Shown here: in pieces, positions 1 through 64,000 of the stretch | Layout of the letters: each line of letters opens with the position of its first letter | How positions within the stretch are numbered: position 1 is the stretch's first letter | Assembly: GCA_002255575.1 (NCBI GenBank) | Contig: NCAT01000010.1 | Coordinates: 31,129-95,128, forward strand | Length of the DNA stretch: 64,000 nucleotides | Source of the DNA: Acidocella sp. 20-57-95 | GTDB lineage: Bacteria; Pseudomonadota; Alphaproteobacteria; Acetobacterales; Acetobacteraceae | Reading direction: 5' to 3' | The notes under the pieces: generated by a model | The model's database searches: none | The model's input: only the letters and a program-made list of their open reading frames with translations | What the model was told of the DNA's origin: nothing | Made by a program: the position numbers and the translations under genes

Positions 1-501
1 TTTTGGCGCCATCGGTGCCGCCTTTCAGCAATGTTTCAGTATGCGCCATGGGGAACAAGGTGCCGGGTGGCAGCTTCATCAGGCGGCCAGCAGGGGTGGT
101 GTAGACCACCTGGCCAGCATTGTCGGGGCCGGTATGGGTGGCGGTGCCGGCGTCATCCGTGGTGAGTTTACCGTCATTATCGCGTTCACGCAGGGTGAAG
201 GTGAGGGTTTTACCGTCCTTGGTTTCCCAGGTCATGTAGTCTGAGACTGATTTGTTCAGCGAGCCGTCAGCGTTGCGGATGAGGAGCGTCATGTGCTGGG
301 TGGTGCCCCAGCCGGTGCAGCCATCAATCACGGAGAAGCGCATCGCGCCTGTAGCACCGGTGACATCATGCGTGCGGACTTTGGCGAGGGTGAGCGTGTA
401 GGTGGCATCCTGGCCGGTAAGGGCGCTGGCAATATTGTCAGCCAGTGCGAGGCCGGGGGTGAGGGCGGCGAGAACGGCGAGGGTAGGAAGGTATTTCATG
501 A
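1..501 (-). CDS. EipB-like (DUF1849) periplasmic envelope protein, C-terminus cut by window edge
   Basis: Reading from the ATG at 499-501, the frame stays open for 167 codons to the window edge. The product starts with a typical signal peptide (MKYLPTLAVLAALTPGLALA, cleavage after ALA). The mature part has alternating beta-strand patterns: a YTLTLAK strand, then a WGTTQHMTLLI stretch, a DYMTWETKDGKTLTF strand and a TGPDN...VVYTTPAG segment. This arrangement resembles the alphaproteobacterial EipB/DUF1849 family, periplasmic beta-spiral proteins needed for envelope integrity. The family assignment comes from remembered pattern, not a search. No clear Shine-Dalgarno is seen. The 3' end lies outside the window. 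Confidence 0.6.
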
Positions 502-676
502 GGAGACTATAGGAACAGTTTGGCCGGGACAGTCAAACACAGCACAATTTATTTGTGTTGGCTTATCCCTAATGGTGCGGCGTGCGCGCATTGTCACAGT
601 CCATTTTGCTTGGCTGGTGCATCGGTTATCATGGATTGCTCTGGCGCTGCCGCGTTTCGCAATGACGGGGGTGGCA

Positions 677-2851
<2,175 letters not shown>

Positions 2852-2895
2852 AGACCTTTATATGGCGGCTTTAGGGCCGGCTGCCAGAGCCTTCA

Positions 2896-4329
2896 TCACA
2901 CCGTCTGGGTGGGCAGTGAGAGAATGGCGCGTACCCCTGGGCGGTTATCGGCCAAGGTCAGCGTGCCGCTATGCAACTGCGCGACCGCCGCGACCAAAGA
3001 CAGGCCAAGCCCAGACCCGGCGGTATGGCGCGCCGATTCTGCGCGATAAAAACGCTCAGTGGCGCGGCTACGGTCTTCTTCGGGAATGCCAGGTCCATTA
3101 TCAGCGACGATAATCTCAATCACCCCGCTTTCGATCTGCGCGGTAAAGCGGATATAACTGCCTTGCGGCGAAAATTTCAGCGCGTTGTCTAAAAGGTTGG
3201 TCACCGCCTGCTGAATAAGCTGGCGATCACCCAGAAGCGGGAGTTTTTCTGCGATGGTGGTTTTGAGGTACAGCCCATTTTCCTCGGCCACCGCATGGTA
3301 AAGCTCGTCGATATCTATCAGGAGCGGTGTTAAGTCGATTTTGGCAAAGGCCGAACGCCGTGCCCCGGCTTCAATTTCCGCGATGCGGAGTAAGGCCTGG
3401 AACACGGCGACAATGCCGTCCAGGTCATCCGTGGCTTGTTCGATGGCGGCTTTCAGCTCCTGCGTTGTGTTCGCGTGCAGGCTGGCATCTTCCAGCCGGG
3501 TGCGCGCACGGGTGATTGGCGTGCGCAAATCATGCGCGATGGAGTTGGAAACTTCCCGCACCCCATCCATCAAGCGGGTAATACGTTCCAGCATGTCGTT
3601 AATAATCTGGGCAAGTTCATCGAACTCGTCGCCGTCGCCGGTTTGTGGCACGCGGCGGGCTAAATCGCCACGTGAAATGGCGCGGGTGGTGGTGGAAATT
3701 TCGCGGATCATGCGGCGGAACAGGGAACGTATGACCAAGGCGCCGATCAGTCCAAGCACGGCCATCATGCCCATGGCCCAGAGCAGCCCGTCTTGCAGCA
3801 CGTGCCGCAATTCGGCGCGGGCCCGCACGTCACGCCCCACCAGCAACTGGTCGCCCCCAACCACTGTGTAGGCGCGCAGCAACGCGATGGAATTCACCCC
3901 TTGGCGGGTGACCGGTAATTCGTACCAGGTTTCGGTCTGCGTGAGGCCCTGCGGCCAACGGTCCAGATTGCCGACGATATGGTTGCCGAGCGGGTCGATG
4001 AGCAAATAGATCGCATCGCCATCCACATTATTGGCCAGACGATCCCGAATGGCCAACGCCAAAGATGGCACCCCGCCGACGGTCAAATGGTCGCCCAGCG
4101 CCGTAGCGTCGTTACGGATCGCCACTTCCACCTGCCGCTGTAATAGCCCGACGGTGGAATACCAAAGTGATACCGCCAACGCGAAGGCGCTAAGGCCAAA
4201 TACGGCGGCATAAACCAGCGCCAGCCGGATACCGGCCGAACGGATCAGCGGCTTCGCGCGCCGCCTGACCCGCTTGGGCTTCACTGGCTCAGTGATCGTC
4301 AAAAGATCGTCCAATCTACCCCGCCGCAA
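2896..4329 (-). CDS. Two-component sensor histidine kinase (HAMP, HisKA, HATPase)
   Basis: A 477-residue membrane kinase. The order is: a basic cytoplasmic start, TM1 (about 33-55), a periplasmic sensor of roughly 110 residues, TM2 (about 180-205), HAMP with ISRGDLARRVPQTGDGDEFDELA, a HisKA box with SNSIAHDLRTPITR in which His is the phospho-acceptor, and a HATPase domain with NLLDNALKFSP (N box), DNGPGIP (G1) and GSGLGLSLV (G2). The start is TTG, 15 bases after the stop of the response regulator, so the two are almost certainly co-transcribed and form a pair. The stimulus cannot be read from the sequence. The sensor domain shows no recognised ligand motif. Confidence 0.92.
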   Translation of the reverse strand: MRRGRLDDLLTITEPVKPKRVRRRAKPLIRSAGIRLALVYAAVFGLSAFALAVSLWYSTVGLLQRQVEVAIRNDATALGDHLTVGGVPSLALAIRDRLANNVDGDAIYLLIDPLGNHIVGNLDRWPQGLTQTETWYELPVTRQGVNSIALLRAYTVVGGDQLLVGRDVRARAELRHVLQDGLLWAMGMMAVLGLIGALVIRSLFRRMIREISTTTRAISRGDLARRVPQTGDGDEFDELAQIINDMLERITRLMDGVREVSNSIAHDLRTPITRARTRLEDASLHANTTQELKAAIEQATDDLDGIVAVFQALLRIAEIEAGARRSAFAKIDLTPLLIDIDELYHAVAEENGLYLKTTIAEKLPLLGDRQLIQQAVTNLLDNALKFSPQGSYIRFTAQIESGVIEIIVADNGPGIPEEDRSRATERFYRAESARHTAGSGLGLSLVAAVAQLHSGTLTLADNRPGVRAILSLPTQTV

Positions 4330-4344
4330 TTGCCTACAGGCAGA

Positions 4345-5028
4345 TTACACGTCCTCGCTGCGTAACATATAGCCCGCGTTGCGCACCGTATGGAGCAACG
4401 GGATTTCAAATGGTTTATCGATTTTCTGGCGTAGGCGGGAAATATGCACGTCGATCACGTTGGTTTGCGGGTCGAAATGATAGTCCCATACGCCTTCCAG
4501 CAACATGGTGCGGGTGACCACCTGGCCAGCGTGCCGCATCAGGTATTCCAATAGGCGGAACTCGCGCGGCTGCAGGTCGATCTTTTGGCCGGAGCGCTTA
4601 ACACCACGCGCCAGCAAATCAATCTCAAGGTCACCCACGGCAAGCTTGGTGGTAGGACCGTCGGTTTTGCCGCGACGGGTCAGTGCTTCAACGCGCGCCA
4701 GCAACTCGGCGAAGGCGAACGGCTTGGTCAGGTAGTCATCGCCGCCGGCTTTCAGGCCCTTCACCCGGTCATCCACCTGGCTCAAGGCTGAGAGGAATAC
4801 CACCGGTGTGACATTATCCTGGGCCCGCAGGGTTTCCAGCAAGCGCAGGCCGTCGATCCCGCCCGGGAGCATCCGGTCCAGGATGATGGCGTCGAAATTC
4901 TCGGATGCCGCCAAAAACAGCCCGTCTCGGCCATTATCGGCATGTTCAACCGTGTGGCCCGCTTCGCGCAGCCCCTTCACGACGAAGCCGGCTACATCCT
5001 TGTCGTCTTCCACGACGAGTATCCGCAT
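4345..5028 (-). CDS. OmpR/PhoB-family response regulator
   Basis: The product begins MRILVVEDDKDVAGF, a receiver domain with the acidic pair ED, the phospho-acceptor Asp in DAIILDRMLPGG, the conserved Ser in VVFLSAL and Lys in YLTKPFAFAELLARV. A winged-helix DNA-binding domain follows (about 125-225), with LQPREFRLLEYLMRHAGQVVTR and DVHISRLRQKID. I chose the ATG at 5026-5028 because GGAGGA lies 6 bases upstream and the receiver begins immediately; an upstream in-frame ATG at 5106 would add 26 residues unlike the family. It is the first gene of the pair with the kinase at 2896-4329 and probably activates that operon or envelope genes. Confidence 0.94.
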   Translation of the reverse strand: MRILVVEDDKDVAGFVVKGLREAGHTVEHADNGRDGLFLAASENFDAIILDRMLPGGIDGLRLLETLRAQDNVTPVVFLSALSQVDDRVKGLKAGGDDYLTKPFAFAELLARVEALTRRGKTDGPTTKLAVGDLEIDLLARGVKRSGQKIDLQPREFRLLEYLMRHAGQVVTRTMLLEGVWDYHFDPQTNVIDVHISRLRQKIDKPFEIPLLHTVRNAGYMLRSEDV

Positions 5029-5316
5029 TTCAAATCCTCCACCGCGCACTGGCCGGCGCGTCATTAATGCAACATGAGCCAACGATATATGGACGTGGTC
5101 ATCCAATGTTCAAAGCACATTAACAACGGGTGGGTTTCAAGCAATGGTCCGTGTAGTGTGAAATAATCGTAACAATTTTAACAATTATGAGATTATACCG
5201 CCGTATGATTGCCATGTTTGCAGTCTATGCTGACCCGCAACAAATAGATTTTCTTTAATGTTGAAATGATCGCCGCAACGCCCGACATCATATCTACCAA
5301 CGTGAAGGAGTATTCC

Positions 5317-5655
5317 ATGGACGCGTCTTCAACTGATACCGCGACTGTTGACCTTGAATTCCTCGCCCAAGAATTTAACCGGTTCCGTTCTGAACTAGCG
5401 GGTATGAAACACAAGCTGAGCGACAATGCCGCCGCCGCGCTCGACCAGATGGGGGCTTACCTGAACCGCGACGCGGTGTCCTCGCGCCTCTCCACTCTGG
5501 AAGCTGAGTTTGATAAACTCTCTGGTAAGGTAAAAGATTCCAGCAAGGTCGCGGTTGACCGGTTGGAAGCCGAAGTGACCGAGCGGCCGCTGGCAGCGCT
5601 GGCGGTGGCGTTCGGGGTGGGGCTAATGGCCGCACAATTGCTGCGCCGCAAGTAA
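5317..5655 (+). CDS. Small membrane-anchored ElaB/YqjD-like (DUF883) protein
   Basis: A 112-residue protein with a long heptad-like amphipathic helix (about residues 12-80, including LSTLEAEFDKLSGKVKDSS) and one C-terminal hydrophobic segment PLAALAVAFGVGLMAAQLL ending in RRK. This is the architecture of ElaB/YqjD/DUF883 inner-membrane proteins, which tether ribosomes or act under stress in enterics; the role here is inferred only. The start at 5317 is set by AAGGAG six bases upstream; an in-frame ATG at 5266 has no such site. It lies 38 bases upstream of a small membrane protein, as yqjD does next to yqjE. Confidence 0.75.
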   Translation: MDASSTDTATVDLEFLAQEFNRFRSELAGMKHKLSDNAAAALDQMGAYLNRDAVSSRLSTLEAEFDKLSGKVKDSSKVAVDRLEAEVTERPLAALAVAFGVGLMAAQLLRRK

Positions 5656-5693
5656 GCGCCCCTGATAACCTCTTGCCGACAGGGCGCTGAACC

Positions 5694-6086
5694 ATGAATT
5701 TCTCCCGCCGTTTCAGCGCCTTGTTGCAGCATTACGGACTCGGCTTGGGGCTTGGGGTTGCCGTGCTCATCATCGGCCTCTCTGGCCTCGGCTTTCTCAT
5801 CGCCGCCTATTTTATCTGGCTGACAACCCATTTTGCCCCAGCCCCGGCGGCTGCCATCACCGGTGCTACCCTGTTCATCCTCGCCGCTCTGGCCGCCATC
5901 ATTGGGGCGCGGGTCATCAAAGCCGTGAAGAAACCGCACGCCAGCCTGTTTGGCGATCTCAGTATGCTGAGCATGGGCATTAAGCTCGCCTCACTGCTGG
6001 TGCGCCGAGACCCCAAGAAGGCCGTTATCCTGGCCGCCATAGCGGGTGCCGTGGCAGAATATGTGCTCAGCGAGGATAAGACGTAG
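5694..6086 (+). CDS. Small inner-membrane protein, YqjE/phage-holin-superfamily III-like
   Basis: A 130-residue protein with two strongly hydrophobic hairpin helices (about 15-43 and 50-75), a basic linker (RVIKAVKKPH) and a third weakly hydrophobic segment (VILAAIAGAVAEYVL) near the C-terminus. Order, spacing and the neighbouring DUF883-like gene match the yqjD-yqjE arrangement, in which YqjE belongs to the holin-like superfamily. No catalytic motif is visible. Probably co-transcribed with the upstream gene. Its biochemical role is not known to me. Confidence 0.7.
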   Translation: MNFSRRFSALLQHYGLGLGLGVAVLIIGLSGLGFLIAAYFIWLTTHFAPAPAAAITGATLFILAALAAIIGARVIKAVKKPHASLFGDLSMLSMGIKLASLLVRRDPKKAVILAAIAGAVAEYVLSEDKT

Positions 6087-6103
6087 CGGTTAAACGCCGC
6101 CCC

Positions 6104-6271
6104 TCAATGTTTGGCGAGGTAGGCAGCGCCAGCCAACAAGCAAGCCGGTAACACGAAGCCTGCCATAATTGCGGCCGGGGTGTGCAGCAATGTCACGGCG
6201 ATCACGATACAAGCGCCCGCGACACTCAGCGTATATTTGTCACCGAATATGGTTTTGATGAAGCCTTGCAT
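6104..6271 (-). CDS. 55-residue membrane peptide coupled to the FTR1-like gene
   Basis: A short ORF whose ATG (6269-6271) overlaps the TAA of the preceding gene as TAATG, a pattern typical of translational coupling. It encodes a basic N-terminus (MQGFIKTIFGDKYT) followed by two hydrophobic stretches (LSVAGACIVIAVTLL and AAIMAGFVLPACLLAGAAYLA), ending in KH. It is the last gene of the iron-transporter operon on the minus strand. I do not recognise a family. It could be an accessory subunit of the transporter or the FTR1-like protein, inferred from coupling alone. Confidence 0.6.
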   Translation of the reverse strand: MQGFIKTIFGDKYTLSVAGACIVIAVTLLHTPAAIMAGFVLPACLLAGAAYLAKH

Positions 6272-6987
6272 TAGATGGTCCCTGCGGTGAGAGGTTTTGC
6301 ACGGTAAAGCCGGATCAGTCCGAGGCCGCCGAGGATATAGAAAGCGAACAGCGCCAGTAAGGACGTATCGCCCAGCGGCCAGTCATAGCCGAGTGATTCT
6401 AAAATCCAGAAGGTGCCGAAACTTAAAATGCCGGAGCCGACAGTGAATTTGATGGTGTTTTCTGGCACTTTGGCGAGCGGCTTGCGGGCCAGCGCACCGG
6501 CGATGCACACCACCAACAACGCGACAATGGCAGCGCTGCTGGCGGCCAGTGTGTGGTGCGTTTGCACGCCGAGGGCGACGACAATGAGCCAAACTTCCAG
6601 CCCTTCCAGCAACATGCCGTTAAACGCGATCCACCAGGCAGCGCGTTCTTCGTGAATGTCCGCGCGGGCGCGCAAACCGGCAAACTCAGCATCCTCATCA
6701 TGAAGCTTCTTCAGCCCGGCGCCGCGCGCAATGGCTTTGCCCAGCCAGCGCACCCCAAACAAGGTAAGAAACACGCCGATGACGAATTGCAGGATCGAGA
6801 TGTCGTGAATCATGGTCAGGATGACGCTGCCGATGGTGGTCAGCACCGCCAGAAACAGCAAGGCCGCTCCCGCCGCGCCGAGCGCACGTGGCCAGCCGAT
6901 TGAGAGGGCGACGGCCAGAATGATGGTATAGGCTTCCACCCATTCAACCGTGGCGGTGAGGTAGGTGGCAATTAAGGCTCCCATCAT
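6271..6987 (-). CDS. FTR1-like polytopic membrane protein (COG4280-type) in an iron-transport operon
   Basis: A 238-residue protein with about six to seven transmembrane helices. Two helices carry glutamate pairs spaced like the iron-binding motif of FTR1/EfeU permeases: TVEWVEAYTIILAV near residue 12 and LLEGLEVWLIVVALG near residue 126. They sit at equivalent positions of an apparent internal repeat, each followed by a hydrophobic stretch. The loop between the halves is charged and His/Glu-rich (LKKLHDEDAEF). The gene overlaps the ABC ATPase stop as ATGA and is the fourth member of the Fbp-type operon, which supports metal transport. In the COG scheme such proteins are only predicted membrane proteins, so the iron role is inference. 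Confidence 0.6.
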   Translation of the reverse strand: MMGALIATYLTATVEWVEAYTIILAVALSIGWPRALGAAGAALLFLAVLTTIGSVILTMIHDISILQFVIGVFLTLFGVRWLGKAIARGAGLKKLHDEDAEFAGLRARADIHEERAAWWIAFNGMLLEGLEVWLIVVALGVQTHHTLAASSAAIVALLVVCIAGALARKPLAKVPENTIKFTVGSGILSFGTFWILESLGYDWPLGDTSLLALFAFYILGGLGLIRLYRAKPLTAGTI

Positions 6988-8042
6988 GGGCGTTGGTCTC
7001 CGGTTTCAGGAAATAAAAACAATTTCTCAGAGTTGAGTATAATGTGGCCGGCACCGGTTGGCACCGCTTCTGGTTCAAAGCTGACCAGCGGACGAGACAC
7101 GCCAGGCACCTGCCAGCGCACCCGGAAACGGCCAGCATCAAAATGCACGGACATTGCTTGTGCCGGAATGCCGGTGCCATTCGCAGCGCGGCAAACCCCG
7201 CCCTCGCGCCAGAATAAGCGGGCGCGTGCCGTGGCAATATGCTGCGGTATCACGATGGCTGTGCCGCCAATATCGAGAATTGTGCCATCCGGGCTGGCAG
7301 TGACGGGCACCGAGATGCCCCCCGCAGCGCCGGTGAAACGCGCGATATAGGCCGATTGCGGCTGGCGCCATAACTCCTGCGGTGTGCCTTGCTGACGGAT
7401 CACGCCATGTTCCAGCACCGCCACATGGTCTGCCATGTGCCAGCAATCTTCCGGGTCGTGGCTGACCAGCAAGGCCGAGATGCCCGCATCACGCACGGTT
7501 TCCAGCAGTTCCTCGCGCAATTTGTCGCGGGTTTCCATATCCAGGCTGGAAAGCGGTTCATCGAGCAGCAGCAAATAGGGTTTGGCGGCGAGCGCACGGG
7601 CGATGCCGACGCGCTGCTGCTGGCCACCGGAGAGCAAAGCCGGGCGGCGCTGCGCGAAGGCGGCCACACCCAGCCGGTCCAGCAATGCCATGGCAGCCTT
7701 GTTGCGGTCAGCGGTTTCAGGCGGCACCGCCAGGGCAACATTTTCGAGGCAGCTTAGATGTGGCCAGAGGGCAAATTCCTGAAATACCATGCCAAGCCGG
7801 CGTTTTTCAGCGGCGATGAAGTTGTTTTTGGAATCATCGACCAGCTTGCCATTAATCGTGATGCTGCCGGTATCGGTGCGGTCTAGCCCGGCGGCCATGC
7901 GCAGCAAAGTGGTTTTGCCAGACCCGGATTCACCCGCGAGCACCAGAAATTGTCCCGGTTGTAGGGCGAGTGAAATATCCTTCAGCACCACGCGGCCAGC
8001 AAGCTTGCGGCTGGCGCCGATGATCTCCAGGCTCATCGTCAT
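6984..8042 (-). CDS. Fe(3+)-type ABC transporter ATP-binding protein (FbpC-like)
   Basis: A 352-residue ATPase with Walker A GESGSGKTTLLR (about 36-47), Q-loop VFQEFALWPHL, the signature LSGGQQQRVGIARAL, Walker B LLLLDEPLSSLD and the H-loop SHDPED. The C-terminal 110 residues form a TOBE-like extension typical of the ferric/spermidine/CUT1 class rather than the amino-acid class. The start overlaps the permease stop as ATGA (8039-8042), and a second ATG two codons on is equally possible. It would energise the permease encoded just upstream for import of ferric iron or another small ion delivered by the periplasmic protein of 9586-10602. Confidence 0.9.
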   Translation of the reverse strand: MTMSLEIIGASRKLAGRVVLKDISLALQPGQFLVLAGESGSGKTTLLRMAAGLDRTDTGSITINGKLVDDSKNNFIAAEKRRLGMVFQEFALWPHLSCLENVALAVPPETADRNKAAMALLDRLGVAAFAQRRPALLSGGQQQRVGIARALAAKPYLLLLDEPLSSLDMETRDKLREELLETVRDAGISALLVSHDPEDCWHMADHVAVLEHGVIRQQGTPQELWRQPQSAYIARFTGAAGGISVPVTASPDGTILDIGGTAIVIPQHIATARARLFWREGGVCRAANGTGIPAQAMSVHFDAGRFRVRWQVPGVSRPLVSFEPEAVPTGAGHIILNSEKLFLFPETGDQRP

Positions 8043-9589
8043 GGCGTGAGGGGTCTTTCAGCTTGCGGGCGGGTGACCAGATGGATGGCGAGGCTGAAGC
8101 CGAAAGCCAACACGCCGATGGCGGCCATGCCGAGCAAAGCCAGCCGGGCAGCATCACCGTAGCGGGCCATCATATCATCGGTCACAATGGCGACACCCAA
8201 AGGCATGGCACCGGGCACATAGAGAAGTTCAGAAATCGGCAATTCATACATCACCCCAGCAGTGACCAGCAGCCAGGCATAAAGGCCCGGTTTGGCGAGC
8301 AAGGTGGCCTCGATATCGATGATCCGGGTGAGGGTGGGGAGGGCAAATATACGCGCGGCTTCATCGAGCTTTTTGTCAAGCTGGCCGATCGCCGTGCCCA
8401 TCAGGCGGATGGCAATGGGCAAAGCACCGGCGGCGTAAGCGATCACCAACAGCAGCACTGTGCCGTAAAGTGGCAGATATTGGTTATTGAAGGCGATCAC
8501 GTAGCCCGCCCCGAGAATCAGCCCCGGCACCGCCATGTTGGCCGAGAGCAGGCCTTGCAGCAAAGCTGGGAACCAGAGGCTCCGCCCGGCTTGTAGCTTG
8601 AGGATGATCACGGCGATGGCCAGCGCAATGCTGGCCGCTAACATGCCGTAGCCGAGCGAGCGGAAAATCGCATCAAGTGATTGGGTCTCGGCAACATCGC
8701 CGGACATAGCGATTGCCAGTAAAGCCAGCGTTGGTGCGGCGACGCCCAGGCCCCAGAGTAACCCGGCGCTGATGGTTAAAAACAGATTTTCCGCGCGCGT
8801 GCAGGGGCGCGGCGGGTTACGGCGGGCGCGGCCATGGGTGAGCGCGGCCTGGTTGCGTGCCTGCACGCTGAGTTGCAGCACGGCCAGCGCCCCGGCAGTG
8901 AGGATGAGCCACCAGCAGAGTGAGGCTGCACCGGCAAAGTCGGTCGGGGTGGTATTGAGGCGCTGGTAGATTGAATAGGTGATGATCGGCAGCTTATTCG
9001 TGATGCCCAAGGTGGCAGGGATGCCGAATTCCTGCATTGTCTCGATCGCGGCGATGGTGAATGAGGCTGCCATGGCGGGGAGTGCCAGACGTAGCCCCAG
9101 CATCCGCCGCCGCCAGACATTGACGCCCAGCACCAACGCGGCCTCAGCCAGTGCTGAGCTGCGTTGGGCAAAGGTGGCGCGGGCCACAAAGGCGGCGAAT
9201 GGGACCGATTTCAGGCAATATAAAAATACCAACCCGGCCGGGCCTAAGAAAAGTTCACCAAACAGGCTGTTGCGGGCCAGCGGGTTGGTAAAAATGACCA
9301 ACCAGCCGGTGGTAAGTACATAGCCGGGCGCCAAAAACAGCACCCAGAGCACCAGCGATAACGCGCCGATCATGCGGCCCTGCATGGTTTCCAACATATA
9401 GGCGAACATTGCGCCCAGCGGTGCGACGATCACGCCCACCAGCAGCGCCAGGATGAGCGAGTCGAAATAGGCGCGGGGATCGACCCCGCTGGCGGCAGGG
9501 CTGAAAAGCGGCAGGCTGAGCAGGCGCGCCAGCGGGTAGACAAACAGGAACGCCAGCAGGGCCAGCAACAGCCCGCGCAATAGGCTCAT
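8039..9589 (-). CDS. ABC transporter permease, fused two-domain FbpB type
   Basis: A 516-residue integral membrane protein with about twelve helices. It is built from two homologous permease halves, the usual design for ferric iron (FbpB/SfuB) and thiamine permeases. The EAA-type ATPase-contacting loops are visible as ALAEAALVLGVNVWRRRMLG near residue 150 and LDEAARIFALPTLTRII near residue 405. It overlaps the genes on both sides by four bases, so expression is tightly coupled. The substrate follows from the partner binding protein and the FTR1-like gene. Thiamine or phosphonate would be the main alternatives. Confidence 0.88.
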   Translation of the reverse strand: MSLLRGLLLALLAFLFVYPLARLLSLPLFSPAASGVDPRAYFDSLILALLVGVIVAPLGAMFAYMLETMQGRMIGALSLVLWVLFLAPGYVLTTGWLVIFTNPLARNSLFGELFLGPAGLVFLYCLKSVPFAAFVARATFAQRSSALAEAALVLGVNVWRRRMLGLRLALPAMAASFTIAAIETMQEFGIPATLGITNKLPIITYSIYQRLNTTPTDFAGAASLCWWLILTAGALAVLQLSVQARNQAALTHGRARRNPPRPCTRAENLFLTISAGLLWGLGVAAPTLALLAIAMSGDVAETQSLDAIFRSLGYGMLAASIALAIAVIILKLQAGRSLWFPALLQGLLSANMAVPGLILGAGYVIAFNNQYLPLYGTVLLLVIAYAAGALPIAIRLMGTAIGQLDKKLDEAARIFALPTLTRIIDIEATLLAKPGLYAWLLVTAGVMYELPISELLYVPGAMPLGVAIVTDDMMARYGDAARLALLGMAAIGVLAFGFSLAIHLVTRPQAERPLTP

Positions 9590-10602
9590 GGCGCAGACAT
9601 GGTCTTTGCAAACCAGCTATCAATGTCGTTCTGCAAGGAACCCCAATGGCTGGGGTCCAGCGTCACGGTATTGATGGTGCTGAGGGCTGGCATTTCGGGC
9701 AGCGGTGCCGGTGCGTCGGTGCTGATCGGCCAATATTCGCCGTCAGAATTGCCTTGTGTCTGGCGCAGTGCCTGGACATCTGGGCGCATCACGAAGGCCA
9801 TGAATTTAGCAGCATCCTGTTGCTTGCGGCTATTCAGGCCAGCAGCTTGCACCATCACATTTGGCAGCACAAAGGCCGGGTTGGGGAAGATGATTTTCAA
9901 GTCGGGGTGCGATTTTGCAAAGTAGATCGCCGCGGAAGATTGCACGATCGCGAGGCTGATGGCCTGTGATTGCAAGGCGGCCAGGGTAGCGGAGTTTTTG
10001 GAATACATGTGCAGCCCATTGGCCTTAAGCCCTTGCACATAGCCCTGCCCTTGTGGCCAGCCACCGGCGTTGTTCAGCATGCCGGCGAGCATGGGGTAGG
10101 TGGGGCCTGAAATTGAGGGATCATTCATGCCAATCTGGCCTTGATAGGCCGGCTTTGGCAGGTCAGCCCAGGTTGCCGGCGGGTTGGCCAAGCGCTTCGG
10201 GTCGTAGATGTAAACGCCAGCCAAGGTCACGCCGGTCGGGATATAGGCGCCTTGCGGACTGAGCATGGTCTGGCCGGTGGCGGTCAGATTGGCAGGTGCC
10301 GGAAGGTTATGGGCCAACAGACCAGCTTGATCGAGCGAAACCGCTGCGGTGGCGCCGTCAAACCACGCAATATCCCAGTCCGGGTGCGTACCTTGCGAGA
10401 CGATACGGGCCATCAGGCTGCCGGTTGAGAGGCTGACCGCGCTTACTTTAATGCCGGTTGCCTTGGTAAAGGCGGCAGCTACGGCGGGGCCGTAATCGAG
10501 CCCTGAATAGAGCACTAAGCCGGGGTCGGGTGTTGGCCACAACAATACCGCGCCGATCGCGATGATGATCGCTGAAACGACACCCGCCAGTAATTTCCGC
10601 AT
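9586..10602 (-). CDS. Periplasmic substrate-binding protein, FbpA/AfuA-like
   Basis: A 338-residue family-1 extracellular binding protein. It has an N-terminal membrane-spanning signal (MRKLLAGVVSAIIIAIGAVLL) followed by LVLYSGLDYGPAVAAAF, the opening strand and helix typical of ferric-binding proteins. Further marks are DIAWFDGATAAV, IGMNDPSISGPTYP and the C-terminal stretch with MRPDVQALRQTQGN. The ATG at 10602 is chosen because GGTGGA precedes it by a few bases; an upstream ATG at 10683 would add an untypical leader. It is the first gene of the iron-type operon. The iron-coordinating Tyr pair of FbpA could not be confirmed by eye, so specificity is inferred from gene order. Confidence 0.85.
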   Translation of the reverse strand: MRKLLAGVVSAIIIAIGAVLLWPTPDPGLVLYSGLDYGPAVAAAFTKATGIKVSAVSLSTGSLMARIVSQGTHPDWDIAWFDGATAAVSLDQAGLLAHNLPAPANLTATGQTMLSPQGAYIPTGVTLAGVYIYDPKRLANPPATWADLPKPAYQGQIGMNDPSISGPTYPMLAGMLNNAGGWPQGQGYVQGLKANGLHMYSKNSATLAALQSQAISLAIVQSSAAIYFAKSHPDLKIIFPNPAFVLPNVMVQAAGLNSRKQQDAAKFMAFVMRPDVQALRQTQGNSDGEYWPISTDAPAPLPEMPALSTINTVTLDPSHWGSLQNDIDSWFAKTMSAP

Positions 10603-11450
10603 GATTTCCACCTGCCATTTAACCTGTGAGGCAATAGGCAGCGTTGCGAGATGATGCAATCGACCGCGCACCATGCCGAACAAAATTCACAAAAGCTTCT
10701 AATTAATTTCACAAAACCATCAGACTGCAGTGACCTCTGGCGTAACCACCGCTGCGGCCTGGTCACCCGTGATTGTACCTGACGGATAGGGGCAATCTTT
10801 GAGGGGCTGAGAGGCGCTGCCCAAGGCGTTTGTGTTGGTTCCTCTTGAACAGAGAGGATGGGAATTAGAAATCGACAAAGACGTATAGAAATGTCTGGCG
10901 CGGTTGGCTTGCAGGGTGTCGATTAAGGAGTGAGCGGTATTCATAATGTGACAGGCAACCCAGCATTAGTTACAGACATTCAAACATATATTCAAAAATA
11001 AGCGCCATCGCGTATGAGGCGCGATTATGGGTATTAAGTTTCGCCGTAACGCGCAATAAAAACGAGCCGTTTTGCAACGATTATTGCGGGCATTTTGGTG
11101 CGGCAAGCATGCGCATTGCGGCCCGCAACCGAGGTGTCGCTTGGGGTTAAGGTGAGATGCGCGTGTTTTTGTCATCATCCTACACGCAGTCGCGTTTATC
11201 GGCCTCGGAGCAGCCAATATCTTCAACCCCGATACGACGAAGCTGTTGATCTTTGATCCCACGACAAACCAATTGGGTTGAAGTCACGTCATCCGGCACG
11301 GTATGCAAAGTCTTCTGGCGCGCCGCCTGTAAGGCGGGAACGCCAAATTGCCAGGTTCACTAAGTGTGGGCTAAGTGTTTCGCGCTATAGTTGGTCCACA
11401 GGTTTAGTGATGGGTGATGCAGTGGTTCTGAAATTGCTAAAGCAAAAATA
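10603..11450. other. 848-bp intergenic region, possibly with a decayed coding remnant
   Basis: No convincing intact gene. A minus-strand ORF at 10720-10944 lacks a Shine-Dalgarno and family-like composition. On the plus strand, around 11050-11280, two neighbouring frames look protein-like for short stretches: RFATIIAGILV in one, then VFVIILHAVAFIGLGAANIF in another, ending at a TGA near 11280. That would fit a frameshifted remnant or a short unrecognised membrane protein. A short inverted repeat, CCTCT-N7-AGAGG, lies at 10841-10857. The promoter of the RND operon must lie near the right end. Confidence 0.35.
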
Positions 11451-12866
11451 ATGTTTTCGATGAAGGGAAGTCGCTTATTGCCCAAAGCGCCGGATATGTC
11501 GCGGCAGTGGTTCTTGCCGCTGTTATTCATTCTTTCGAGTTGTGCGCATTATCAGCCTGAACCGCTCGTGACGAAGGCCAATCTAGCGACCAGCCTCGCA
11601 GCTCTGCAACGCATGGTGCCGGTGACGGACCTCAACGCAAAACCGATGATTTTGCCGGAGACCGGACCACTTTCGGTAGACCAGGTTGGCTTACTGGCGA
11701 TTTTGAACGACCCTGACTTGGCGGCTGAGTTTGGCCAGTTGCAGCAAGCCAAGGCATCGATGGTTAGTGGGACCGCGTTACCCAACCCGCAACTAGGGTT
11801 TGGTGTTATGGCTCTGCTCGGCGGGCCGGCTTCCACCCCCTCATACGCTGCATCGCTCTCGCAGGATATCACGTCGCTGATCACTTATCAGCCGCGGGCG
11901 GCGGCGGCGCGGGCGCAATTTGCCTCCGCCAATGCACAATTGCTCTGGCAGGAATGGCTGGTGGGGCAGCAGGCCCGCCTGTTGGCTGTTGCCATCTATG
12001 GCACCACGCAAGAGGTTGAATATCGAACGCAGGAATTAGCTGTTCTGAATGATGAGTTGGCAGAGATTCATAAAGCGGCCCTGGCCAATAATCTTACTTT
12101 GTCAGATGAGGGTCCGGTGGCCGCTGCTGTCGCGACTGCGGAATCTAGCCTCGCTACGGCGCGGTTGAGCTTGCAGCAATCGTGGCAAAGCCTCGATGCG
12201 TTGCTTGGCTTACAGCCATCTGTTCGATTTCAAATTTCGCAGCCTTCCGCTGTTGAATTGCCGGGCGACCTCGCGCCCTTGCTGGCCAGTTTGCCAGAAC
12301 GGCGGCCAGATTTGCTGGCGCTCAAGCTGGGCTATCAGGCCGCTGATGAGCAAGTACGCGCTGCGATCCTGAGCCAATTTCCAGCACTCTCGCTTGGGCC
12401 TTCTTATGGGTCAGACACGTCTAATGTGCGGTCATCGGGGCCGCAGATAAATTTAGCGCTGCCGATTTTTGACCATAACCAGGGCGGCGTGATGGCGGCA
12501 CAAGCCACACGTGAGACATTGCATGCGCAATATCAGGCCGAGCTTGATCGCTCAGAAGGTAAGGTTGGTGCATTGGTTGCCGATATCGCAGCGTTACAAG
12601 CAAATCTGGCTCATGCGCAGCAGGCGGCGGCGCATGCGAATGATAGGCTGGCTAGCGCAAACCAAGCTTATTCGCAAAATAACCTCGATCAACGTGGGTT
12701 GGCTGACTACCAGACCGCCGCCTTCGAGCGTGCGCTAGATGAGATCAATGATCAGACCGAATTGACCAGTGACGAGCTCGCCATTCAAATCGAGTTAGGG
12801 CTTGGGCTGCCACAAACCCGGATCACTCCACAAATCGACCCAAGCACTGCGCCAGGTCAAAGGTGA
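11451..12866 (+). CDS. TolC/OprM-type outer-membrane efflux lipoprotein
   Basis: A 471-residue outer-membrane channel of the TolC family. The lipobox LFILSSC near residue 31 predicts cleavage and acylation at Cys, as in OprM and CusC. Two OEP repeats follow: the first with LNDPDLAAEFGQLQQAKA and PNPQLGFGV, the second with LPERRPDLLALKLGYQAADEQVRAAILSQFPALSLG, the classic mid-protein motif. The start is uncertain. ATG at 11451 is the longest reading, while ATG at 11496 would place the lipobox at a more usual distance. It is the first gene of an RND tripartite efflux operon; the next start is 7 bases after the stop. Confidence 0.9.
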   Translation: MFSMKGSRLLPKAPDMSRQWFLPLLFILSSCAHYQPEPLVTKANLATSLAALQRMVPVTDLNAKPMILPETGPLSVDQVGLLAILNDPDLAAEFGQLQQAKASMVSGTALPNPQLGFGVMALLGGPASTPSYAASLSQDITSLITYQPRAAAARAQFASANAQLLWQEWLVGQQARLLAVAIYGTTQEVEYRTQELAVLNDELAEIHKAALANNLTLSDEGPVAAAVATAESSLATARLSLQQSWQSLDALLGLQPSVRFQISQPSAVELPGDLAPLLASLPERRPDLLALKLGYQAADEQVRAAILSQFPALSLGPSYGSDTSNVRSSGPQINLALPIFDHNQGGVMAAQATRETLHAQYQAELDRSEGKVGALVADIAALQANLAHAQQAAAHANDRLASANQAYSQNNLDQRGLADYQTAAFERALDEINDQTELTSDELAIQIELGLGLPQTRITPQIDPSTAPGQR

Positions 12867-12873
12867 GCAATTG

Positions 12874-13920
12874 ATGTTTCAAAAAGTTTTTTTAACGGTG
12901 TTGTTAAGTGGGTGTCTCGGCGTAGGACTGAACGTGGCACGCGCAGATGACGGCTCATCCATATTGGTTACAACGGCTGCCATCACCCAAGGCAGTTTGC
13001 CGCAAGTTGTTACGATGTATGGTAGCATCGCCACAGCAGCACCCGCACAGCAAACATTGGTCGCGCCATTGCAGGCGCAGGTGAGGGATGTGTATGTGCG
13101 TGCCGGGGCGGTGGTTGCGCAGGGAGCGCCGCTGTTGCGGTTTATGCCAACACCGGCCAGTGAACTTGCCTACACACAGGCTGAATCAGCGGCAAAGCTG
13201 GCAACCGCTCTACAGCAACGCACCGAAACGCTGGTGATGGGCCACATGGCCACCGACCAGCAATTATTTCAAGCAAACAAAGATGCCGCAGATGCGCGTG
13301 CCACTTTGGCATCATTGAAGGCACAAGGCGCTGATGGGCCGCATATTATGCGTGCGCCCTTTAAAGCCATAGTGACCTCGGTGAATGCAGCACCTGGCGC
13401 GGTGGTGGCAGCCGGCGACGCGCTGGTGGGAATCGCGCCTCCTGACAAGCTTGAGCTTGCTGCCGGTGTTGTTCCAGACCAAGCCAATGCTGTAAATGTG
13501 GGTGATGCGGTCGTCCTCACGCCGATCGGGCAAGGGCCTGCAATAAATGGCAAAGTTTCTTTTCGTGCCGCTGTTGTTGAGGCTTCCAACGGCTTGGTGC
13601 CGGTCGATATCGAAGTGCTTGGTGGGCAGGCGATGCTGGGTGAAATGTTCCGCGCCGATGTGACGGTAGGGCAGGTCAGCGGTTATATTGTGCCACATGA
13701 TGCGGTATTGGTGAATCCGGCAGGCCAAACCTATATTGTTCAAGATAATAAAGGTGCCGCAAAATTCGTGGTGGTGCAGGTACTGAATTCCACGCAGGAT
13801 CAGGACGTGGTCAGAGGTCCGGTTGATATCAATGCGCCAGTGATCCGTTCCGGCAATTACCAGTTGAATGATGGCGATAAGATCAGACTTTCTGACGATG
13901 CCGGGGATAGCGGTAAATGA
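12874..13920 (+). CDS. RND efflux periplasmic adaptor (membrane fusion protein)
   Basis: A 348-residue HlyD/AcrA-type adaptor. The Sec signal is MFQKVFLTVLLSGCLGVGLNVARA. It is followed by a barrel-sandwich half-motif (QTLVAPLQAQVRDVYVRAGAVVAQGAPLL), a short alpha-hairpin (about 95-140), the second lipoyl half with IMRAPFKAIVTSVNAAPGAVVAAGDAL, and beta-barrel and membrane-proximal domains. The ATG at 12874 is chosen over an upstream ATG because AAAGGTGAG lies 8 bases before it. The hairpin is short for the family. It bridges the RND pump (13917-16973) and the outer-membrane channel (11451-12866). Confidence 0.9.
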   Translation: MFQKVFLTVLLSGCLGVGLNVARADDGSSILVTTAAITQGSLPQVVTMYGSIATAAPAQQTLVAPLQAQVRDVYVRAGAVVAQGAPLLRFMPTPASELAYTQAESAAKLATALQQRTETLVMGHMATDQQLFQANKDAADARATLASLKAQGADGPHIMRAPFKAIVTSVNAAPGAVVAAGDALVGIAPPDKLELAAGVVPDQANAVNVGDAVVLTPIGQGPAINGKVSFRAAVVEASNGLVPVDIEVLGGQAMLGEMFRADVTVGQVSGYIVPHDAVLVNPAGQTYIVQDNKGAAKFVVVQVLNSTQDQDVVRGPVDINAPVIRSGNYQLNDGDKIRLSDDAGDSGK

Positions 13921-16900
13921 AGTTTGTCGAATGGATCGAGCATCATCGCCGGTCGCTTATATTTGTTGCGGTGGCACTTACACTGGCGGGGATGTTTGCG
14001 GCGTATTCAATGCCGGTTGGCCTGTTCCCGGTTGTTAATTTTCCGCGCATAAGAATTGAAGTGAATGCCGGCGACCGGCCGCCGCGGCAGCAGCTTTTGG
14101 ATGTTACCGCGCCCATTGAAGAGACCCTACGCAGCATTCCACAGGCGCTAAATGTTGAATCGACAACTTCGCGCGGTTCGAGTGAAATATTTGTCGATTT
14201 CCCGTGGGGGGCGAATATGGACCTCGCTTTGCTCGGCGTGCAATCGGCGATTTCGCAAATTCTACCAAGCCTGCCGGCCGGAACATCGTATAAAGCCATT
14301 CAGATGCGACCGAATGTACTGATGCCAATGTCGGCCTACGCGCTGATATCGGACAGTGTTTCGCAGGTTGATCTTAAAAACCTGACGACACAACAAATTG
14401 TGCCGCTACTCTCGAGCATTGAGGGGGTTGCGCAAGTAACCGCGTTAGGCGGACAAGACCGTGAGGTTGAGGTCAAGCTCGATCCTTCGAAGTTGAAAGC
14501 GTTTGGGTTAACGGTTTCCGATGTTACCACTGCCCTTAAAGATGGCAATAATCTTACGGCGCTGGGTCATTTGCAGGATAATGATCTGCTGTATCTCTTG
14601 CTCTCCAATAATGGTTTCACATCGGTTGATTCGGTACGCAATATTATGCTCCGAACGACAGGAGATAAAATTATTCCGCTGACGGACCTTGGCAGCGTGC
14701 AAGAAGGTACAGTGCCCCAGCAGCTTTTGGTTGAAGACCAGGGCAAGCCTTCGGTTGAATTTGATGTATTTCAGCAAGCCAACGCAAACTCGGTTGCACT
14801 GCAGGCGCAAGTTGAGGCCAAGCTCAGCACGTTTATGAAGACGCAGCCAGCTTCTGTGCATCTCGTGAAATGGTATGACCAGACGCAGCTTGTCCGTGCA
14901 TCAGCCCAGGCGGTTGAGGAAGCGATTCTGATTGGGCTGGTATTAGCGGCGATGGTTTTGCTGCTGTTTCTACGAAATTGGCGGGCCACCTTGGTGGCGA
15001 TCCTGGTTGTGCCGATGTCGATGTTTATAACTGTTTTGCTGCTCTATGCTCTGGGCATGTCATTTAACATTATGACCCTTGGCGGGCTGGCCGCGGCGGT
15101 TGGGTTGTTGATCGACGATGTGATTGTGATGATTGAGCAAATTGCGCGCCGCGCCGGTGCGCCAGATGTGCTGTTGCCACAAAGTTCGGTACTGCTCGCG
15201 GCGACCGAGTTTTTGAAGCCCTTAACCGGCTCCAGCCTGGCGACCATTATTATTTTTATTCCACTTGCTTTTCTGACGGGTGTGACGGGAGCATTTTTTC
15301 GCTTTTTGTCTCTGACAATGGCGTCAGCGCTGATTATTTCCTACCTGCTAACAGCATTTACAGTGCCGCTACTTGCCCGCACAATCATCGATTTTAAGAA
15401 ATGGCACGATCCCGACCATGGCAAAGAAACGTGGCTGAAGCGCACCCATGGGAAATTACTGCGCGGGCTATTTGGCCGCCCCTTTATCATTGCCATCGCC
15501 GTGGTTGCGATGGTGGTTGTGGGCTATGTAGGTTTTGGGCATGTGGGGACTGGTTTTCTTCCCAAAATGGATGAAGGGGGCTTCGTTCTGAATTATCGGA
15601 CCAACCCTGGAACGTCGCTTGCGGAAAGCAACCGAGAATTGCAGCAGATTGAGGCAATTCTTAAACAAGACCCGGATGTTGCGGCGTATTCGCGGCGCAC
15701 AGGTGCTGGCCTTGGAGGAGACCTGAACGAGCCCAACCAGGGCGATTTTTATGTGCGTTTAACTGACCCGCGCCAGCGGGCGGGCATTGATAAAATTATG
15801 GCCCGTATTACCGATGAAATTAACGCCAAAGTGCCCGGCGTTAATTTCGATACGGCGCAATTATTGAATGATCAGATTGGCGACATGGTGGGCCGGCCGC
15901 AGCCCGTTGTGATTGACCTGAGTGCCAAGAACCCAGCGGTGCTGGGTGATGTTGCACAGAATGTTGCGGCGGCCATTGCTGCCGTGCGTGGCGTGGATCC
16001 GGCATCGGTGAATAATGGCGTGGTGCCGGCGGGTGACGCGCTTGATATTCAGGTTGACCCTGCGGCGGCTGCCATTGAGGGGCTGACGCCTGCACAGGTG
16101 CAGGCTCAGGTAAACACATATTTCGAGGGTGATGTTGTAACGCAATATCTCGGCATCGCGCGCGATGTTGGGGTGCGTGTTCAAATGATGGGGTCACAAA
16201 CGGACCTGCGCCGTAGTGAGCTGTTGAACATACCAATTACAACGCCGGATGGGCATGTTTTTCCGCTGAGCACGGTGGCCAAAATTAATTTTGTGGCTGG
16301 GCAGCCGCAATTAACCCGCAAAAACCTTGCACAAATTGTGGAGGTAACGGCCGAGATATCGGGACGGGACCTTGGTAGTACGATCAATGATATCAAGCAG
16401 GCGCTGCAAAAGCCAAACCTATTGCCAGCCGGTGTAACTTATACGCTGGGGGGGCAATATCAGCAGCAACAAATCGCCTTCACCGGTATGCTGGAAGTAT
16501 TTGCCGCCGCTTTGGTCGCTGAGATTATATTGCTGCTGTTTTTATATGAGCGCTTTATTTTGCCGATTATCATTATTGCAAGCTCGGTTCTCTCAACAGG
16601 GGCGGTTTTTGTTGGCCTGTGGCTGACGGGGATTGAGTTAAATATCACTGCCATGATGGGGATGGTGATGATTCTCGGCATTGCGACCGAGATGGCGATT
16701 TTTTACGTCTCGGAATATCAGGAGATGGAAAAACATATGCCGCCACGCGAAGCGCTATATGAAGCAGCGTTGAACCGTTTACGGCCGATTGCGATGAGCA
16801 CAGTTGCGATGATTTTGGCGCTTTTACCGCTGGCTTTGGCCATTGGTGGGGCAGGAGATCAAATGCAGCAACCGCTGGCGGTGGCGATTATTGCCGGTAT

Positions 16901-16973
16901 TATTGTGCAGTTACCGATCGTTCTGCTTGCGATGCCAGTACTGATCGGTCTTACTTTAAGAAAAGCGCGGTAA
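13917..16973 (+). CDS. RND-family inner-membrane efflux transporter
   Basis: A 1018-residue RND permease of normal length with twelve predicted helices and two large periplasmic loops. Markers are the N-terminal VGLFPVVNFPRIRIEV, the porter-domain PSLPAGTSYKAIQMRPN, the TM4 proton-relay helix GGLAAAVGLLIDDVIVMIEQ with the Asp pair, and the second-half VGTGFLPKMDEGGFVL. The second half contains MEKHMPPREALYEAALNRLRPIAMST. The Asp-Asp TM4 motif favours a drug or organic-compound (HAE/NFE) exporter rather than a heavy-metal HME pump. It overlaps the adaptor stop by ATGA. The exported compound is not evident. Confidence 0.92.
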   Translation: MKFVEWIEHHRRSLIFVAVALTLAGMFAAYSMPVGLFPVVNFPRIRIEVNAGDRPPRQQLLDVTAPIEETLRSIPQALNVESTTSRGSSEIFVDFPWGANMDLALLGVQSAISQILPSLPAGTSYKAIQMRPNVLMPMSAYALISDSVSQVDLKNLTTQQIVPLLSSIEGVAQVTALGGQDREVEVKLDPSKLKAFGLTVSDVTTALKDGNNLTALGHLQDNDLLYLLLSNNGFTSVDSVRNIMLRTTGDKIIPLTDLGSVQEGTVPQQLLVEDQGKPSVEFDVFQQANANSVALQAQVEAKLSTFMKTQPASVHLVKWYDQTQLVRASAQAVEEAILIGLVLAAMVLLLFLRNWRATLVAILVVPMSMFITVLLLYALGMSFNIMTLGGLAAAVGLLIDDVIVMIEQIARRAGAPDVLLPQSSVLLAATEFLKPLTGSSLATIIIFIPLAFLTGVTGAFFRFLSLTMASALIISYLLTAFTVPLLARTIIDFKKWHDPDHGKETWLKRTHGKLLRGLFGRPFIIAIAVVAMVVVGYVGFGHVGTGFLPKMDEGGFVLNYRTNPGTSLAESNRELQQIEAILKQDPDVAAYSRRTGAGLGGDLNEPNQGDFYVRLTDPRQRAGIDKIMARITDEINAKVPGVNFDTAQLLNDQIGDMVGRPQPVVIDLSAKNPAVLGDVAQNVAAAIAAVRGVDPASVNNGVVPAGDALDIQVDPAAAAIEGLTPAQVQAQVNTYFEGDVVTQYLGIARDVGVRVQMMGSQTDLRRSELLNIPITTPDGHVFPLSTVAKINFVAGQPQLTRKNLAQIVEVTAEISGRDLGSTINDIKQALQKPNLLPAGVTYTLGGQYQQQQIAFTGMLEVFAAALVAEIILLLFLYERFILPIIIIASSVLSTGAVFVGLWLTGIELNITAMMGMVMILGIATEMAIFYVSEYQEMEKHMPPREALYEAALNRLRPIAMSTVAMILALLPLALAIGGAGDQMQQPLAVAIIAGIIVQLPIVLLAMPVLIGLTLRKAR

Positions 16974-16998
16974 TAAGCTTAAGCCCGCTTTGCACGTA

Positions 16999-17550
16999 TT
17001 ACTTGCCTGTGCCTGGCAGCATACGGCGTAGCACGTTATCATGCAGCACATAATGATGGACCAAGGCGGCTGCAGCGTGAATGCCGGCAAGGCCCATTAT
17101 GATCCATGCATTGATATCGTGGATCTGATCCACCAACTCACCGGTCGCTTTGGAGCAAACGCCCAGCGGCGATGGAATTAACAACCCGAACACATCAAGC
17201 GGGTGATTATCGGTCCAGCGGGTGAAAAAGCCCAATGGGATCTGACAGACGAGCAACGTAAAAAGCAGTAAGTGAAATAGCTTCACGACGCGGTCAAACC
17301 GCGTTGGTGACGCTTCCGCCGCGATTGTACCCCAGAATAATCGCCAGATGATCTGCAGGACCAGCGCAATCGCCAGTAAGAACCCGAGCGACATATGGCT
17401 AAAAATCAGAAAGTGTTTTTCGGGACGGGGAAAGTAATCCCAAAACTCAGCTGAAAGAAATTGATAAGCCACAAGAAAGGCGATGAGCCAGTGCAGCATG
17501 ATTGTACGAAGGTCGTACCTGCCAGCCGAACCTAAACGACGCGATCTCAT
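16999..17550 (-). CDS. Cytochrome b561
   Basis: A 183-residue four-helix haem protein of the bacterial CybB class. The haem-ligand histidines are visible in the first helix (TIMLHWLIAFLVAYQF), the second (LIFSHMSLGFLLAIAL), the third (VVKLFHLLLFTLLVC) and the fourth (IIMGLAGIHAAAALVHHYVL). It ends with the family-typical HDNVLRRMLPG. It probably transfers electrons between the quinone pool and superoxide or another acceptor. It is convergent with the RND gene, 25 bases away, and single-gene; no partner is obvious. Confidence 0.88.
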   Translation of the reverse strand: MRSRRLGSAGRYDLRTIMLHWLIAFLVAYQFLSAEFWDYFPRPEKHFLIFSHMSLGFLLAIALVLQIIWRLFWGTIAAEASPTRFDRVVKLFHLLLFTLLVCQIPLGFFTRWTDNHPLDVFGLLIPSPLGVCSKATGELVDQIHDINAWIIMGLAGIHAAAALVHHYVLHDNVLRRMLPGTGK

Positions 17551-17855
17551 TTAATTTCCAATTTGAAACAGGAACAGCGATTTTTGGGGATATATTATTG
17601 CGCTAGTACCCATTGGGAGAATGATTTGGCAAGTTAAAAGATTATGTCATGAGCGCCATATCGCTGCCAGTGCACGGCATTTGAGTGCCTGCTTTAAATT
17701 TATACTTACACCAAAAATATTGTTGGTTGAGTCCGGGATGTTTCCGGAACCTAGTATTCAGTAAGGTTTTTTGCAATTTTATTGTTACAATCGAAAAATT
17801 AAAGTGTCAGCATTGTCTCGCGCTTAGCAGAACAATATGGCTGAACTTTATTTGG
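17551..17855. other. 305-bp intergenic region, nothing recognised
   Basis: AT-rich compared with its flanks and with stops in all frames. It lies between the start of the cytochrome b561 gene and the end of the L,D-transpeptidase gene, so it should hold the b561 promoter. I see no RNA gene, no repeat longer than a few bases and no terminator with a clear T-run. Confidence 0.4.
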
Positions 17856-18347
17856 CTATGCCGCTGTGATCATCGAGAGGCCGGCTGCGAGACATTGGCG
17901 CAAATGCGGCGGGCTAAGCGCGATGCAGCCGGCGGTGGGCTCGTAGTCTTGGGTGGCGATGTGCAAAAAAATGGCGGAACCACGATGTTTGATCGTGGGG
18001 GCGATGTTCCAGTCCAGCACGCCGATGATGTCGTAGAGGTTATCGGTGCGATGGAGGGCTTCGTGGCTGGCGGCAAACGGCAGGGTGACTTGTTGGTTGT
18101 AGGATGGGTGCGCCGGGTCGTCGCACCAACCGTCGGCGGGATGGACGGGTTCGATAGGGACAACACAGAGGGGCGGCTTTTCACGGTCGGCGCGATAGAG
18201 GACGCGCAGGAGCCTAAGGCTGCCAGTAGGGGTGGCGCCATCACCTTCCTGCTTGAGGCGGGAAATGCCGGCGCGGCCATAAGATGCAGGGAATTTCAGG
18301 CCCGGCCCTTCGAGGAAGCCAGCTGGGTTAAGGTGGAATTCTACCAA
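17856..18347 (-). CDS. L,D-transpeptidase / YkuD-type catalytic-domain protein
   Basis: A 163-residue single-domain protein. The catalytic stretch IFLHIATQDYEPTAGCIALS near residues 125-145 has the His and the nucleophilic Cys of the H-x(n)-[ST]-x-G-C motif. The family-typical opening KQEGDGATPTGSLRLLRVLYR and YDIIGVLDWN are also present. It resembles the short COG3786 group found in many alphaproteobacteria, with no signal peptide visible. The only in-frame start that keeps the first strand is TTG at 18345-18347, directly after the ribA stop, so it appears translationally coupled to ribA. The cellular role, peptidoglycan cross-linking or another acyl transfer, is not certain. Confidence 0.8.
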   Translation of the reverse strand: MVEFHLNPAGFLEGPGLKFPASYGRAGISRLKQEGDGATPTGSLRLLRVLYRADREKPPLCVVPIEPVHPADGWCDDPAHPSYNQQVTLPFAASHEALHRTDNLYDIIGVLDWNIAPTIKHRGSAIFLHIATQDYEPTAGCIALSPPHLRQCLAAGLSMITAA

Positions 18348-18349
18348 GC

Positions 18350-19471
18350 TCAGCCTAACAAATGGCCGAAGCGCTTGGCTTTGGTTTCCAAGTAGCCATC
18401 GTTCACGCCGTTGGGCGCGATGATGTGAGGAACGCGGTCCACCACATCGATCCCGCAGGCCACCAGGGCGCTGATTTTGTTCATGTTGTTGGTGAGAAGG
18501 CGGATGCGGGGCATGTGCAGGGCTTGCAGCATAGCGGCGGCGATTTGGAAGTTGCGCCCATCAGCGTCCCAGCCGAGCGCGCGGTTAGCGTCTAAAGTAT
18601 CAAGCCCACCATCTTGCAGCGTATAGGCGCGGAGTTTGTTGATAAGGCCGATTCCGCGGCCTTCTTGTGCGAGGTAGAGCACCGCGCCCGAACCTTCCTT
18701 GGCCATGCGGGCGATTGCCCCTTGTAGTTGCGGCCCGCAATCGCACCGCAGGGAGCCCAGCAGGTCGCCGGTGAAGCATTCGGAATGGATGCGCACCAGC
18801 GGGGCTTCCTCGCTGGCGGGGTCGCCAACCAGGATGGCCATATGCTCGATCCCTTGATCAGTGGCGCGGAAAGCGACCAGGCGTGCATCCGGGGCGGCAT
18901 CCAGCGGCACGGCGACCTCGGCGACCTTGGTGAGGGAGGCCGCGAGCAGGCTGGGGTAGGCGAGCAGGTCGTCCGCCGGGACGGACAGCAGGTCGGCACC
19001 CGCCGCGAGCGAGGCCCAGCCGGGGCGGACCGGGGCCACAACCATGGCCGGCAGCAGGCGGGCCAGTTTGCCAAGTGTAAGGGCGGCAAGGCCGGCTTCA
19101 GGGGCGGTGGTGCGCTCAAAGTTCGGGAGAATTTGTTCGAGGGTGGGGTCTGCGGCAGCGCGGAGGGTTGCCAGGTCGATTAACGGGGTCGCGAGTTTGA
19201 GGGCGATGACCTCGTCGGAGTCTGCGATTCCATGCGGCAGGATGGCGGCAGCGCGGGAGGGGGCCAAAATTAGGCTGGCTGGCTGGGCGCTGAGCAGGTC
19301 GATAATACGCAAACCCTCGGCGCCGATGGTCTCGGCGGGCGCGACGATGAGCGGGTGGCGGGCCGCCAGTACTACCGGCACACCACGCCGCATTTCGGCA
19401 ATGGCGCGATGCACCGCCCTGGTGCGGGGCGTACCGAGGGAGGTTTCAGAGATGTTCAGCCGTTGATCCAT
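18350..19471 (-). CDS. ribA: GTP cyclohydrolase II (RibA) with degenerate RibB-like N-terminal half
   Basis: A 373-residue protein. The C-terminal half is a complete GTP cyclohydrolase II, which converts GTP to the first pyrimidine intermediate of riboflavin synthesis. The zinc-binding cysteines are in ECFTGDLLGSLRCDCGPQL, the substrate loop is EGRGIGLINKLRAYTLQD, and LLTNNMNKISAL sits near the end. The N-terminal about 180 residues match the length and position of a RibB (DHBP synthase) domain but lack its acidic signature (DDxxRE/GD), so that half is probably inactive, a design seen in many Alphaproteobacteria. It is followed at once by the L,D-transpeptidase gene. Confidence 0.93.
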   Translation of the reverse strand: MDQRLNISETSLGTPRTRAVHRAIAEMRRGVPVVLAARHPLIVAPAETIGAEGLRIIDLLSAQPASLILAPSRAAAILPHGIADSDEVIALKLATPLIDLATLRAAADPTLEQILPNFERTTAPEAGLAALTLGKLARLLPAMVVAPVRPGWASLAAGADLLSVPADDLLAYPSLLAASLTKVAEVAVPLDAAPDARLVAFRATDQGIEHMAILVGDPASEEAPLVRIHSECFTGDLLGSLRCDCGPQLQGAIARMAKEGSGAVLYLAQEGRGIGLINKLRAYTLQDGGLDTLDANRALGWDADGRNFQIAAAMLQALHMPRIRLLTNNMNKISALVACGIDVVDRVPHIIAPNGVNDGYLETKAKRFGHLLG

Positions 19472-19609
19472 GACCCTTAATTAGGCCTTGCGGGATGAAT
19501 TTGCCATGCCAAGTTGCGATCACAAGAGAGACAGCGAAGGAATGGTGCCACCAAACGTTCGCCGAATCGCAAAATTAGTCTATAAGCTTGATTAAATTAA
19601 GGAGACATC

Positions 19610-20317
19610 ATGTCCAGCCCGCACCCGATCCTTGTTGTTGACGACGATATGGCTTTGCGCTCGGCCTTGGTTGAGCAATTGGTGCATGACGGCGAATTTG
19701 CCCCGACCGAAGCCGGTAATCTGGCCGAAGCGCAGGCCAAGCTGGCGGCACCGAATGCCCGCTATGACGCAATTTTACTGGATGTGGGGCTGCCGGATGG
19801 CGATGGTAGGGATTTCTGCAAGTCGCTGCGGGCACAGGGGATAAAGGTACCCATCATCATGCTGACTGGCTCTGCTGATGAGAGCGACATTGTAAGGGGT
19901 CTGGATTCCGGCGCCAATGATTATCTGGCCAAGCCGTTCCGGGTGAATGAATTGCTGGCGCGCTTGCGGGCACAGTTGCGCAGCTTTGAGAATAGTGATG
20001 ATGCGGTTTTTACCATCGGGCCTTATGTGTTCCGTCCGGCGGTCAAACAGTTGTTGGAGCCGGTGAAAAACAAGCGGATCCGTCTTACCGACAAGGAAGC
20101 CGCGATTTTGAAGTTTCTATACCGGGCCGAGGGCAAGCCGGTGGCACGCCAGGTGCTGCTGAACGAGGTGTGGGGCTACAATGCGGCGGTGACGACCCAT
20201 ACGCTGGAAACCCATGTTTATCGGCTGCGCCAGAAGATAGAGCCGGACCCAGCAGTGGCCAAGTTGTTGCTTACCGAAGGCGGCGGCTACCGGTTGGATG
20301 CGACACCGGTTTCGTAA
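19610..20317 (+). CDS. Orphan OmpR-family response regulator
   Basis: A 235-residue regulator. The receiver domain has ILVVDDDMAL, the phospho-acceptor Asp in AILLDVGLPDGDG, IIMLTGSADES and NDYLAKPFRVNELLARL. The winged-helix output domain has LTDKEAAILKFLYRAEGKPVARQVLLNEVWG and THTLETHVYRLRQKIEP. AAGGAG lies six bases before the ATG. No kinase is adjacent; the gene is divergent from ribA and followed by a tRNA. Orphan regulators of this kind with a nearly invariant sequence occur across Rhodospirillales, but the target genes are not evident here. Confidence 0.9.
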   Translation: MSSPHPILVVDDDMALRSALVEQLVHDGEFAPTEAGNLAEAQAKLAAPNARYDAILLDVGLPDGDGRDFCKSLRAQGIKVPIIMLTGSADESDIVRGLDSGANDYLAKPFRVNELLARLRAQLRSFENSDDAVFTIGPYVFRPAVKQLLEPVKNKRIRLTDKEAAILKFLYRAEGKPVARQVLLNEVWGYNAAVTTHTLETHVYRLRQKIEPDPAVAKLLLTEGGGYRLDATPVS

Positions 20318-20347
20318 GTTATTTGGATCGGGTATAGCGGGGGCAAC

Positions 20348-20424
20348 GTCTCCGTAGCTCAGCAGGATAGAGCACAGGATTCCTAATCCTGGGGCCGTGG
20401 GTTCGAATCCCGCCGGGGACGCCA
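20348..20424 (+). tRNA. tRNA-Arg (anticodon CCU)
   Basis: A complete cloverleaf. The acceptor stem pairs GTCTCCG with CGGGGAC, the D-arm contains AGCTCAGCAGGATAGAGC, the anticodon stem-loop is CAGGA-TTCCTAA-TCCTG with anticodon CCT, and the T-arm has GTGGGTTCGAATCCCGC. The discriminator is G and CCA is encoded. It reads AGG codons. It lies 30 bases after the response regulator stop. No integrase or direct repeat is seen beside it, although the catabolic island begins just downstream. Confidence 0.96.
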
Positions 20425-20543
20425 ATAAAACTCTCAGTTTTTGGTGGTTTTGCTTTTCAGTTGGACTGCTTTTTCACGTACCGTGTGGCAACAACCGATT
20501 TGGCTGCGCGCTCCGTGTCAGCCCACCAGCAAGGCGCTGGCGC

Positions 20544-21491
20544 TCATTTTTTGTTTGCTGCGATGCGCCCAATGAGGTTCAGCAGAATTTGTGCGGCCAG
20601 GATGGCGGTGATGCCGGATGGGTCGTAGTCCGGCGCGGTTTCGACCAGGTCGATACCGGCCACATTGCCACGCTTGGCCAATCCCGCCAGCAATTCCAGC
20701 ACCTCGTAATAAGAAAAGCCGCCATGGCTGGGTGTGCCGGTACCAGGCGCGATGGAGGGGTCAAAAGCGTCTATGTCGATGGACAGGTAATAGCGCCCTC
20801 CGGCAGGAATACGCTCCAGGACCGCCGCAACTCCCAAGGCACGGCATTGCCTGACGCTGAGAATATCTGACCCCATGGCACGCGCCGCCTCATAGCCGTC
20901 CCGCGCAGTGGAGGATACGTTGCGGATGCCAAGTTGCGTGAGGCCGGTGATATAGGGCTGCTCAGCGGCACGGCGCATCGGGTTGCCGTGGCCATGGCGG
21001 ACGCCGTGGCGTTCATCGACAAAATCCAGATGCGCGTCGATTTGAATAAGATGCATCGGTGCTTGTTCGCTGAAGGCGCGGATGCAGGGTATGTTGATGG
21101 AATGGTCGCCCCCGAGCACCACGGGAACGGCACCGGCTTGGAGGATTTTACGCACGCCAACCTCGATGTTGGCGTGGCTTTGGTCGGTGTTGGTGTGGAT
21201 GATATCAGCATCGCCAACATCCACGATCCGACAGTCGGCGAGGTAGGTTACATCGTCCTCATGGTCGTAAGCGCCGGCATGGCCGAAAGCGAAGAGCGTT
21301 GACGCTTCGCGGATGGCGCGGGGCCCAAACCGTGTACCGGCGCGCCATTGCGTGCCGCCATCAAACGGTGCGCCGAGAATGGCGAAGTCTGCATGCAGGT
21401 TATCCCAATCCAGCTGGATAGGATATTTTCCGAAGCTGCAAATACCGACGAAGGGCAGATCGAGTCTGCCGGTTTCATAGCTATGCGCCAT
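20544..21491 (-). CDS. Ureohydrolase (agmatinase/guanidino-acid hydrolase family), paralogue 1
   Basis: A 315-residue arginase-superfamily enzyme that would split urea from a guanidino compound. The binuclear-metal residues are in GGDHSINIP (about 125), IDAHLDF (about 148) and SIDIDAFDPSIAPGTGTPSHGG (about 230-250). The start is taken as the ATG at 21491, one base after the stop of the next ureohydrolase, giving a normal-length N-terminus MAHSYETGRLDLPFVG. It is the last gene of the operon with creatininase, SDRs and the ABC transporter. It differs from paralogue 2 in the specificity loop between the metal motifs, so the two probably act on different substrates. The substrate is not evident. 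Confidence 0.85.
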   Translation of the reverse strand: MAHSYETGRLDLPFVGICSFGKYPIQLDWDNLHADFAILGAPFDGGTQWRAGTRFGPRAIREASTLFAFGHAGAYDHEDDVTYLADCRIVDVGDADIIHTNTDQSHANIEVGVRKILQAGAVPVVLGGDHSINIPCIRAFSEQAPMHLIQIDAHLDFVDERHGVRHGHGNPMRRAAEQPYITGLTQLGIRNVSSTARDGYEAARAMGSDILSVRQCRALGVAAVLERIPAGGRYYLSIDIDAFDPSIAPGTGTPSHGGFSYYEVLELLAGLAKRGNVAGIDLVETAPDYDPSGITAILAAQILLNLIGRIAANKK

Positions 21492-21492
21492 G

Positions 21493-22422
21493 TTATTTGG
21501 CCTTCGCGGTGATAGTGCATAGCAATTCAAACATCATGGTCGCGCCGGCTAAAGCCGTGAGGCCGGAGGGGTCGAATGGTGGGGAGACTTCCACGACATC
21601 CGCACCAATAATGTTCAGGCCGCGTAATTTGCGCACCATGGTTTGGGCTTCGCGGGCGGTGAAGCCGCCAATTTCTGGCGTGCCGGTGCCAACCGCAATG
21701 GAGGGGTCGAGGCTGTCAATATCAAACGAGATATAGGTTGGGTGCGTACCGATGATCTCCCGAACCTCCGAGATTACGTCAGCCGGGCTGCGTGTGCAAA
21801 ATTCTTCCATGGTGATGATACGAAAGCCGGTGGCCCGGGCGAAGTCGAGGTCAGATTCATGGTAGTAGGAGCCACGAATACCAATTTGAACGGCGCGTTT
21901 AGGGTCGAGCAAATTTTCCTCTACCGCGCGACGAAAAGGCGAACCATGCGTATAGGGATTGTCGCCGAAATATTTATCGTTGGTGTCTGAATGGGCATCA
22001 AAATGAATGAGCCCAACCGGATGGCTGGCGATACCACGCAGAATGGGCAGCGTGATCAGGTGATCGCCACCGGCGGTGATCGGCACGGCGCCAGCGGCTG
22101 CAATGGGCTTGAAAAAGGCTTCGATTTTGGCGAGTGCGTCGAGCAGATTGATCGGGTTGATCGGCGCGTCTCCAAGGTCAGCGACCCGTAATGAATCATA
22201 GGGTGAAACGCCGTTCGCATTGATGCGGCGCATCAGGCTGGATTGGTTGCGGATTTCACGCGGACCATGGCGCGTGCCAGCGCGGTTGGTGGTGCCGCCA
22301 TCAAACGGTACCCCAACGAGGGCAACATCAACCAATGTTGGATCGTTCAGGAACGGCAGGCGGAAGAAGCTGGGCACACCCGCGAAGCGTGGCACCAAGG
22401 CAGCATCAAGTGGTTCGTACAT
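21493..22422 (-). CDS. Ureohydrolase (guanidino-acid hydrolase family), paralogue 2
   Basis: A 309-residue Mn-type ureohydrolase. Metal motifs are GGDHLITLPIL, HFDAHSDTND and SFDIDSLDPSIAVGTGTPEIGG. The N-terminal arrangement (RRINANGVSPYDSLRVADLGD, then INLLDALAKIE) and the THGSPFRRAVEENLLDP segment place it nearer to guanidinobutyrase/guanidinopropionase than to classical agmatinase. Its start overlaps the creatininase stop by one base (TAATG). The sequence AVGTGTP replaces the usual APGTGTP. It is probably involved in releasing urea from a guanidino acid brought in or generated by the same operon. Confidence 0.86.
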   Translation of the reverse strand: MYEPLDAALVPRFAGVPSFFRLPFLNDPTLVDVALVGVPFDGGTTNRAGTRHGPREIRNQSSLMRRINANGVSPYDSLRVADLGDAPINPINLLDALAKIEAFFKPIAAAGAVPITAGGDHLITLPILRGIASHPVGLIHFDAHSDTNDKYFGDNPYTHGSPFRRAVEENLLDPKRAVQIGIRGSYYHESDLDFARATGFRIITMEEFCTRSPADVISEVREIIGTHPTYISFDIDSLDPSIAVGTGTPEIGGFTAREAQTMVRKLRGLNIIGADVVEVSPPFDPSGLTALAGATMMFELLCTITAKAK

Positions 22423-23195
22423 TAGACACCGAATTCCTTTTTGACCGCCTGGGTGATGAGAGAGACGTGGTCATCCATCAACCATTGGCCGATTTCCGCA
22501 CGCGATCCGCGGGCATCAGCCAGCACGCCGCTTAAGCGCAAATAGCCTGGCGGTGCCGGGTGAATGTCGTATGGCGGGAAGGAAGCCCGGCCTTCTTGGG
22601 GAATTTTAGTTTCGTCCACTAAATCTGGCCGCAGCAGCAGCATGAGCGAGGTTTCGATGAGGCTGGCATGCTCAAGCTCAGTGCCTGGGAAGCCGTCGGG
22701 GAAGATTTTGTCGAGCGTTTCACGATGTACGAAATCCCAATATTCCAGCTTCATGGCGGTGGTATCGGTAATGCCGTCACGGCGGAGTTCACGCAGGCCA
22801 AGGTCAAGCCCCTCGACGACCGGCCAGGAGTTCTCAAAATGTCCAACAATGAGCACGAAACGGCGCGCTCCATGGGCACCCATGTCACGAATGATATCAC
22901 GCAAGACCAAGCTGAGTGTGTTGGCATCAAGGCTGGTGGTGCCCGGGAAGCTTTGGCCACCGCCGGAACGTGGCATCGATTTGTAGCCGTACTGGATGGT
23001 GGGGGCGACCAAGCCGCCAACTTGGCGTGCCACCCGCTCGCATACGGCGGTGGGGAGAATCACATCCACATTCAATGGCAGATGCGGCCCGTGCTGCTCA
23101 GTCGCGCCAACGGGGATAAAAATAATGGCGCCGTTTGCAATCTTCTCTTGCCACTCTGGCCATGAAAGTTCTGCCATATAGATACTGTCGACCAT
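22422..23195 (-). CDS. Creatininase-family amidohydrolase
   Basis: A 257-residue enzyme aligning from memory over its full length with Pseudomonas creatininase (creatinine to creatine). Metal ligands are visible in PVGATEQHGPHLPLNVDVILP and VLIVGHFENSW. Also shared are QYGYKSMPRSGGG, SFPGTTSLD and the substrate-side KLEYWDFVH containing the conserved Trp. The second active-site Trp of the Pseudomonas enzyme appears to be replaced: FLGWDIEH there corresponds to FPGTELEH here. This may mean a different cyclic amide. AAGGAG lies six bases before the ATG. It sits in the operon between two SDR genes and two ureohydrolases, which fits ring opening followed by urea removal. Confidence 0.83.
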   Translation of the reverse strand: MVDSIYMAELSWPEWQEKIANGAIIFIPVGATEQHGPHLPLNVDVILPTAVCERVARQVGGLVAPTIQYGYKSMPRSGGGQSFPGTTSLDANTLSLVLRDIIRDMGAHGARRFVLIVGHFENSWPVVEGLDLGLRELRRDGITDTTAMKLEYWDFVHRETLDKIFPDGFPGTELEHASLIETSLMLLLRPDLVDETKIPQEGRASFPPYDIHPAPPGYLRLSGVLADARGSRAEIGQWLMDDHVSLITQAVKKEFGV

Positions 23196-23204
23196 ATTTA
23201 CTCC

Positions 23205-23900
23205 TTAGTGCATCGCGGCGCCGCCATCGACGCTGATACATTGGCCTGTGATGAAACTTGCTGCCGGGCTACAAAGGAAGAGGATTGCCGCCGCGACTTC
23301 TTCTGGTTTTCCGATACGACCAAGCGGATTTGATTTTTCGGTTTTCTGGAGGCTTTCACTCATACTGTCGAAATTTAGCAACGGTGTATCAATGGGGCCG
23401 GGTGCCACGGCGTTAACCAGAATATCGGGGCCAAGTTCACGCGCCCAGGAGCGCGTGAGGCTGAGAATAGCCCCCTTGGTGGCGCAATAGCCTGACGCAT
23501 TGGCGCGGCCGAGATAGCCGAGCTCGGAGGCGATATTCACGATGCGGCCGGGCTTGGCCAGATATGGTAAGGCGGCGCTGGTGACCAGCATCGGACCGCG
23601 CAAATTGATGGCAAACATCTTATCGAGCGCGGCGATATCGAGGTTTGATAATGGTGCATCGTATTCTACGCCTGCAACATTGATGATACAGTCGAACCTG
23701 CTGAGCCGTGCGGCGGCTTCGTTGACGGCAGATTTAATGCTGTTGGGATCAGCAATGTCGGTTTTAATATGCGCGATGCCGTCTGGCGGTGTGGCAATAT
23801 CAAGCCCGATGATGCTGGCGCCAGCGCCGATGAAGGCACGCGCAGTGGCCAGGCCAATGCCACTGGCAGCGCCGGTGATGAGCACGCGCAGCCCTACCAT
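23205..23900 (-). CDS. SDR-family oxidoreductase 1
   Basis: A 231-residue classical short-chain dehydrogenase. The cofactor loop TGAASGIG is near residue 9, an Asp follows strand 2 (IIGLDIA), which favours NAD(H), NVAGVEY is the NAG-like motif, and the catalytic Tyr and Lys are in [12 protein letters not shown] with the Ser in [11 protein letters not shown]. The C-terminus has the usual [16 protein letters not shown]. The start overlaps the stop of the neighbouring SDR by seven bases. The substrate is unknown; being paired with a second SDR in an operon of guanidino hydrolases suggests oxidation of an alcohol side chain. Confidence 0.88.
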
Positions 23901-24643
23901 GGCATTTCCCCACGATCCGCCCCGATGGTTTGGCCGGTAATATTCGCCGCATAGGGCGAGGCGAGAAACATATAAACACCAGCCATATCCTCGGGTTCCA
24001 TAAAGCCCGGGAGTGCTTGGCCTTGCAGGATGTCGTTCAGCAGTATGTCCTCAGTGATGTTGCCGCGTGCCGCCATGGCGCTCAGCGAGCGTAGCGAGGC
24101 AGCCGTTTTTACCCAGCCGGGTGCTACTGCATTTACGTTAATGCCACGCGGCCCCAGCTCTTTCGCCCAGCTTTTTGTCAGGCCAATAATGGCATGTTTT
24201 GACGCCACATAGGCACTAAACAGGGGTTCACCGACCCGGCCCCACACCGAACTGGTGCTGATAATCCGAGCGCCGGAACGCATTTTTGGTAGCGCAGCGC
24301 GCGTGACGAGATAGGTGCCGGTGATATTGATATCGATAATCCGGCGGAACAAAGATGCGGCTTCAGGGCTCGTATCATCAAGTGGTGTTAAATGTTCTAG
24401 TCCGGCATTATTGATCAGCACATCAATGTTGGACAGACAATCAAATGCCGCCATGATGTCGGGCTCAAGCGTAATATCGACGACCTTGCCAACGGCGCTT
24501 AGACGATAAGCGGATTCGATAACCTCAGGGTCATCCGCCAGCAACAACAAATGAGCGCCAGCTTTAGCGAAGCCTTTGGCGATACCGAAACCAATCCCGC
24601 GGCTAGCACCGGTAATCACCACAGTCTGGCCTTCGAAATTCAT
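23894..24643 (-). CDS. SDR-family oxidoreductase 2
   Basis: A 249-residue short-chain dehydrogenase with [14 protein letters not shown] (about 12-25), NNAGLEHL, the catalytic Ser in [11 protein letters not shown] and Tyr-x3-Lys in [13 protein letters not shown], and the terminal [15 protein letters not shown]. In place of the usual acidic residue after strand 2 there is [10 protein letters not shown], still consistent with NAD(H). It is translationally linked to the ABC ATPase on one side (ATGA-type overlap) and to SDR 1 on the other. It shares only family-level similarity with SDR 1, so this is not a recent duplication. Confidence 0.88.
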
Positions 24644-25419
24644 GCCGCAGCCGTGTGGGCATTGCGCAGCATATGAAGAATTTTTGTGCGCAGATTGAAA
24701 AATGCCTGCCCGTCGCGGGTGGTCAGGTCGCGTACCGCACCGAGGATGGACGTAACATCGATATCGGCCCTGATGGTGGCAGGACGGGGTGAAAATACGA
24801 TGACGCGGTCGGCCAGAAAAATTGCCTCTTCAACGTCGTGCGTAACAAAAATGATGGTTTTGGTGTCTTCGGTCTGGATACGGCGTAGCTCAACTTGCAG
24901 TTCTTCGCGGAGCTGGGCATCAAGCGCGCCAAACGGCTCATCCATGAGGAGAATTTCAGAGCCAGCCGCCAAAGTACGGGCGATCGCGACACGCTGGCGC
25001 ATACCGCCTGATATACGATTGGGGTAGGCTGCGCCAAAATCCTGCAACCCAACAAGTTTTAGATAATGCAGAGCGCGCGCGCGCTTTTCTGAGGGTAATA
25101 GATCAGTGCGGTACTTCATGCCGAACAGCACATTTTGTTCAACTGTTAACCACGGAAATGAGGAATAGGACTGAAACACCATGCCGCGCCGCCGGTCTGG
25201 CCCCCCAACCGGCGCGCCTTCCAGGAGGATGCTACCATCGGTGGGCGTATCCAGTCCGCCGACCATCCGCATCAGGGTTGTTTTGCCACAACCTGAGGGA
25301 CCAAGAAACGCCACAAATTGGCCGCGCGGGATTTCAAGGTTAAATGGTGTCTCAACCACATGCAGCGTGCCGAAATTTTTTGTGACAGCGACGAAGCTTA
25401 GGTAAGGCACAGGCAACAT
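24640..25419 (-). CDS. NitT/TauT-type ABC transporter ATP-binding protein
   Basis: A 259-residue ATPase of the nitrate/sulfonate/taurine class. It has Walker A FLGPSGCGKTTLMRMVGG, Q-loop VFQSYSSFPWLTV, signature ISGGMRQRVAIARTL, Walker B ILLMDEPFGALD and the H-loop VTHDVEEAIFLADRV typical of SsuB/TauB. It overlaps the permease stop by one base. Transporters of this class are frequent members of guanidine-riboswitch regulons in proteobacteria. Here the operon has no visible ykkC element, but the neighbours point to a guanidino compound, creatinine or similar as cargo. Confidence 0.9.
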   Translation of the reverse strand: MLPVPYLSFVAVTKNFGTLHVVETPFNLEIPRGQFVAFLGPSGCGKTTLMRMVGGLDTPTDGSILLEGAPVGGPDRRRGMVFQSYSSFPWLTVEQNVLFGMKYRTDLLPSEKRARALHYLKLVGLQDFGAAYPNRISGGMRQRVAIARTLAAGSEILLMDEPFGALDAQLREELQVELRRIQTEDTKTIIFVTHDVEEAIFLADRVIVFSPRPATIRADIDVTSILGAVRDLTTRDGQAFFNLRTKILHMLRNAHTAAA

Positions 25420-26222
25420 TATAAATACCGGAACATCATGCGGTGAGCCAGGCGGAACGCTTGGTCACTGACAAGGCCGATGATGCCAATGACAAACACG
25501 CCAGCCATGACTTGTGAGGTTTCCATATATCGGCGTGCCGTCCAGATCACGAAGCCGAGCCCATTATCAGCTGCGACAATTTCGGCGATAATCAGATATG
25601 TCCAGCACCAGCCGAGCGTGATACGCAGATTATCCACCAAGGATGGCAACATTGAGCGCAAGGCAACACTGGTGAGTGCGGCGCGTGGCTTTGCCCCCAG
25701 GGTGTAGGCAATTTCAAAATATTCTTGTGGCACACGCTTCATATCCTCAGCGACCAGCAGCACAAGCTGAAAGAATGTACCCAACCAAAGCAGAAAGATT
25801 TTAGTCTCCTCGCCAATACCGAACCAGATGATGGACAGCGGCACTAACGCCGGAACCGGCAAATAACGGATAAAATCAATCAATGGCTCTAGCGAAGACC
25901 CCACGATCCGATAGCTACTCATCATAATGCCAATGGGAATTGCCATGACGGCGGAGAGCAAAAACGCACCCCAAACACGGGCGATGGAAATACCGGCGTC
26001 AGTCAGTAACCCGTTTTGAGTCACCATAATCCAGAGTGCTTCAACCACATCAAGCGGTGAAGGAAGAAACACCGGGTTGGTCCAGCCAAACGCCGGGGCG
26101 GCCGACCAGATGGCAAGCGCCAAAAGGGCGGTACCGCACCCGGCGGCTAGCCTTACGTTACGCGAAAGCGCTCCACGAAAGACAAACAGCCGGGCCAGAG
26201 GTGCAACGCTCTGGCCCATCAT
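25419..26222 (-). CDS. NitT/TauT-type ABC transporter permease
   Basis: A 267-residue permease with about six transmembrane helices. The ATPase-contact loop FEIAYTLGAKPRAALTSVALRS near residue 168 is of the SsuC/TauC type, and LIIAEIVAADNGLGFVIWTARR is the family hallmark near the C-terminus. It begins with TAATG overlap at the binding-protein stop, so the binding protein, permease and ATPase form a strictly coupled unit. Confidence 0.9.
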   Translation of the reverse strand: MMGQSVAPLARLFVFRGALSRNVRLAAGCGTALLALAIWSAAPAFGWTNPVFLPSPLDVVEALWIMVTQNGLLTDAGISIARVWGAFLLSAVMAIPIGIMMSSYRIVGSSLEPLIDFIRYLPVPALVPLSIIWFGIGEETKIFLLWLGTFFQLVLLVAEDMKRVPQEYFEIAYTLGAKPRAALTSVALRSMLPSLVDNLRITLGWCWTYLIIAEIVAADNGLGFVIWTARRYMETSQVMAGVFVIGIIGLVSDQAFRLAHRMMFRYL

Positions 26223-27229
26223 TACTTCAGATCGCTGGCGGAGATCTTGGTAATCACTGAATTGTCGATGGCTTTTGTTGCACTTAGCTTGGTGGTGGCG
26301 GCGCCGTTCTCAAGGTTCAGGCCCATCAGCGTGTTGAAAACACCGTAGAGCGAGCCTGGCTTGGCGGTGGTGCCAATTTCGCCCTTGGTTTGGGCCAAGC
26401 TGGTATAGACCAGCGAACCATCGATGCTGGCCTTAAAGTCAGCCGGCGAGAGGTTGAAGTGGGGTGCTGCAAGTTTGATAAAGTCGGTCGGGTCAGTGTT
26501 GTAATAATTGATCGCTTTATAAATACCGATCAGGAAGTTGCGGTACTTAGCGGGATTTGCCTTCAAATCATCAGCCCGCACAATGATCACGTCGACAATA
26601 TAGCCCGGATATTTGGCCGAGGAGACAATTTCTGTGGGGTTACGAAAGGCATCAACCTTTTTGGCTTGCGAGAGATAAGGCTCGTAACTGACCACCGCGG
26701 AGACTGACTTGTCGGCGAATACCGAAACCGTGTCCGCTGTCGCGATTTCCTTAAGCTGGAGATCTTTCAGCGTCATGCCGTGCTTTTTAAGGTCGAGCTG
26801 CAGCAGCAAGCGGCCTGGAATATTTAATTCGGACGCGACAACTTTACCTTTCAGGTCGGCGATCGACTTGATGGACCCATCAGCAATCACGCCGTCGCCA
26901 CCGAGCGATTCATCGATCGTGCCGATGATCACGCCAGGCGTGGTTTCATCGCGCGGGCGACCTTGATATTCCCCGACGGTGCGAAGGTCCATTTCAATAT
27001 CGCCACGGGCCATTGCGGCCATGACGTCAGCCCGTTCGTCGTCGAACTTTATGTTCACGGTGAGGCCCATCGCTTTGAAGTACCCGAGGTCGGCGGCCAC
27101 GAAGATGGGGGCGTAGCCGGACCAGGTAGGACATAAAATGCGGATTGTATCGTCCGCCTTGGCGCCGGCCGCGCTAGAGAGGAAGGTGGTGGCAACAGCG
27201 AGGCTTAAGAAAGCACGGGAAAATTTCAT
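26222..27229 (-). CDS. NitT/TauT-type periplasmic substrate-binding protein
   Basis: A 335-residue SsuA/ThiY-like binding protein. The start is taken at the ATG at 27229, which gives a clean signal peptide (MKFSRAFLSLAVATTFLSSA, cleavage near AKA). The upstream in-frame ATG at 27295 would bury it. Family marks are PTWSGYAPIFVAADLGYFKAMG, a DLKGKVVASE segment and VVSYEPYLSQAKK. The ligand pocket cannot be assigned by eye. It heads the operon that also holds two SDRs, the creatininase homologue and two ureohydrolases, so uptake of a guanidino or cyclic guanidino compound is the natural inference. Confidence 0.87.
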   Translation of the reverse strand: MKFSRAFLSLAVATTFLSSAAGAKADDTIRILCPTWSGYAPIFVAADLGYFKAMGLTVNIKFDDERADVMAAMARGDIEMDLRTVGEYQGRPRDETTPGVIIGTIDESLGGDGVIADGSIKSIADLKGKVVASELNIPGRLLLQLDLKKHGMTLKDLQLKEIATADTVSVFADKSVSAVVSYEPYLSQAKKVDAFRNPTEIVSSAKYPGYIVDVIIVRADDLKANPAKYRNFLIGIYKAINYYNTDPTDFIKLAAPHFNLSPADFKASIDGSLVYTSLAQTKGEIGTTAKPGSLYGVFNTLMGLNLENGAATTKLSATKAIDNSVITKISASDLK

Positions 27230-27310
27230 CTTAGGGCCCTTGGTTGGAATAGCGAGAACACCAGCGTGGCCCACATTCACATTCAAGCATATCAAAAAAT
27301 TTAGATAATA

Positions 27311-27386
27311 ATATCGATATTTCTCGATGTGTTGTCCGACGCTGTCAGGTTAGCGGAAGGTGTAATACATCGATATATATCAATAA
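27311..27386. promoter_or_regulatory. Pair of inverted 16-bp palindromic operator sites in a divergent promoter region
   Basis: Between the ABC operon and the desaturase-like gene two related sites face each other. On the minus strand at 27311-27330 the sequence is ACATCGAGAAATATCGATAT, and on the plus strand at 27367-27386 ACATCGATATATATCAATAA. Both fit ATCGA-N6-TCRAT. A third copy lies just upstream of the LysR gene start (30373-30390). Shared spacing and sequence suggest a single regulator acting on both divergent promoters, most simply the LysR protein at 29456-30361. Confidence 0.5.
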
Positions 27387-27414
27387 AAACTGATAAAAAT
27401 TTTGATGGTTATGG

Positions 27415-28488
27415 ATGTTTGTGGTCGCCATTATAGATCAGTTGTGTCGTTTTACATCTCACAGGATCACAATTTTGGGCAGCTTACAGGCGACATTTCG
27501 CTATAAAGACGGTGTTTTGCCAAATATGCTGATCGTTGCGTATGCCGGCATTGGGTATGCGCTTGGGGTGTTATTGCTGACTCTGCCGGGCATCGTCTGG
27601 AATGGGCTGGGGGTTTTGTTACTGTCCCACACGCTGATCGTTTCGGCATATATAATTCATGAATGCACGCACGGAACCATTTTTGCCAAGTCGGTTGATA
27701 ATGACCGGTTAGGTGAAACGATGGGCTGGTTGAATGGGGCGTGCTTAGCGCCCTACGCCGGCTTGAAGGATAAGCATCTGCGTCACCACGCGGACCGGTT
27801 GGATGTGGTGACCTTTGACTACCGCGCAGTGCTAAAGTCGGGACCAGCATGGTTTCGCAACGCCGTGCTAGCACTCGAATGGGCCTATATTCCAGCGGTT
27901 GAGTTTTTAATGCGCGGAATGGTCATTTACACTCAATGCACGGAGGGAGATCGCCTTCAGCGGCGCCGTGTATTGCTGGTGTTAGCCAGCCGGGTATTTT
28001 TATTTATGCTCCTCGCTTTGGTTTCGCTAAAGGCCGTGGTTTTATATGCGGTTGCATATATATTATTTATCCACGTCTTACGGTTTCAAGACGCATTCCA
28101 GCATACGTTCGATGTATTCGCGACCCGCACTAAAGCGCCGGTGCCCCTTGAGTTAAGGCGCGATCGTACTTACGAACATACCAATACGTATTCGGATGTT
28201 ATTTCATATGGTCATCCTTGGGCGAATTTATTGTTGTTAAACTTCTCCTACCACAACGCCCATCACGCCAAGCCAGCCGCCCCTTGGTATCAATTGCCGA
28301 AGCTGCACGAACAACTTTATGCAAATGATATGACGCAGGTTTTACCGTGCAGTAGTCTATTCAAAAGCTACCATAAATACCGGGTGTCGCGTGTGTTGGC
28401 TGATGATTACGGCGTTGTGGCACCTGACGGCCGGCGCGCCGACGGGTTTTTGGGCGCTGTTGGCGTATCATTTTTAACGGCCATCTGA
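27415..28488 (+). CDS. Membrane fatty-acid-desaturase-family di-iron enzyme
   Basis: A 357-residue membrane protein with the three histidine boxes of the desaturase/hydroxylase superfamily: HECTHGTIF near residue 82, KHLRHHAD near 122 and SYHNAHHAK near 280. Two hydrophobic hairpins lie between boxes. The superfamily includes acyl desaturases, carotenoid ketolases and alkane-type hydroxylases. It is divergent from the guanidino operon and shares the paired operator sites with it, so an oxidative step on an N-compound is as plausible as lipid desaturation. The start is unsure: the ATG at 27415 is the longest reading and no strong Shine-Dalgarno is seen. No ferredoxin or reductase partner is adjacent. 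Confidence 0.8.
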   Translation: MFVVAIIDQLCRFTSHRITILGSLQATFRYKDGVLPNMLIVAYAGIGYALGVLLLTLPGIVWNGLGVLLLSHTLIVSAYIIHECTHGTIFAKSVDNDRLGETMGWLNGACLAPYAGLKDKHLRHHADRLDVVTFDYRAVLKSGPAWFRNAVLALEWAYIPAVEFLMRGMVIYTQCTEGDRLQRRRVLLVLASRVFLFMLLALVSLKAVVLYAVAYILFIHVLRFQDAFQHTFDVFATRTKAPVPLELRRDRTYEHTNTYSDVISYGHPWANLLLLNFSYHNAHHAKPAAPWYQLPKLHEQLYANDMTQVLPCSSLFKSYHKYRVSRVLADDYGVVAPDGRRADGFLGAVGVSFLTAI

Positions 28489-28497
28489 TGGGCGCCT

Positions 28498-29451
28498 TCA
28501 GGGGCTCATCACACATAAAATTTCAAAGGCTAAATTCGCCGCTACGAGGGCGGTGGTACCAAATGGGTCAAATGGCGGTGAAACTTCCACCACATCAGCA
28601 CCGATAAGTTGGACGCCCTGCAACCCACGAATGATCTCCAAAGCTTGCGGAATTGTAAGGCCGCCAATTTCAGGCGTGCCAGTACCAGGCGCATAGGCAG
28701 GGTCAAGACTATCGATATCGTAGGTCAGGTAAACTGGGCCAGCCCCGAGATGCGCGGTGAGTGTCTGCATCAGTGGCGTGAGCGATTGGTGCCAGCATGC
28801 CTCCGCCTGGATGACTTTAAAACCGTGGTTACGTCCCCAGTCAAATTCTTCGGCAGAATAGCCGGTTCCGCGCAGGCCAATTTGCACAACGCGATGACAG
28901 TCCAGCAAACCTTCCTCCACAGCACGGCGGAACGGCGTGCCATGCGTAATTTTTTCGCCAAACATCGTATCGTTTACATCCGCATGGGCATCCACATGCA
29001 CCAAACCAACTTTGCCGTATTTCCGGTGCATCGCGCGTAGAATGGGCAGGGTAATGGTATGGTCGCCGCCGAGTGTGATGGGGCGGCAATGATGACTGAG
29101 GATCGCATCATACGCCGTTTCAATTCGCGCGATGGAATCCAGAAGATTATATGGATTGATCGCAACATCACCAATATCCGCAACGCGCAGATGCTCAAAA
29201 GGGGCTTTGCGTGTTGCCATATTATAGGGGCGCAATAATACCGATTCTGCACGAATCTGGCGGGGACCAAAGCGTGTGCCGGTACGGTTTGAGGTGCCGA
29301 GGTCAAACGGAATGCCGACAAAACACGCATCCAACCCACTGGCATTTGCCTGTACGGGCAGACGCATCATGGAGGCGATACCACCGGAGCGTGGCATCTC
29401 ATTACCGCTCAGCGGTTGCGGGAAGTTGCGGACGTGGTCTGGGTGGGTCAT
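28498..29451 (-). CDS. Guanidinobutyrase/guanidinopropionase-like ureohydrolase, paralogue 3
   Basis: A 317-residue ureohydrolase. The region from LGGDHTITLPILRAMHRKYG through VHVDAHADVND, MFGEKITHGTPFRRAVEEG and CHRVVQIGLRG to YDIDSLDPAYAPGTGTPEIG is, from memory, very close to Pseudomonas GbuA (4-guanidinobutyrate to 4-aminobutyrate plus urea). All binuclear-metal residues are present. It is followed 4 bases upstream by the LysR gene, in the same orientation, so the regulator gene is first in the pair. Most likely substrate: 4-guanidinobutyrate or 3-guanidinopropionate. This is the best functional match among the three ureohydrolases in the window. Confidence 0.87.
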   Translation of the reverse strand: MTHPDHVRNFPQPLSGNEMPRSGGIASMMRLPVQANASGLDACFVGIPFDLGTSNRTGTRFGPRQIRAESVLLRPYNMATRKAPFEHLRVADIGDVAINPYNLLDSIARIETAYDAILSHHCRPITLGGDHTITLPILRAMHRKYGKVGLVHVDAHADVNDTMFGEKITHGTPFRRAVEEGLLDCHRVVQIGLRGTGYSAEEFDWGRNHGFKVIQAEACWHQSLTPLMQTLTAHLGAGPVYLTYDIDSLDPAYAPGTGTPEIGGLTIPQALEIIRGLQGVQLIGADVVEVSPPFDPFGTTALVAANLAFEILCVMSP

Positions 29452-29455
29452 GGCA

Positions 29456-30361
29456 TTATTCTTTCGCGCGTTCGCTGGCTTGTGCGCGTAATTCGCGCAG
29501 GAATATTTTAATCAAAGGCTGGTCGGCTTCGCTCCGCCGGTAGGCTGCAAAATGCTGTGAGGTAAATTGATAGGTTTGTGGCCGCAAGGCACGCATCTGG
29601 CCTTGTTCGGCGAATTCATCACCCATATGGCGTGGGAGAAAACCAATAAACTGACCAGATAAAATCAGCATCGCCTGCGCCTCCATATGGATGACGGTTG
29701 CACTGGCACGAGGGTGGTTGACGCGGTAGAGATCTTCCAACTGCCGGTAACCCCGCACGGAAAACAATGAGGTTTCGATGTCTTTGACGGTTATCTTATC
29801 TTTTTTGAATAAAGGGTGGCGGTGACCGCAATAGAGCGCCTGTGCTTCCAGGTGTAGCGGCACATAGACGACGCCAGGACCATGTTGAGCAAAAGGACCG
29901 ATGACGATATCGCGATTACCTTCGGCAACCCATTGCTCCAACTCATGTGGTGTGCCCAAGCGGAGATCCACATACACATCTGGCGCTGCCGCGATAATAC
30001 GTTGAATTGAGTCTTGCAGCGCTAGCTTTGGATTTGTGATGATACCATCGACAATACCAATGCTTAGCCGCCCAATGAGTTGCCCTGTGGAATGGCTGAT
30101 GCGGCTTTGGAATTTATCGATGTCATCGAACAATTCACGGGCGGCGCGTAATGTGGCTTCACCGAACGGGGTGAGCCGAAACCCCCGGCGTCCGCGCAAG
30201 CATAAGGCACCCCCCAAAGAACGCTCTAGAGATGCAATGTGCGTGCTGAGCGTCGATTGCGAGAGATTGAGGGCGATTTGCGCACTGCTGAAACTACCAG
30301 ATTCAACGAGGGTGAGGAAAACCCGCAACAGGCGAAGATCGATGTTATCAAGGCGGCGCAT
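29456..30361 (-). CDS. LysR-type transcriptional regulator of the guanidino island
   Basis: A 301-residue LysR regulator. The start at the ATG at 30361 gives MRRLDNIDLRLLRVFLTLVE, a typical helix-turn-helix opening, and the motif NLSQSTLSTHIASLERSLGG follows. The upstream in-frame ATG at 30418 adds an unrelated leader. The effector domain begins around residue 90 (LIGRLSIGIVDGIITNP). It is upstream of and co-directional with the guanidinobutyrase-like gene. A copy of the palindromic ATCGA-N6-YCAAT site (30373-30390) lies 12-29 bases before its start, which suggests autoregulation and control of the divergent operons at 27.3 kb. Confidence 0.88.
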   Translation of the reverse strand: MRRLDNIDLRLLRVFLTLVESGSFSSAQIALNLSQSTLSTHIASLERSLGGALCLRGRRGFRLTPFGEATLRAARELFDDIDKFQSRISHSTGQLIGRLSIGIVDGIITNPKLALQDSIQRIIAAAPDVYVDLRLGTPHELEQWVAEGNRDIVIGPFAQHGPGVVYVPLHLEAQALYCGHRHPLFKKDKITVKDIETSLFSVRGYRQLEDLYRVNHPRASATVIHMEAQAMLILSGQFIGFLPRHMGDEFAEQGQMRALRPQTYQFTSQHFAAYRRSEADQPLIKIFLRELRAQASERAKE

Positions 30362-30372
30362 GAGCCAAGTAT

Positions 30373-30390
30373 ACATCGAATTTAACCAAT
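30373..30390 (+). promoter_or_regulatory. Third copy of the palindromic operator, upstream of the LysR gene
   Basis: ACATCGAATTTAACCAAT, 13 of 18 positions matching the site at 27367-27386 and fitting ATCGA-N6-CCAAT. It lies 12-29 bases upstream of the LysR ATG, within the presumed divergent promoter also serving the 30447 gene on the other strand. Confidence 0.42.
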
Positions 30391-30446
30391 GGAAACTATG
30401 AATTATCGGTATGGTCATGAATGCAAAAACCTCATAAATTGTTGGG

Positions 30447-31226
30447 ATGCTAAATATCGAAGATCTCTCTGGCTTATGGACTCGCTCAATTCAGGTATGG
30501 GCTGATGGGCGGCAGGATGTTTCCACCAAGGTCGGGTGGCTGCAGGGCAAAAGCGTTTTTGCAGACCTTCGCCAGCCACCGGATATTACCGGGCAGTTCA
30601 GGCACGCAAAGTGCTTGAACGATTTAGGATTTTCCGACTGCGAAAGATTGGCCCGCCAACAGGGATTTGCCGGCATATTCGCAGCACGTGACGGCTATTT
30701 TGAATGGATGCGGAAAATAGATTATCAGCCTGTGCAAGGAAAGATCGACGCGGGGAACCTATTTTGGCAGGGAGATATTCTAGTTGAGGAAGGCTTGCAG
30801 AAAGAGCATTTTGAGCATTGGCACCGTGACCCAGCCTTAAAGCTGACCCCATGTTGGGGGGTTATTCTTAAAAATGCTCATGATGGCATTTGGGGAAATT
30901 TGCTGCGGGTTGGTGATTTGTTCATGTATTCACGCGACCGTGGCACGCAATTGGCAAATAGCAGCTTGATCGAAGCTGTGCGTGGTGCGGTTAATGTGAA
31001 GGCAGCACGCGAGATGATCGATTTTGAAATTTCATTTGGCCGAATTTCAAATGAAGGATGGCAGATTACGCGCTCCAGCCTGCCATATCGTGAGAATACA
31101 ATGTTCAATTTTCAGCTAAGCGGGGATACTGGTCTGGCAAACGAAGATTTAACACCCGCGGGCGAAGTTTTTGTGCGCCAATGGGAGGTTGTAATGGCGG
31201 AAGGTGATATGCATGAGGCAAGATGA
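30447..31226 (+). CDS. Unrecognised protein ahead of the AtzG-AtzE-AtzH-like genes
   Basis: A 259-residue soluble protein without signal peptide or membrane segments. It looks strand-rich, with repeated Trp-containing strands: LWTRSIQVWADGR, VGWLQGKSVFADLRQP, DGYFEWMRKIDYQP and NLFWQGDILVEE. These suggest a lipocalin-like beta-barrel, possibly the HRI1-like group, but that is a guess. A His-rich stretch (KEHFEHWHRDP) and a Cys-Trp pair (TPCWGVIL) are present. The stop at 31226 overlaps the start of the atzG-like gene by 14 bases, so it is translationally linked to an amidase that hydrolyses carboxybiuret or oxalurate-type compounds. An accessory or substrate-conditioning role is inferred from that only. 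Confidence 0.6.
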   Translation: MLNIEDLSGLWTRSIQVWADGRQDVSTKVGWLQGKSVFADLRQPPDITGQFRHAKCLNDLGFSDCERLARQQGFAGIFAARDGYFEWMRKIDYQPVQGKIDAGNLFWQGDILVEEGLQKEHFEHWHRDPALKLTPCWGVILKNAHDGIWGNLLRVGDLFMYSRDRGTQLANSSLIEAVRGAVNVKAAREMIDFEISFGRISNEGWQITRSSLPYRENTMFNFQLSGDTGLANEDLTPAGEVFVRQWEVVMAEGDMHEAR

Positions 31227-31395
31227 TATTGCAGCGTATTTGAATGCGGCCTCGCAGTTTTTGGATTTGCCAATTCATCCGGAGCATTATGAAGACGTGT
31301 TAACGGCTTTTGCAGTAATTTGCAGCCACGCAAAACATGTTATGGAATTCACCCTGCCGGTGGAGATTGAAGCAGCACCGCGGTTTACACCATGA
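31213..31395 (+). CDS. AtzG/HpxX-like small amidase subunit (DUF4089)
   Basis: A 60-residue protein, MRQDDIAAYLNAASQFLDLP at the start, of the AtzG/HpxX type. In known systems it forms a tight heterotetramer with the amidase AtzE and stabilises it, resembling GatC with GatA. I chose the ATG at 31213 (AAGG 8 bases upstream) over an upstream in-frame GTG at 31204. Its stop overlaps the amidase start as ATGA, in keeping with 1:1 assembly. Confidence 0.82.
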   Translation: MRQDDIAAYLNAASQFLDLPIHPEHYEDVLTAFAVICSHAKHVMEFTLPVEIEAAPRFTP

Positions 31396-32741
31396 GTTTG
31401 ACATCCAAAACCGCCATCGAAATTGCGGGCATGGTGCGGGGCCATGAAGTTTCAGCGCGAGACGTGTTGGAGGCGCATATAGCGCGTATTGAACGTTTTG
31501 ACGGACGGTTGAATTGCTTTACTGACAAAACATTTGCACGGGCGCGCACAGAAGCTGCGGCTGTTGATATCAAACTGGCAGCAGGCATTGATCCTGGACC
31601 ACTCGCGGGCGTGCCTGTTGCCGTTAAGAATTTATTTGATGTTGCTGGACTCGCCACGCGCGCTGGCTCAAAAATTTACCGGTACGCGCCGCCTGCCAGC
31701 CACGATGCTGCATGTTTGCAAAAATTGATTGCTGCCGGTGCCGTGTTGCTCGGTGCGTTAAATATGGATGAGTTTGCCTTCGGGTTTGTAACTGAAAATG
31801 CCCATGATGGGCCGACACGCAATCCGCATGATGTAGCGCGTATTGCAGGGGGGTCGTCAGGCGGTTCTGCGGCATCAGTTGCGGCCGGGTTTGCGCCGAT
31901 CACGTTGGGTTCGGACACGAATGGTTCGATCCGTGTTCCTGCCGCGCTATGCGGGATATTTGGATTGAAACCGACTTATGGGCGCATTGACAGAACGGGC
32001 ACATTTCCATTCGTCGATAGTTTTGACCATGTGGGGCCGTTTGCGCGTAGCACGGCGGACCTGGCTTTGGCCTATAAGATTTTGCAAACCAACGATGACT
32101 TAGCAATCGTGCCGGAGATTGATCCGGCGCGTGTCGCGGTGTTGGGTGACTGGTTTGCTGATGGCGTAATTGCAGAGATGGCTGAGGCGGTGGCGATTGT
32201 CGCGCGCGGCTTAGGCGCAACGAAAACCGCGATTATGCCTGAAGCAAGCCGGGCGCGTGCTGCGGCTTTTTGTATTAGTGCATTTGAGGGAGGGCAGTTG
32301 CATAAGCAGAATTTGCGTACTCGCCCGCAAGATTACGACCCCGCGACTAGGCCCCGTTTATTGGCAGGTGCATTACAGCCGGCTGAAACCATATTACAAG
32401 CTCAGCGTTTCCGTGCCTGGTTTCAAGCACAGGCAAAGATGTTGTTCAAAGAGTTCGATATTTTGCTAGCCCCCGCAACGCCTTGCGTGGCGCCACTTAT
32501 TGGCCAGAAGACCATGATGGTTGGGGGACTGGAAATTCCGGTCCGCCCGAATTTGGGACTTTATACTCAGCCGATCAGTTTCATTGGGTTGCCGGTTATT
32601 TCGGTGCCGGTAGTTGCAGATGGTTTACCGCGCGGTGTGCAGATTATCGGGGCCGCTGGACGGGAAGATTTGGTTTTTGCGGCCGCCGCGAAATTGGAAG
32701 CGGCAGGGCTTGTCGCATCTGAAACGGTGGATTTGATATGA
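31392..32741 (+). CDS. AtzE/HpxY-type amidase (amidase signature family)
   Basis: A 449-residue amidase-signature enzyme. The catalytic Lys is in VPVAVKNLFDVAG near residue 78, and the cis-Ser and Ser nucleophile are in the Gly/Ser-rich motif GGSSGGSAASVAAGFAPITLG near 153-175. The partner small subunit (31213-31395) and the downstream NTF2-like protein make the AtzG-AtzE-AtzH order. In cyanuric-acid mineralisation AtzE hydrolyses 1-carboxybiuret, and in purine catabolism HpxXYZ handles oxalurate. Either substrate type fits an island ending in allophanate hydrolase. The exact substrate is not readable. Confidence 0.86.
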   Translation: MSLTSKTAIEIAGMVRGHEVSARDVLEAHIARIERFDGRLNCFTDKTFARARTEAAAVDIKLAAGIDPGPLAGVPVAVKNLFDVAGLATRAGSKIYRYAPPASHDAACLQKLIAAGAVLLGALNMDEFAFGFVTENAHDGPTRNPHDVARIAGGSSGGSAASVAAGFAPITLGSDTNGSIRVPAALCGIFGLKPTYGRIDRTGTFPFVDSFDHVGPFARSTADLALAYKILQTNDDLAIVPEIDPARVAVLGDWFADGVIAEMAEAVAIVARGLGATKTAIMPEASRARAAAFCISAFEGGQLHKQNLRTRPQDYDPATRPRLLAGALQPAETILQAQRFRAWFQAQAKMLFKEFDILLAPATPCVAPLIGQKTMMVGGLEIPVRPNLGLYTQPISFIGLPVISVPVVADGLPRGVQIIGAAGREDLVFAAAAKLEAAGLVASETVDLI

Positions 32742-33124
32742 TGATTAACGACGACAACGTGATGGCAGAAGTCAGTGCAGAATTTAACGCCTACGAGGCC
32801 GCGTTGATGGCCAATGATATTGAGGCACTGGACAGATTTTTTTGGCGCTCACCATTGGCGGTGCGGTTCGGTGCGGGCGAGTCTCTGTTTGGTTTCGAAC
32901 AGATCGCGGCGTTCCGCTCGGCGCGCGCGGGGGGTTCGCCGGCCCGCACGTTGCAAGCCACGCAGGTTGTTTGCTTTGGCACTGACCATGCCGTGACAAC
33001 AACCGAATTTAAACGAGCGGATGATAAAAGAACCGGGCGGCAAACCCAGGTTTGGGTGCGTTTTGAAGGTGATGGTTGGCGTATTGTAAGTGCCCACGTC
33101 TCGTTCTCGGCCGAAAAGTCGTGA
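32738..33124 (+). CDS. AtzH/HpxZ-like NTF2-superfamily protein (DUF3225)
   Basis: A 128-residue protein with an N-terminal helix (VSAEFNAYEAALMANDIEALDRFF) and the strand-rich half typical of NTF2-like folds (QVWVRFEGDGWRIVSAHVS). Pfam DUF3225 members accompany AtzE or HpxY amidases and have been named AtzH or HpxZ. The start overlaps the amidase stop as ATGA. The likely role is shared with the amidase. A catalytic function for the family is uncertain to me. Confidence 0.84.
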   Translation: MMINDDNVMAEVSAEFNAYEAALMANDIEALDRFFWRSPLAVRFGAGESLFGFEQIAAFRSARAGGSPARTLQATQVVCFGTDHAVTTTEFKRADDKRTGRQTQVWVRFEGDGWRIVSAHVSFSAEKS

Positions 33125-33134
33125 AAATACCGGA

Positions 33135-33608
33135 CTAGCTAGGGGTACGGCCAGGAAATTCGATGTTGATAAAGGGCCAGTCCCTCTTCAGCCAGTCTTG
33201 CAATCTGGCGAATAAAATTTGGTCTAACAAAGAGGCGTGGCTGGCCCGGACCCAACAATAAACTTTCGCATCATAGTCTGCGGCTTCGTGCGGGTAGATA
33301 TATAGGCAGCCCAGGCAGGTCGACTGGTCAGGGGACATTACGGTGTATGCAAAAGATGAGCGGCGTTGGAACTCTTTCTGATGCCAGCCGAGGTCGATGA
33401 TATCTTGCTCTAGACTGAGCTCACGCGTGGGCCAGTCAGACTCAGGTCCGAAAATACCTTGTAGATGATCAAGGCTTGTCATCACAGCATCATAGTCTTT
33501 GACAGCATCTGAGATCATTAAGGGGCGGATGATAAAATCTGCCGTTTCAACACACAAAGGGATTTTGAAATCGGCCGGCACAAGAGTGGTCATGATGATC
33601 TCCGCCAT
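33135..33608 (-). CDS. GNAT-like N-acetyltransferase-family protein
   Basis: A 157-residue protein. The order is an N-terminal strand pair (ETADFIIRPLMISDAVKDYDAVM), a central SFAYTVMSPDQSTCLGCLYIYP strand pair resembling the acetyl-CoA-binding beta-4/5 of GNAT enzymes, and the end strand WPFINIEFPG. The usual R/Q-x-x-G-x-G/A loop is not clear, so acetyl transfer itself is unproven. It is convergent with the atzH-like gene. The substrate is unknown and there is no clear link to the catabolic genes. Confidence 0.55.
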   Translation of the reverse strand: MAEIIMTTLVPADFKIPLCVETADFIIRPLMISDAVKDYDAVMTSLDHLQGIFGPESDWPTRELSLEQDIIDLGWHQKEFQRRSSFAYTVMSPDQSTCLGCLYIYPHEAADYDAKVYCWVRASHASLLDQILFARLQDWLKRDWPFINIEFPGRTPS

Positions 33609-33724
33609 AAAATACTCAAAGAGCCTACATGGAAATGATCGATAGGCAAGAGCGCGCTTGGTGCTATAATTGCAGCGTAATCACGCCAGATATATAGCTA
33701 GATTTGTAAGTTATTAGGTGCAGC

Positions 33725-34867
33725 TTGCCAGAGACAATTGAGCTTCTTGCCAAATTGGTTGCATTCAAGACGGTCAGCCGCGACCCAAATGAAGCGCTTA
33801 TTGCTTATATAGCTGATTATTTTCACCAGCGTGGCGGGCGCGTGCGCGTATTGCCCGGTATATTGCCGGGCAAAGCAAATTTGCTGGCGAGCTTTGGGCC
33901 TGAAGGCGCTGATGGTTTGATTCTTTCGGGCCATAGCGATGTGGTACCGATAGATGGTCAGGCCTGGAGTCAAGATGCTTTTACCTTAACTGAACGAGAG
34001 GGAAATTTGTACGGCCGCGGCGCGGTTGATATGAAAGGGTTTATTGCAAGTACGATGAAATTGGTCGCATCCATGCCGCGCCTACAAAAGCCTTTGCATA
34101 TTGCGATTTCCCATGATGAGGAAATTGGCTGTGTGGGTGTGCGCAGTATGTTGGCAAAATTAGCTGCCGAGGGTTTTAAGGCTTCCGGTTGCGTGGTGGG
34201 AGAGCCGACCGGATTAAAAGTTGCCATAGGGCATAAAGGTAAAGTGGCGGGTTGTATTTGTTGCCGCGGCGAGGCTGCGCATTCGGCGAACCCGGATTTG
34301 GGCTGTAACGCGATTTATTTGGCAGCGGACATGATCCTTGAATTACAAAATTTGCAGCTTTGGCTGCGGGCCAATGGTGCGTATGATGCGGCCTATGCTG
34401 TGCCTTATAGCAGTGTGCATGTCGGGACTATTCACGGTGGTACGGTGTTAAATATTGTACCAAATGCGTGTGATGTGACGTATGAATTCCGTTTGCTGCC
34501 CGGCGATGATGTGGCTGCGCTGCTTGCACGGCTGCGGGATGCAGGTGCACGTTTGACGGATGCACAAAAAGCCCGCGGCCGATTTGCCGCTGTGGAGATA
34601 ACCGAGGATAATGGGTATCCAGGGCTTGATACGTCGGCTGATTTGCCATTTACCACCCTGGTTCAAGAAGCCGCCGGGCAGCGTGGCCTCACCAAGTTAG
34701 GCTTCGGTTCGGAAGCCGGTTTGTTCGATAGAATGATCGGTTTGCCGGCGGTGGTATGTGGGCCGGGCTCGATCGACCGTGCCCATAAGCCAGATGAGTT
34801 CATCACGCGTAATGAATTGGATGAGTGTGACGTGTTCTTAAGCAGGTTGCTGGCAACATTAACTTAA
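33725..34867 (+). CDS. M20-family deacylase (acetylornithine deacetylase / ArgE-like)
   Basis: A 380-residue dinuclear-zinc amidohydrolase. Metal ligands are visible in LSGHSDVVPID (His and Asp), GRGAVDMKGFIAS, SHDEEIGCVGVRS with the catalytic Glu-Glu, VGEPTGLK, and a C-terminal HKPDEF. The lid-domain RGEAAHSANPDLGCNAI is also typical of ArgE. The start is TTG with AGGTG four bases before it; no ATG precedes it. It is convergent with a LysR gene (4-base overlap) in the catabolic island, so it may deacylate a carbamoyl or acyl-amino intermediate instead of acetylornithine. The promoter probably includes the TATAAT at about 33664. Confidence 0.87.
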   Translation: MPETIELLAKLVAFKTVSRDPNEALIAYIADYFHQRGGRVRVLPGILPGKANLLASFGPEGADGLILSGHSDVVPIDGQAWSQDAFTLTEREGNLYGRGAVDMKGFIASTMKLVASMPRLQKPLHIAISHDEEIGCVGVRSMLAKLAAEGFKASGCVVGEPTGLKVAIGHKGKVAGCICCRGEAAHSANPDLGCNAIYLAADMILELQNLQLWLRANGAYDAAYAVPYSSVHVGTIHGGTVLNIVPNACDVTYEFRLLPGDDVAALLARLRDAGARLTDAQKARGRFAAVEITEDNGYPGLDTSADLPFTTLVQEAAGQRGLTKLGFGSEAGLFDRMIGLPAVVCGPGSIDRAHKPDEFITRNELDECDVFLSRLLATLT

Positions 34868-35781
34868 ACTGTGCCTGGTAATTGTTTGCCCGCTAGTAAC
34901 TCCCGACATAGCTCAGTGAAGGCATTTAATGTTGGCGTGCGGCGGGCACCTTTTAGGGTGAGAATCCCGTAGGTCAGGCTGCTTAAAGTGGAGTCCAATT
35001 TTAAGTAGGCCAGATCGCGGCCATCGAGCGAAGCTTGGTTTTTCGGGCGGGCATTGGCAATGCTATAGCCTTCACCACGTGCTACCAGGCTACGAATGAC
35101 ATCGAAATGCGGGAACTTGCCACCAATATTCGGCGTAACACCGGTTTGAGTAAACAGACTGAGGAAGTAATCGCGGCTCATTGGCAAATCAAGCAGGATA
35201 AAAGGCTCTGCGGCGAGGTCGGCTAGTTTGATCGTTTGGTTTTTAGCGAGCCGGTGGTTGGCCGACACGTAGGCGTAAGGGGCTAACGCTGCGAGCGGGG
35301 TAAATTCCAAGTCAGCGGGAATGCCCATGGCGTAGGTGAGGGCCATGGAAATATGCCCGGTCCGCAAATTTTCAAATAGCTCAGTTTGATGCCCAGCCAG
35401 CGCGTTGACACGGGCATTGGCATGGCGTTGTTTGAACCGGTATAAAAGCTCAGGTATCACCAGCGGGTATAAGGTTGCCAAGCAGCCAATCTCAAGGGGG
35501 CCCGCCACACGCTTGGAAATCTCAGAACCAGCATTTTGTAGCTCATCAGCTTGTTGTAATAATAGTCGTGCCTCACGCAAAAACCGTTGGCCATCTCCGG
35601 TTAAGGATAGACCCTGGGCATGATGACGAATGAAAAGCTGCAGGCCGAAATTGGCTTCAAGCACCGCAATAGCCGAAGAGATGGAAGGTTGGGAGATATT
35701 TACCCGCTCAGAGGCAAGTGTGATACTGCCAGTTTCGGCCGCTGCTACGAAGTAAGAAATCTGTTTAAGGGTAAAATGCAT
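34864..35781 (-). CDS. LysR-type transcriptional regulator
   Basis: A 305-residue LysR regulator. The helix-turn-helix is near the N-terminus (LKQISYFVAAAETGSITLASERVNISQPSISSAIA in shape, seen as ITLASERVNISQPSISSAI). The effector domain follows from residue about 90 (VAGPLEIGCLATLYPL). It is divergent from the DUF1028 gene. Two palindromes with TGATT/AATCA half sites (35806-35833) lie in the shared promoter and are the likely targets of this protein. It differs in sequence from the other LysR in the window. Subtype CynR/Nac-like. Confidence 0.88.
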   Translation of the reverse strand: MHFTLKQISYFVAAAETGSITLASERVNISQPSISSAIAVLEANFGLQLFIRHHAQGLSLTGDGQRFLREARLLLQQADELQNAGSEISKRVAGPLEIGCLATLYPLVIPELLYRFKQRHANARVNALAGHQTELFENLRTGHISMALTYAMGIPADLEFTPLAALAPYAYVSANHRLAKNQTIKLADLAAEPFILLDLPMSRDYFLSLFTQTGVTPNIGGKFPHFDVIRSLVARGEGYSIANARPKNQASLDGRDLAYLKLDSTLSSLTYGILTLKGARRTPTLNAFTELCRELLAGKQLPGTV

Positions 35782-35805
35782 TGGTTTGTTTTTACTGAAG
35801 CTGTG

Positions 35806-35833
35806 TGATTAAATCAAATGATTTGCAAAATCA
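35806..35833. promoter_or_regulatory. Tandem palindromes, likely LysR operator
   Basis: TGATT-A-AATCA at 35806-35816 is followed two bases later by TGATT-TGCAA-AATCA at 35819-35833, so the same half-sites recur with different spacing. They lie midway between the start of the divergent LysR gene (35781) and the DUF1028 gene (35857), the usual position for LysR operators. The second palindrome (TGATTTGCAAAATCA) fits the general symmetric form of LysR sites. Confidence 0.5.
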
Positions 35834-35856
35834 GCAAAGCATGATTTTATACTGTA

Positions 35857-36534
35857 ATGACATTTTCCATCGTCGCGCGCTGTGCGCGCACCGGGCAATT
35901 GGCGGCGATGGTCGCTTCCTCCTCACCTGCGGTTGCAGCACGATGCGCGTATGCCAGGGCGGGGATTGGCGCTGTGACCACGCAGAATATCACAGACCCG
36001 CGGCTAGGCCCGGCGATGTTGGATTTACTTGCGCGCGGTTTGAGTGCTGAGGCTGCCTTGGCCGCCGTGCAGGCTAAAGCGAGCCATTTGCAGTATCGGC
36101 AATTAACCGCGATCGATGCTAAAGGTGGCACTGCATTATTTTCGGGCGCACACACGTTGGGAGTGCATGGGCAAGCCCACGGCGTTAATGTGGTTTCCGC
36201 CGGCAATTTGTTAGCGAACGCGAATGTACCGGCGGGAATCGTCGCGGCGTTTGAGGCGAGCGATGTGGCTGACGAATTAGGTGCACGCGTTCTGTCCGCG
36301 ATGCAAGCCGGAGTTGCGGCAGGCGGAGAAGCAGGGCCTATCAAGTCAGTAGGGTTGGTGTTGGTTGATAAAGAAGCGTGGCCGCTCGCGGATTTGCGGG
36401 TGGATTGGCATGATGAACCACTCACCGCGATGGCTGCTTTATGGGATGTTTGGCGGCCACAAATGTATGATTATGTCACGCGGGCATTGGACCCATCGGC
36501 AGCACCTTCTTATGGCGTTCCGGGAGATGAGTGA
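35857..36534 (+). CDS. DUF1028 protein (Ntn-hydrolase-like)
   Basis: A 225-residue protein with the family opening MTFSIVARCARTGQLAAMVASSSPAV and the typical GAVTTQNITDPRLGPAML, VNVVSAGNLLANANV and GVAAGGEAGPIKSVGLVLVD blocks. DUF1028 resembles Ntn hydrolases in fold and often accompanies RidA, amidohydrolase and peptidase genes in nitrogen catabolism. Its reaction is unknown. It is convergent and adjacent to the RidA gene with no spacing. Confidence 0.8.
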   Translation: MTFSIVARCARTGQLAAMVASSSPAVAARCAYARAGIGAVTTQNITDPRLGPAMLDLLARGLSAEAALAAVQAKASHLQYRQLTAIDAKGGTALFSGAHTLGVHGQAHGVNVVSAGNLLANANVPAGIVAAFEASDVADELGARVLSAMQAGVAAGGEAGPIKSVGLVLVDKEAWPLADLRVDWHDEPLTAMAALWDVWRPQMYDYVTRALDPSAAPSYGVPGDE

Positions 36535-36942
36535 TTACGGAAGTTCCGCAATCACATCAATTTCTACCAGCCATTCTGGGCGGGCAAGTGCAACCACAAC
36601 GAGACCGGTGAAGACCGGGAACACGCCTCTCAGCCATTGGCCGGCAACGCGATACACCGGTTCCCGGTAGCGAATATCGGTCAGGTAAACCGTAACCTTG
36701 CAGATACATTCAAGGCTGGCGCCAGCTTCTTTGAGTAATAGCGCAATGTTGCTCATCACTTGCTCGGCTTGGCCTGCGGGATCACCAACGGCAATATTCT
36801 CGCGTGTCTCGAGATCCTGTGCCACCTGCCCCCGCAAATAAATCGTTTTGCCAGCGATTACGGCTTGGCAGAGATCGTTATCGAGCTTCTGCTCCGGGTA
36901 AGTGTCACGGGTGTTGAAGGGGCGTATGCGCGTGTGCAGCAT
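36535..36942 (-). CDS. RidA/YjgF-family protein
   Basis: A 135-residue RidA-type protein. The start at the ATG at 36942 gives MLHTRIRPFNTRDTYPEQKL. Family marks are LRGQVAQDL, a Gln-rich AGQAEQVMSNIALLLKEAGAS and VTVYLTDIRYREPVYRV. The canonical Arg of imine-hydrolysing RidA lies in the C-terminal region, but the equivalent here, LVVVALARPEWLVEIDVIAELP, has an Arg that fits. It starts one base after the monooxygenase stop and is co-directional. RidA-type proteins speed hydrolysis of enamine or imine intermediates. In the rut pathway a RidA partner (RutC) likewise accompanies a flavin monooxygenase. Confidence 0.86.
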   Translation of the reverse strand: MLHTRIRPFNTRDTYPEQKLDNDLCQAVIAGKTIYLRGQVAQDLETRENIAVGDPAGQAEQVMSNIALLLKEAGASLECICKVTVYLTDIRYREPVYRVAGQWLRGVFPVFTGLVVVALARPEWLVEIDVIAELP

Positions 36943-36943
36943 A

Positions 36944-38431
36944 TTATTCTGCCGCTGCGGGTAAGTGCTTGGCGCCACCTGGAACATTGTCTGAAAGTCC
37001 GGCGGCTTTATGCACCACCCGTAAGGTCTCATCCCAGTCAAAATTACGGTACACTGCGGCTAAATGCGCAAATGGCGCTGATTGCGCGAAAAGCTGGAAG
37101 GTCAGCCGGTGCCCGGCGTAATCCGAATTCACCAAGTCGCGCGCAAATGAGAGTAGTTTACGGCGGTCATCGGCCTGCCAATTATCATTCACATTGTAGA
37201 ATTTCTCAAGCCACGGGCCGGTTTCTGGGTTCGCGAAGGATGCAGCATCAGGTGTCACACAAATCTGGCCGCCGCAAAGTTCGCGGGTCAGGTGCATCAT
37301 GTTATGAAGCTGCGAGCAAGCCAGAACGCGACCCGTATATAGCAGAGATTGGTTTGGCATCATCAAACCACCAGGGCTGCGCTCAGCCGTGGCGATTGCA
37401 GCGGTGAGATGCGCGTTGATACCCTCGCGATAAACCGCCAACGCGCTGAGTTTTTCTTGCACCGCCTGCTGCTTATCAAGCCCGGTCTGGCGGGCGTTAA
37501 ATAATGCGGCGCCGATCATCATATCCGCAAGCTTCAAGTTACGCTGGACAAAAGCAAACGCGCTGTAGCGGTGTAACGTGGAGCGGATAAAAGTGGCCGC
37601 TTTGGTGTGCCGGTAGAACAGCACATTTTCCCAAGGAATCAGCACATTATCGAAAATGACCAGCGCTTCAACTTCGTCAAACTTGTTCGAGAGCGGGTAA
37701 TCATCAGCGGGCGCGCGGTCAGCAAAGCCGGTGCGGCAAATGAATTTTAAGTTCGGCGAGCTGAAGTCGCAGATAAAACCAACGGCGTAATCGGAGAGTT
37801 CAGAATCACCCCAGTTAGCAATGGTGGGTTTGGTGAAAGCCTGGTTGGCGTAAGCAGCGGCGGTTTCGTATTTAGCGCCGCGAACAATAATGCCAGCGTC
37901 AGTCTCCTTCACCACATGCAGCAGCATGTCCGGGTCTTGGTCCTGCGGTTTTTTACTCCGGTCGCCTTTCGGGTCGGTATTGGCTGAGACGTGGAAAGGA
38001 TCGTTGCGAATCGACAAATTAATATGGCGCCGAATATTTTCTGAAAATTGTGGGTTAACTTCGTTCAAGACGTCTTGGCCGTCATAGAGGGACCACATCT
38101 CACCGATCGTCTCATCGCCCACGCGGGTGACAATGCCTCCCACCTCATCCAGAACCGCATCAGTGGCGGCGCGTTTGGCATGCCAGTCTGCTTGAGTGAA
38201 GGGGAGTTTCAAGCCCGTTGCGGTAACATTGCCCAATTCATCATGCGTGGTCATCACCGCTGCATGTTCCGGTTCGTGCTGCATATCGTAAATACGGGCG
38301 CGCACATCGACCAGCGGCTTCAGCATCGGGTGTTTGGTTACATCGAGTACGCGTTCTCCATTAATCCAAACCTGCCGACCATCGCGGATGGAGTCTCTAT
38401 ATTGCTGGCCTGTACGAATCATATTTGACAC
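36944..38431 (-). CDS. Flavin-dependent monooxygenase, HpaB/PvcC (4-hydroxyphenylacetate 3-hydroxylase) family
   Basis: A 495-residue oxygenase component of the two-component FADH2 monooxygenase family. The start MSNMIRTGQQYRDSIRDGRQ is typical. Further marks are VNPQFSENIRRHINLSIRND, HVVKETDAGIIVRGAKYETA, DFSSPNLKFICR and VLIPWENVLFYRHTKAA. The substrate pocket cannot be read. Its neighbours (RidA, cyclic amidohydrolase, alpha/beta hydrolase) suggest ring hydroxylation of a nitrogen heterocycle rather than phenylacetate. No reductase (HpaC) is in the window, so FADH2 must come from elsewhere. Confidence 0.87.
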   Translation of the reverse strand: MSNMIRTGQQYRDSIRDGRQVWINGERVLDVTKHPMLKPLVDVRARIYDMQHEPEHAAVMTTHDELGNVTATGLKLPFTQADWHAKRAATDAVLDEVGGIVTRVGDETIGEMWSLYDGQDVLNEVNPQFSENIRRHINLSIRNDPFHVSANTDPKGDRSKKPQDQDPDMLLHVVKETDAGIIVRGAKYETAAAYANQAFTKPTIANWGDSELSDYAVGFICDFSSPNLKFICRTGFADRAPADDYPLSNKFDEVEALVIFDNVLIPWENVLFYRHTKAATFIRSTLHRYSAFAFVQRNLKLADMMIGAALFNARQTGLDKQQAVQEKLSALAVYREGINAHLTAAIATAERSPGGLMMPNQSLLYTGRVLACSQLHNMMHLTRELCGGQICVTPDAASFANPETGPWLEKFYNVNDNWQADDRRKLLSFARDLVNSDYAGHRLTFQLFAQSAPFAHLAAVYRNFDWDETLRVVHKAAGLSDNVPGGAKHLPAAAE

Positions 38432-38519
38432 CGAATCAATTGCGACAGAATCAGTATGCGAGGCGCGTTGCTTCAGGTAAATATGTTCTTAGCGTGGTTT
38501 GGCTTTGATTTTATTAAAG

Positions 38520-39335
38520 CTACCCAGCTAGTGCTAAAGCCGCCCGCACCAGTTCGCCATCTGCCGCCTGTAACGCTTGCAGAATGGTGAAATGGTCAGC
38601 CCCGGCCACCGGTATCAGGGCACCTGGGGAATGGGCGGCGGCGCGGACGGCGTGCAGATCGCGGCTGTCGATGACCAGAGCGGGCAATTCCAAACTACCA
38701 TAGGCAATCGTCATCGGCTTATGCACCGCTGGCAAACGAAGCGGGGAGAAAGCCGCGATCTCGTCTTCAGTGAGATGCAGCTTCGCATTCAGATAGGTGT
38801 CGCGCAGTGGCCCGAGTTCATAAACACCAGAAATGGCGAGGCCCGCAACCACGCTTGGGTGGTCAAGCACCAAGGCGGCCAGCTGGGCACCTGCCGACCA
38901 GCCAGAGATGATGATCTTGCCTGCAATGCCATGGGCAGCGCCATTGGCTGCCAGCCAGTCTAGCGACGCACGCATTTCTGCAACAATCTCAGTCATGCTC
39001 GCGTCTGGCCCGAGCGAATAGCCGGGCATGGCGACCGACCAACCGTGGGCGGCAAGCCCTTCGGCAAAAATGGCGAAGTCCTCGCGGCGGTTCATTTGCC
39101 AATAGCCACCATGAATGAAAACCAGGCAGGGGGCGGCGGGGCTTTTGGATGGGTATAAATCCCATTTTGCCCGCTCCGCTGTGCCATAGGGAAGATCAAG
39201 ATGACCCGTATGAGCTGCACGATAAAGGGCGGATTTTTCATTGCGGTCTTTGACAAGTTGCGCGCTATTGGCAACGGCCGCTGCATTGTTATACGCGCGG
39301 TCGCGCTGCGCTTGTGTTAACATTCCCCAATTCAT
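38520..39335 (-). CDS. Alpha/beta hydrolase, arylformamidase-like
   Basis: A 271-residue alpha/beta hydrolase. The oxyanion motif VFIHGGYWQMNRREDFA is near residue 75 and the nucleophile elbow GWSAGAQ near 144. The acid and catalytic His are near the C-terminus, with His in the AGADHFTILQAL segment. The HGGYW and GWSAG elements resemble kynurenine-formamidase-type enzymes. The start overlaps the amidohydrolase stop by four bases (ATGA). Probable role: hydrolysis of an N-formyl or ester product from ring opening by the neighbouring enzyme. Confidence 0.84.
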   Translation of the reverse strand: MNWGMLTQAQRDRAYNNAAAVANSAQLVKDRNEKSALYRAAHTGHLDLPYGTAERAKWDLYPSKSPAAPCLVFIHGGYWQMNRREDFAIFAEGLAAHGWSVAMPGYSLGPDASMTEIVAEMRASLDWLAANGAAHGIAGKIIISGWSAGAQLAALVLDHPSVVAGLAISGVYELGPLRDTYLNAKLHLTEDEIAAFSPLRLPAVHKPMTIAYGSLELPALVIDSRDLHAVRAAAHSPGALIPVAGADHFTILQALQAADGELVRAALALAG

Positions 39336-40585
39336 GCGGCGAGACTTTCCATAGCTGGTGGGATAAGAGGGCTAGTGGCCGCGATATATTCGCCGGCGCG
39401 CAGGCAAAAGCTGGGTGTGATCATTCGGTTGGTGGTTACTTTCACGCCGCTATTGTCGGCAAGTTCAAACGCACCTTGGTGCAATTCCACCACCGAAATA
39501 TCTGCATCAAACCCGATACCGAGGCTGCCAATCTGATCAGTCATGCCTAGCATTTTGGCTGGGTTGCTGGTCACGGTTGCCACTACTTCCGGCAGCGACA
39601 TGCCAAGATAGAGAAGTTTGCTCATCGCGTTCGTCAGATTAAACGGGGCAACGCCAAAGAACGGGTTGGCGGCGGCGTCCTTGCCAGCATGGGAGATTTT
39701 TACGTTGTAGCCATGCATGTCAGCGCCCAGCGTATAGGGTTTGATCCCGGCTTTCATCACTTGTGCGGCCATATCGAAGCTGAAATGCGAGCCATGCCCA
39801 ACATCCACCGTGACGCCGCGCTCTAATGCTGCCCAGACAATCGGGTGGACATTGCCGGTTTCGGTCGAAATAAAACCGCCTGGGTGGCGGGTGAATGGGT
39901 GGGCCAGCACGTCCCCTTCATCCATAAGCGGGACAAGTTCGCGGACCAACTCATCAGGGTCGATATGCGTGCCTTCTTTTTCGGGCCAGAGCTGGCCGAG
40001 ATGGATATATAGTGGCAGGCCAGTTTCAACGGCAATTTTTTTGCCAAGTTTTATAACATCCAAACCCCAGCGCGACGCGCCACCAATTTCGGCGTGGGCT
40101 TTAATGCCACGCACAATATCGGGGTTTTCTTTGGCGGTGCGTGCCGTATGCGCCACATTAACTTGGCCAGGCCCGTAAAGTTCCGGGTAATAATGACCTT
40201 CCAATCCGCCGACGAGATAGGCAGAGATAAAGCACAGCACGCGGGTTTTGGAAGGCGTGGCAATGAAGGCGCGAAAACCAGGTAGTGTCATGCAGCTTGG
40301 GCCGCCTTGGTCCACCACGGTGGTCACGCCTGATTGTACGCCAACCATGTCGGCATTCAGGCCAAATTTGCCGGTGACATGCTCATAAATATGGCCGTGC
40401 GTATCGATCATGCCCGGCAGAACGAGTTTGCCGGAAACGTCGATGATGTTCTTGGCTTGCGATGCGGCCAGTGAAGGTGCCACGGCCGCGATTTTACCGT
40501 TCAGGACGCCAACATCTAATAAACCGTTATGCCTGGCTGCAAGGTCAATCACGTGGCCGCCGCGTAAAATAGTATCAAACATCAT
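39332..40585 (-). CDS. Cyclic amidohydrolase/deacetylase (COG3964-like, dihydroorotase superfamily)
   Basis: A 417-residue metallo-dependent amidohydrolase. Binding motifs: LVLPGMIDTHGHIYE (His-x-His), the likely bridging Lys in GIKAHAEIGG, His in GLPLYIHLGQ, His of DVLAHPFTRH and Asp in LGADMHGYN. The N-terminal small beta-domain strand (TILRGGHVIDLAAR) is typical. Annotated members are called amidohydrolase/deacetylase, with dihydroorotase or hydantoinase as relatives. It is divergent from the molybdenum hydroxylase operon. Ring opening of an oxidised heterocycle is a natural role. The hydrolysed product could go to the alpha/beta hydrolase encoded downstream. Confidence 0.85.
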   Translation of the reverse strand: MMFDTILRGGHVIDLAARHNGLLDVGVLNGKIAAVAPSLAASQAKNIIDVSGKLVLPGMIDTHGHIYEHVTGKFGLNADMVGVQSGVTTVVDQGGPSCMTLPGFRAFIATPSKTRVLCFISAYLVGGLEGHYYPELYGPGQVNVAHTARTAKENPDIVRGIKAHAEIGGASRWGLDVIKLGKKIAVETGLPLYIHLGQLWPEKEGTHIDPDELVRELVPLMDEGDVLAHPFTRHPGGFISTETGNVHPIVWAALERGVTVDVGHGSHFSFDMAAQVMKAGIKPYTLGADMHGYNVKISHAGKDAAANPFFGVAPFNLTNAMSKLLYLGMSLPEVVATVTSNPAKMLGMTDQIGSLGIGFDADISVVELHQGAFELADNSGVKVTTNRMITPSFCLRAGEYIAATSPLIPPAMESLAA

Positions 40586-40661
40586 CGGGTAATGACTCCG
40601 GATAGATTGTCAGGCTAATTTCATCTTTACCAACGCAATATAACGTACGTATACTGACGAT

Positions 40662-43025
40662 ATGAACGAGCTGCAAGCAAATTTGCCGATGCATGAGGGT
40701 GGTGTTGGGGTGCGCGTTTTGCGCACAGAAGATGACCGTTATTTGCGCGGACGTGGTGAATTTATCGCCGATATAAAGTTACCCATGATGCGGGAATTGG
40801 CGTTTGTACGCAGCCCATTGGCGCATGCGCGGATTAAAGCCGTTATAAAACCCAAGGGTTTTGAAAATTGTGTGTTTGTGGCCGCAGACCTGGTAGGCGT
40901 GAAGCCGATTACGGCGGTTTCTGGCCTGCCGGGCTTTAAGCCATCCTCTCAGCCTATTTTGGCCGATGTGAAAGTGCGCCATGTGGGCGAGGCGGTTGCC
41001 GTATGCGTGGCCAATACCCGCGCTGAGGCCGAGGATATTGCGGCATTGGTGGAGCTTGAGTTGGAAGAGCTGCCGGCGGTGGTAGATATGGTGGCGGCGC
41101 GCTCGGCTGAGAGCACTCTGGTGCATGAATCCTGGGGCGATAATGTATTTTTGGAAACCCGTGTTGATTACGGGTTTGAAGCGGCGGCGGCCAAGGCACC
41201 GATTGTGATTACCAAACATTTGCGCACGGCACGACAATGCATGTCACCCATGGAAGGGCGTGGCGTGGTAGCGGCGTGGGAGCCGCGTGTGGGGCAATTG
41301 GTGCTTCATACATCCACACAGATGCCGCATATTGTGCGCACTGGTTTAAGCGAATGTTTGGGTCTGCCAGATGAGCAAGTACGCATTATTGCGCCCGATG
41401 TTGGCGGCGGATTTGGTTACAAGGGTATTTTGCTGCCTGAAGAAGTCTGTGCAGGATACTTGGCCCGTTATTTGGGTCACCCGGTACGTTGGATCGAAGA
41501 CCGGCGTGAGCAACTTACGGGCAATGCGAATTGCCGCGAGCATGATTATGAATTGACAGCCTATGCTGATAAAGACGGTATGTTACTGGCGCTAGATGCG
41601 CGTGCGACCGTGGATGCCGGCGCCTATTCCATTTATCCATTCTCGGCCTGCCTGGAAGCCGCCCAGGTGGCGAGCATTCTGCCCGGCCCATACCGGATGA
41701 ATGGCTATCGCTGCATCACATGGTCAGCGGCCACCAATAAACCGGCGATTTTGCCGTATCGAGGTGTCGCGCGGGCAGGCGTTTGCTATGCGATGGAATT
41801 TTTGATGGATGCGATTGCGGTAGAAACCGGCATTACGCCTGAAGAAGTGCGGCGGCGCAATTTGGTGCCAGTTGAGGTGATGCCGTTTAACAACATCACG
41901 AATAAGCATTTTGACAGTGGCGATTATGCGCAAGCCTTGCGTCGCGTGGTGGAGGCGATTGATCTGCCAGCGGTTCGGGCGCGTCAGGCGGCGGCGAGCG
42001 GGCCTGTGAAAATTGGCGTTGGCCTCTCGGTATTTTGCGAGCAAGGCGCGCATGGAACGTCTGTCTATTCCGGTTGGGGTATTCCGATGGTGCCGGGTTT
42101 TGAACAGGCAACAGCGCGGCTAACCGCTGATGGTGGGTTGGAATTGCGGGTGGGGATACAGTCTCATGGGCAAGGTTTGGAAACGAGCCTAGCGCAAGTG
42201 GCCCAGGAAATCCTCGGTATCCCAGTGGGGCGCGTAAAAATTGTGCATGGTGACACTGCGTTGACACCTTACAGCACGGGCACGTGGGGTTCGCGTTGCA
42301 TGGTTATGGCGGGTGGTGCGGTGGCAACAGCTTGCCGTGAGTTGGCAGCGCGCATTGCCCCGATTGGCGCGCATTTGTTGCAAGTTCCCGCTGCGGATGT
42401 GGTGGTTGCAAATGGCTATGTTACCGCGGGCGCGCAACGCGTGAGTATTGCTGATGTGGCCTATACGTGGTTCCGCAGACCGCAGGACCTGCCTGATGAT
42501 ATATCAGGTGGCGGTTTGGATGTGACGGCAGGGTATAAAGCGGTGCGTGATTCCGGTACATTCAGCTACGCGGCGCACGCCGTGGTGGTTTCAATCGATA
42601 CTGAAATGGGCGATGTAAAAATCCTCGACTATGCCATTTGCGAGGATGGCGGCACATTGGTGAACCCGATGATTGTGGATGGGCAGCTCATCGGCGGTGT
42701 GGCGCAAGGTATTGGCACGGCACTTTATGAGGCAATGCGGTTTGATGCGCATGGTCAGCCGCTTGCCTCCACGTTGGCCGATTACATGTTGCCGGGTGCG
42801 ACCGAAGTGCCGGTGCTGCGCATTGATCATATGGAAACACCATCGCCCTATACGTTCTTCGGCCAGAAGGGCATTGGTGAAGGCGGGGCGATCGGCCCAC
42901 CGGCGGCGATTGCCAATGCGGTGAATGATGCGTTGCGGCCTTTGGGCGTTGAGATCCGGGAATTACCGATTACGCCGCATGGGATTCTATCTGCGCTTAT
43001 CAAGCCAGTGCAAGTAGCAGCATGA
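40662..43025 (+). CDS. Molybdenum hydroxylase large subunit (xanthine dehydrogenase family)
   Basis: A 787-residue molybdopterin-cytosine-dinucleotide type large subunit. Cofactor stretches are PDVGGGFGYKGILLPEEV near residue 245, PYRGVARAGVCYAMEF near 366, VGIQSHGQGLETSLAQVAQE near 505, a TGTWGSRCMVMAGG loop near 540 and the catalytic Glu in GQKGIGEGGAIGPP near 735. The YRGVAR signature differs from the AYRCSFR of CO dehydrogenase, so CO oxidation is unlikely. The substrate is probably an N-heterocycle or aldehyde. The FAD and 2Fe-2S subunits follow with ATGA overlaps. No MoCo-insertion chaperone is in the window. Confidence 0.88.
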   Translation: MNELQANLPMHEGGVGVRVLRTEDDRYLRGRGEFIADIKLPMMRELAFVRSPLAHARIKAVIKPKGFENCVFVAADLVGVKPITAVSGLPGFKPSSQPILADVKVRHVGEAVAVCVANTRAEAEDIAALVELELEELPAVVDMVAARSAESTLVHESWGDNVFLETRVDYGFEAAAAKAPIVITKHLRTARQCMSPMEGRGVVAAWEPRVGQLVLHTSTQMPHIVRTGLSECLGLPDEQVRIIAPDVGGGFGYKGILLPEEVCAGYLARYLGHPVRWIEDRREQLTGNANCREHDYELTAYADKDGMLLALDARATVDAGAYSIYPFSACLEAAQVASILPGPYRMNGYRCITWSAATNKPAILPYRGVARAGVCYAMEFLMDAIAVETGITPEEVRRRNLVPVEVMPFNNITNKHFDSGDYAQALRRVVEAIDLPAVRARQAAASGPVKIGVGLSVFCEQGAHGTSVYSGWGIPMVPGFEQATARLTADGGLELRVGIQSHGQGLETSLAQVAQEILGIPVGRVKIVHGDTALTPYSTGTWGSRCMVMAGGAVATACRELAARIAPIGAHLLQVPAADVVVANGYVTAGAQRVSIADVAYTWFRRPQDLPDDISGGGLDVTAGYKAVRDSGTFSYAAHAVVVSIDTEMGDVKILDYAICEDGGTLVNPMIVDGQLIGGVAQGIGTALYEAMRFDAHGQPLASTLADYMLPGATEVPVLRIDHMETPSPYTFFGQKGIGEGGAIGPPAAIANAVNDALRPLGVEIRELPITPHGILSALIKPVQVAA

Positions 43026-43804
43026 AAGCGGTTGATTTTTCCTGGGTTGCGGGTGCGACACTTGAGCAAGCATCTCAAAAAGCCAAAGCCGGTTCAAAGA
43101 TTATTGCGGGTGGCCAGTCTCTTGGCCCCATGTTGAATTTGCGGATTGCGCAGCCGGATGCGCTGGTGAGTATTGCCGGTCTTGCTTTACTGCGCGGTGC
43201 AACTGAAAACGACACTGATGTGACGATCGGTGCCTGCGTGACCCATGCGCAAATTGCGGATGGGTTGGTACCAGATATTGGTAGCCAGATTTTGCCGCGC
43301 ATTGCGGAGAACATCGCGTACCGCGCGGTGCGTAATCGTGGCACCATAGGGGGTAGCCTCTGCCATGCGGACCCGGCAGCTGACTGGGTCACAACATTGC
43401 TTGCCCTTGGTGCAAGCGTTGTGATTGCTGGTGCAGATGGTACCCGGCTCGTCGCGTTGCGGGATTTCTTCCGGGGTGCATTTCGCACATGCCTTGCACC
43501 GGGCGAGATTTTGCAAGCGGTGCGTATTCCTAAATTGAACGACGGTCAAAAATTCGGCTACTACAAAGCCTGCCGTAAGCCAGGTGAATTTGCTCATGCC
43601 ATGGCAGCAGTGTTGCAAATGAAGAAGACCACGCGGGTGGTGATCGGCGCGATGGGTGCGATTCCCTTGATATTTGAGGGTGATGAAGCGACGCTGCAAT
43701 CCATCGCGCCGGCTTTTACCGCACGGGCGGGAGGGATCGATGATGTCACCCGCCATATGCAACTTATCGCGGTAAAACGCGCATTTGAAAAATTAAGCGC
43801 ATGA
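43022..43804 (+). CDS. Molybdenum hydroxylase FAD-binding medium subunit
   Basis: A 260-residue CoxM-type subunit. The FAD stretch IIAGGQSLGPMLNLRIAQP is near residue 31, and RAVRNRGTIGGSLCHADPAADWVTT near 104 carries the conserved Gly pair. FFRGAFRTCLAPGEILQAVRIP marks the C-terminal domain. It transfers electrons between the 2Fe-2S subunit and the acceptor. Start and stop both overlap the neighbours as ATGA, so the three subunits form one translational unit. Confidence 0.9.
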   Translation: MKAVDFSWVAGATLEQASQKAKAGSKIIAGGQSLGPMLNLRIAQPDALVSIAGLALLRGATENDTDVTIGACVTHAQIADGLVPDIGSQILPRIAENIAYRAVRNRGTIGGSLCHADPAADWVTTLLALGASVVIAGADGTRLVALRDFFRGAFRTCLAPGEILQAVRIPKLNDGQKFGYYKACRKPGEFAHAMAAVLQMKKTTRVVIGAMGAIPLIFEGDEATLQSIAPAFTARAGGIDDVTRHMQLIAVKRAFEKLSA

Positions 43805-44904
43805 ATGAAATTTCCTTCCATGTGAACGGCAAGCCTATCACTGCCGAGATTACGCCGCGTACGCACCTTGCGGATTATTTGCGGGAATCGCTTTGCCTAA
43901 CCGGTACGCATTTGGGTTGTGAACATGGTGTGTGCGGAGCCTGCACCTTGCTGGTAGATGGTGAGCCAACGCGTAGTTGCATAACCTACGCCGTTGCATG
44001 TGCCGGGCGAGATATTCGTAGCATCGAAGGGCTTGAACATGATGTTGTCATGGCAGCGCTGCGCACAGCATTTTCGGCAGAGCATGCTCTGCAATGCGGC
44101 TATTGTACGCCGGGCATGTTGGTCACGGCGCGCGATATTGTGCGGCGTTTGCCGGATGCTGATGACGACCGGATACGCCTGGAACTTGCCGGCAATTTAT
44201 GCCGCTGCACAGGGTATAATGGCATCGTGCGGGCGATCCGCCGTGTGTTGGATTTACGGTTGAATTTTGAAACGGTACCGGTTGACCGCGTTTCGGAAAT
44301 GGCACCGATTGAAACGGCAACGACCAAGCCAATCCTAAAAATAGCAAAGCCGATTCAGCCGACGGGTGATGGTTTGCGCCAGACCCTTAGTTTTGCGGTG
44401 CCGCGCGATATTTTATGGCGGGCTCTGCAAGACCCCGCTTTGGTGGCATCCTGCGTGCCAGGCGCAACAATCCTCAGCATTGCGCAGACCCATATCACCG
44501 GTGAGATGGCCGTTGCATTTGGCCCCATTCAAGGCAAATTCAACGGCAGCGCTGATGTTACCTATGGTGACTATGAAGGCACGGTGTTGGGTGAAGGGCA
44601 GGATAAAATTTCCAAGACCAAGCTCACTGCCAAAGCATTTTTTTCAGTTACAGAGGCTGACGTTTCTAGCTCGGTTCTTGCACTTACGATAAATTATAGT
44701 TTGCGGGGTGCGTTAGCGCAATTTGCACGCGGGCCGGTTGTACAAGCTTTTGCCGACGAGATTGCCGGCATTGTGGGGCAGACTCTACAGGCTAAATTAA
44801 GTGGCTCCGGTACAATGATCGCGCCCAAAAGACTGAGCGCATTTCGTCTGGCCGGGCTGGTATTTTGGCGTTGGCTTCGAAAGCTGCTAAACTTGGCGTC
44901 ATGA
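43801..44904 (+). CDS. 2Fe-2S subunit fused to a CoxG-like SRPBCC domain
   Basis: A 367-residue protein. Residues 1-155 form the usual two-cluster small subunit: the plant-type cluster C-x4-C-x2-C is in GCEHGVCGACTLL, with a fourth Cys at RSCITYA, and the second cluster in QCGYCTPGM and LCRCTGY. After a Pro/Lys-rich linker (about 160-190) comes a CoxG-type steroidogenic-START domain (about 195-345) with VPRDILWRALQDPALVASCV and GPIQGKFNGSADVTY. A short hydrophobic C-terminal segment ends in LAGLVFWRWLRKLL. CoxG is normally a separate protein that recruits CO dehydrogenase to the membrane, so the fusion may anchor this enzyme. Confidence 0.84.
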   Translation: MNEISFHVNGKPITAEITPRTHLADYLRESLCLTGTHLGCEHGVCGACTLLVDGEPTRSCITYAVACAGRDIRSIEGLEHDVVMAALRTAFSAEHALQCGYCTPGMLVTARDIVRRLPDADDDRIRLELAGNLCRCTGYNGIVRAIRRVLDLRLNFETVPVDRVSEMAPIETATTKPILKIAKPIQPTGDGLRQTLSFAVPRDILWRALQDPALVASCVPGATILSIAQTHITGEMAVAFGPIQGKFNGSADVTYGDYEGTVLGEGQDKISKTKLTAKAFFSVTEADVSSSVLALTINYSLRGALAQFARGPVVQAFADEIAGIVGQTLQAKLSGSGTMIAPKRLSAFRLAGLVFWRWLRKLLNLAS

Positions 44905-45374
44905 CCATTGAGCTTGACATAGCCGGGGCGCTGGCCGAACGGCCCGGGTTCCTCATTCGCCGGATGCACCAGATCCATTTGGCTTTGTTTGCCGAAGAAT
45001 GCGCAGCTTTTGATATCACGCCGGTACAATATAGCATTATGACGGTGGCAGACTCCCAGCCAGGGCTGGATCAAGCTCAGCTTGCGTACGAGGTTGGGGT
45101 TGATCGGGCGACTTTGGCGAATGTTGTGGCGCGGCTGGAAACCAAAGGCTTGTTACGCCGCCGGCCATCTGTATCTGATAAACGCGTAAAGCTTGTCTCG
45201 TTATCGTCCCGCGGCGCGGCGTTGCTGGAGAAAATGCTGCTCCCCGTTCAGCGGGCCCATGACCGCACAATCGCCGCTTTGCCGCCAAAAGACCGTGAAA
45301 CATTCATGGCGTTACTGATGCGTTTGGTCAACGCTGAGAATGATTATGGCCGGGCGCCGCTGAAACTAGGCTAA
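44901..45374 (+). CDS. MarR-family transcriptional regulator
   Basis: A 157-residue MarR-type winged-helix protein (MTIELDIAGALAERPGFLIR as start). The recognition helix and wing are in YEVGVDRATLANVVARLETKGLLRRRPSVSDKRVKLVSLS. The ATG at 44901 overlaps the CoxG-fusion stop as ATGA; an upstream reading at 44865 is internal to that gene. Translational coupling to the hydroxylase operon suggests local control of it. The promoter at 40640-40660 contains ACGTACGT and GTATAC, overlapping palindromes that could be its site, although these are weak. Convergent with the formamidase gene with a 4-base overlap. Confidence 0.86.
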   Translation: MTIELDIAGALAERPGFLIRRMHQIHLALFAEECAAFDITPVQYSIMTVADSQPGLDQAQLAYEVGVDRATLANVVARLETKGLLRRRPSVSDKRVKLVSLSSRGAALLEKMLLPVQRAHDRTIAALPPKDRETFMALLMRLVNAENDYGRAPLKLG

Positions 45375-46321
45375 AATAGCCAACCTTTTTTCAGCATTCC
45401 GTGCACGCCTTTTTCCCCATTCACGGTTTGCGTGACGTGGAAATCAACGGCAAGCGAACAGGTTTTATAAGCCTCGATGGGTGTTAAATGCGTGCGGCTG
45501 CAAATAAAATTGATCATTTCACGCAGCGCAATTTGTACCGCTTGGTCTAAATCTTCGTGCATACCCATGCTGATATAGTGGGTTGGCGTTTCCGCCCGTG
45601 GGTACAGCAGTGGTGCGGTGGCAGGGTCCGTTGTCTGGTGGAGAATGAAGGTAAACATACCGTTCAAGCAAATTTCTAAAGCATTCACGCAAACTTCGCC
45701 GTCCCCCTGTATGCCGTGGCCGTCGCCTGCGGAAAAATTTGCCCCTGGAACAAACACCGGCAAAAATAAAGTGCTCCCTGCCGTCAGTTCTCGGTTATCC
45801 AAATTACCACCATGGCTGCGCGGTTCCTTGCTGGAGAGTGCGCCATAAACTGGCGCAGGTGCCACGCCCATCACACCGAAAAAAGGCGAGAGCTCAAGGC
45901 TTGGTCCCCACGGCAACTTCGCGGTGTTGGCGGCACGGTCAACAGGAATATAAGAAATATCTTTTTCAAGGTATTCGGCGGGCAACGTGCCGAGCAGCGG
46001 AAAAATGCCACACCAGCCCCAATCAGCAGCGATTTCAATTTTCTCTATACGTACTTCCAGCGTATCACCCGGCAACGCACCGGCAATGGCGATGGGACCG
46101 GTGATAAGATGCGGTCCCAGTTGCGGTAAGTTGGCATGGTGAATGGCCGCCAGGGCTGGCGGAATCACAAAGCCTGATTCCGGCATTTCGGGCGCACCGC
46201 CTGAAACTGTTTCAACTACCACCGTATCACCGGATTGGATGGTGAGGGATGGGGGAATGCTGGCATCAAAAATACCAAACCGGACTGTTTTGGGGGTGGC
46301 GGGTAGATGATGTGTGGTCAT
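45371..46321 (-). CDS. Acetamidase/formamidase family amidohydrolase
   Basis: A 316-residue FmdA-like protein. Family marks are LTIQSGDTVVVETVSGG near residue 26, TGPIAIAGALPGDTLEVRI near 75, FFGVMGVAP near 145, RSHGGNLDNRELTAGSTLFLPVF near 168 and GDGHGIQGDGEVCVNALE near 195. It releases ammonia from formamide or acetamide. The position, in a convergent pair with MarR and followed by the GMC oxidoreductase with ATGA overlap, fits final ammonia release in the catabolic sequence. Amide specificity cannot be read. Confidence 0.87.
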   Translation of the reverse strand: MTTHHLPATPKTVRFGIFDASIPPSLTIQSGDTVVVETVSGGAPEMPESGFVIPPALAAIHHANLPQLGPHLITGPIAIAGALPGDTLEVRIEKIEIAADWGWCGIFPLLGTLPAEYLEKDISYIPVDRAANTAKLPWGPSLELSPFFGVMGVAPAPVYGALSSKEPRSHGGNLDNRELTAGSTLFLPVFVPGANFSAGDGHGIQGDGEVCVNALEICLNGMFTFILHQTTDPATAPLLYPRAETPTHYISMGMHEDLDQAVQIALREMINFICSRTHLTPIEAYKTCSLAVDFHVTQTVNGEKGVHGMLKKGWLF

Positions 46322-47877
46322 GCGGATGCTCGCGTTGCAATAAAATCAGCCTGCCGAATGGCAAGTGCGACGATGGTAAGTGTTGGGTTGCAGGCACCGC
46401 CACTCGCAAAAGCGCTACCATCGACGATAAAGAGATTTTTCACTTCATGGGTTTCACCGTTACGGTCGACCACGCCGTCTTCCGGCTTCGCACTCATGCG
46501 GTTAGAGCCGAGATTATGACTTGCCGGATAGGCCGGTGCCTCGATGCAGCGCTTGGCGCCGGCCGCTTGATGAATGCCGGTGAGCGTTTTGTAACCATGG
46601 TTGCGCATCAGCAAATCGTTCGGATGATCGTCATAATGTAAATTGGCAATAGGTACGCCAAACGCATCAAGCTCGGATTCGTTCAACGTCACGCGATTGC
46701 CTGGCTGGGGCATGTCTTCGCCGGTCATGAACATGCCAGCCATATGGGCATATTGTTCGATCACGTTGGTAAAATCATAACCCCACCAGCCTGGATTCAT
46801 AAAGGCGGCGGTGGTGGGTAAGCCCATAGCGTTGAGCTCGATATAATAGCCGCCGGCAAAACCGCGTGCGGGGTCATGTTCGGCAAAATCAGCAACGAGC
46901 CCTCCCATCAATTCACCGCGATGCATATTCACCGGCTGATCGAAAATCGACCAAACGGTTTGGATAATATGACGCAGATAGTGCCGCCCGACATGGCCGT
47001 AGCCATTGGCCAAACCATTTGGATAACGGCCGGTTTTTGAATTGAGTAACAGCCGTGGTGACTCGATACAGTTGCCTGCCAAAACCACGATCTTAGCAGT
47101 CTGTTTATGGGTTGTGCCCGCGGCATCAACATAGACAACGCCGTTTGCTTCACCAGCTTCATTATGAAGGATTTGAATTGCCCGGGCACCAGTCCGCAAA
47201 TCGAGTTTGCCGGTTGCCTCCGCACGTGGGATTTCGACATTTAGGGTTGACCAGCGGGCGCCGTGCTTATCACCGGAAACTGAGAAGCCATCTTGGATGG
47301 AGGCAGGGCGGCCATCATAGGGCACGGCATTAATCGCATGGTTGCCGGTCGAGATTTTGGAAAGCCCAAGGCGTTTCGCGCCCCAATACATCACTTTGAA
47401 ATTATTATTGGCGGGAAGCGCGGGCAGGCCGTTGGTGCGGCTAACACCCATCTTGGCTTCGGCGCGTTCATAATAAGGTTCAAGCTCGGACAAGCTGATT
47501 GGCCAATCAATCAAGCTGGCCCCCGGGATATCGCCATAAGTGCTGCGCGCCTTTAACTCATGGTCTTGAAACCGGTAGGTGCAACCGGACCAATGGGTGG
47601 TGGTCCCCCCCACAACTTTGCAGTGCCAGGAGGGTGCGTCGGGAAAGTCTTTCGCGATACGCCAATTTCCGGAAGCTGAACGACGGTCCAGCCATGAAAG
47701 CATTTCATAGGCCGCCCAGTCATCATTTACAAAATCTTCTGCGGTGAGGTGTGGGCCTGCTTCCAGCAGCACCACTTTTAAGCCGCGCTGGCAAAGCTCA
47801 TTGGCCAACGTCCCACCGCCGGCCCCGGAGCCAATAATGACGACTGCATCGGAATCGTTAAAAGCATAGGTTGGCAT
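46318..47877 (-). CDS. GMC-family flavoprotein oxidoreductase
   Basis: A 519-residue glucose-methanol-choline-type enzyme. The dinucleotide fold is VVIIGSGAGGGTLANELCQRG and ends in KVVLLEAG; GGTTTHWSGCTYRFQDHELK is the second GMC block; the catalytic His is in SHNLGSNRMS and a further terminal motif in FIVDGSAFASGGACNPTLTIVALAI. This C-terminal block is typical of gluconate or sorbitol/choline-type dehydrogenases with small subunits. No signal peptide is seen, so it is probably cytoplasmic. Together with the 47886-48401 protein it would oxidise an alcohol group of a substrate or intermediate. Confidence 0.86.
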   Translation of the reverse strand: MPTYAFNDSDAVVIIGSGAGGGTLANELCQRGLKVVLLEAGPHLTAEDFVNDDWAAYEMLSWLDRRSASGNWRIAKDFPDAPSWHCKVVGGTTTHWSGCTYRFQDHELKARSTYGDIPGASLIDWPISLSELEPYYERAEAKMGVSRTNGLPALPANNNFKVMYWGAKRLGLSKISTGNHAINAVPYDGRPASIQDGFSVSGDKHGARWSTLNVEIPRAEATGKLDLRTGARAIQILHNEAGEANGVVYVDAAGTTHKQTAKIVVLAGNCIESPRLLLNSKTGRYPNGLANGYGHVGRHYLRHIIQTVWSIFDQPVNMHRGELMGGLVADFAEHDPARGFAGGYYIELNAMGLPTTAAFMNPGWWGYDFTNVIEQYAHMAGMFMTGEDMPQPGNRVTLNESELDAFGVPIANLHYDDHPNDLLMRNHGYKTLTGIHQAAGAKRCIEAPAYPASHNLGSNRMSAKPEDGVVDRNGETHEVKNLFIVDGSAFASGGACNPTLTIVALAIRQADFIATRASA

Positions 47878-47885
47878 CGCGTACC

Positions 47886-48401
47886 TTACAGATCATTCGG
47901 AAGTGGCGGGAGCCAGTTTAGGTCATCGAAGCCACGCTTGATGTAGCCACCAAGATGATAGGAGGCGCCTTCATACCCGAAGCTCGCCCATATTTCGAGA
48001 TCATCGTATAAATAGCGGACACTCATACGTTGAACGAATATAAATTCTGGCGTTGTCTCGATCGTTTTAAGAGCTGAAATCCTGTAAGTTTCGGCAAGTT
48101 CAGTGAACGAAACAGGAGACGCTGCGCTAAGCTTATCACAAAACGCCAATGATAACCTTGCGGCAGAGGGTGTCTGGCTGGCTAATTTATCAAAATTGAC
48201 CACCACACGGCGGTAAACTGTTGGGGCAACACCACGATGAGGATATAAAGTTTGCACTGTGGCAACCAACAATGTGGCTTGTTCAGGATTGAAGAGATTT
48301 AGGATGTTTGTCCAATCTGGCCCGTCAGATACATGCGGCAGTGGGGGAAGTTTAGGATCTTTATGTGCTGTTACACCGTTTTTAGTGATAGATCTGGTCA
48401 C
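47886..48401 (-). CDS. Gluconate 2-dehydrogenase subunit 3-like small subunit of the GMC enzyme
   Basis: A 171-residue protein. Characteristic elements are LFNPEQATLLVATVQTLYPH near residue 35, a central helical region and the C-terminal GYEGASYHLGGYIKRGFDD with WLPPLPNDL. This resembles gluconate 2-dehydrogenase subunit 3 proteins paired with GMC enzymes. Members usually carry a Tat signal; here none is visible, matching the cytoplasmic look of the GMC partner. The start is unsettled: a GTG at 48401 (GGAG about 12 bases upstream) is used here, while TTG at 48419 is also possible but sits immediately after a terminator T-run. Confidence 0.65.
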   Translation of the reverse strand: MTRSITKNGVTAHKDPKLPPLPHVSDGPDWTNILNLFNPEQATLLVATVQTLYPHRGVAPTVYRRVVVNFDKLASQTPSAARLSLAFCDKLSAASPVSFTELAETYRISALKTIETTPEFIFVQRMSVRYLYDDLEIWASFGYEGASYHLGGYIKRGFDDLNWLPPLPNDL

Positions 48402-48422
48402 GATGCTAAATATCTCCAAAGA

Positions 48423-48454
48423 AAGCCGTTCCGGCTATTGTGCCGGAACGGCTT
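48423..48454 (-). terminator. Rho-independent terminator after the NCS1 permease
   Basis: On the minus strand AAGCCGTTCCGGC pairs perfectly with GCCGGAACGGCTT across a six-base loop, a 13-bp stem. TTTCTTT follows. It lies 16 bases after the NCS1 stop (48470) and before the small-subunit gene, so it probably isolates the permease from the GMC genes. Confidence 0.88.
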
Positions 48455-48469
48455 GTACGCGCGACTAAC

Positions 48470-49861
48470 TTACTCGGCTGCGGCAGTGACCGCAGAAGAC
48501 TTCATCAATGCTTTTGACACGTAGAAATAGAGAGGGCTGACAACGGCAAGGCAAACCACCCACGAGATGTCGGCCCCGCCCATCATTTTCGCAATCGGGC
48601 CGGTATAGAGCGTTTGCGACATGAATGGAATTTCCAGGACAAACCCGAACACGTAGCAAGCAATTGCCGGCCACTGGAAGCGCCCATAGATGCCACCGTC
48701 AGACTTTACGAACGACTCGATATCGTAGGACCCATGGCGGACCAAATAATAGTCAACCAGATTAATGGAGGTCCATGGCACCAAAACGTACAGCAGTACA
48801 TACAGGAAGTTCATGTAATTGGTGAGGAAGTTGGCCTGCCCGACAATGCCCACCACCAAGCCGATGGCAAAGATCAGAAAGCTCATCACCACGCGTGCGG
48901 TTTTACCAGGCATCCAATTGGTTACAAAAGTCTGCACAAAAGTCAGCGCTGCAAGCACGCCGCAATAGATATTCACCGCGGTTGCACAGGCCAATGCGAA
49001 TGTGAAGATGATCACGATTGGAACGGCCAGAAACCCGGATGCATTGGTGAAGCCTGCGACAACATCGCCATTGCCAACAACGATCCCAATCATCGCCCCA
49101 AGAATCTCAGGGAAGACCGAACCAAGTGCTGTGCCCGTATAAGTTGCCCAGAAGGATGGCACCACACCGGTGTTTTCCGGCATGTAGCGCGTGTAGTCCG
49201 AAACGTAAGGCGCATAGGACAATGTCCACAACGCTGCGAGAGACGTCGCGCCGATGAAGTTTGGTAGGGTGTAGGTACCAGTGGACATGAAGGTTTTTGG
49301 TAAGCCAACCGAGAAAACCATCGTGCAAAATACTGCAAACAGCGCGATACCCGTAATGATCGAGACATATTTGCTGTATTCATGGATCAAGTCGTAACCA
49401 TAAACAGCCGCGACCAGGCTGATGACCGCCAAGAAGACCACGCCGGTATTAATGCTGATACCGGAGGCAACCGAGTGAATGGCCTGTCCACCAAGCACCA
49501 TGTTGGAGGATACAAAACCCATATACATCAGCACCACAGCAGCAACGACAACGATTGCACCGACCGAACCAAATTGGCCGCGGGTCTGCACCATTTGTGG
49601 AACGCCTAGTTGCGGCCCTTGCGCTGCATGCAGCGCCATAAAGATGGTGCCGATGATTGTACCCAAAATGAGCGCCAAGCTGCCCGAGACGATGCCCAGG
49701 CCAAACAGGGTTGTGGCAAGCGCGCCAGTGACCACGGTCAGGATGTTCATGTTTGTCCCGAACCAGATGGTGAACAGGTACGAGAAAGTCCCATGACGCT
49801 TGTTTTTGTCGATGGGGTGAATGGTGTTGTGTTCGATAGCAAAAAGCGGCGGGGAATCCAT
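48470..49861 (-). CDS. NCS1-family nucleobase/allantoin:cation symporter
   Basis: A 463-residue permease with about twelve helices. Family signatures are FTIWFGTNMNILTVVTGAL near residue 30, a long helix with FGLGIVSGSLALILG, and TLSYAPYVSDYTRYMPENTG near residue 215. VVAAVVLMYMGFVSSNMVLGG follows the first third. It belongs to the NCS1 group that imports cytosine, purines, allantoin or hydantoins. The terminator at 48423-48454 ends its transcript. AGGAG lies 7 bases before the ATG, preceded by a GGCAG-TTTTT-CTGCC stem. Cargo is probably a heterocycle used by the enzymes encoded on either side. Confidence 0.9.
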   Translation of the reverse strand: MDSPPLFAIEHNTIHPIDKNKRHGTFSYLFTIWFGTNMNILTVVTGALATTLFGLGIVSGSLALILGTIIGTIFMALHAAQGPQLGVPQMVQTRGQFGSVGAIVVVAAVVLMYMGFVSSNMVLGGQAIHSVASGISINTGVVFLAVISLVAAVYGYDLIHEYSKYVSIITGIALFAVFCTMVFSVGLPKTFMSTGTYTLPNFIGATSLAALWTLSYAPYVSDYTRYMPENTGVVPSFWATYTGTALGSVFPEILGAMIGIVVGNGDVVAGFTNASGFLAVPIVIIFTFALACATAVNIYCGVLAALTFVQTFVTNWMPGKTARVVMSFLIFAIGLVVGIVGQANFLTNYMNFLYVLLYVLVPWTSINLVDYYLVRHGSYDIESFVKSDGGIYGRFQWPAIACYVFGFVLEIPFMSQTLYTGPIAKMMGGADISWVVCLAVVSPLYFYVSKALMKSSAVTAAAE

Positions 49862-50162
49862 GGCAACTCTCCTAGGCAGAAAAACTGCCAGTTGTGTTAT
49901 AGGTACAATTGCCGTGTTTAAGCGTAGCCCTGAATTTTCAGGATGTTGTAAGACAAAGGTTAACCCTATGCCCCCACTCCAATTTATCCCTAATCGTTAG
50001 CGTACTGCCGATCCGGGTCAATAGAAAAAATTTGATGTTTAAGATATAATTTGTTGAATTGCGCGCCTTGCCCCGTTGAACCGTGTTTGACGATTTGCAC
50101 TTTGCTAAGCGTTGCGCGCCTAGCGTGAAAAGTTCCTGTTTCAAACGAGGGTTTTTGAAAGC
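49862..50162. other. 301-bp intergenic region
   Basis: No gene seen. It should carry the promoter of the NCS1 permease on the minus strand. A small hairpin, GGCAG-TTTTT-CTGCC, ends about 15 bases before the permease start and includes a sequence loosely resembling a sigma-54 site (TGGCAG-N5-CTGCC), with three mismatches at positions that matter. No ykkC-type element is present. Confidence 0.35.
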
Positions 50163-51968
50163 TCATAATTGGGATGGTGGGGCGGGGGCGTTTAGCTTGC
50201 TTGCCATAAAAGCCCGCCAACCGCCATAATGAGTAATGTCCTCAGCCCCTTCAAGTGCGTGTGCTTCACAGAGGAACCCTGTATGCACGGAGCCGTCAGC
50301 TAAAGTGACTTTTCCAATTCCCATCGGTGCGGGCAGCGCTGAAACAAAGCGGCCAAAATTTTCGGCAGTCAGAGACCAAATTTCAATCGCGATGCCGTTT
50401 CCTTGAAAATTTGGCGTTCGTACAAGGCCTGGTTTTGGCGGTTTGGTGCTAAGTGCAAACAATTTATAGTTGCCAGCAGTTGTCGTCTCGGTCACCAACT
50501 TGGCACCGAGAGCTTGTAACTCATGGTTCAGCACCATACCAGAAAGATGGGCGCCAGCCACGACAATGGTTGTTTCAGGCGCGGGGTGTTTGAAGCTGGT
50601 GGAGGGTTTCAGGCAATCCTTACCTGCGCCCGCACCGAGAGAGCGATGCAATGAATCCGCGTAGGCGGCAAGTGAGCTTTCCGTGAACGCTGCGCCGATC
50701 AGGCTAACACCAAAGGGCATACCATCGGGACGGAAACCCACGGGCAATGCGATGGCACCAAGATCCATGAAATTCACGAAATTAGTATAAAGACCAAATG
50801 TCGCATTTTTCGCAAATGGGTCTGCCAACATCTCATCCACCCGGTAGATAGTGGGCGATGTTGGTAGCAATAGCGCATCACATTTCGCGCGTTCAGCCTC
50901 TGCAATACGGCATAAGCGACGGATTCGGTAAATTTCCTGAAATGTATCTGCTGCGCTATATTTTTGGGCTCCTTCAATAATGTCACGCACAACTGGGTGA
51001 AGGGCCTCTGGGTTCGCTGAGAAGAAATCTTTAATCGCAGCCAGCCGTTCTGCAACGAACGGTCCGCCATAGAGCGCAGCGGCGATGGTCTTAAAGGGGG
51101 CGTAGTCAATTTCAACCAGCTCCCAGCCTAAATGTCGGGCGTGCACAAGGGCTGTTTCATAAAGAGCTGCGCAATCTGCATCGCCGGCAAAATCCCGTTG
51201 AGCCGGCGGTAAAACCCCAATGCGCGGTGTGGCGGGCAAGAAAACCTCAGCCGGTGGTCTGGCGTAAGGGTCGGCCTCATCATATCCTTGCAGAATTTTC
51301 AGAATATGAATTGAGTCGCTCGCTGAATTTGCAAAAATGCTAATGCAGTCGAGACTTCGGCAAGCGGGAACGACCCCTGTGGTGGGTATTCTACCAATAG
51401 AAGGCTTGAGGCCGATGAGATTGTTAAATGCCGCTGGCACCCGGCCGGAGCCGGCGGTATCAGTGCCCAGGGCGAACGCGGCAAGTCCGGCACCGACACT
51501 AACGGCGGAACCAGAGGATGACCCGCCTGATACATAGTCTGCATTAAACACGCTGCGCGGCGCACCGTAAGGCGAGCGTGACCCATTCAGGCCGGTTGCA
51601 AACTGGTCAAGATTGGCTTTGCCCAAAAGAATCGCCCCGGCGGCGCGCAAGCGTGCAACGGCGGTGGAATCTATGGCTGGCGTGTAGGCAAAATCTGGGC
51701 AGGCGGCAGTGGTTGGCATGCCTGCCGCGTCGATATTGTCCTTCACGACATAGGGAATACCAAGCAACGGCTTCCTTTCTATATCGGCGACATCCAGGGC
51801 GTTAGCCTGTGCGAGCGCGTCCTCGCGCGATATGCGTGAGATGAACACGGCTTTATCAGCGTACGCCTCAATGCGGTCATACAATGCCGCGATGAGTTCA
51901 GCAGGCGTGAGTGTTCCGGCACGGTAAGCGGCATGGATGGCGGGAATTTCGAGTAAGTCGGGGATCAT
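50163..51968 (-). CDS. atzF: Allophanate hydrolase (AtzF-type)
   Basis: A 601-residue enzyme that hydrolyses allophanate to ammonia and CO2. The N-terminal amidase-signature domain has the catalytic Lys in IPYVVKDNIDAAGMP near residue 75 and the Ser nucleophile motif GGSSSGSAVSVGAGLAAFALG near 150. A C-terminal domain of about 150 residues (from about 455, TTIVVAGAHLSGM) is the AtzF/DUR-specific extra domain. It is the last gene of the riboswitch-led operon, and its ATG overlaps the carboxylase stop by four bases. It finishes guanidine breakdown by cleaving the allophanate made by the deiminase. Confidence 0.93.
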   Translation of the reverse strand: MIPDLLEIPAIHAAYRAGTLTPAELIAALYDRIEAYADKAVFISRISREDALAQANALDVADIERKPLLGIPYVVKDNIDAAGMPTTAACPDFAYTPAIDSTAVARLRAAGAILLGKANLDQFATGLNGSRSPYGAPRSVFNADYVSGGSSSGSAVSVGAGLAAFALGTDTAGSGRVPAAFNNLIGLKPSIGRIPTTGVVPACRSLDCISIFANSASDSIHILKILQGYDEADPYARPPAEVFLPATPRIGVLPPAQRDFAGDADCAALYETALVHARHLGWELVEIDYAPFKTIAAALYGGPFVAERLAAIKDFFSANPEALHPVVRDIIEGAQKYSAADTFQEIYRIRRLCRIAEAERAKCDALLLPTSPTIYRVDEMLADPFAKNATFGLYTNFVNFMDLGAIALPVGFRPDGMPFGVSLIGAAFTESSLAAYADSLHRSLGAGAGKDCLKPSTSFKHPAPETTIVVAGAHLSGMVLNHELQALGAKLVTETTTAGNYKLFALSTKPPKPGLVRTPNFQGNGIAIEIWSLTAENFGRFVSALPAPMGIGKVTLADGSVHTGFLCEAHALEGAEDITHYGGWRAFMASKLNAPAPPSQL

Positions 51969-54900
51969 AGGCGTATCACTCCCAGCCGCTGGCCAGCGCG
52001 GACAACCTGGCCTTTCGCAGCATTGATGTTTGCAATTATGCCAGCAGCGGGGCTGCGCACGGTGACCTCCATTTTCATGGATTCAATCACCATGATGCCC
52101 TGACCGGCCTGCACGCTTTCACCCGGGGTGACCAAAACCTGCCACACGGTGCCGGGCACTGGAGAGGCGATACCCGTGGTCCCCGCGGGAAGTGCGGTTT
52201 CTGCAGGAGCCGGTTCGGGTTCTTTTTCCTCAAACGTATGCAGCCCTTTCGCTGCCCAATCCGCCCGTTCGGCGGCGAACGCGGCACGCTGGGTCGTTTG
52301 GAATGCATCGATTGAGGCAGCATTCTGCGCACAGAAGTTTCGATAATCCTGTAGGCAGAAACTAGTTTCCTCAATCTGTAGCGGGTACTTGCCGTATAGG
52401 AATTTTGCTCGCGCATCCTCCAGCTCCTCATTGGAGACTTCAAAGAAACGTATCTGGTCAAAATGCCGGAACAGCCAAGGGTTTTCAAAAGGTGCGGTTT
52501 GTCGGTGGGTATTCCATACTTGAATTGTGCGGCCAAAAAGCTGGTAGCCGCCGGGGCCTTCCATGCCGTAGATGCACATATAAGCACCACCAATGCCAAC
52601 GGCATTTTGTGGAGTCCATGGGCGGGCAGGGTTGTATTTGGTGGTCACCAAGCGGTGCCGCGGATCGTAGGGCGTTGCAACCGGCGCACCAAGATAGACA
52701 TCGCCTAAACCCAGCACCACGTAGGAAGCATCGAAGATGATGCGTTTGACGTCATTGATGGAACCGAGACCATTAATGCGACGGATGAATTCAATATTAT
52801 CCGGGCACCAGGGTGCGTTCGGGCGGGTGGTTTCCTGGTATTTACGCATGGCGAGCTGAATTTGCGGGTCATTCCAGGACAGTGGCAAATATATAATTCT
52901 GCTCGGCACCACCATATCTTCTGGTTTCGGCATGGTGCTCAGCGTTGCGCTAACCATATCCAGAATATGCGCGCGGGAGACGGCCCCGCTGTCATAATGA
53001 ATTTGTAAACTGCGTATGCCAGGTGTTAAGTCGATTATACCGGGAATTTTCGCTTCATCCAGCGCATCGCGTAGCGCCTGAACGCGCAGTCGCAGCGTGA
53101 AATCCAGTTTCAGATCGCCAAATTCGATCAGAATATTTTCATCACCGGCACGCCGGATTACGATATCGTCGGTCTTTATGAGAATAGCCAGCGCATCATC
53201 AGCACGGATGAAACGCACTTTATCACCGGGCCGTAGTTGACCCATTTTCCAAAGATCATCCTTGGTAATGACCGCCGGGCAGACAAAGCCGCCGAGCGAG
53301 GGACCGTCTGGCCCAAGTAAAATTGGCATGTCACCAGTGAAATCGATCGAGCCAACCGCATACGCGTTATCATGAATATTGGAGGGATGCAGCCCGGCCT
53401 CGCCACCATCTGGCCGCGCCCAGTTTGGCTTGGGGCCGATCAACCGCACCCCAGTGCGGGCGGAATTATGGTGAACCTCATAGGCGGTGGAAAACAGAAT
53501 TTCGATGTCCGCGCTTTGGAAGAAATCCGGTGCGCTATGCGGCCCCGTGCGAACAGCGATTTCCCATTCATGGGTCAGCGTTGCAAAATTTGGGATGGTT
53601 GGCGCAAGCGCGGCATGTGCGTTGGCAAGGCGCAGCGTGTCACCGGCTTTTAGCGTGCTTGTACTATGGCCGCCAAATCCACCCAGGCTAAAGGTGGCGG
53701 TTGAGCCCAGGTAATCATGTGCAGCAAAACCACCAGCGACGGCAAGGTAGCAGCGCTGGCCGGCATTTTTAATGGCGCCAATGTTGAGAATGCTCCCCGC
53801 TTTCACGGACACAGCTTGCTGGTGTGGAACCGCCACGCCATCGAGCATTGCCACCATTTCAGCACCCGCCAGAGCGATGCTGGTGTCAGATTGGAAGCGC
53901 AGAGTTGGCCCGGTGAGCGTCATTTCCAGCGCTGTGGTGCCTGGCGGATTGCCGATCAGCGCATTGGCGGCGGTGAAACTTTTTGCATCCATCGGGCCGC
54001 TGGGTGGAATACCAACTTCCCAATAGCCCAAGCGGCCAGGCAGTGACTGCAGTGATGATTGTGCCCCACCATCCAACACCGCAATGCTGGCGGATTGATA
54101 GTCAAATCCTGCGAGCGTACGGGTCGTCATGGTGGCGTTGGTAAAGACCGGTAGGCCGGTAATTTGCCAGTTGTAATCTGTATTGGTTTCAATACCGCTG
54201 ATTTTTAAAGCGCTCAAGCCATCCCGCAGTTTTGCGATTGCGGCGGTGCGGTCTGGGCCAGATGCAATGAGTTTAGCAACCAACGGGTCGTAATAAGGTG
54301 ATACCTCAGTGCCATTGGCGACCCAATCATCAACCCGCAAACCGGGAGGTGGGGCGTAATGGGTGATGATCCCAGAGGCCGGGCGAAAATTTTCGGCTGG
54401 GATCTCGGCGTAAATCCGCGCTTCAATCGCAGCGCCTTGGGGTATAAGACTATCTTGCAGGGGCAGGGAAAATTCACCTGCTGCTTGGCGGATCATCCAT
54501 TCAACCAAATCCACCCCATACACAGCTTCGGTTACGCCATGTTCAACTTGCAGGCGGGTATTGACCTCTAGGAAATAGAATTTCTGCGTTTCAGAATCAT
54601 ACACAAACTCAACTGTTCCTGCGGATTCGTACGCGCAAGAGGCTGCAATTGCGATGGCCGATTTCTGTAAATCGATGCTGGTCTGTTCGGAGATATTGGG
54701 CGCCGGCGTTTCTTCGATCACCTTTTGGTTGCGCCGTTGCAGGGAGCAATCACGCGTGCCGAGCGAGACCACATTGCCTTTGCCATCACCGAAAATTTGC
54801 ACTTCAATATGCCGCGCCGCGCTGACATATTTTTCAAGAAACAATGCGGCATTGCCAAAATTATTGGCGGCCAAACGCGCGATGCTCTCAAACTTGGTAG

Positions 54901-55429
54901 CGAGTTCAGCATCATCATGGCAGAGCACCATACCGATACCGCCGCCGCCAGCCGAGCTTTTCAGCATCACCGGGTAGGAAATACGTGCTGCTTCCGCCAA
55001 GGCATGTTGTGCATCATGCAGCAGACCCGAGCCTGGGAGCATCGGCACACCAGCCTGCTGTGCCAAGGCCCGGGCCGTATGCTTCAACCCAAAGTCGCGT
55101 AAATGCGCAGGTTGTGGACCAATAAAAGCAATACCGGCGGCCGCCAGGCGCTCTGCAAAAACCACCGATTCAGATAAAAACCCATATCCCGGATGCACCG
55201 CCTGCGCACCGGTCTTCTGGCAGGCGGCAATAATCGCATCGATATTCAAATAGCTTTCCGCCGCTGGGGCTGGGCCGATAAACACCGCTTCATCTGCCGC
55301 CAGCACCGCCGGCGCAAACCGGTCAGCCTCGGAATATACAGCAACCGAAGCGATATTCATGGATTTCAGCGTCCGACAAATACGCGCCAGAATTTCACCA
55401 CGGTTTGCAATGAGGACTTTATTGAACAT
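51965..55429 (-). CDS. Biotin-dependent urea/guanidine carboxylase
   Basis: A 1154-residue multidomain enzyme. An N-terminal biotin carboxylase domain begins MFNKVLIANRGEILARICRT and contains the ATP-grasp KSSAGGGGIGM stretch. Then come two allophanate/urea-carboxylase-type domains: the AHS2-like region around GRLGYWEVGIPPSGPMDAKS and the AHS1-like region near ILIEFGDLKLDFTLRLRV. A C-terminal biotinyl domain has VIESMKMEVTVRSP with the biotinylated Lys. The start at 55429 (GAGG five bases before) gives the canonical N-terminus. The paired deiminase genes and a guanidine riboswitch favour guanidine over urea as substrate, though the decisive active-site residue could not be aligned by eye. Confidence 0.9.
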   Translation of the reverse strand: MFNKVLIANRGEILARICRTLKSMNIASVAVYSEADRFAPAVLAADEAVFIGPAPAAESYLNIDAIIAACQKTGAQAVHPGYGFLSESVVFAERLAAAGIAFIGPQPAHLRDFGLKHTARALAQQAGVPMLPGSGLLHDAQHALAEAARISYPVMLKSSAGGGGIGMVLCHDDAELATKFESIARLAANNFGNAALFLEKYVSAARHIEVQIFGDGKGNVVSLGTRDCSLQRRNQKVIEETPAPNISEQTSIDLQKSAIAIAASCAYESAGTVEFVYDSETQKFYFLEVNTRLQVEHGVTEAVYGVDLVEWMIRQAAGEFSLPLQDSLIPQGAAIEARIYAEIPAENFRPASGIITHYAPPPGLRVDDWVANGTEVSPYYDPLVAKLIASGPDRTAAIAKLRDGLSALKISGIETNTDYNWQITGLPVFTNATMTTRTLAGFDYQSASIAVLDGGAQSSLQSLPGRLGYWEVGIPPSGPMDAKSFTAANALIGNPPGTTALEMTLTGPTLRFQSDTSIALAGAEMVAMLDGVAVPHQQAVSVKAGSILNIGAIKNAGQRCYLAVAGGFAAHDYLGSTATFSLGGFGGHSTSTLKAGDTLRLANAHAALAPTIPNFATLTHEWEIAVRTGPHSAPDFFQSADIEILFSTAYEVHHNSARTGVRLIGPKPNWARPDGGEAGLHPSNIHDNAYAVGSIDFTGDMPILLGPDGPSLGGFVCPAVITKDDLWKMGQLRPGDKVRFIRADDALAILIKTDDIVIRRAGDENILIEFGDLKLDFTLRLRVQALRDALDEAKIPGIIDLTPGIRSLQIHYDSGAVSRAHILDMVSATLSTMPKPEDMVVPSRIIYLPLSWNDPQIQLAMRKYQETTRPNAPWCPDNIEFIRRINGLGSINDVKRIIFDASYVVLGLGDVYLGAPVATPYDPRHRLVTTKYNPARPWTPQNAVGIGGAYMCIYGMEGPGGYQLFGRTIQVWNTHRQTAPFENPWLFRHFDQIRFFEVSNEELEDARAKFLYGKYPLQIEETSFCLQDYRNFCAQNAASIDAFQTTQRAAFAAERADWAAKGLHTFEEKEPEPAPAETALPAGTTGIASPVPGTVWQVLVTPGESVQAGQGIMVIESMKMEVTVRSPAAGIIANINAAKGQVVRAGQRLGVIRL

Positions 55430-55434
55430 AGGCC

Positions 55435-56052
55435 TCAGGAATCTGAAATAATGATTTGAATTGGCGTTGGCTTGAAGCCATTGCACGGGTTATTCACCTG
55501 CGGACAGTTAGATATCAAAACCAACACATCCATCTCGGCACGCAATTGCACATAGCCGCCGGGTTCGGAAACACCATCATCAACGGTTAATTCGCCGTTC
55601 GGGCGAATGGGCACATTCATGAAGAAATTGACGTTGGAGACCAAGTCGCGCTTACCCATGCCATATTTGCCAAGTTCACGTAGAAAATTCTCGCGGCAAG
55701 CGTGCATAAAGCGTGTTTCATGGCCAAAGCGCACGGTGTTGGATTCACAGCTACACGCGCCGGCACAAGTATCGTGATAGCCACATGTGTCATCAGTGAT
55801 GGTCAACATCGGGCGGGCCTCGTTTGAGAGCAGAGCCGAGCCGGTTTCGAGGTAAAATTTCCGCCCCGCTGCCGCCTGCGCTGCCAATGTATCCTGCGCC
55901 GAATAACGCTCTGATGGATCAGCAGCATTATAAAATAGTGCGTCCACCGCCTGTTGGCTTTCCAAGTCAATAATCCGCATGCTCTGGCCCTTTTTAAGGG
56001 TAAAAGAGCACGGTTCGCGGGCGGGTATATAAATATCTTGAATCACGCTCAT
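55435..56052 (-). CDS. Carboxyguanidine deiminase subunit (urea-carboxylase-associated, DUF1989), short paralogue
   Basis: A 205-residue DUF1989 protein. Marks are FTLKKGQSMRIIDLESQQAVD, the cysteine cluster in CGYHDTCAGACS, HACRENFLRELGKYGM and VSNVNFFMNVPIRPNGEL. Two related DUF1989 proteins (often called UAAP1 and UAAP2) beside a urea carboxylase have been shown to form carboxyguanidine deiminase (CgdAB), converting carboxyguanidine to allophanate. I cannot decide which of the two is CgdA. Its start overlaps the stop of the longer paralogue by ATGA, and the carboxylase start follows 5 bases after its stop. Confidence 0.86.
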   Translation of the reverse strand: MSVIQDIYIPAREPCSFTLKKGQSMRIIDLESQQAVDALFYNAADPSERYSAQDTLAAQAAAGRKFYLETGSALLSNEARPMLTITDDTCGYHDTCAGACSCESNTVRFGHETRFMHACRENFLRELGKYGMGKRDLVSNVNFFMNVPIRPNGELTVDDGVSEPGGYVQLRAEMDVLVLISNCPQVNNPCNGFKPTPIQIIISDS

Positions 56053-56831
56053 GCTGCAAAATACTCTTCTGTATTGATAAAGCCGCGCTTTGCTTCATCG
56101 GAGAATGTCCGGCAAAGATCATCCGGGCTCGGTGGCGGGGTTTGATAAACCACAAAGCTGATGGGACCGGTGGCTTGCGTCTCGGTGCTCAGCGCGTGTG
56201 GTGTATTGGAAAGAGCGATCAGCAAATTCATCTCTGCCCGCAATTCTACCATTGCCCCTGCCGGCGGCGGCGTGAGGTGTAAGCGGCCGTTTTCATCAGC
56301 CGTCAGCTTTGAAAATAGGCTGATGCTCGGCCCGACATCGGTTCGGGTAAGGCCAAATTTTGCAGCCGCCAAGCGCAAATTATCGCGCCCGTTGCGGCCC
56401 GCCCCAGTTTGTACCGGACTATTCGGGCCAATAATGCTATCATGCCCCGCTTTATTATCCGCGGTTATCGAGGCCAGGACACGCCCCATGTCGGAGAATA
56501 ATACACGCCCGGTGGTCAGCACTGTTGTCCATTGAAGTTTCACCGTATCGCCGGAATTATAGCGCTCTGAGGTATCCTCAGCATTCCACATAAACAACGC
56601 CGCACCTGGTGTACCGGTTAGGTTGGTAATGCGAATGGCGCTACCGCGTTTTATCTTGATCGCCACATAGTTTCCTGGTGGGATCACATCTTTTTTGATA
56701 ATCCCCGCTTCGGGAATCTCCGTTATCGCAGCTATACTTGGCAGGTTGGCCGCCTTGTTACGGGCAGCCTCCTGTAAGGCTTCATAGCGCGCCCGGTATT
56801 CGGCTGGCGTTAATTTATCAAGGTCGATCAT
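56049..56831 (-). CDS. Carboxyguanidine deiminase subunit (urea-carboxylase-associated, DUF1989), long paralogue
   Basis: A 260-residue DUF1989 protein with an N-terminal extension (LTPAEYRARYEALQEAARNK). The shared core is IKIKRGSAIRITNLTGTPGAALFMWNA in shape, visible as KRGSAIRITNLTGTPGAAL, and ERYNSGDTVKLQW. The cysteine cluster of the short paralogue is absent here; the equivalent region is NKAGHDSIIGPNSPV. The two subunits are thus clearly diverged, with the metal site probably in only one of them. Cotranscribed with the glutamine synthetase gene (12-base gap). Confidence 0.86.
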   Translation of the reverse strand: MIDLDKLTPAEYRARYEALQEAARNKAANLPSIAAITEIPEAGIIKKDVIPPGNYVAIKIKRGSAIRITNLTGTPGAALFMWNAEDTSERYNSGDTVKLQWTTVLTTGRVLFSDMGRVLASITADNKAGHDSIIGPNSPVQTGAGRNGRDNLRLAAAKFGLTRTDVGPSISLFSKLTADENGRLHLTPPPAGAMVELRAEMNLLIALSNTPHALSTETQATGPISFVVYQTPPPSPDDLCRTFSDEAKRGFINTEEYFAA

Positions 56832-56843
56832 GCGATCATGTCC

Positions 56844-58211
56844 TTAGAAAAATTTCAGGTAGCGTTCGCGTTCCCAGTTGGAAACATGGTGGCTGAAGCT
56901 GTTCCACTCATCGCGCTTATAGTCCAGCCAGGCTTTATACATCGATGGCCCAAGTACCACACTGCTCATGCTGTCAGTGGCAAACGCATTCAGCGCTTCA
57001 TCAAGGGACCCTGGTAGGCTTTGAATCCCAAGTGCTGCCAAATCTTCTGGTCCTTTGAGGTACATATTTTCATAGTTGGGCGCCCCTGGGTCCAGTTTCT
57101 GCTCAACACCTTCAAGGCCAGCAGAAAGAACCATCGCGGCTGCCAGATACGGGTTGCAGCTACTATCAGCCGCACGTAATTCCACACGCCCGCCACCCAT
57201 GGGGATTCGCAGGGCATTGGTACGGTTATTGTTGCCATAGCAGCAAAGGACTGGCGCCCAGGTAAAGCCTGAGGCACTGCCTTGCTTAATCAGGCGCTTA
57301 TAGCTGTTCACCGATGGTGCCACCATCGCGCAAATGGCCGGCAGATGCTTCAGAACACCCGCGATGAAATGATAGCCCAGTTGCGAAAGGCCGCAACCTT
57401 TTGGATCGTTCTTGTCTTTGAAGAGGTTCTCACCGGTCTTCAAATCCGCGAGCGACATATTAAAATGCGCGCCACTGCCAGCACGGTCTGCGTAAGGCTT
57501 GGGCATAAAGCTGGCAAACCCGCCATGCTTGCGGGCAATCTCGTTCGCCATCATGCGGAAAAATACATAGCGGTCCGCCATCGTCAGCCCGTCCGCATAA
57601 TTAAAGTCTATCTCAAACTGCCCAATGCCGTCTTCATGGTCGAATGAGTACACATCAAAGCCAAGCTGATCCATCGCGGCAACCAGCTCTTTAATCCAGG
57701 CGAAATTATCTAAAAGGCGGGATAAATCATAAGCGGGTTTGGCTAAATGTTGGCGGTCTGAAAGCGGGGCGTAGCCGCCATCTGGCGTATCTTTCAGCAC
57801 GAAAAACTCAGCCTCGATGCCGAAATTAAACTTGTACCCAAGTGCTGCGGCGCGGGCCAATTGCCTTTTCAATATGGTGCGGCTGCAAGCTTCAAAAGGG
57901 GCTCCTTGGTAGTGAAGGTCAGATGCATACCAGGCGATCGTTGGTTCCCACGGCAAAATATTGCAGGAGGCAGGGTCTGGCATCGAGCAGACCTCATCAT
58001 CACTCACCGCCTGCGGCACGCCGTCTAGCGCAGCCCCCGTGAACATCTCAGAGCCCGCCATCATTTGGGCATGATGAGTGATCGGCGTCATTTTGGTTTT
58101 TGAGACGCCATGCATATCCACATAGCTCGCCACACAATATTCAACGCCAATGGCAGCCAAAACGCTCGCATCGCTACCATCCGGACGCGCGGTTCCAGTC
58201 AAAGACTTCAT
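56844..58211 (-). CDS. glnT: Type III glutamine synthetase-like enzyme (GlnT)
   Basis: A 455-residue glutamine synthetase-superfamily protein. It starts MKSLTGTARPDGSDASVLAA. The catalytic Glu motif is FGIEAEFFVL near residue 132, the central Glu in GIGQFEIDFNYADG near 203, the ATP-binding region SGAHFNMSL near 265, NSYKRLIKQGSASGFTWAP near 321 and the ligand-binding ADSSCNPYLAAAMVL near 371. The length and these motifs fit the GlnT (type III) group. It is the first gene of the guanidine-riboswitch transcript, so it probably assimilates ammonia from guanidine, although other glutamyl acceptors cannot be excluded. AAGGA lies six bases before the ATG. Confidence 0.87.
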   Translation of the reverse strand: MKSLTGTARPDGSDASVLAAIGVEYCVASYVDMHGVSKTKMTPITHHAQMMAGSEMFTGAALDGVPQAVSDDEVCSMPDPASCNILPWEPTIAWYASDLHYQGAPFEACSRTILKRQLARAAALGYKFNFGIEAEFFVLKDTPDGGYAPLSDRQHLAKPAYDLSRLLDNFAWIKELVAAMDQLGFDVYSFDHEDGIGQFEIDFNYADGLTMADRYVFFRMMANEIARKHGGFASFMPKPYADRAGSGAHFNMSLADLKTGENLFKDKNDPKGCGLSQLGYHFIAGVLKHLPAICAMVAPSVNSYKRLIKQGSASGFTWAPVLCCYGNNNRTNALRIPMGGGRVELRAADSSCNPYLAAAMVLSAGLEGVEQKLDPGAPNYENMYLKGPEDLAALGIQSLPGSLDEALNAFATDSMSSVVLGPSMYKAWLDYKRDEWNSFSHHVSNWERERYLKFF

Positions 58212-58249
58212 AAGATTTCCTTGCTAATTTGAAAATTTGTGGTCTGCAT
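58208..58249 (-). CDS. 13-codon leader ORF in front of glnT
   Basis: GAAGGAG lies six bases before an ATG at 58249. The ORF reads MQTTNFQISKEIL and ends with TGA that overlaps the glnT start as ATGA. It lies between the riboswitch and glnT on the same transcript. The strong ribosome-binding site and exact overlap suggest translational coupling, but a chance ORF is possible. Confidence 0.5.
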   Translation of the reverse strand: MQTTNFQISKEIL

Positions 58250-58328
58250 CGCCGGCTCCTTCAAGTACACAACAACCTTGAAACGAAGCGGCATAACAGA
58301 GGGCGCATGCAACTTCGCATCAAAACGC

Positions 58329-58433
58329 TCTCCCGGGCTTTTGTCCCGCCGTGTACTCTACGGATGTCTCCCGCAAAGCTGTTGCTCTCGGACCAGTCAC
58401 CGGACAATTGTCCGGCCGGAACCCTAGCGACTG
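58329..58433 (-). ncRNA. Guanidine-I (ykkC) riboswitch
   Basis: Read on the minus strand, all diagnostic blocks occur in order: CTAGGGTTCCG at the 5' end, a variable stem with the perfect palindrome CCGGACAATTGTCCGG, then ACTGGTCCGAGAGC, a variable stem, ACGGCGGGACAAAAGCCC with GGGAGA at the 3' end. This is the classical ykkC subtype 1 aptamer, which turns on downstream genes when it binds free guanidinium. It starts about 7 bases after the transcription start predicted from the sigma-54 site and ends 118 bases before glnT, controlling glnT, both deiminase subunits, the carboxylase and atzF. Confidence 0.94.
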
Positions 58434-58443
58434 CAAAACATCA

Positions 58444-58459
58444 TGCTAGAATCGTGCCA
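58444..58459 (-). promoter_or_regulatory. Sigma-54 (RpoN) promoter of the guanidine operon
   Basis: On the minus strand TTGGCACGATTCTAGCA, with GG and GC separated by exactly ten bases, matches the -24/-12 consensus YTGGCAC-N5-TTGCW in all but one conserved position (TAGC for TTGC). Transcription would begin near 58434, just before the riboswitch. A TATAAT box lies upstream at about 58463-58468 as an alternative sigma-70 element. A TGCACC half-site typical of NtrC is found at 58629-58634, about 180 bases upstream. Confidence 0.72.
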
Positions 58460-58810
58460 ACATTATACCTGCGAAGAATTTAATCTTCTGGCAGATAATG
58501 GCCTGAACGATGCGCGAAACCTGTCCGTTAAATAGGCTGAATGGCTAATTTAAGGTCGTTTGAGAATTGTTGGTGATTAATCCAACGCTGCTTAGGCATC
58601 TGCCGAAAACCACCCGCGATCGATAAAATGCACCGCGCGCGTACGTGGGCTAGACTGTAGCGTATCGAGCGCCAAGCCGATGATTTGGGCGCGCACCCTG
58701 CGCTTTGTATTCGCCTAACCCGGTTTAAGTTTGATTTTGATGACTACCCACAAAGACCAAGTGTCTAACAACACACAAACGAGCCACCCAATCGGCGCGC
58801 TGAGCGGGGA
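58460..58810. other. 351-bp upstream region of the guanidine operon
   Basis: Intergenic DNA between the sigma-54 site and the end of the photolyase-type gene. Apart from a TATAAT-like box near 58465 and an inverted repeat GTTGG-N8-CCAAC at 58569-58586, both of uncertain relevance, I see only a TGCACC half-site at 58629 that could belong to an NtrC binding region. No gene. Confidence 0.4.
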
Positions 58811-60319
58811 TCAAAATTCCAACGCCAGTTGCCGCTTTGCCATTGTCGTTTTCTCTTTCTTGATCGCCCGTTGGCGCTGCGGGTGATCATCCTCCAGCCT
58901 GCGGGTGCGGCTGCCATGCTTGCGGAAAACCGCCTCAGATGCAGTCCGGTAGCCCGGTTCGGCACGCACCTGGCTCAAACGGGCACGGGCGTCGCGGATG
59001 GCATGGTGGGGGTCAACCACCGGGGCGGGCTGCCCGGCCTCGGCCAGCCAAGGCGTTTGCAGCAGCGCCAACGGCAGTTCAGCCAACTCCGGCACCCAGC
59101 GCCGGGTGAAAGCGCCGGTTGGATCCTGATCAAGCCCCTGCTTAACCGGATTATAGATGCGCGGCGTGTTGATTCCGGTCTGTCCGCTTTGCATCTGCAC
59201 CTGTGGCCAGTGAATGCCGGGCTCGTAATCGGTGAACAACCGGGCGAGGTGAAGGCCGCAGGCGCGCCAGTCCAAGCCTAGATGGTGGACCGCGAAGCTC
59301 ATCAGCATCGCCCGCATACGGAAATTCAACCAGCCTGTCGCGATCAGCGAGCGCATGCAGGCATCGGCAAAAGGATATCCACTGCGCCCTGTGGCCCAGG
59401 CAAGCAGCGTCGGGTCATCCGCCGCCGTTAGCACCCGTGCCCGCTCATGCGCCGGATGCACCGAGTGATGCTCCATCTGCGGCTCGCTCTCCAGCTTCTG
59501 GATGAAGTGACAATGCCAATGCAGCCGGGAGATAAGGCTATCAATTGCGGTTCGCGGCACCGCGGCTGGCTTATTGCGCGCGGCATAACAGGCCGCCAAT
59601 GCTTCGCGGATCGAGATCGCACCGGTAGCGAGCGGCACCGACAGGCGTGAACACGCATCAGCGCCGGCAAGCGGGTTCGACATGGCGCGGCGATAATGCG
59701 CCCCGCGCCCGGCGAAGAAGCTGTTGAGCAATGCCAGCGCCGATTGCCGGGTGCCTGGCTGCGGCTGACCGCAGACATCCTCGGGGAGGCCGAGTTGCTC
59801 CGGCGTGGGGATCTCGCCTGCTGGCGCCCTTGTGGCAGCAATCAGACATGCCGGCTCGGGCAGCGGCGGCGCGCGCAAAATGGCCGCTGAGCGCGCCCCC
59901 CACTCGTCGCGGTTGCGCAACCCTCGCACCACGCCAAATTGTGGATATTCAACGAACGCGATGCCCGCGTCTCGGCAAAAACGGCGCACCGCGCGGTCAC
60001 GCGCGAAGGTCCATGCATTGCCGGTCTCCTGATGCGCCAAGATGCGCGTTAGGCCGACGGCGCGGTGGATTCGGCTCAGCTGCTCGACCACTGAGCCAAT
60101 GCGGATGATCAGGGGGGCGCCTAGCTGTTCCAGCCTTAAGGACAACGCCTCCAGGGCGCTGCGCACCGCCAGATATTGCCTGCGGGATGTATCAGGCAGT
60201 GCCCAGTATTCCGGCTCGGCTACATAAAGCGGAATAACCGGCCCGCTGGCGGCGGCTTCGGCCAGCGGGCGGTGATCGGCCGTGCGCAGGTCGCGTTTGA
60301 ACCAGACCAGTTGCACCAT
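58811..60319 (-). CDS. Cryptochrome/photolyase-family flavoprotein
   Basis: A 502-residue photolyase-superfamily protein. The antenna-type Rossmann half begins VQLVWFKRDLRTADHRPLAE. The FAD-binding half has ACMRSLIATGWLNFRMRAMLMSF, a SGQTGINTPRIYNPVKQGLDQ stretch and FTRRWVPELAELP. In most photolyases the latter loop reads AGTGxDAxPYFR; the Gln-Thr-Gly-Ile-Asn version belongs to a separate group of bacterial cryptochrome-like proteins. The Asn that should contact flavin N5 is replaced by this arrangement. It is co-directional with a small upstream ORF at 60324-60491. Confidence 0.85.
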   Translation of the reverse strand: MVQLVWFKRDLRTADHRPLAEAAASGPVIPLYVAEPEYWALPDTSRRQYLAVRSALEALSLRLEQLGAPLIIRIGSVVEQLSRIHRAVGLTRILAHQETGNAWTFARDRAVRRFCRDAGIAFVEYPQFGVVRGLRNRDEWGARSAAILRAPPLPEPACLIAATRAPAGEIPTPEQLGLPEDVCGQPQPGTRQSALALLNSFFAGRGAHYRRAMSNPLAGADACSRLSVPLATGAISIREALAACYAARNKPAAVPRTAIDSLISRLHWHCHFIQKLESEPQMEHHSVHPAHERARVLTAADDPTLLAWATGRSGYPFADACMRSLIATGWLNFRMRAMLMSFAVHHLGLDWRACGLHLARLFTDYEPGIHWPQVQMQSGQTGINTPRIYNPVKQGLDQDPTGAFTRRWVPELAELPLALLQTPWLAEAGQPAPVVDPHHAIRDARARLSQVRAEPGYRTASEAVFRKHGSRTRRLEDDHPQRQRAIKKEKTTMAKRQLALEF

Positions 60320-60323
60320 CGCG

Positions 60324-60491
60324 CTAACCGGCAGTCAGCATGGTGTGGGCGAGCGTTGCCGCGCGTGCCGACGTTGCACCAAACGCCGCCTCCCGACGGC
60401 AGCGCTTAGCCTTGGATTTCGAAGCGTTCAGGTGGAGTAAAACCATCACGCCTGGGACAATAACAATATTGCAGTCCCGAACGATGGTCAT
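60324..60491 (-). CDS. Small 55-residue ORF upstream of the photolyase
   Basis: Starts at the ATG at 60491 with a strong ribosome-binding site (AAAGGAGG eight bases before). It encodes a hydrophobic stretch (NIVIVPGVMVLLHL) then a Lys/Arg-rich part (ASKSKAKRCRREAAF) and a terminal Ala/Thr-rich helix. It ends four bases before the photolyase start and may be co-transcribed. No family recognised. Confidence 0.5.
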   Translation of the reverse strand: MTIVRDCNIVIVPGVMVLLHLNASKSKAKRCRREAAFGATSARAATLAHTMLTAG

Positions 60492-60776
60492 AATGCAGCC
60501 CTCCTTTCGGCGATTGGCAACGCACTGTCTATTGGCGTCTGGCAACGCAACAAAACTCTCATATTATCAGCATGGGGCTGGATTGGAATATGTCCCGCAT
60601 GCGTTACGCTTTGATATAGCCACATTGGCGAGAAACCCAACTGATGCCGCGAACGGCGGGGATGAAGCGCGTTGTTGTTGGCGTATCGCCGGTCACACAT
60701 CCCGATACGCTGAGCCCGTTTTCCGTGGCGCCATCGCTGACAAGTTTTGAGACGAAAATTTGGTCGCCACCTTCTA

Positions 60777-62015
60777 TCATTCACCCGGCGATAGGGTCAT
60801 TAATCGGCCAGCTTCGGCCCAAAATGGGAAAAAACCTCGGGTTGCATGCGGCCATTTTTCACTGTCCCAGGATCGGCAAATCCGGTGCAATCGAATACCA
60901 CTCCCGGCGAGTTCAACTTCGGCGGCTGAGAGCCAATCGGCGGTCCAGCCGGCCGGTGCATAGGGCGTAATCACCGTCTTGCATCCAGCCGCATCAGCCC
61001 ATGCGGCGACAGTCTCGATAGGTGCTGCTGGAACGCTGAAATGGCGCGATGCCCGCTCCAGCCCGTCCACAAGTGCGCCGCGGACCCAGGCGGCGGCTTG
61101 GGGCGCGCAGCCGCCCGGCCCGCGCGCCTCCGGCACCGCCATGCCGCCGATGGCCACCACCTGCGCGCCGCCGATGGGCAGCGTCTCCGCCATGAGGTCA
61201 TCCTCATGCAAAAGCAGGGCAACACGTCCCTGCGGCGGCGGTTGCGGGACGGGCAACGCAACCCTCGGCTCAGGCGCGCCGGCCTTCAGCGGCAACGGCG
61301 CTTCGTTCAACTGACCCACAGGGCTGAAGCGGCCGCCGGTATAGCGTGCGATATTCTCGGCCCGCGCCACATAGTGCTTGCCCGGCGTTTGCAGTCCCGC
61401 GACCCAGCGCCAGGACAAAGTGTTAGAGGCAGCGTCGGCATCCAGCAGGTGACGGAGAAACAAATCAGCCCCCAGCTGCCACGGTAGGCGCAGCGTAAAG
61501 CACCAAATGCTCGCGAACCACATGCGGGCGTGGTTGTGCAAATATCCCGTTTCCACCAGTTCGCGGGCCCACGCATCCATGCAGGCGATGCCTGTACGCC
61601 CGGCCACGACCGCCGCCACCTCGCTGGCGCTTCTAGCCCCCGCCTCAACTACGGCATTTTTGTAGTCGTGCCAGACCGATGGGCGCTGTTCCAGCCAGCC
61701 TTTCCAGTAAGTCCGCCATAAAACTTCCTGGATAAATTTCTCGGCGTTTTGCGCGCCGTGTGCGCTTATGGCTGCCGCAACCGCCTCTTCTTCGGTTACC
61801 AACCGGTGGCGCAGCCATGGCGACAGGCCGGACACGGCAGAATGGGCACCCGGCCCGAAATCCTCATTGCGCCGCGCCGCATACGCACTGCCCATTGCGG
61901 GCACGAAGGCCGTTAAGCGCGCTAAGCCCGCAGCGCGTGTTGGGCTCACAAAACCAGCCCAAGTGAATTGGTCACGGCGCGGGCCATCATCATAAACCGA
62001 CGGAGAGTTGGCCAT
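60777..62015 (-). CDS. Photolyase/cryptochrome-related protein with FAD-binding half first
   Basis: A 412-residue protein. The N-terminal half matches the FAD-binding helical half of photolyases: SAVSGLSPWLRHRLVTEEEA near residue 58, EKFIQEVLWRTYWKGWLEQR near 90, MDAWARELVETGYLHNHARMW near 145 and LSWRWVAGLQTPGKHYVARAENI near 200. The C-terminal half (about 270-412) is a Rossmann-like alpha/beta domain with RVALLLHEDDLMAE and a late VITPYAPAGW, ending WDSEKWPHATRGFFPFWAEA. The order is thus the reverse of the usual antenna-then-FAD arrangement. The ATG at 62015 avoids overlap with coq7; a GTG at 62063 would overlap it. The DNA-repair role is unproven. Confidence 0.72.
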   Translation of the reverse strand: MANSPSVYDDGPRRDQFTWAGFVSPTRAAGLARLTAFVPAMGSAYAARRNEDFGPGAHSAVSGLSPWLRHRLVTEEEAVAAAISAHGAQNAEKFIQEVLWRTYWKGWLEQRPSVWHDYKNAVVEAGARSASEVAAVVAGRTGIACMDAWARELVETGYLHNHARMWFASIWCFTLRLPWQLGADLFLRHLLDADAASNTLSWRWVAGLQTPGKHYVARAENIARYTGGRFSPVGQLNEAPLPLKAGAPEPRVALPVPQPPPQGRVALLLHEDDLMAETLPIGGAQVVAIGGMAVPEARGPGGCAPQAAAWVRGALVDGLERASRHFSVPAAPIETVAAWADAAGCKTVITPYAPAGWTADWLSAAEVELAGSGIRLHRICRSWDSEKWPHATRGFFPFWAEAGRLMTLSPGE

Positions 62016-62028
62016 CACATAGTTGCCA

Positions 62029-62610
62029 TCATACGCGCCGGGCGGCCATAACGGCCAGCGCACTACCGGTGCCTACCAGCCACTTCCATGCCTGTGTCAG
62101 CAGGCCCGTGGTCGGCGTGCCTGCGGCCCGGGCCTCGTCACGATGTTCCACCTCGTCCGCCTGGCAGGCAATTAACAACGTGCGTAGTGCCCCGCCTGGC
62201 CCGTGATCAGGCAGCTTGCGCACCTGTTCCTCGTAATGGTGGTCAACGAAGGTCTCGACCGCGTCGATGGTGGCATAGACCGCCCGCGGCCCCACCAGCG
62301 CGGGCAGTGCCCCCGTAAGCCAGCCGGCGACATGCCAAATCGGCAGCAAGATGCTGCGCTGACCCGGCGGCAGCAACGCACCGAGTTGGGCGAGGTGCTC
62401 CCGCTCGGTCGCCAAATGCGCCAGCGCGAAGTGCCGGACCGCCGGGTCGCGCGATACCGCCAAAATCCCTTGATAGATCGCCACGGCTCCGGTCTCCCCG
62501 GCATGGTCGGACCGCAGGTCGCCAATCAGTCCGGGAATGTCGCCTGAAAATCCTGCGACACTCGCCGCGTCGAGGTCGCCCTTCATGAGATTTGGTTGAT
62601 AAAGCGCCAT
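62029..62610 (-). CDS. coq7: Coq7-type demethoxyubiquinone hydroxylase
   Basis: A 193-residue di-iron monooxygenase. The ligand Glu is in GDLRSDHAGETGAVAIYQG near residue 38, ExxH in ATEREHLAQL near 68, the second Glu in VETFVDHHYEEQ near 120, and ExxH in DEVEHRDEA near 150. Coq7 hydroxylates 3-demethoxyubiquinone in ubiquinone biosynthesis at the membrane. The start is ATG at 62610; a second Met at position 9 would also keep the first motif. It precedes the permuted photolyase gene by 13 bases and may share its transcript. Confidence 0.88.
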   Translation of the reverse strand: MALYQPNLMKGDLDAASVAGFSGDIPGLIGDLRSDHAGETGAVAIYQGILAVSRDPAVRHFALAHLATEREHLAQLGALLPPGQRSILLPIWHVAGWLTGALPALVGPRAVYATIDAVETFVDHHYEEQVRKLPDHGPGGALRTLLIACQADEVEHRDEARAAGTPTTGLLTQAWKWLVGTGSALAVMAARRV

Positions 62611-63655
62611 GACTTTTAAATGGGGGCGCGATCACTTTGCGCAATCCTAATGCGACCGCGATCGCGGGCACAATCTGGCTCATCGCAACGCTGCAGGCGC
62701 GGGGGAAACCAAAAATCCTGCAACCCTAAACCATCCCCGGAGAGGCTGGCGAAGACCATCCGCCGGGCGGCCCGGAAGGATTATTCAGCGCAGGATAAAA
62801 TCCGTATCCTGCCGGACGCGTTGCGAGATGCCCGTAATTTTATCACCAGCCCGGCCTTCTTGGTTATGGAAGCGCCGGCTGAATTCCACACCAAAAGCGA
62901 CGCTTGCTTCAGGGCAAAAAGCTGCGCAAAGATAACTAAACTCATAGGTCAAATATGCCCCTGAGTTAAAACGCAAACTGTCTTAAATAATGCGACGACA
63001 GATCGTTGGTATGCTGGGTGCGGCTTTTATATGCAATATTTAAATTGTGTGCGGAATCAAAAGTGCTCTTTTGGGCGGTGAAAGTTTTTTTAGCAAATTT
63101 AGTAGCCTCGGCCGCGTTGTCCGTTCGAGTATGCCAATCCTGAATCTCGCAAAGGAAATCTTGAAATTTTCACCGCGTAATGAAAAGTAAAAACCTTATT
63201 ATGGTCTCAGTGATGAGACCTATCCGAACAAGCATGAAATAAGTCGTAAAATGATAATTTTTTCACGAAATAATTTTTTTGGATTTATATATAACGGTGG
63301 TTTGGCCCCCAAATGAGATACCCCACGCACTTGCGACGTAGATTTTAATTGGGGGCGGTAAAAAGGTTGATTTACGTCGTCCCGGCTAATGCTCTTTAAA
63401 TTGACCGAATTGCAAGTTTTGCAGTGATCGAATGCCCGGCCAGTGTCCACAGACCCGACATCTGGACTGAAGCCCCTGCAGCCGCCACCCGCCCCGGGTT
63501 AGTTTTACTGCCCACGGTCATATTTTTATAAACCAAAAAAGTATCACGAAATGGCACATGTGTCCCTTGACCGAAACAATTGATCAAGGTTATGGTTTCA
63601 GCAAGGCTATTAATTTTTTGTTATTCATCAGTTTGTAACTAACGGGCGGCACTCC
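62611..63655. other. 1.05-kb intergenic region, AT-rich in its right part
   Basis: No gene is supported; all ORFs over 60 codons look like chance readings. The left third is GC-rich, while from about 63000 on the region is AT-rich with runs such as TTTTTTTAGCAAATTTAGTAG and a TATATATAAC stretch near 63280, unlike the surrounding genes. It should contain the promoter of the large exoprotein and perhaps of coq7 on the other strand. A perfect hairpin is listed separately. Confidence 0.4.
63203..63220. repeat. Perfect 7-bp hairpin with GTGA loop
   Basis: GGTCTCA-GTGA-TGAGACC. On the plus strand the loop GUGA is a stable GNRA tetraloop. No T-run follows on either side, so a terminator is unlikely; a structured leader RNA or protein-binding palindrome is possible. 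Confidence 0.55.
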
Positions 63656-64000
63656 ATGAACCACGTTTTCAAGTTAGTCTGGAACCGCGCTTTGGGCATG
63701 TTGGTGCCGGTACCTGAGGTGGTTACTTCCCCAGGGCGGGGTGGGCGGCGGATGCCGCGGCGGGCGCGGCGCAAGGTGGCGGCGCAAGGGCGGGTGCTGG
63801 CTGCGGGGGCCATACCGCTTAGTATGGTATTGTTTCCGCTCTCAGCCGTAGCGTTGCCAACCGGTGGGCAGGTGGTGAGCGGGCAAGCGACGTTACAGAC
63901 TACTGGCAGCACGCTGAATGTGAACCAGACCAGCCAGAACGCGACCATCAACTACCAAAGCTTCAATGTCGGCGCGAACGAGACGGTGAATTTCCGCCAG
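63656..64000 (+). CDS. Filamentous-haemagglutinin-type exoprotein, N-terminal part (cut by window edge)
   Basis: The 115 residues visible start with MNHVFKLVWNRALGMLVPVPE, an extended signal peptide region (ESPR) typical of two-partner-secretion exoproteins and large autotransporters. A second, strongly basic and then hydrophobic signal follows (RRARRKVAAQ, then LAAGAIPLSMVLFPLSAVA). From about residue 67 the haemagglutinin TPS-type start is seen: LPTGGQVVSGQATLQTTGST and NYQSFNVGANETVNFRQ. The rest lies outside. A TpsB-type transporter would be expected nearby, outside the window. Confidence 0.86.
   Translation, partial: MNHVFKLVWNRALGMLVPVPEVVTSPGRGGRRMPRRARRKVAAQGRVLAAGAIPLSMVLFPLSAVALPTGGQVVSGQATLQTTGSTLNVNQTSQNATINYQSFNVGANETVNFRQ

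Follow-up and report, generated by a model that had tools for sequence, protein, structure and literature searches.

A sigma-54-type promoter element abutting a guanidine-I aptamer suggests two-key control of a predicted guanidine carboxylase operon in Acidocella

Results

Layout of the locus

The window, i.e., the whole 64-kb stretch of Acidocella DNA that was analyzed, carries on its minus strand a guanidine-I aptamer, which cmscan matched to the full RF00442 model (positions 1-107) at 58438..58328 with 86.5 bits and an E-value of 4.5e-14, the gathering cut-off being 63. This is the single RF00442 match across the 3.04-Mb assembly of 102 contigs, and no other riboswitch, including guanidine-II, was found in the window at Rfam cut-offs. 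An earlier sequence-only reading had named a ykkC aptamer here and proposed an Infernal search with RF00442 as a check; that search has now been run, and the call holds. The aptamer is followed by a glutamine synthetase (GS)-family gene and by four guanidine-pathway genes, namely UAAP1, UAAP2, a urea-carboxylase-family gene and an allophanate hydrolase gene (AtzF), with gaps or overlaps of at most 12 bases when the carboxylase is taken to start near 55429. The features of the locus are:

58444..58459 (-), sigma-54-type -24/-12 element, TGGCACGATTCTAGCA, score 21.0 of 22.5
58433 (-), predicted +1, one base ahead of the P1 5' strand, from spacing (12 nt past the -12 position)
58328..58438 (-), guanidine-I aptamer RF00442, 86.5 bits, gathering 63, model 1-107
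58298..58333 (-), hairpin A, probable part of the expression platform, from a consensus fold of 17 loci
58251..58292 (-), hairpin B, predicted to pair the AGGAG Shine-Dalgarno of the mini-ORF, in the MFE and centroid folds
58208..58249 (-), 13-codon mini-ORF, MQTTNFQISKEIL, AGGAG 11 nt upstream, ATGA overlap with the ligase gene
56844..58211 (-), GS-family gamma-glutamyl ligase (TIGR03105, type III, 547.8 bits), GmaS-like, not GlnA-like
56049..56831 (-), UAAP1, predicted carboxyguanidine hydrolase subunit, TIGR03425 224 bits, cut-off 205.95
55435..56052 (-), UAAP2, predicted carboxyguanidine hydrolase subunit, TIGR03424 315.5 bits, cut-off 284.7
51965..55486 (-), likely start near 55429, biotin-dependent carboxylase, predicted guanidine carboxylase, TIGR02712 1689.4 bits
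50163..51968 (-), allophanate hydrolase (AtzF), TIGR02713 744.4 bits

The carboxylase reads GSIDFTGD where the yeast urea carboxylase 3va7 reads GAINFTGD, placing an Asp at the aligned Asn; we take this Asp to be residue 1330 of a published rule. According to that rule, as given in the part of PMC12186494 available to us, Asp marks guanidine carboxylases at a position where urea carboxylases have Asn. Together, the predicted operon enzymes would convert guanidine via carboxyguanidine and allophanate to NH3, three molecules in all.

A sigma-54-type element upstream of the aptamer

Immediately upstream of the aptamer, TGGCACGATTCTAGCA (58459..58444, minus strand) presents GG and GC at sigma-54 spacing, its -12 box being TAGC rather than TTGC. 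Elements were scored with weights set by us, a threshold of at least 19 and an upstream reach of 300 nt. The score of 21.0 out of 22.5 makes the window element joint best with two others among the 28 matches of at least 19 in the 64 kb. Taken alone, such a match is weak evidence for a promoter; the case for one at this position is made by the recurrence of a comparable element at related aptamers. The -24/-12 element that the sequence-only reading had placed directly ahead of the aptamer is thus confirmed as a recurrent part of comparable leaders, and the start it had set at 58434 shifts slightly, to about 58433 as predicted by spacing.

Recurrence of the element at guanidine-I aptamers of the phylum

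We collected 111 aptamers: the family gave 20, named loci 5, the remainder of the class 46 and the other classes 40. The genomes searched, 299, 385 and 398 in number, are samples of larger groups, whose labels, Acetobacteraceae, Alphaproteobacteria and mainly beta/gamma, were inferred from named relatives; the 20 family aptamers come from 16 of the 299 genomes. One aptamer at a contig end without upstream DNA (G542:C347:1-102) was left out, as were repeat finds of G000, G339 and G404 by more than one search. The Rfam cut-off was passed by 104 of the 111 aptamers; the other seven were kept out of the counts, and two of them have an element, at -30 and -156.

A sigma-54-type element was found upstream of 86 of the 104 cut-off-passing aptamers, a count inflated by related genomes, in comparison to 228 of 5035 random 306-nt windows (4.5%). 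By group, it is present at 21/25 aptamers of the family including named relatives, 28/39 of the rest of the class and 37/40 of the other classes; counted by genome, the numbers are 18/20, 27/37 and 24/27. The reach had been widened from -60 to -300 after a first look missed most other-class loci: there, 6/40 have an element at a reach of -60, while with the wider reach 36/40 have one at a threshold of 19.5 and 37/40 at 19. Eighteen of the 104 aptamers lack an element at the threshold of 19, among them four family aptamers that form two back-to-back pairs (G037, G008).

The position of the element differs between the groups. All 49 positive class loci, out of 64 that pass the cut-off, have it at -35 to -15, a range in which 18 of 5035 random 36-nt windows score. 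For 49 class elements of at least 19.5, a slightly different set with one sub-cut-off locus included, +1 is predicted between model positions -4 and +7, so close that the transcript would begin at helix P1. All 37 positive other-class loci have the element at -49 to -99, and the leader would therefore be some 23-73 bases longer there.

As a control, the best 30 of 96 guanidine-II matches from the same phylum were scored, and none of them has an element. Ten of the 30 have guanidine-pathway genes downstream; these may be internal to guanidine-I operons, in which case a promoter of their own would be needless. With 86/104 guanidine-I aptamers set against 0/30 guanidine-II aptamers and 4.5% of random windows, we rejected a chance match of the -24/-12 element, and the combination of sigma-54 with guanidine-I that the sequence-only reading had proposed gains strong support from the comparison.

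The same loci bear on a different promoter. A perfect TATAAT lies at 58467-58462 (minus strand), a few bases ahead of the -24 box, and could belong to a sigma-70-type housekeeping promoter, with guanidine as the sole control and the -24/-12 element incidental. The hexamer has no matching -35, however, and a scan of 58100-58800 found no sigma-70-type site. As TATAAT occurs within 60 nt upstream in just 2 of the 111 loci, against the 86/104 with a -24/-12 element, it was rejected as a conserved promoter, and we regard housekeeping transcription of the operon as very unlikely. A sigma-54-type promoter, predicted to be active, is the reading pursued below.

Downstream genes were labeled by tblastn at all 111 loci. 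The element accompanies 77/90 ABC/carboxylase loci and 5/7 permease-led loci, but 0/5 EamA-transporter and 0/3 arginase-type loci (ABC/carboxylase versus EamA plus arginase-type, Fisher p 1.3e-6, kinship ignored). All five EamA-locus aptamers fall below the Rfam cut-off and are perhaps other ykkC variants. Pfam confirmed the EamA and Arginase labels for one member each; the arginase label needs enough downstream DNA, and at least 3 kb is present for 33/111 loci, including two of the three arginase loci. Since the element goes with ABC/carboxylase loci and is absent from EamA and arginase loci, a role in the use of guanidine as a nitrogen source fits. The sequence-only reading had treated the pairing as a feature of an operon led by glnT; it is not special to such an operon, as ABC-importer-, UAAP- and permease-led loci have the element too. 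As judged from these sequence comparisons, the pairing of promoter element and aptamer is real and general; the window exemplifies it with a lead gene that is unusual.

Candidate activators of the promoter

The genome encodes both rpoN (PF04552, 219 bits) and ntrC (688.5 bits, cut-off 558.6), and NtrC would be the activator of the window promoter. Upstream of this promoter, an NtrC-like dyad was not found at a suitable place; the window has GGCA-N2-TGCC at -166, and the same 10-mer occurs in four other loci. In a first look, GCAC-N5..8-GTGC was seen at 9/37 other-class and 0/51 class loci, with a background of 3.5%. A de novo search for 4-base dyads returned GCAC-N7-GTGC, which we take to match the NtrC consensus, at 10/37 other-class loci (background windows 1/429 or 9/898) and at 0/51 class loci. 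At class loci, the same search returned TGCC-N9-GGCA, presumably resembling a Rhodobacter NtrC site, at 8/51 (background windows 7/604 or 23/1212). Relaxing this dyad to YGCC-N9-GGCR, a step taken once the same loci had yielded the strict version, gives 17/51 class loci versus a background of 10.7%.

The sigma-54 promoter might also be real and driven by a bEBP other than NtrC, so that the first key would not be general nitrogen limitation. The missing dyad at the window, the 0/51 for GCAC-N7-GTGC at class loci and a second NtrC-family regulator at C78:135683, which scores 355.6 bits and thus below the ntrC cut-off, speak for such an activator; the NtrC-type dyads recovered de novo at 10/37 other-class and 8/51 class loci, and operon enzymes that are predicted to set ammonia free, speak against it. 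We consider this improbable and retain NtrC as the presumed activator.

The lead gene encodes a GS-family ligase

The sequence-only reading had called the first gene a glutamine synthetase. Its product does score 547.8 bits against TIGR03105, which NCBIfam names type III glutamate--ammonia ligase (cut-off 469.6), and a relative 66% identical to it adjoins an ammonium-transporter gene (AmtB), both in keeping with a true glutamine synthetase that fixes the ammonia released from guanidine. The residues tell otherwise. When aligned with the genome's own GlnA-type protein, the lead ligase reads FTGAA where that protein reads FDGSS, and SGFTWAP where it reads GFEAP, i.e., Thr instead of the GlnA Asp50 and Trp instead of the Glu-flap glutamate, on which grounds GlnA was rejected. 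Among solved structures, its best match is the glutamate--methylamine ligase 9qur at 401 bits, followed by 7cql at 317 bits; the other 38 sequences reach at most 251 bits. Per the portion of PMC7948447 at hand, 7cql is RhGmaS, which has Trp300 at the Glu flap and Km values of 8.7 mM for NH4Cl versus 27 uM for methylamine. Of the amine-pocket residues of RhGmaS compared, Asp177, Glu179 and Glu186 are kept, while Gln175 is replaced by Ser and Asn188 by Asp. The genome has six GS-family genes, among them a separate and better GlnA-type gene. A true glutamine synthetase at the head of the operon is accordingly a doubtful candidate, and the earlier name lacks support; the lead enzyme is predicted from its residues and solved relatives to be a gamma-glutamyl amide ligase resembling glutamate--methylamine ligases, not the main ammonium-assimilating GlnA.

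Another GS-family gene of the genome, GmaS-like and 41% identical to the lead ligase, lies in a cluster that resembles one for N-methylglutamate synthase (mgs) and contains a sarcosine-oxidase-alpha-like gene. Because this mgs-like cluster with a GmaS-like gene of its own stands elsewhere, the lead ligase is by position not the methylamine GmaS of the genome.

A contig search recovered relatives of the lead gene in three Acidocella, one Acidiphilium and one proteobacterial MAG. In the stretches examined around eight class relatives of the ligase, 59-69% identical, guanidine-pathway genes are absent; Pfam analysis identified neighbors for three of the eight, AmtB by one, the 66%-identical relative, and creatininase-family genes by two. 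G578 has a relative with 52-53% identity 0.7 kb ahead of a guanidine-II aptamer and on its strand; UAAP1, UAAP2, carboxylase and AtzF genes come after this aptamer. It provides a second case of such a ligase near guanidine genes. Among the 11 contexts examined, out of 19 other genomes with a match, G578 is the only one with UAAP, carboxylase and AtzF genes, and none has a guanidine-I aptamer at the Rfam cut-off; the ligase relatives were thus rejected as general members of guanidine operons.

Mini-ORF and expression platform

Between aptamer and ligase, a mini-ORF opens with ATG at 58249 and ends with TGA at 58208, so that its stop overlaps the ligase start (ATG at 58211) as ATGA. Its Shine-Dalgarno AGGAG lies at 58260-58256, 11 nt upstream. 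Translation of the ligase would be coupled to that of the mini-ORF, as the overlap suggests; the ligase also has an AGGA of its own 10 nt ahead of its ATG, and the mini-ORF may therefore be dispensable for it.

Among the 21 family loci with an element, nine are led by importer or permease genes, 11 by other genes, and one (L007) ends too early to tell. Counted from the aptamer start, the likely start codon of the nine importer- or permease-led loci is at 182-200 nt in six and at 225 nt in the close relatives L015, L016 and L019. Some importer- or permease-led loci have further in-frame starts upstream. At the 11 other loci, a start codon at 182-198 nt opens a mini-ORF of 13-60 codons, whose stop overlaps the start of the next gene in 10 of 11 comparable loci, ahead of five kinds of lead gene (e.g., as TGATG in L006b and ATGA in L024), L013 being the sole locus without overlap. 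The mini-ORF starts were hand-picked among several candidates, the start of L011 at 198 has no detected Shine-Dalgarno, and the 11 loci are not independent, since a common lead gene is found in L002, L003, L004 and L006, and another in L009, L017 and L006b. A shuffle test of the overlap, conditional on frame and start context, gave null rates of 0.4-0.8 for the scored loci and is no proof.

In L002, L003, L004 and L006, from Acidocella and Acidiphilium, three genes separate the aptamer from the ligase gene: in order, one phosphoesterase-like, one for an APC permease and one nucleotidyltransferase-like. The ligase of these loci is 74-78% identical to that of the window; the gene families were tested in L002, where the permease alone scored above its Pfam cut-off. 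The window has no room for those three genes between aptamer and ligase.

Hairpin A absorbs the 3' tail of the aptamer, with GGGAGAGC pairing to a GCTCTCC-like segment. Across 17 loci, the consensus fold has 96.6% of 203 cells paired, as against 30-52% when it is slid, and two-sided changes occur in only 2 of 12 pairs. The model makes hairpin A a probable part of the expression platform. Hairpin B pairs the Shine-Dalgarno of the mini-ORF in both the MFE and the centroid fold, with a regional z-score of -0.65, no better than shuffles. A simple two-state test, with the aptamer tail free or held, showed no clear opening of the Shine-Dalgarno: its mean accessibility went from 0.29 to 0.31 when the tail was held, rising in 11 of 17 loci (with the L011 start one base off).

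A scan for terminator-like sites on the minus strand of 58100-58800 found none. As hairpin A takes the aptamer tail, no terminator is seen and the Shine-Dalgarno is paired in hairpin B, translational control of the operon is suggested, against which stand the few two-sided changes, the z-score and the two-state test. The riboswitch might instead act by transcription termination, the mini-ORF being fortuitous, and the guanidine-I switch of Vreelandella is indeed called presumably transcriptional in the part of PMC12508155 that we could consult; both the empty terminator scan and the mini-ORF starts at 182-198 nt, with stop/start overlap at 10/11 comparable loci, make termination unlikely here. 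For the translational switch, ON polarity with guanidine would be expected by analogy to known guanidine-I operons.

Discussion

The data favor a model in which the operon is controlled by two keys. When nitrogen is scarce, sigma-54 RNA polymerase, with NtrC as its probable activator, would begin the transcript at the first helix of the aptamer; guanidine binding by the aptamer would then free the sequestered ribosome start site. With both signals present, the predicted guanidine carboxylase operon would be made, and otherwise likely not. On sequence grounds, we believe that this combination of a sigma-54-type promoter with a guanidine-I aptamer, restricting expression to nitrogen limitation AND guanidine, is probably correct.

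A broader view is offered tentatively, with rather less confidence than the gate at this locus. As a rule, guanidine-I in Pseudomonadota might be the RNA half of a sigma-54/NtrC promoter, and the assimilation of guanidine a branch of the nitrogen regulon that needs two keys. Promoter and aptamer would be fused in Alphaproteobacteria, with the transcript starting from P1; in Acetobacteraceae, a gated start codon at near-fixed distance would be added, with mini-ORFs as adaptors for plugging in unrelated genes; and in the window, the gene plugged in would encode a gamma-glutamyl ligase acting on an amine that stems from guanidino compounds. If guanidine-I assimilation operons do lie inside the sigma-54/NtrC regulon, and EamA, arginase-type and guanidine-II loci outside, promoter type would help to tell loci that treat guanidine as food from those that treat it as poison, and would predict when each is on. 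A single leader would then hold a natural AND gate.

We take COG3665 to be the UAAP/DUF1989 family. A 2025 survey of sigma-54 regulons (PMC12316311) places, in the sections available, 102 COG3665 genes from alpha, beta and gamma under predicted sigma-54 control; 59% of these genes carry the name urea carboxylase. It predicts the same for glutamine synthetase generally. The sections do not contain the word guanidine, mention riboswitch in a reference title only, and tie neither an aptamer nor start-site geometry to this control. Among the papers listed in searches of the openly licensed literature, judged by title and opening of the abstract, none was found to join guanidine-I to sigma-54, and guanidine and ykkC are absent from the main text of two rhizobial start-site maps (PMC4842269, PMC3616915). 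RpoN and NtrC are likewise absent from PMC12186494 and PMC12508155, where 'sigma' occurs as a supplier name only.

These last two papers describe the closest known systems. As far as the text at hand goes, the guanidine carboxylase operons of Raoultella, Klebsiella and Vreelandella share with the window the aptamer class and the genes gca, cgdA/B and atzF. They differ in having an ABC importer behind the aptamer and a guanidine-II aptamer ahead of gca, whereas in the window a GmaS-like ligase leads and no guanidine-II aptamer is found at the Rfam cut-off. The solved GmaS enzymes (7cql, 9qur) are the best relatives of this ligase and, like it, have Trp at the Glu flap and lack Asp50; the lead ligase departs from RhGmaS in Ser for Gln175 and Asp for Asn188, and its gene lies away from the mgs-like cluster. 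A parallel for the mini-ORF is the B12 riboswitch of ppe2 in M. tuberculosis, where, from the portion of PMC11260477 available, a short ORF under aptamer control ends in an AUGA that it shares with the start of the gene; the window has the same kind of overlap. The ppe2 switch is turned OFF by B12, as was shown experimentally, whereas the window has a guanidine aptamer, known from sequence alone.

Leaders and accessory genes at guanidine-I loci

At loci from classes of the phylum other than that of the window (among compared loci L072-L122), the predicted +1 is separated from the guanidine-I aptamer by some 23-73 additional bases, and many of these loci carry CACCACAATnTG-like letters directly 5' of P1, the first aptamer helix. 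RF00442 matches scoring below the Rfam cut-off of 63 bits were found ahead of genes for EamA-type transporters at L071, L125, L126, L127 and L129; the sigma-54 element is absent at these five loci, and the matches perhaps represent a different ykkC variant.

Guanidine-I loci L011, L105, L106, L113 and L119 encode a fatty-acid-desaturase-family protein, assigned by Pfam PF00487 for L011 and by similarity to the L011 protein for the other four, in which a substrate-binding protein of a second type precedes it. This protein is possibly a guanidino-compound hydroxylase. At L049 and L054, a TonB-dependent-receptor-like gene (called by its Plug domain for L054 and by similarity for L049) lies behind a sigma-54 element and guanidine-I aptamer, and these genes may serve guanidine uptake across the outer membrane. 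The same two elements precede a metallo-beta-lactamase-fold hydrolase gene (PF00753) at L024.

Two guanidine operons (L005, L006) carry a MetX-like hydrolase gene between the GmaS-like ligase and UAAP1 genes; a relative of this hydrolase (L146:7140-8024) adjoins the separate GmaS-like cluster of the window's genome.

Gene neighborhoods of the window operon and of ligase relatives

A further gene group lies on the same strand as the window operon, 301 nt past atzF:

45371-49861, minus strand: NCS1-type permease, 177-aa protein (no family found), GMC oxidoreductase and acetamidase/formamidase-family gene, after the operon

Relatives of the window's ligase with 59-66% identity adjoin creatininase-family genes at L170 and L176 and an ammonium transporter gene at L172. 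A relative with 52-53% identity is encoded at L177 (genome G578), shortly upstream of a guanidine-II aptamer on the same strand, which is followed by UAAP1, UAAP2, carboxylase and AtzF genes.
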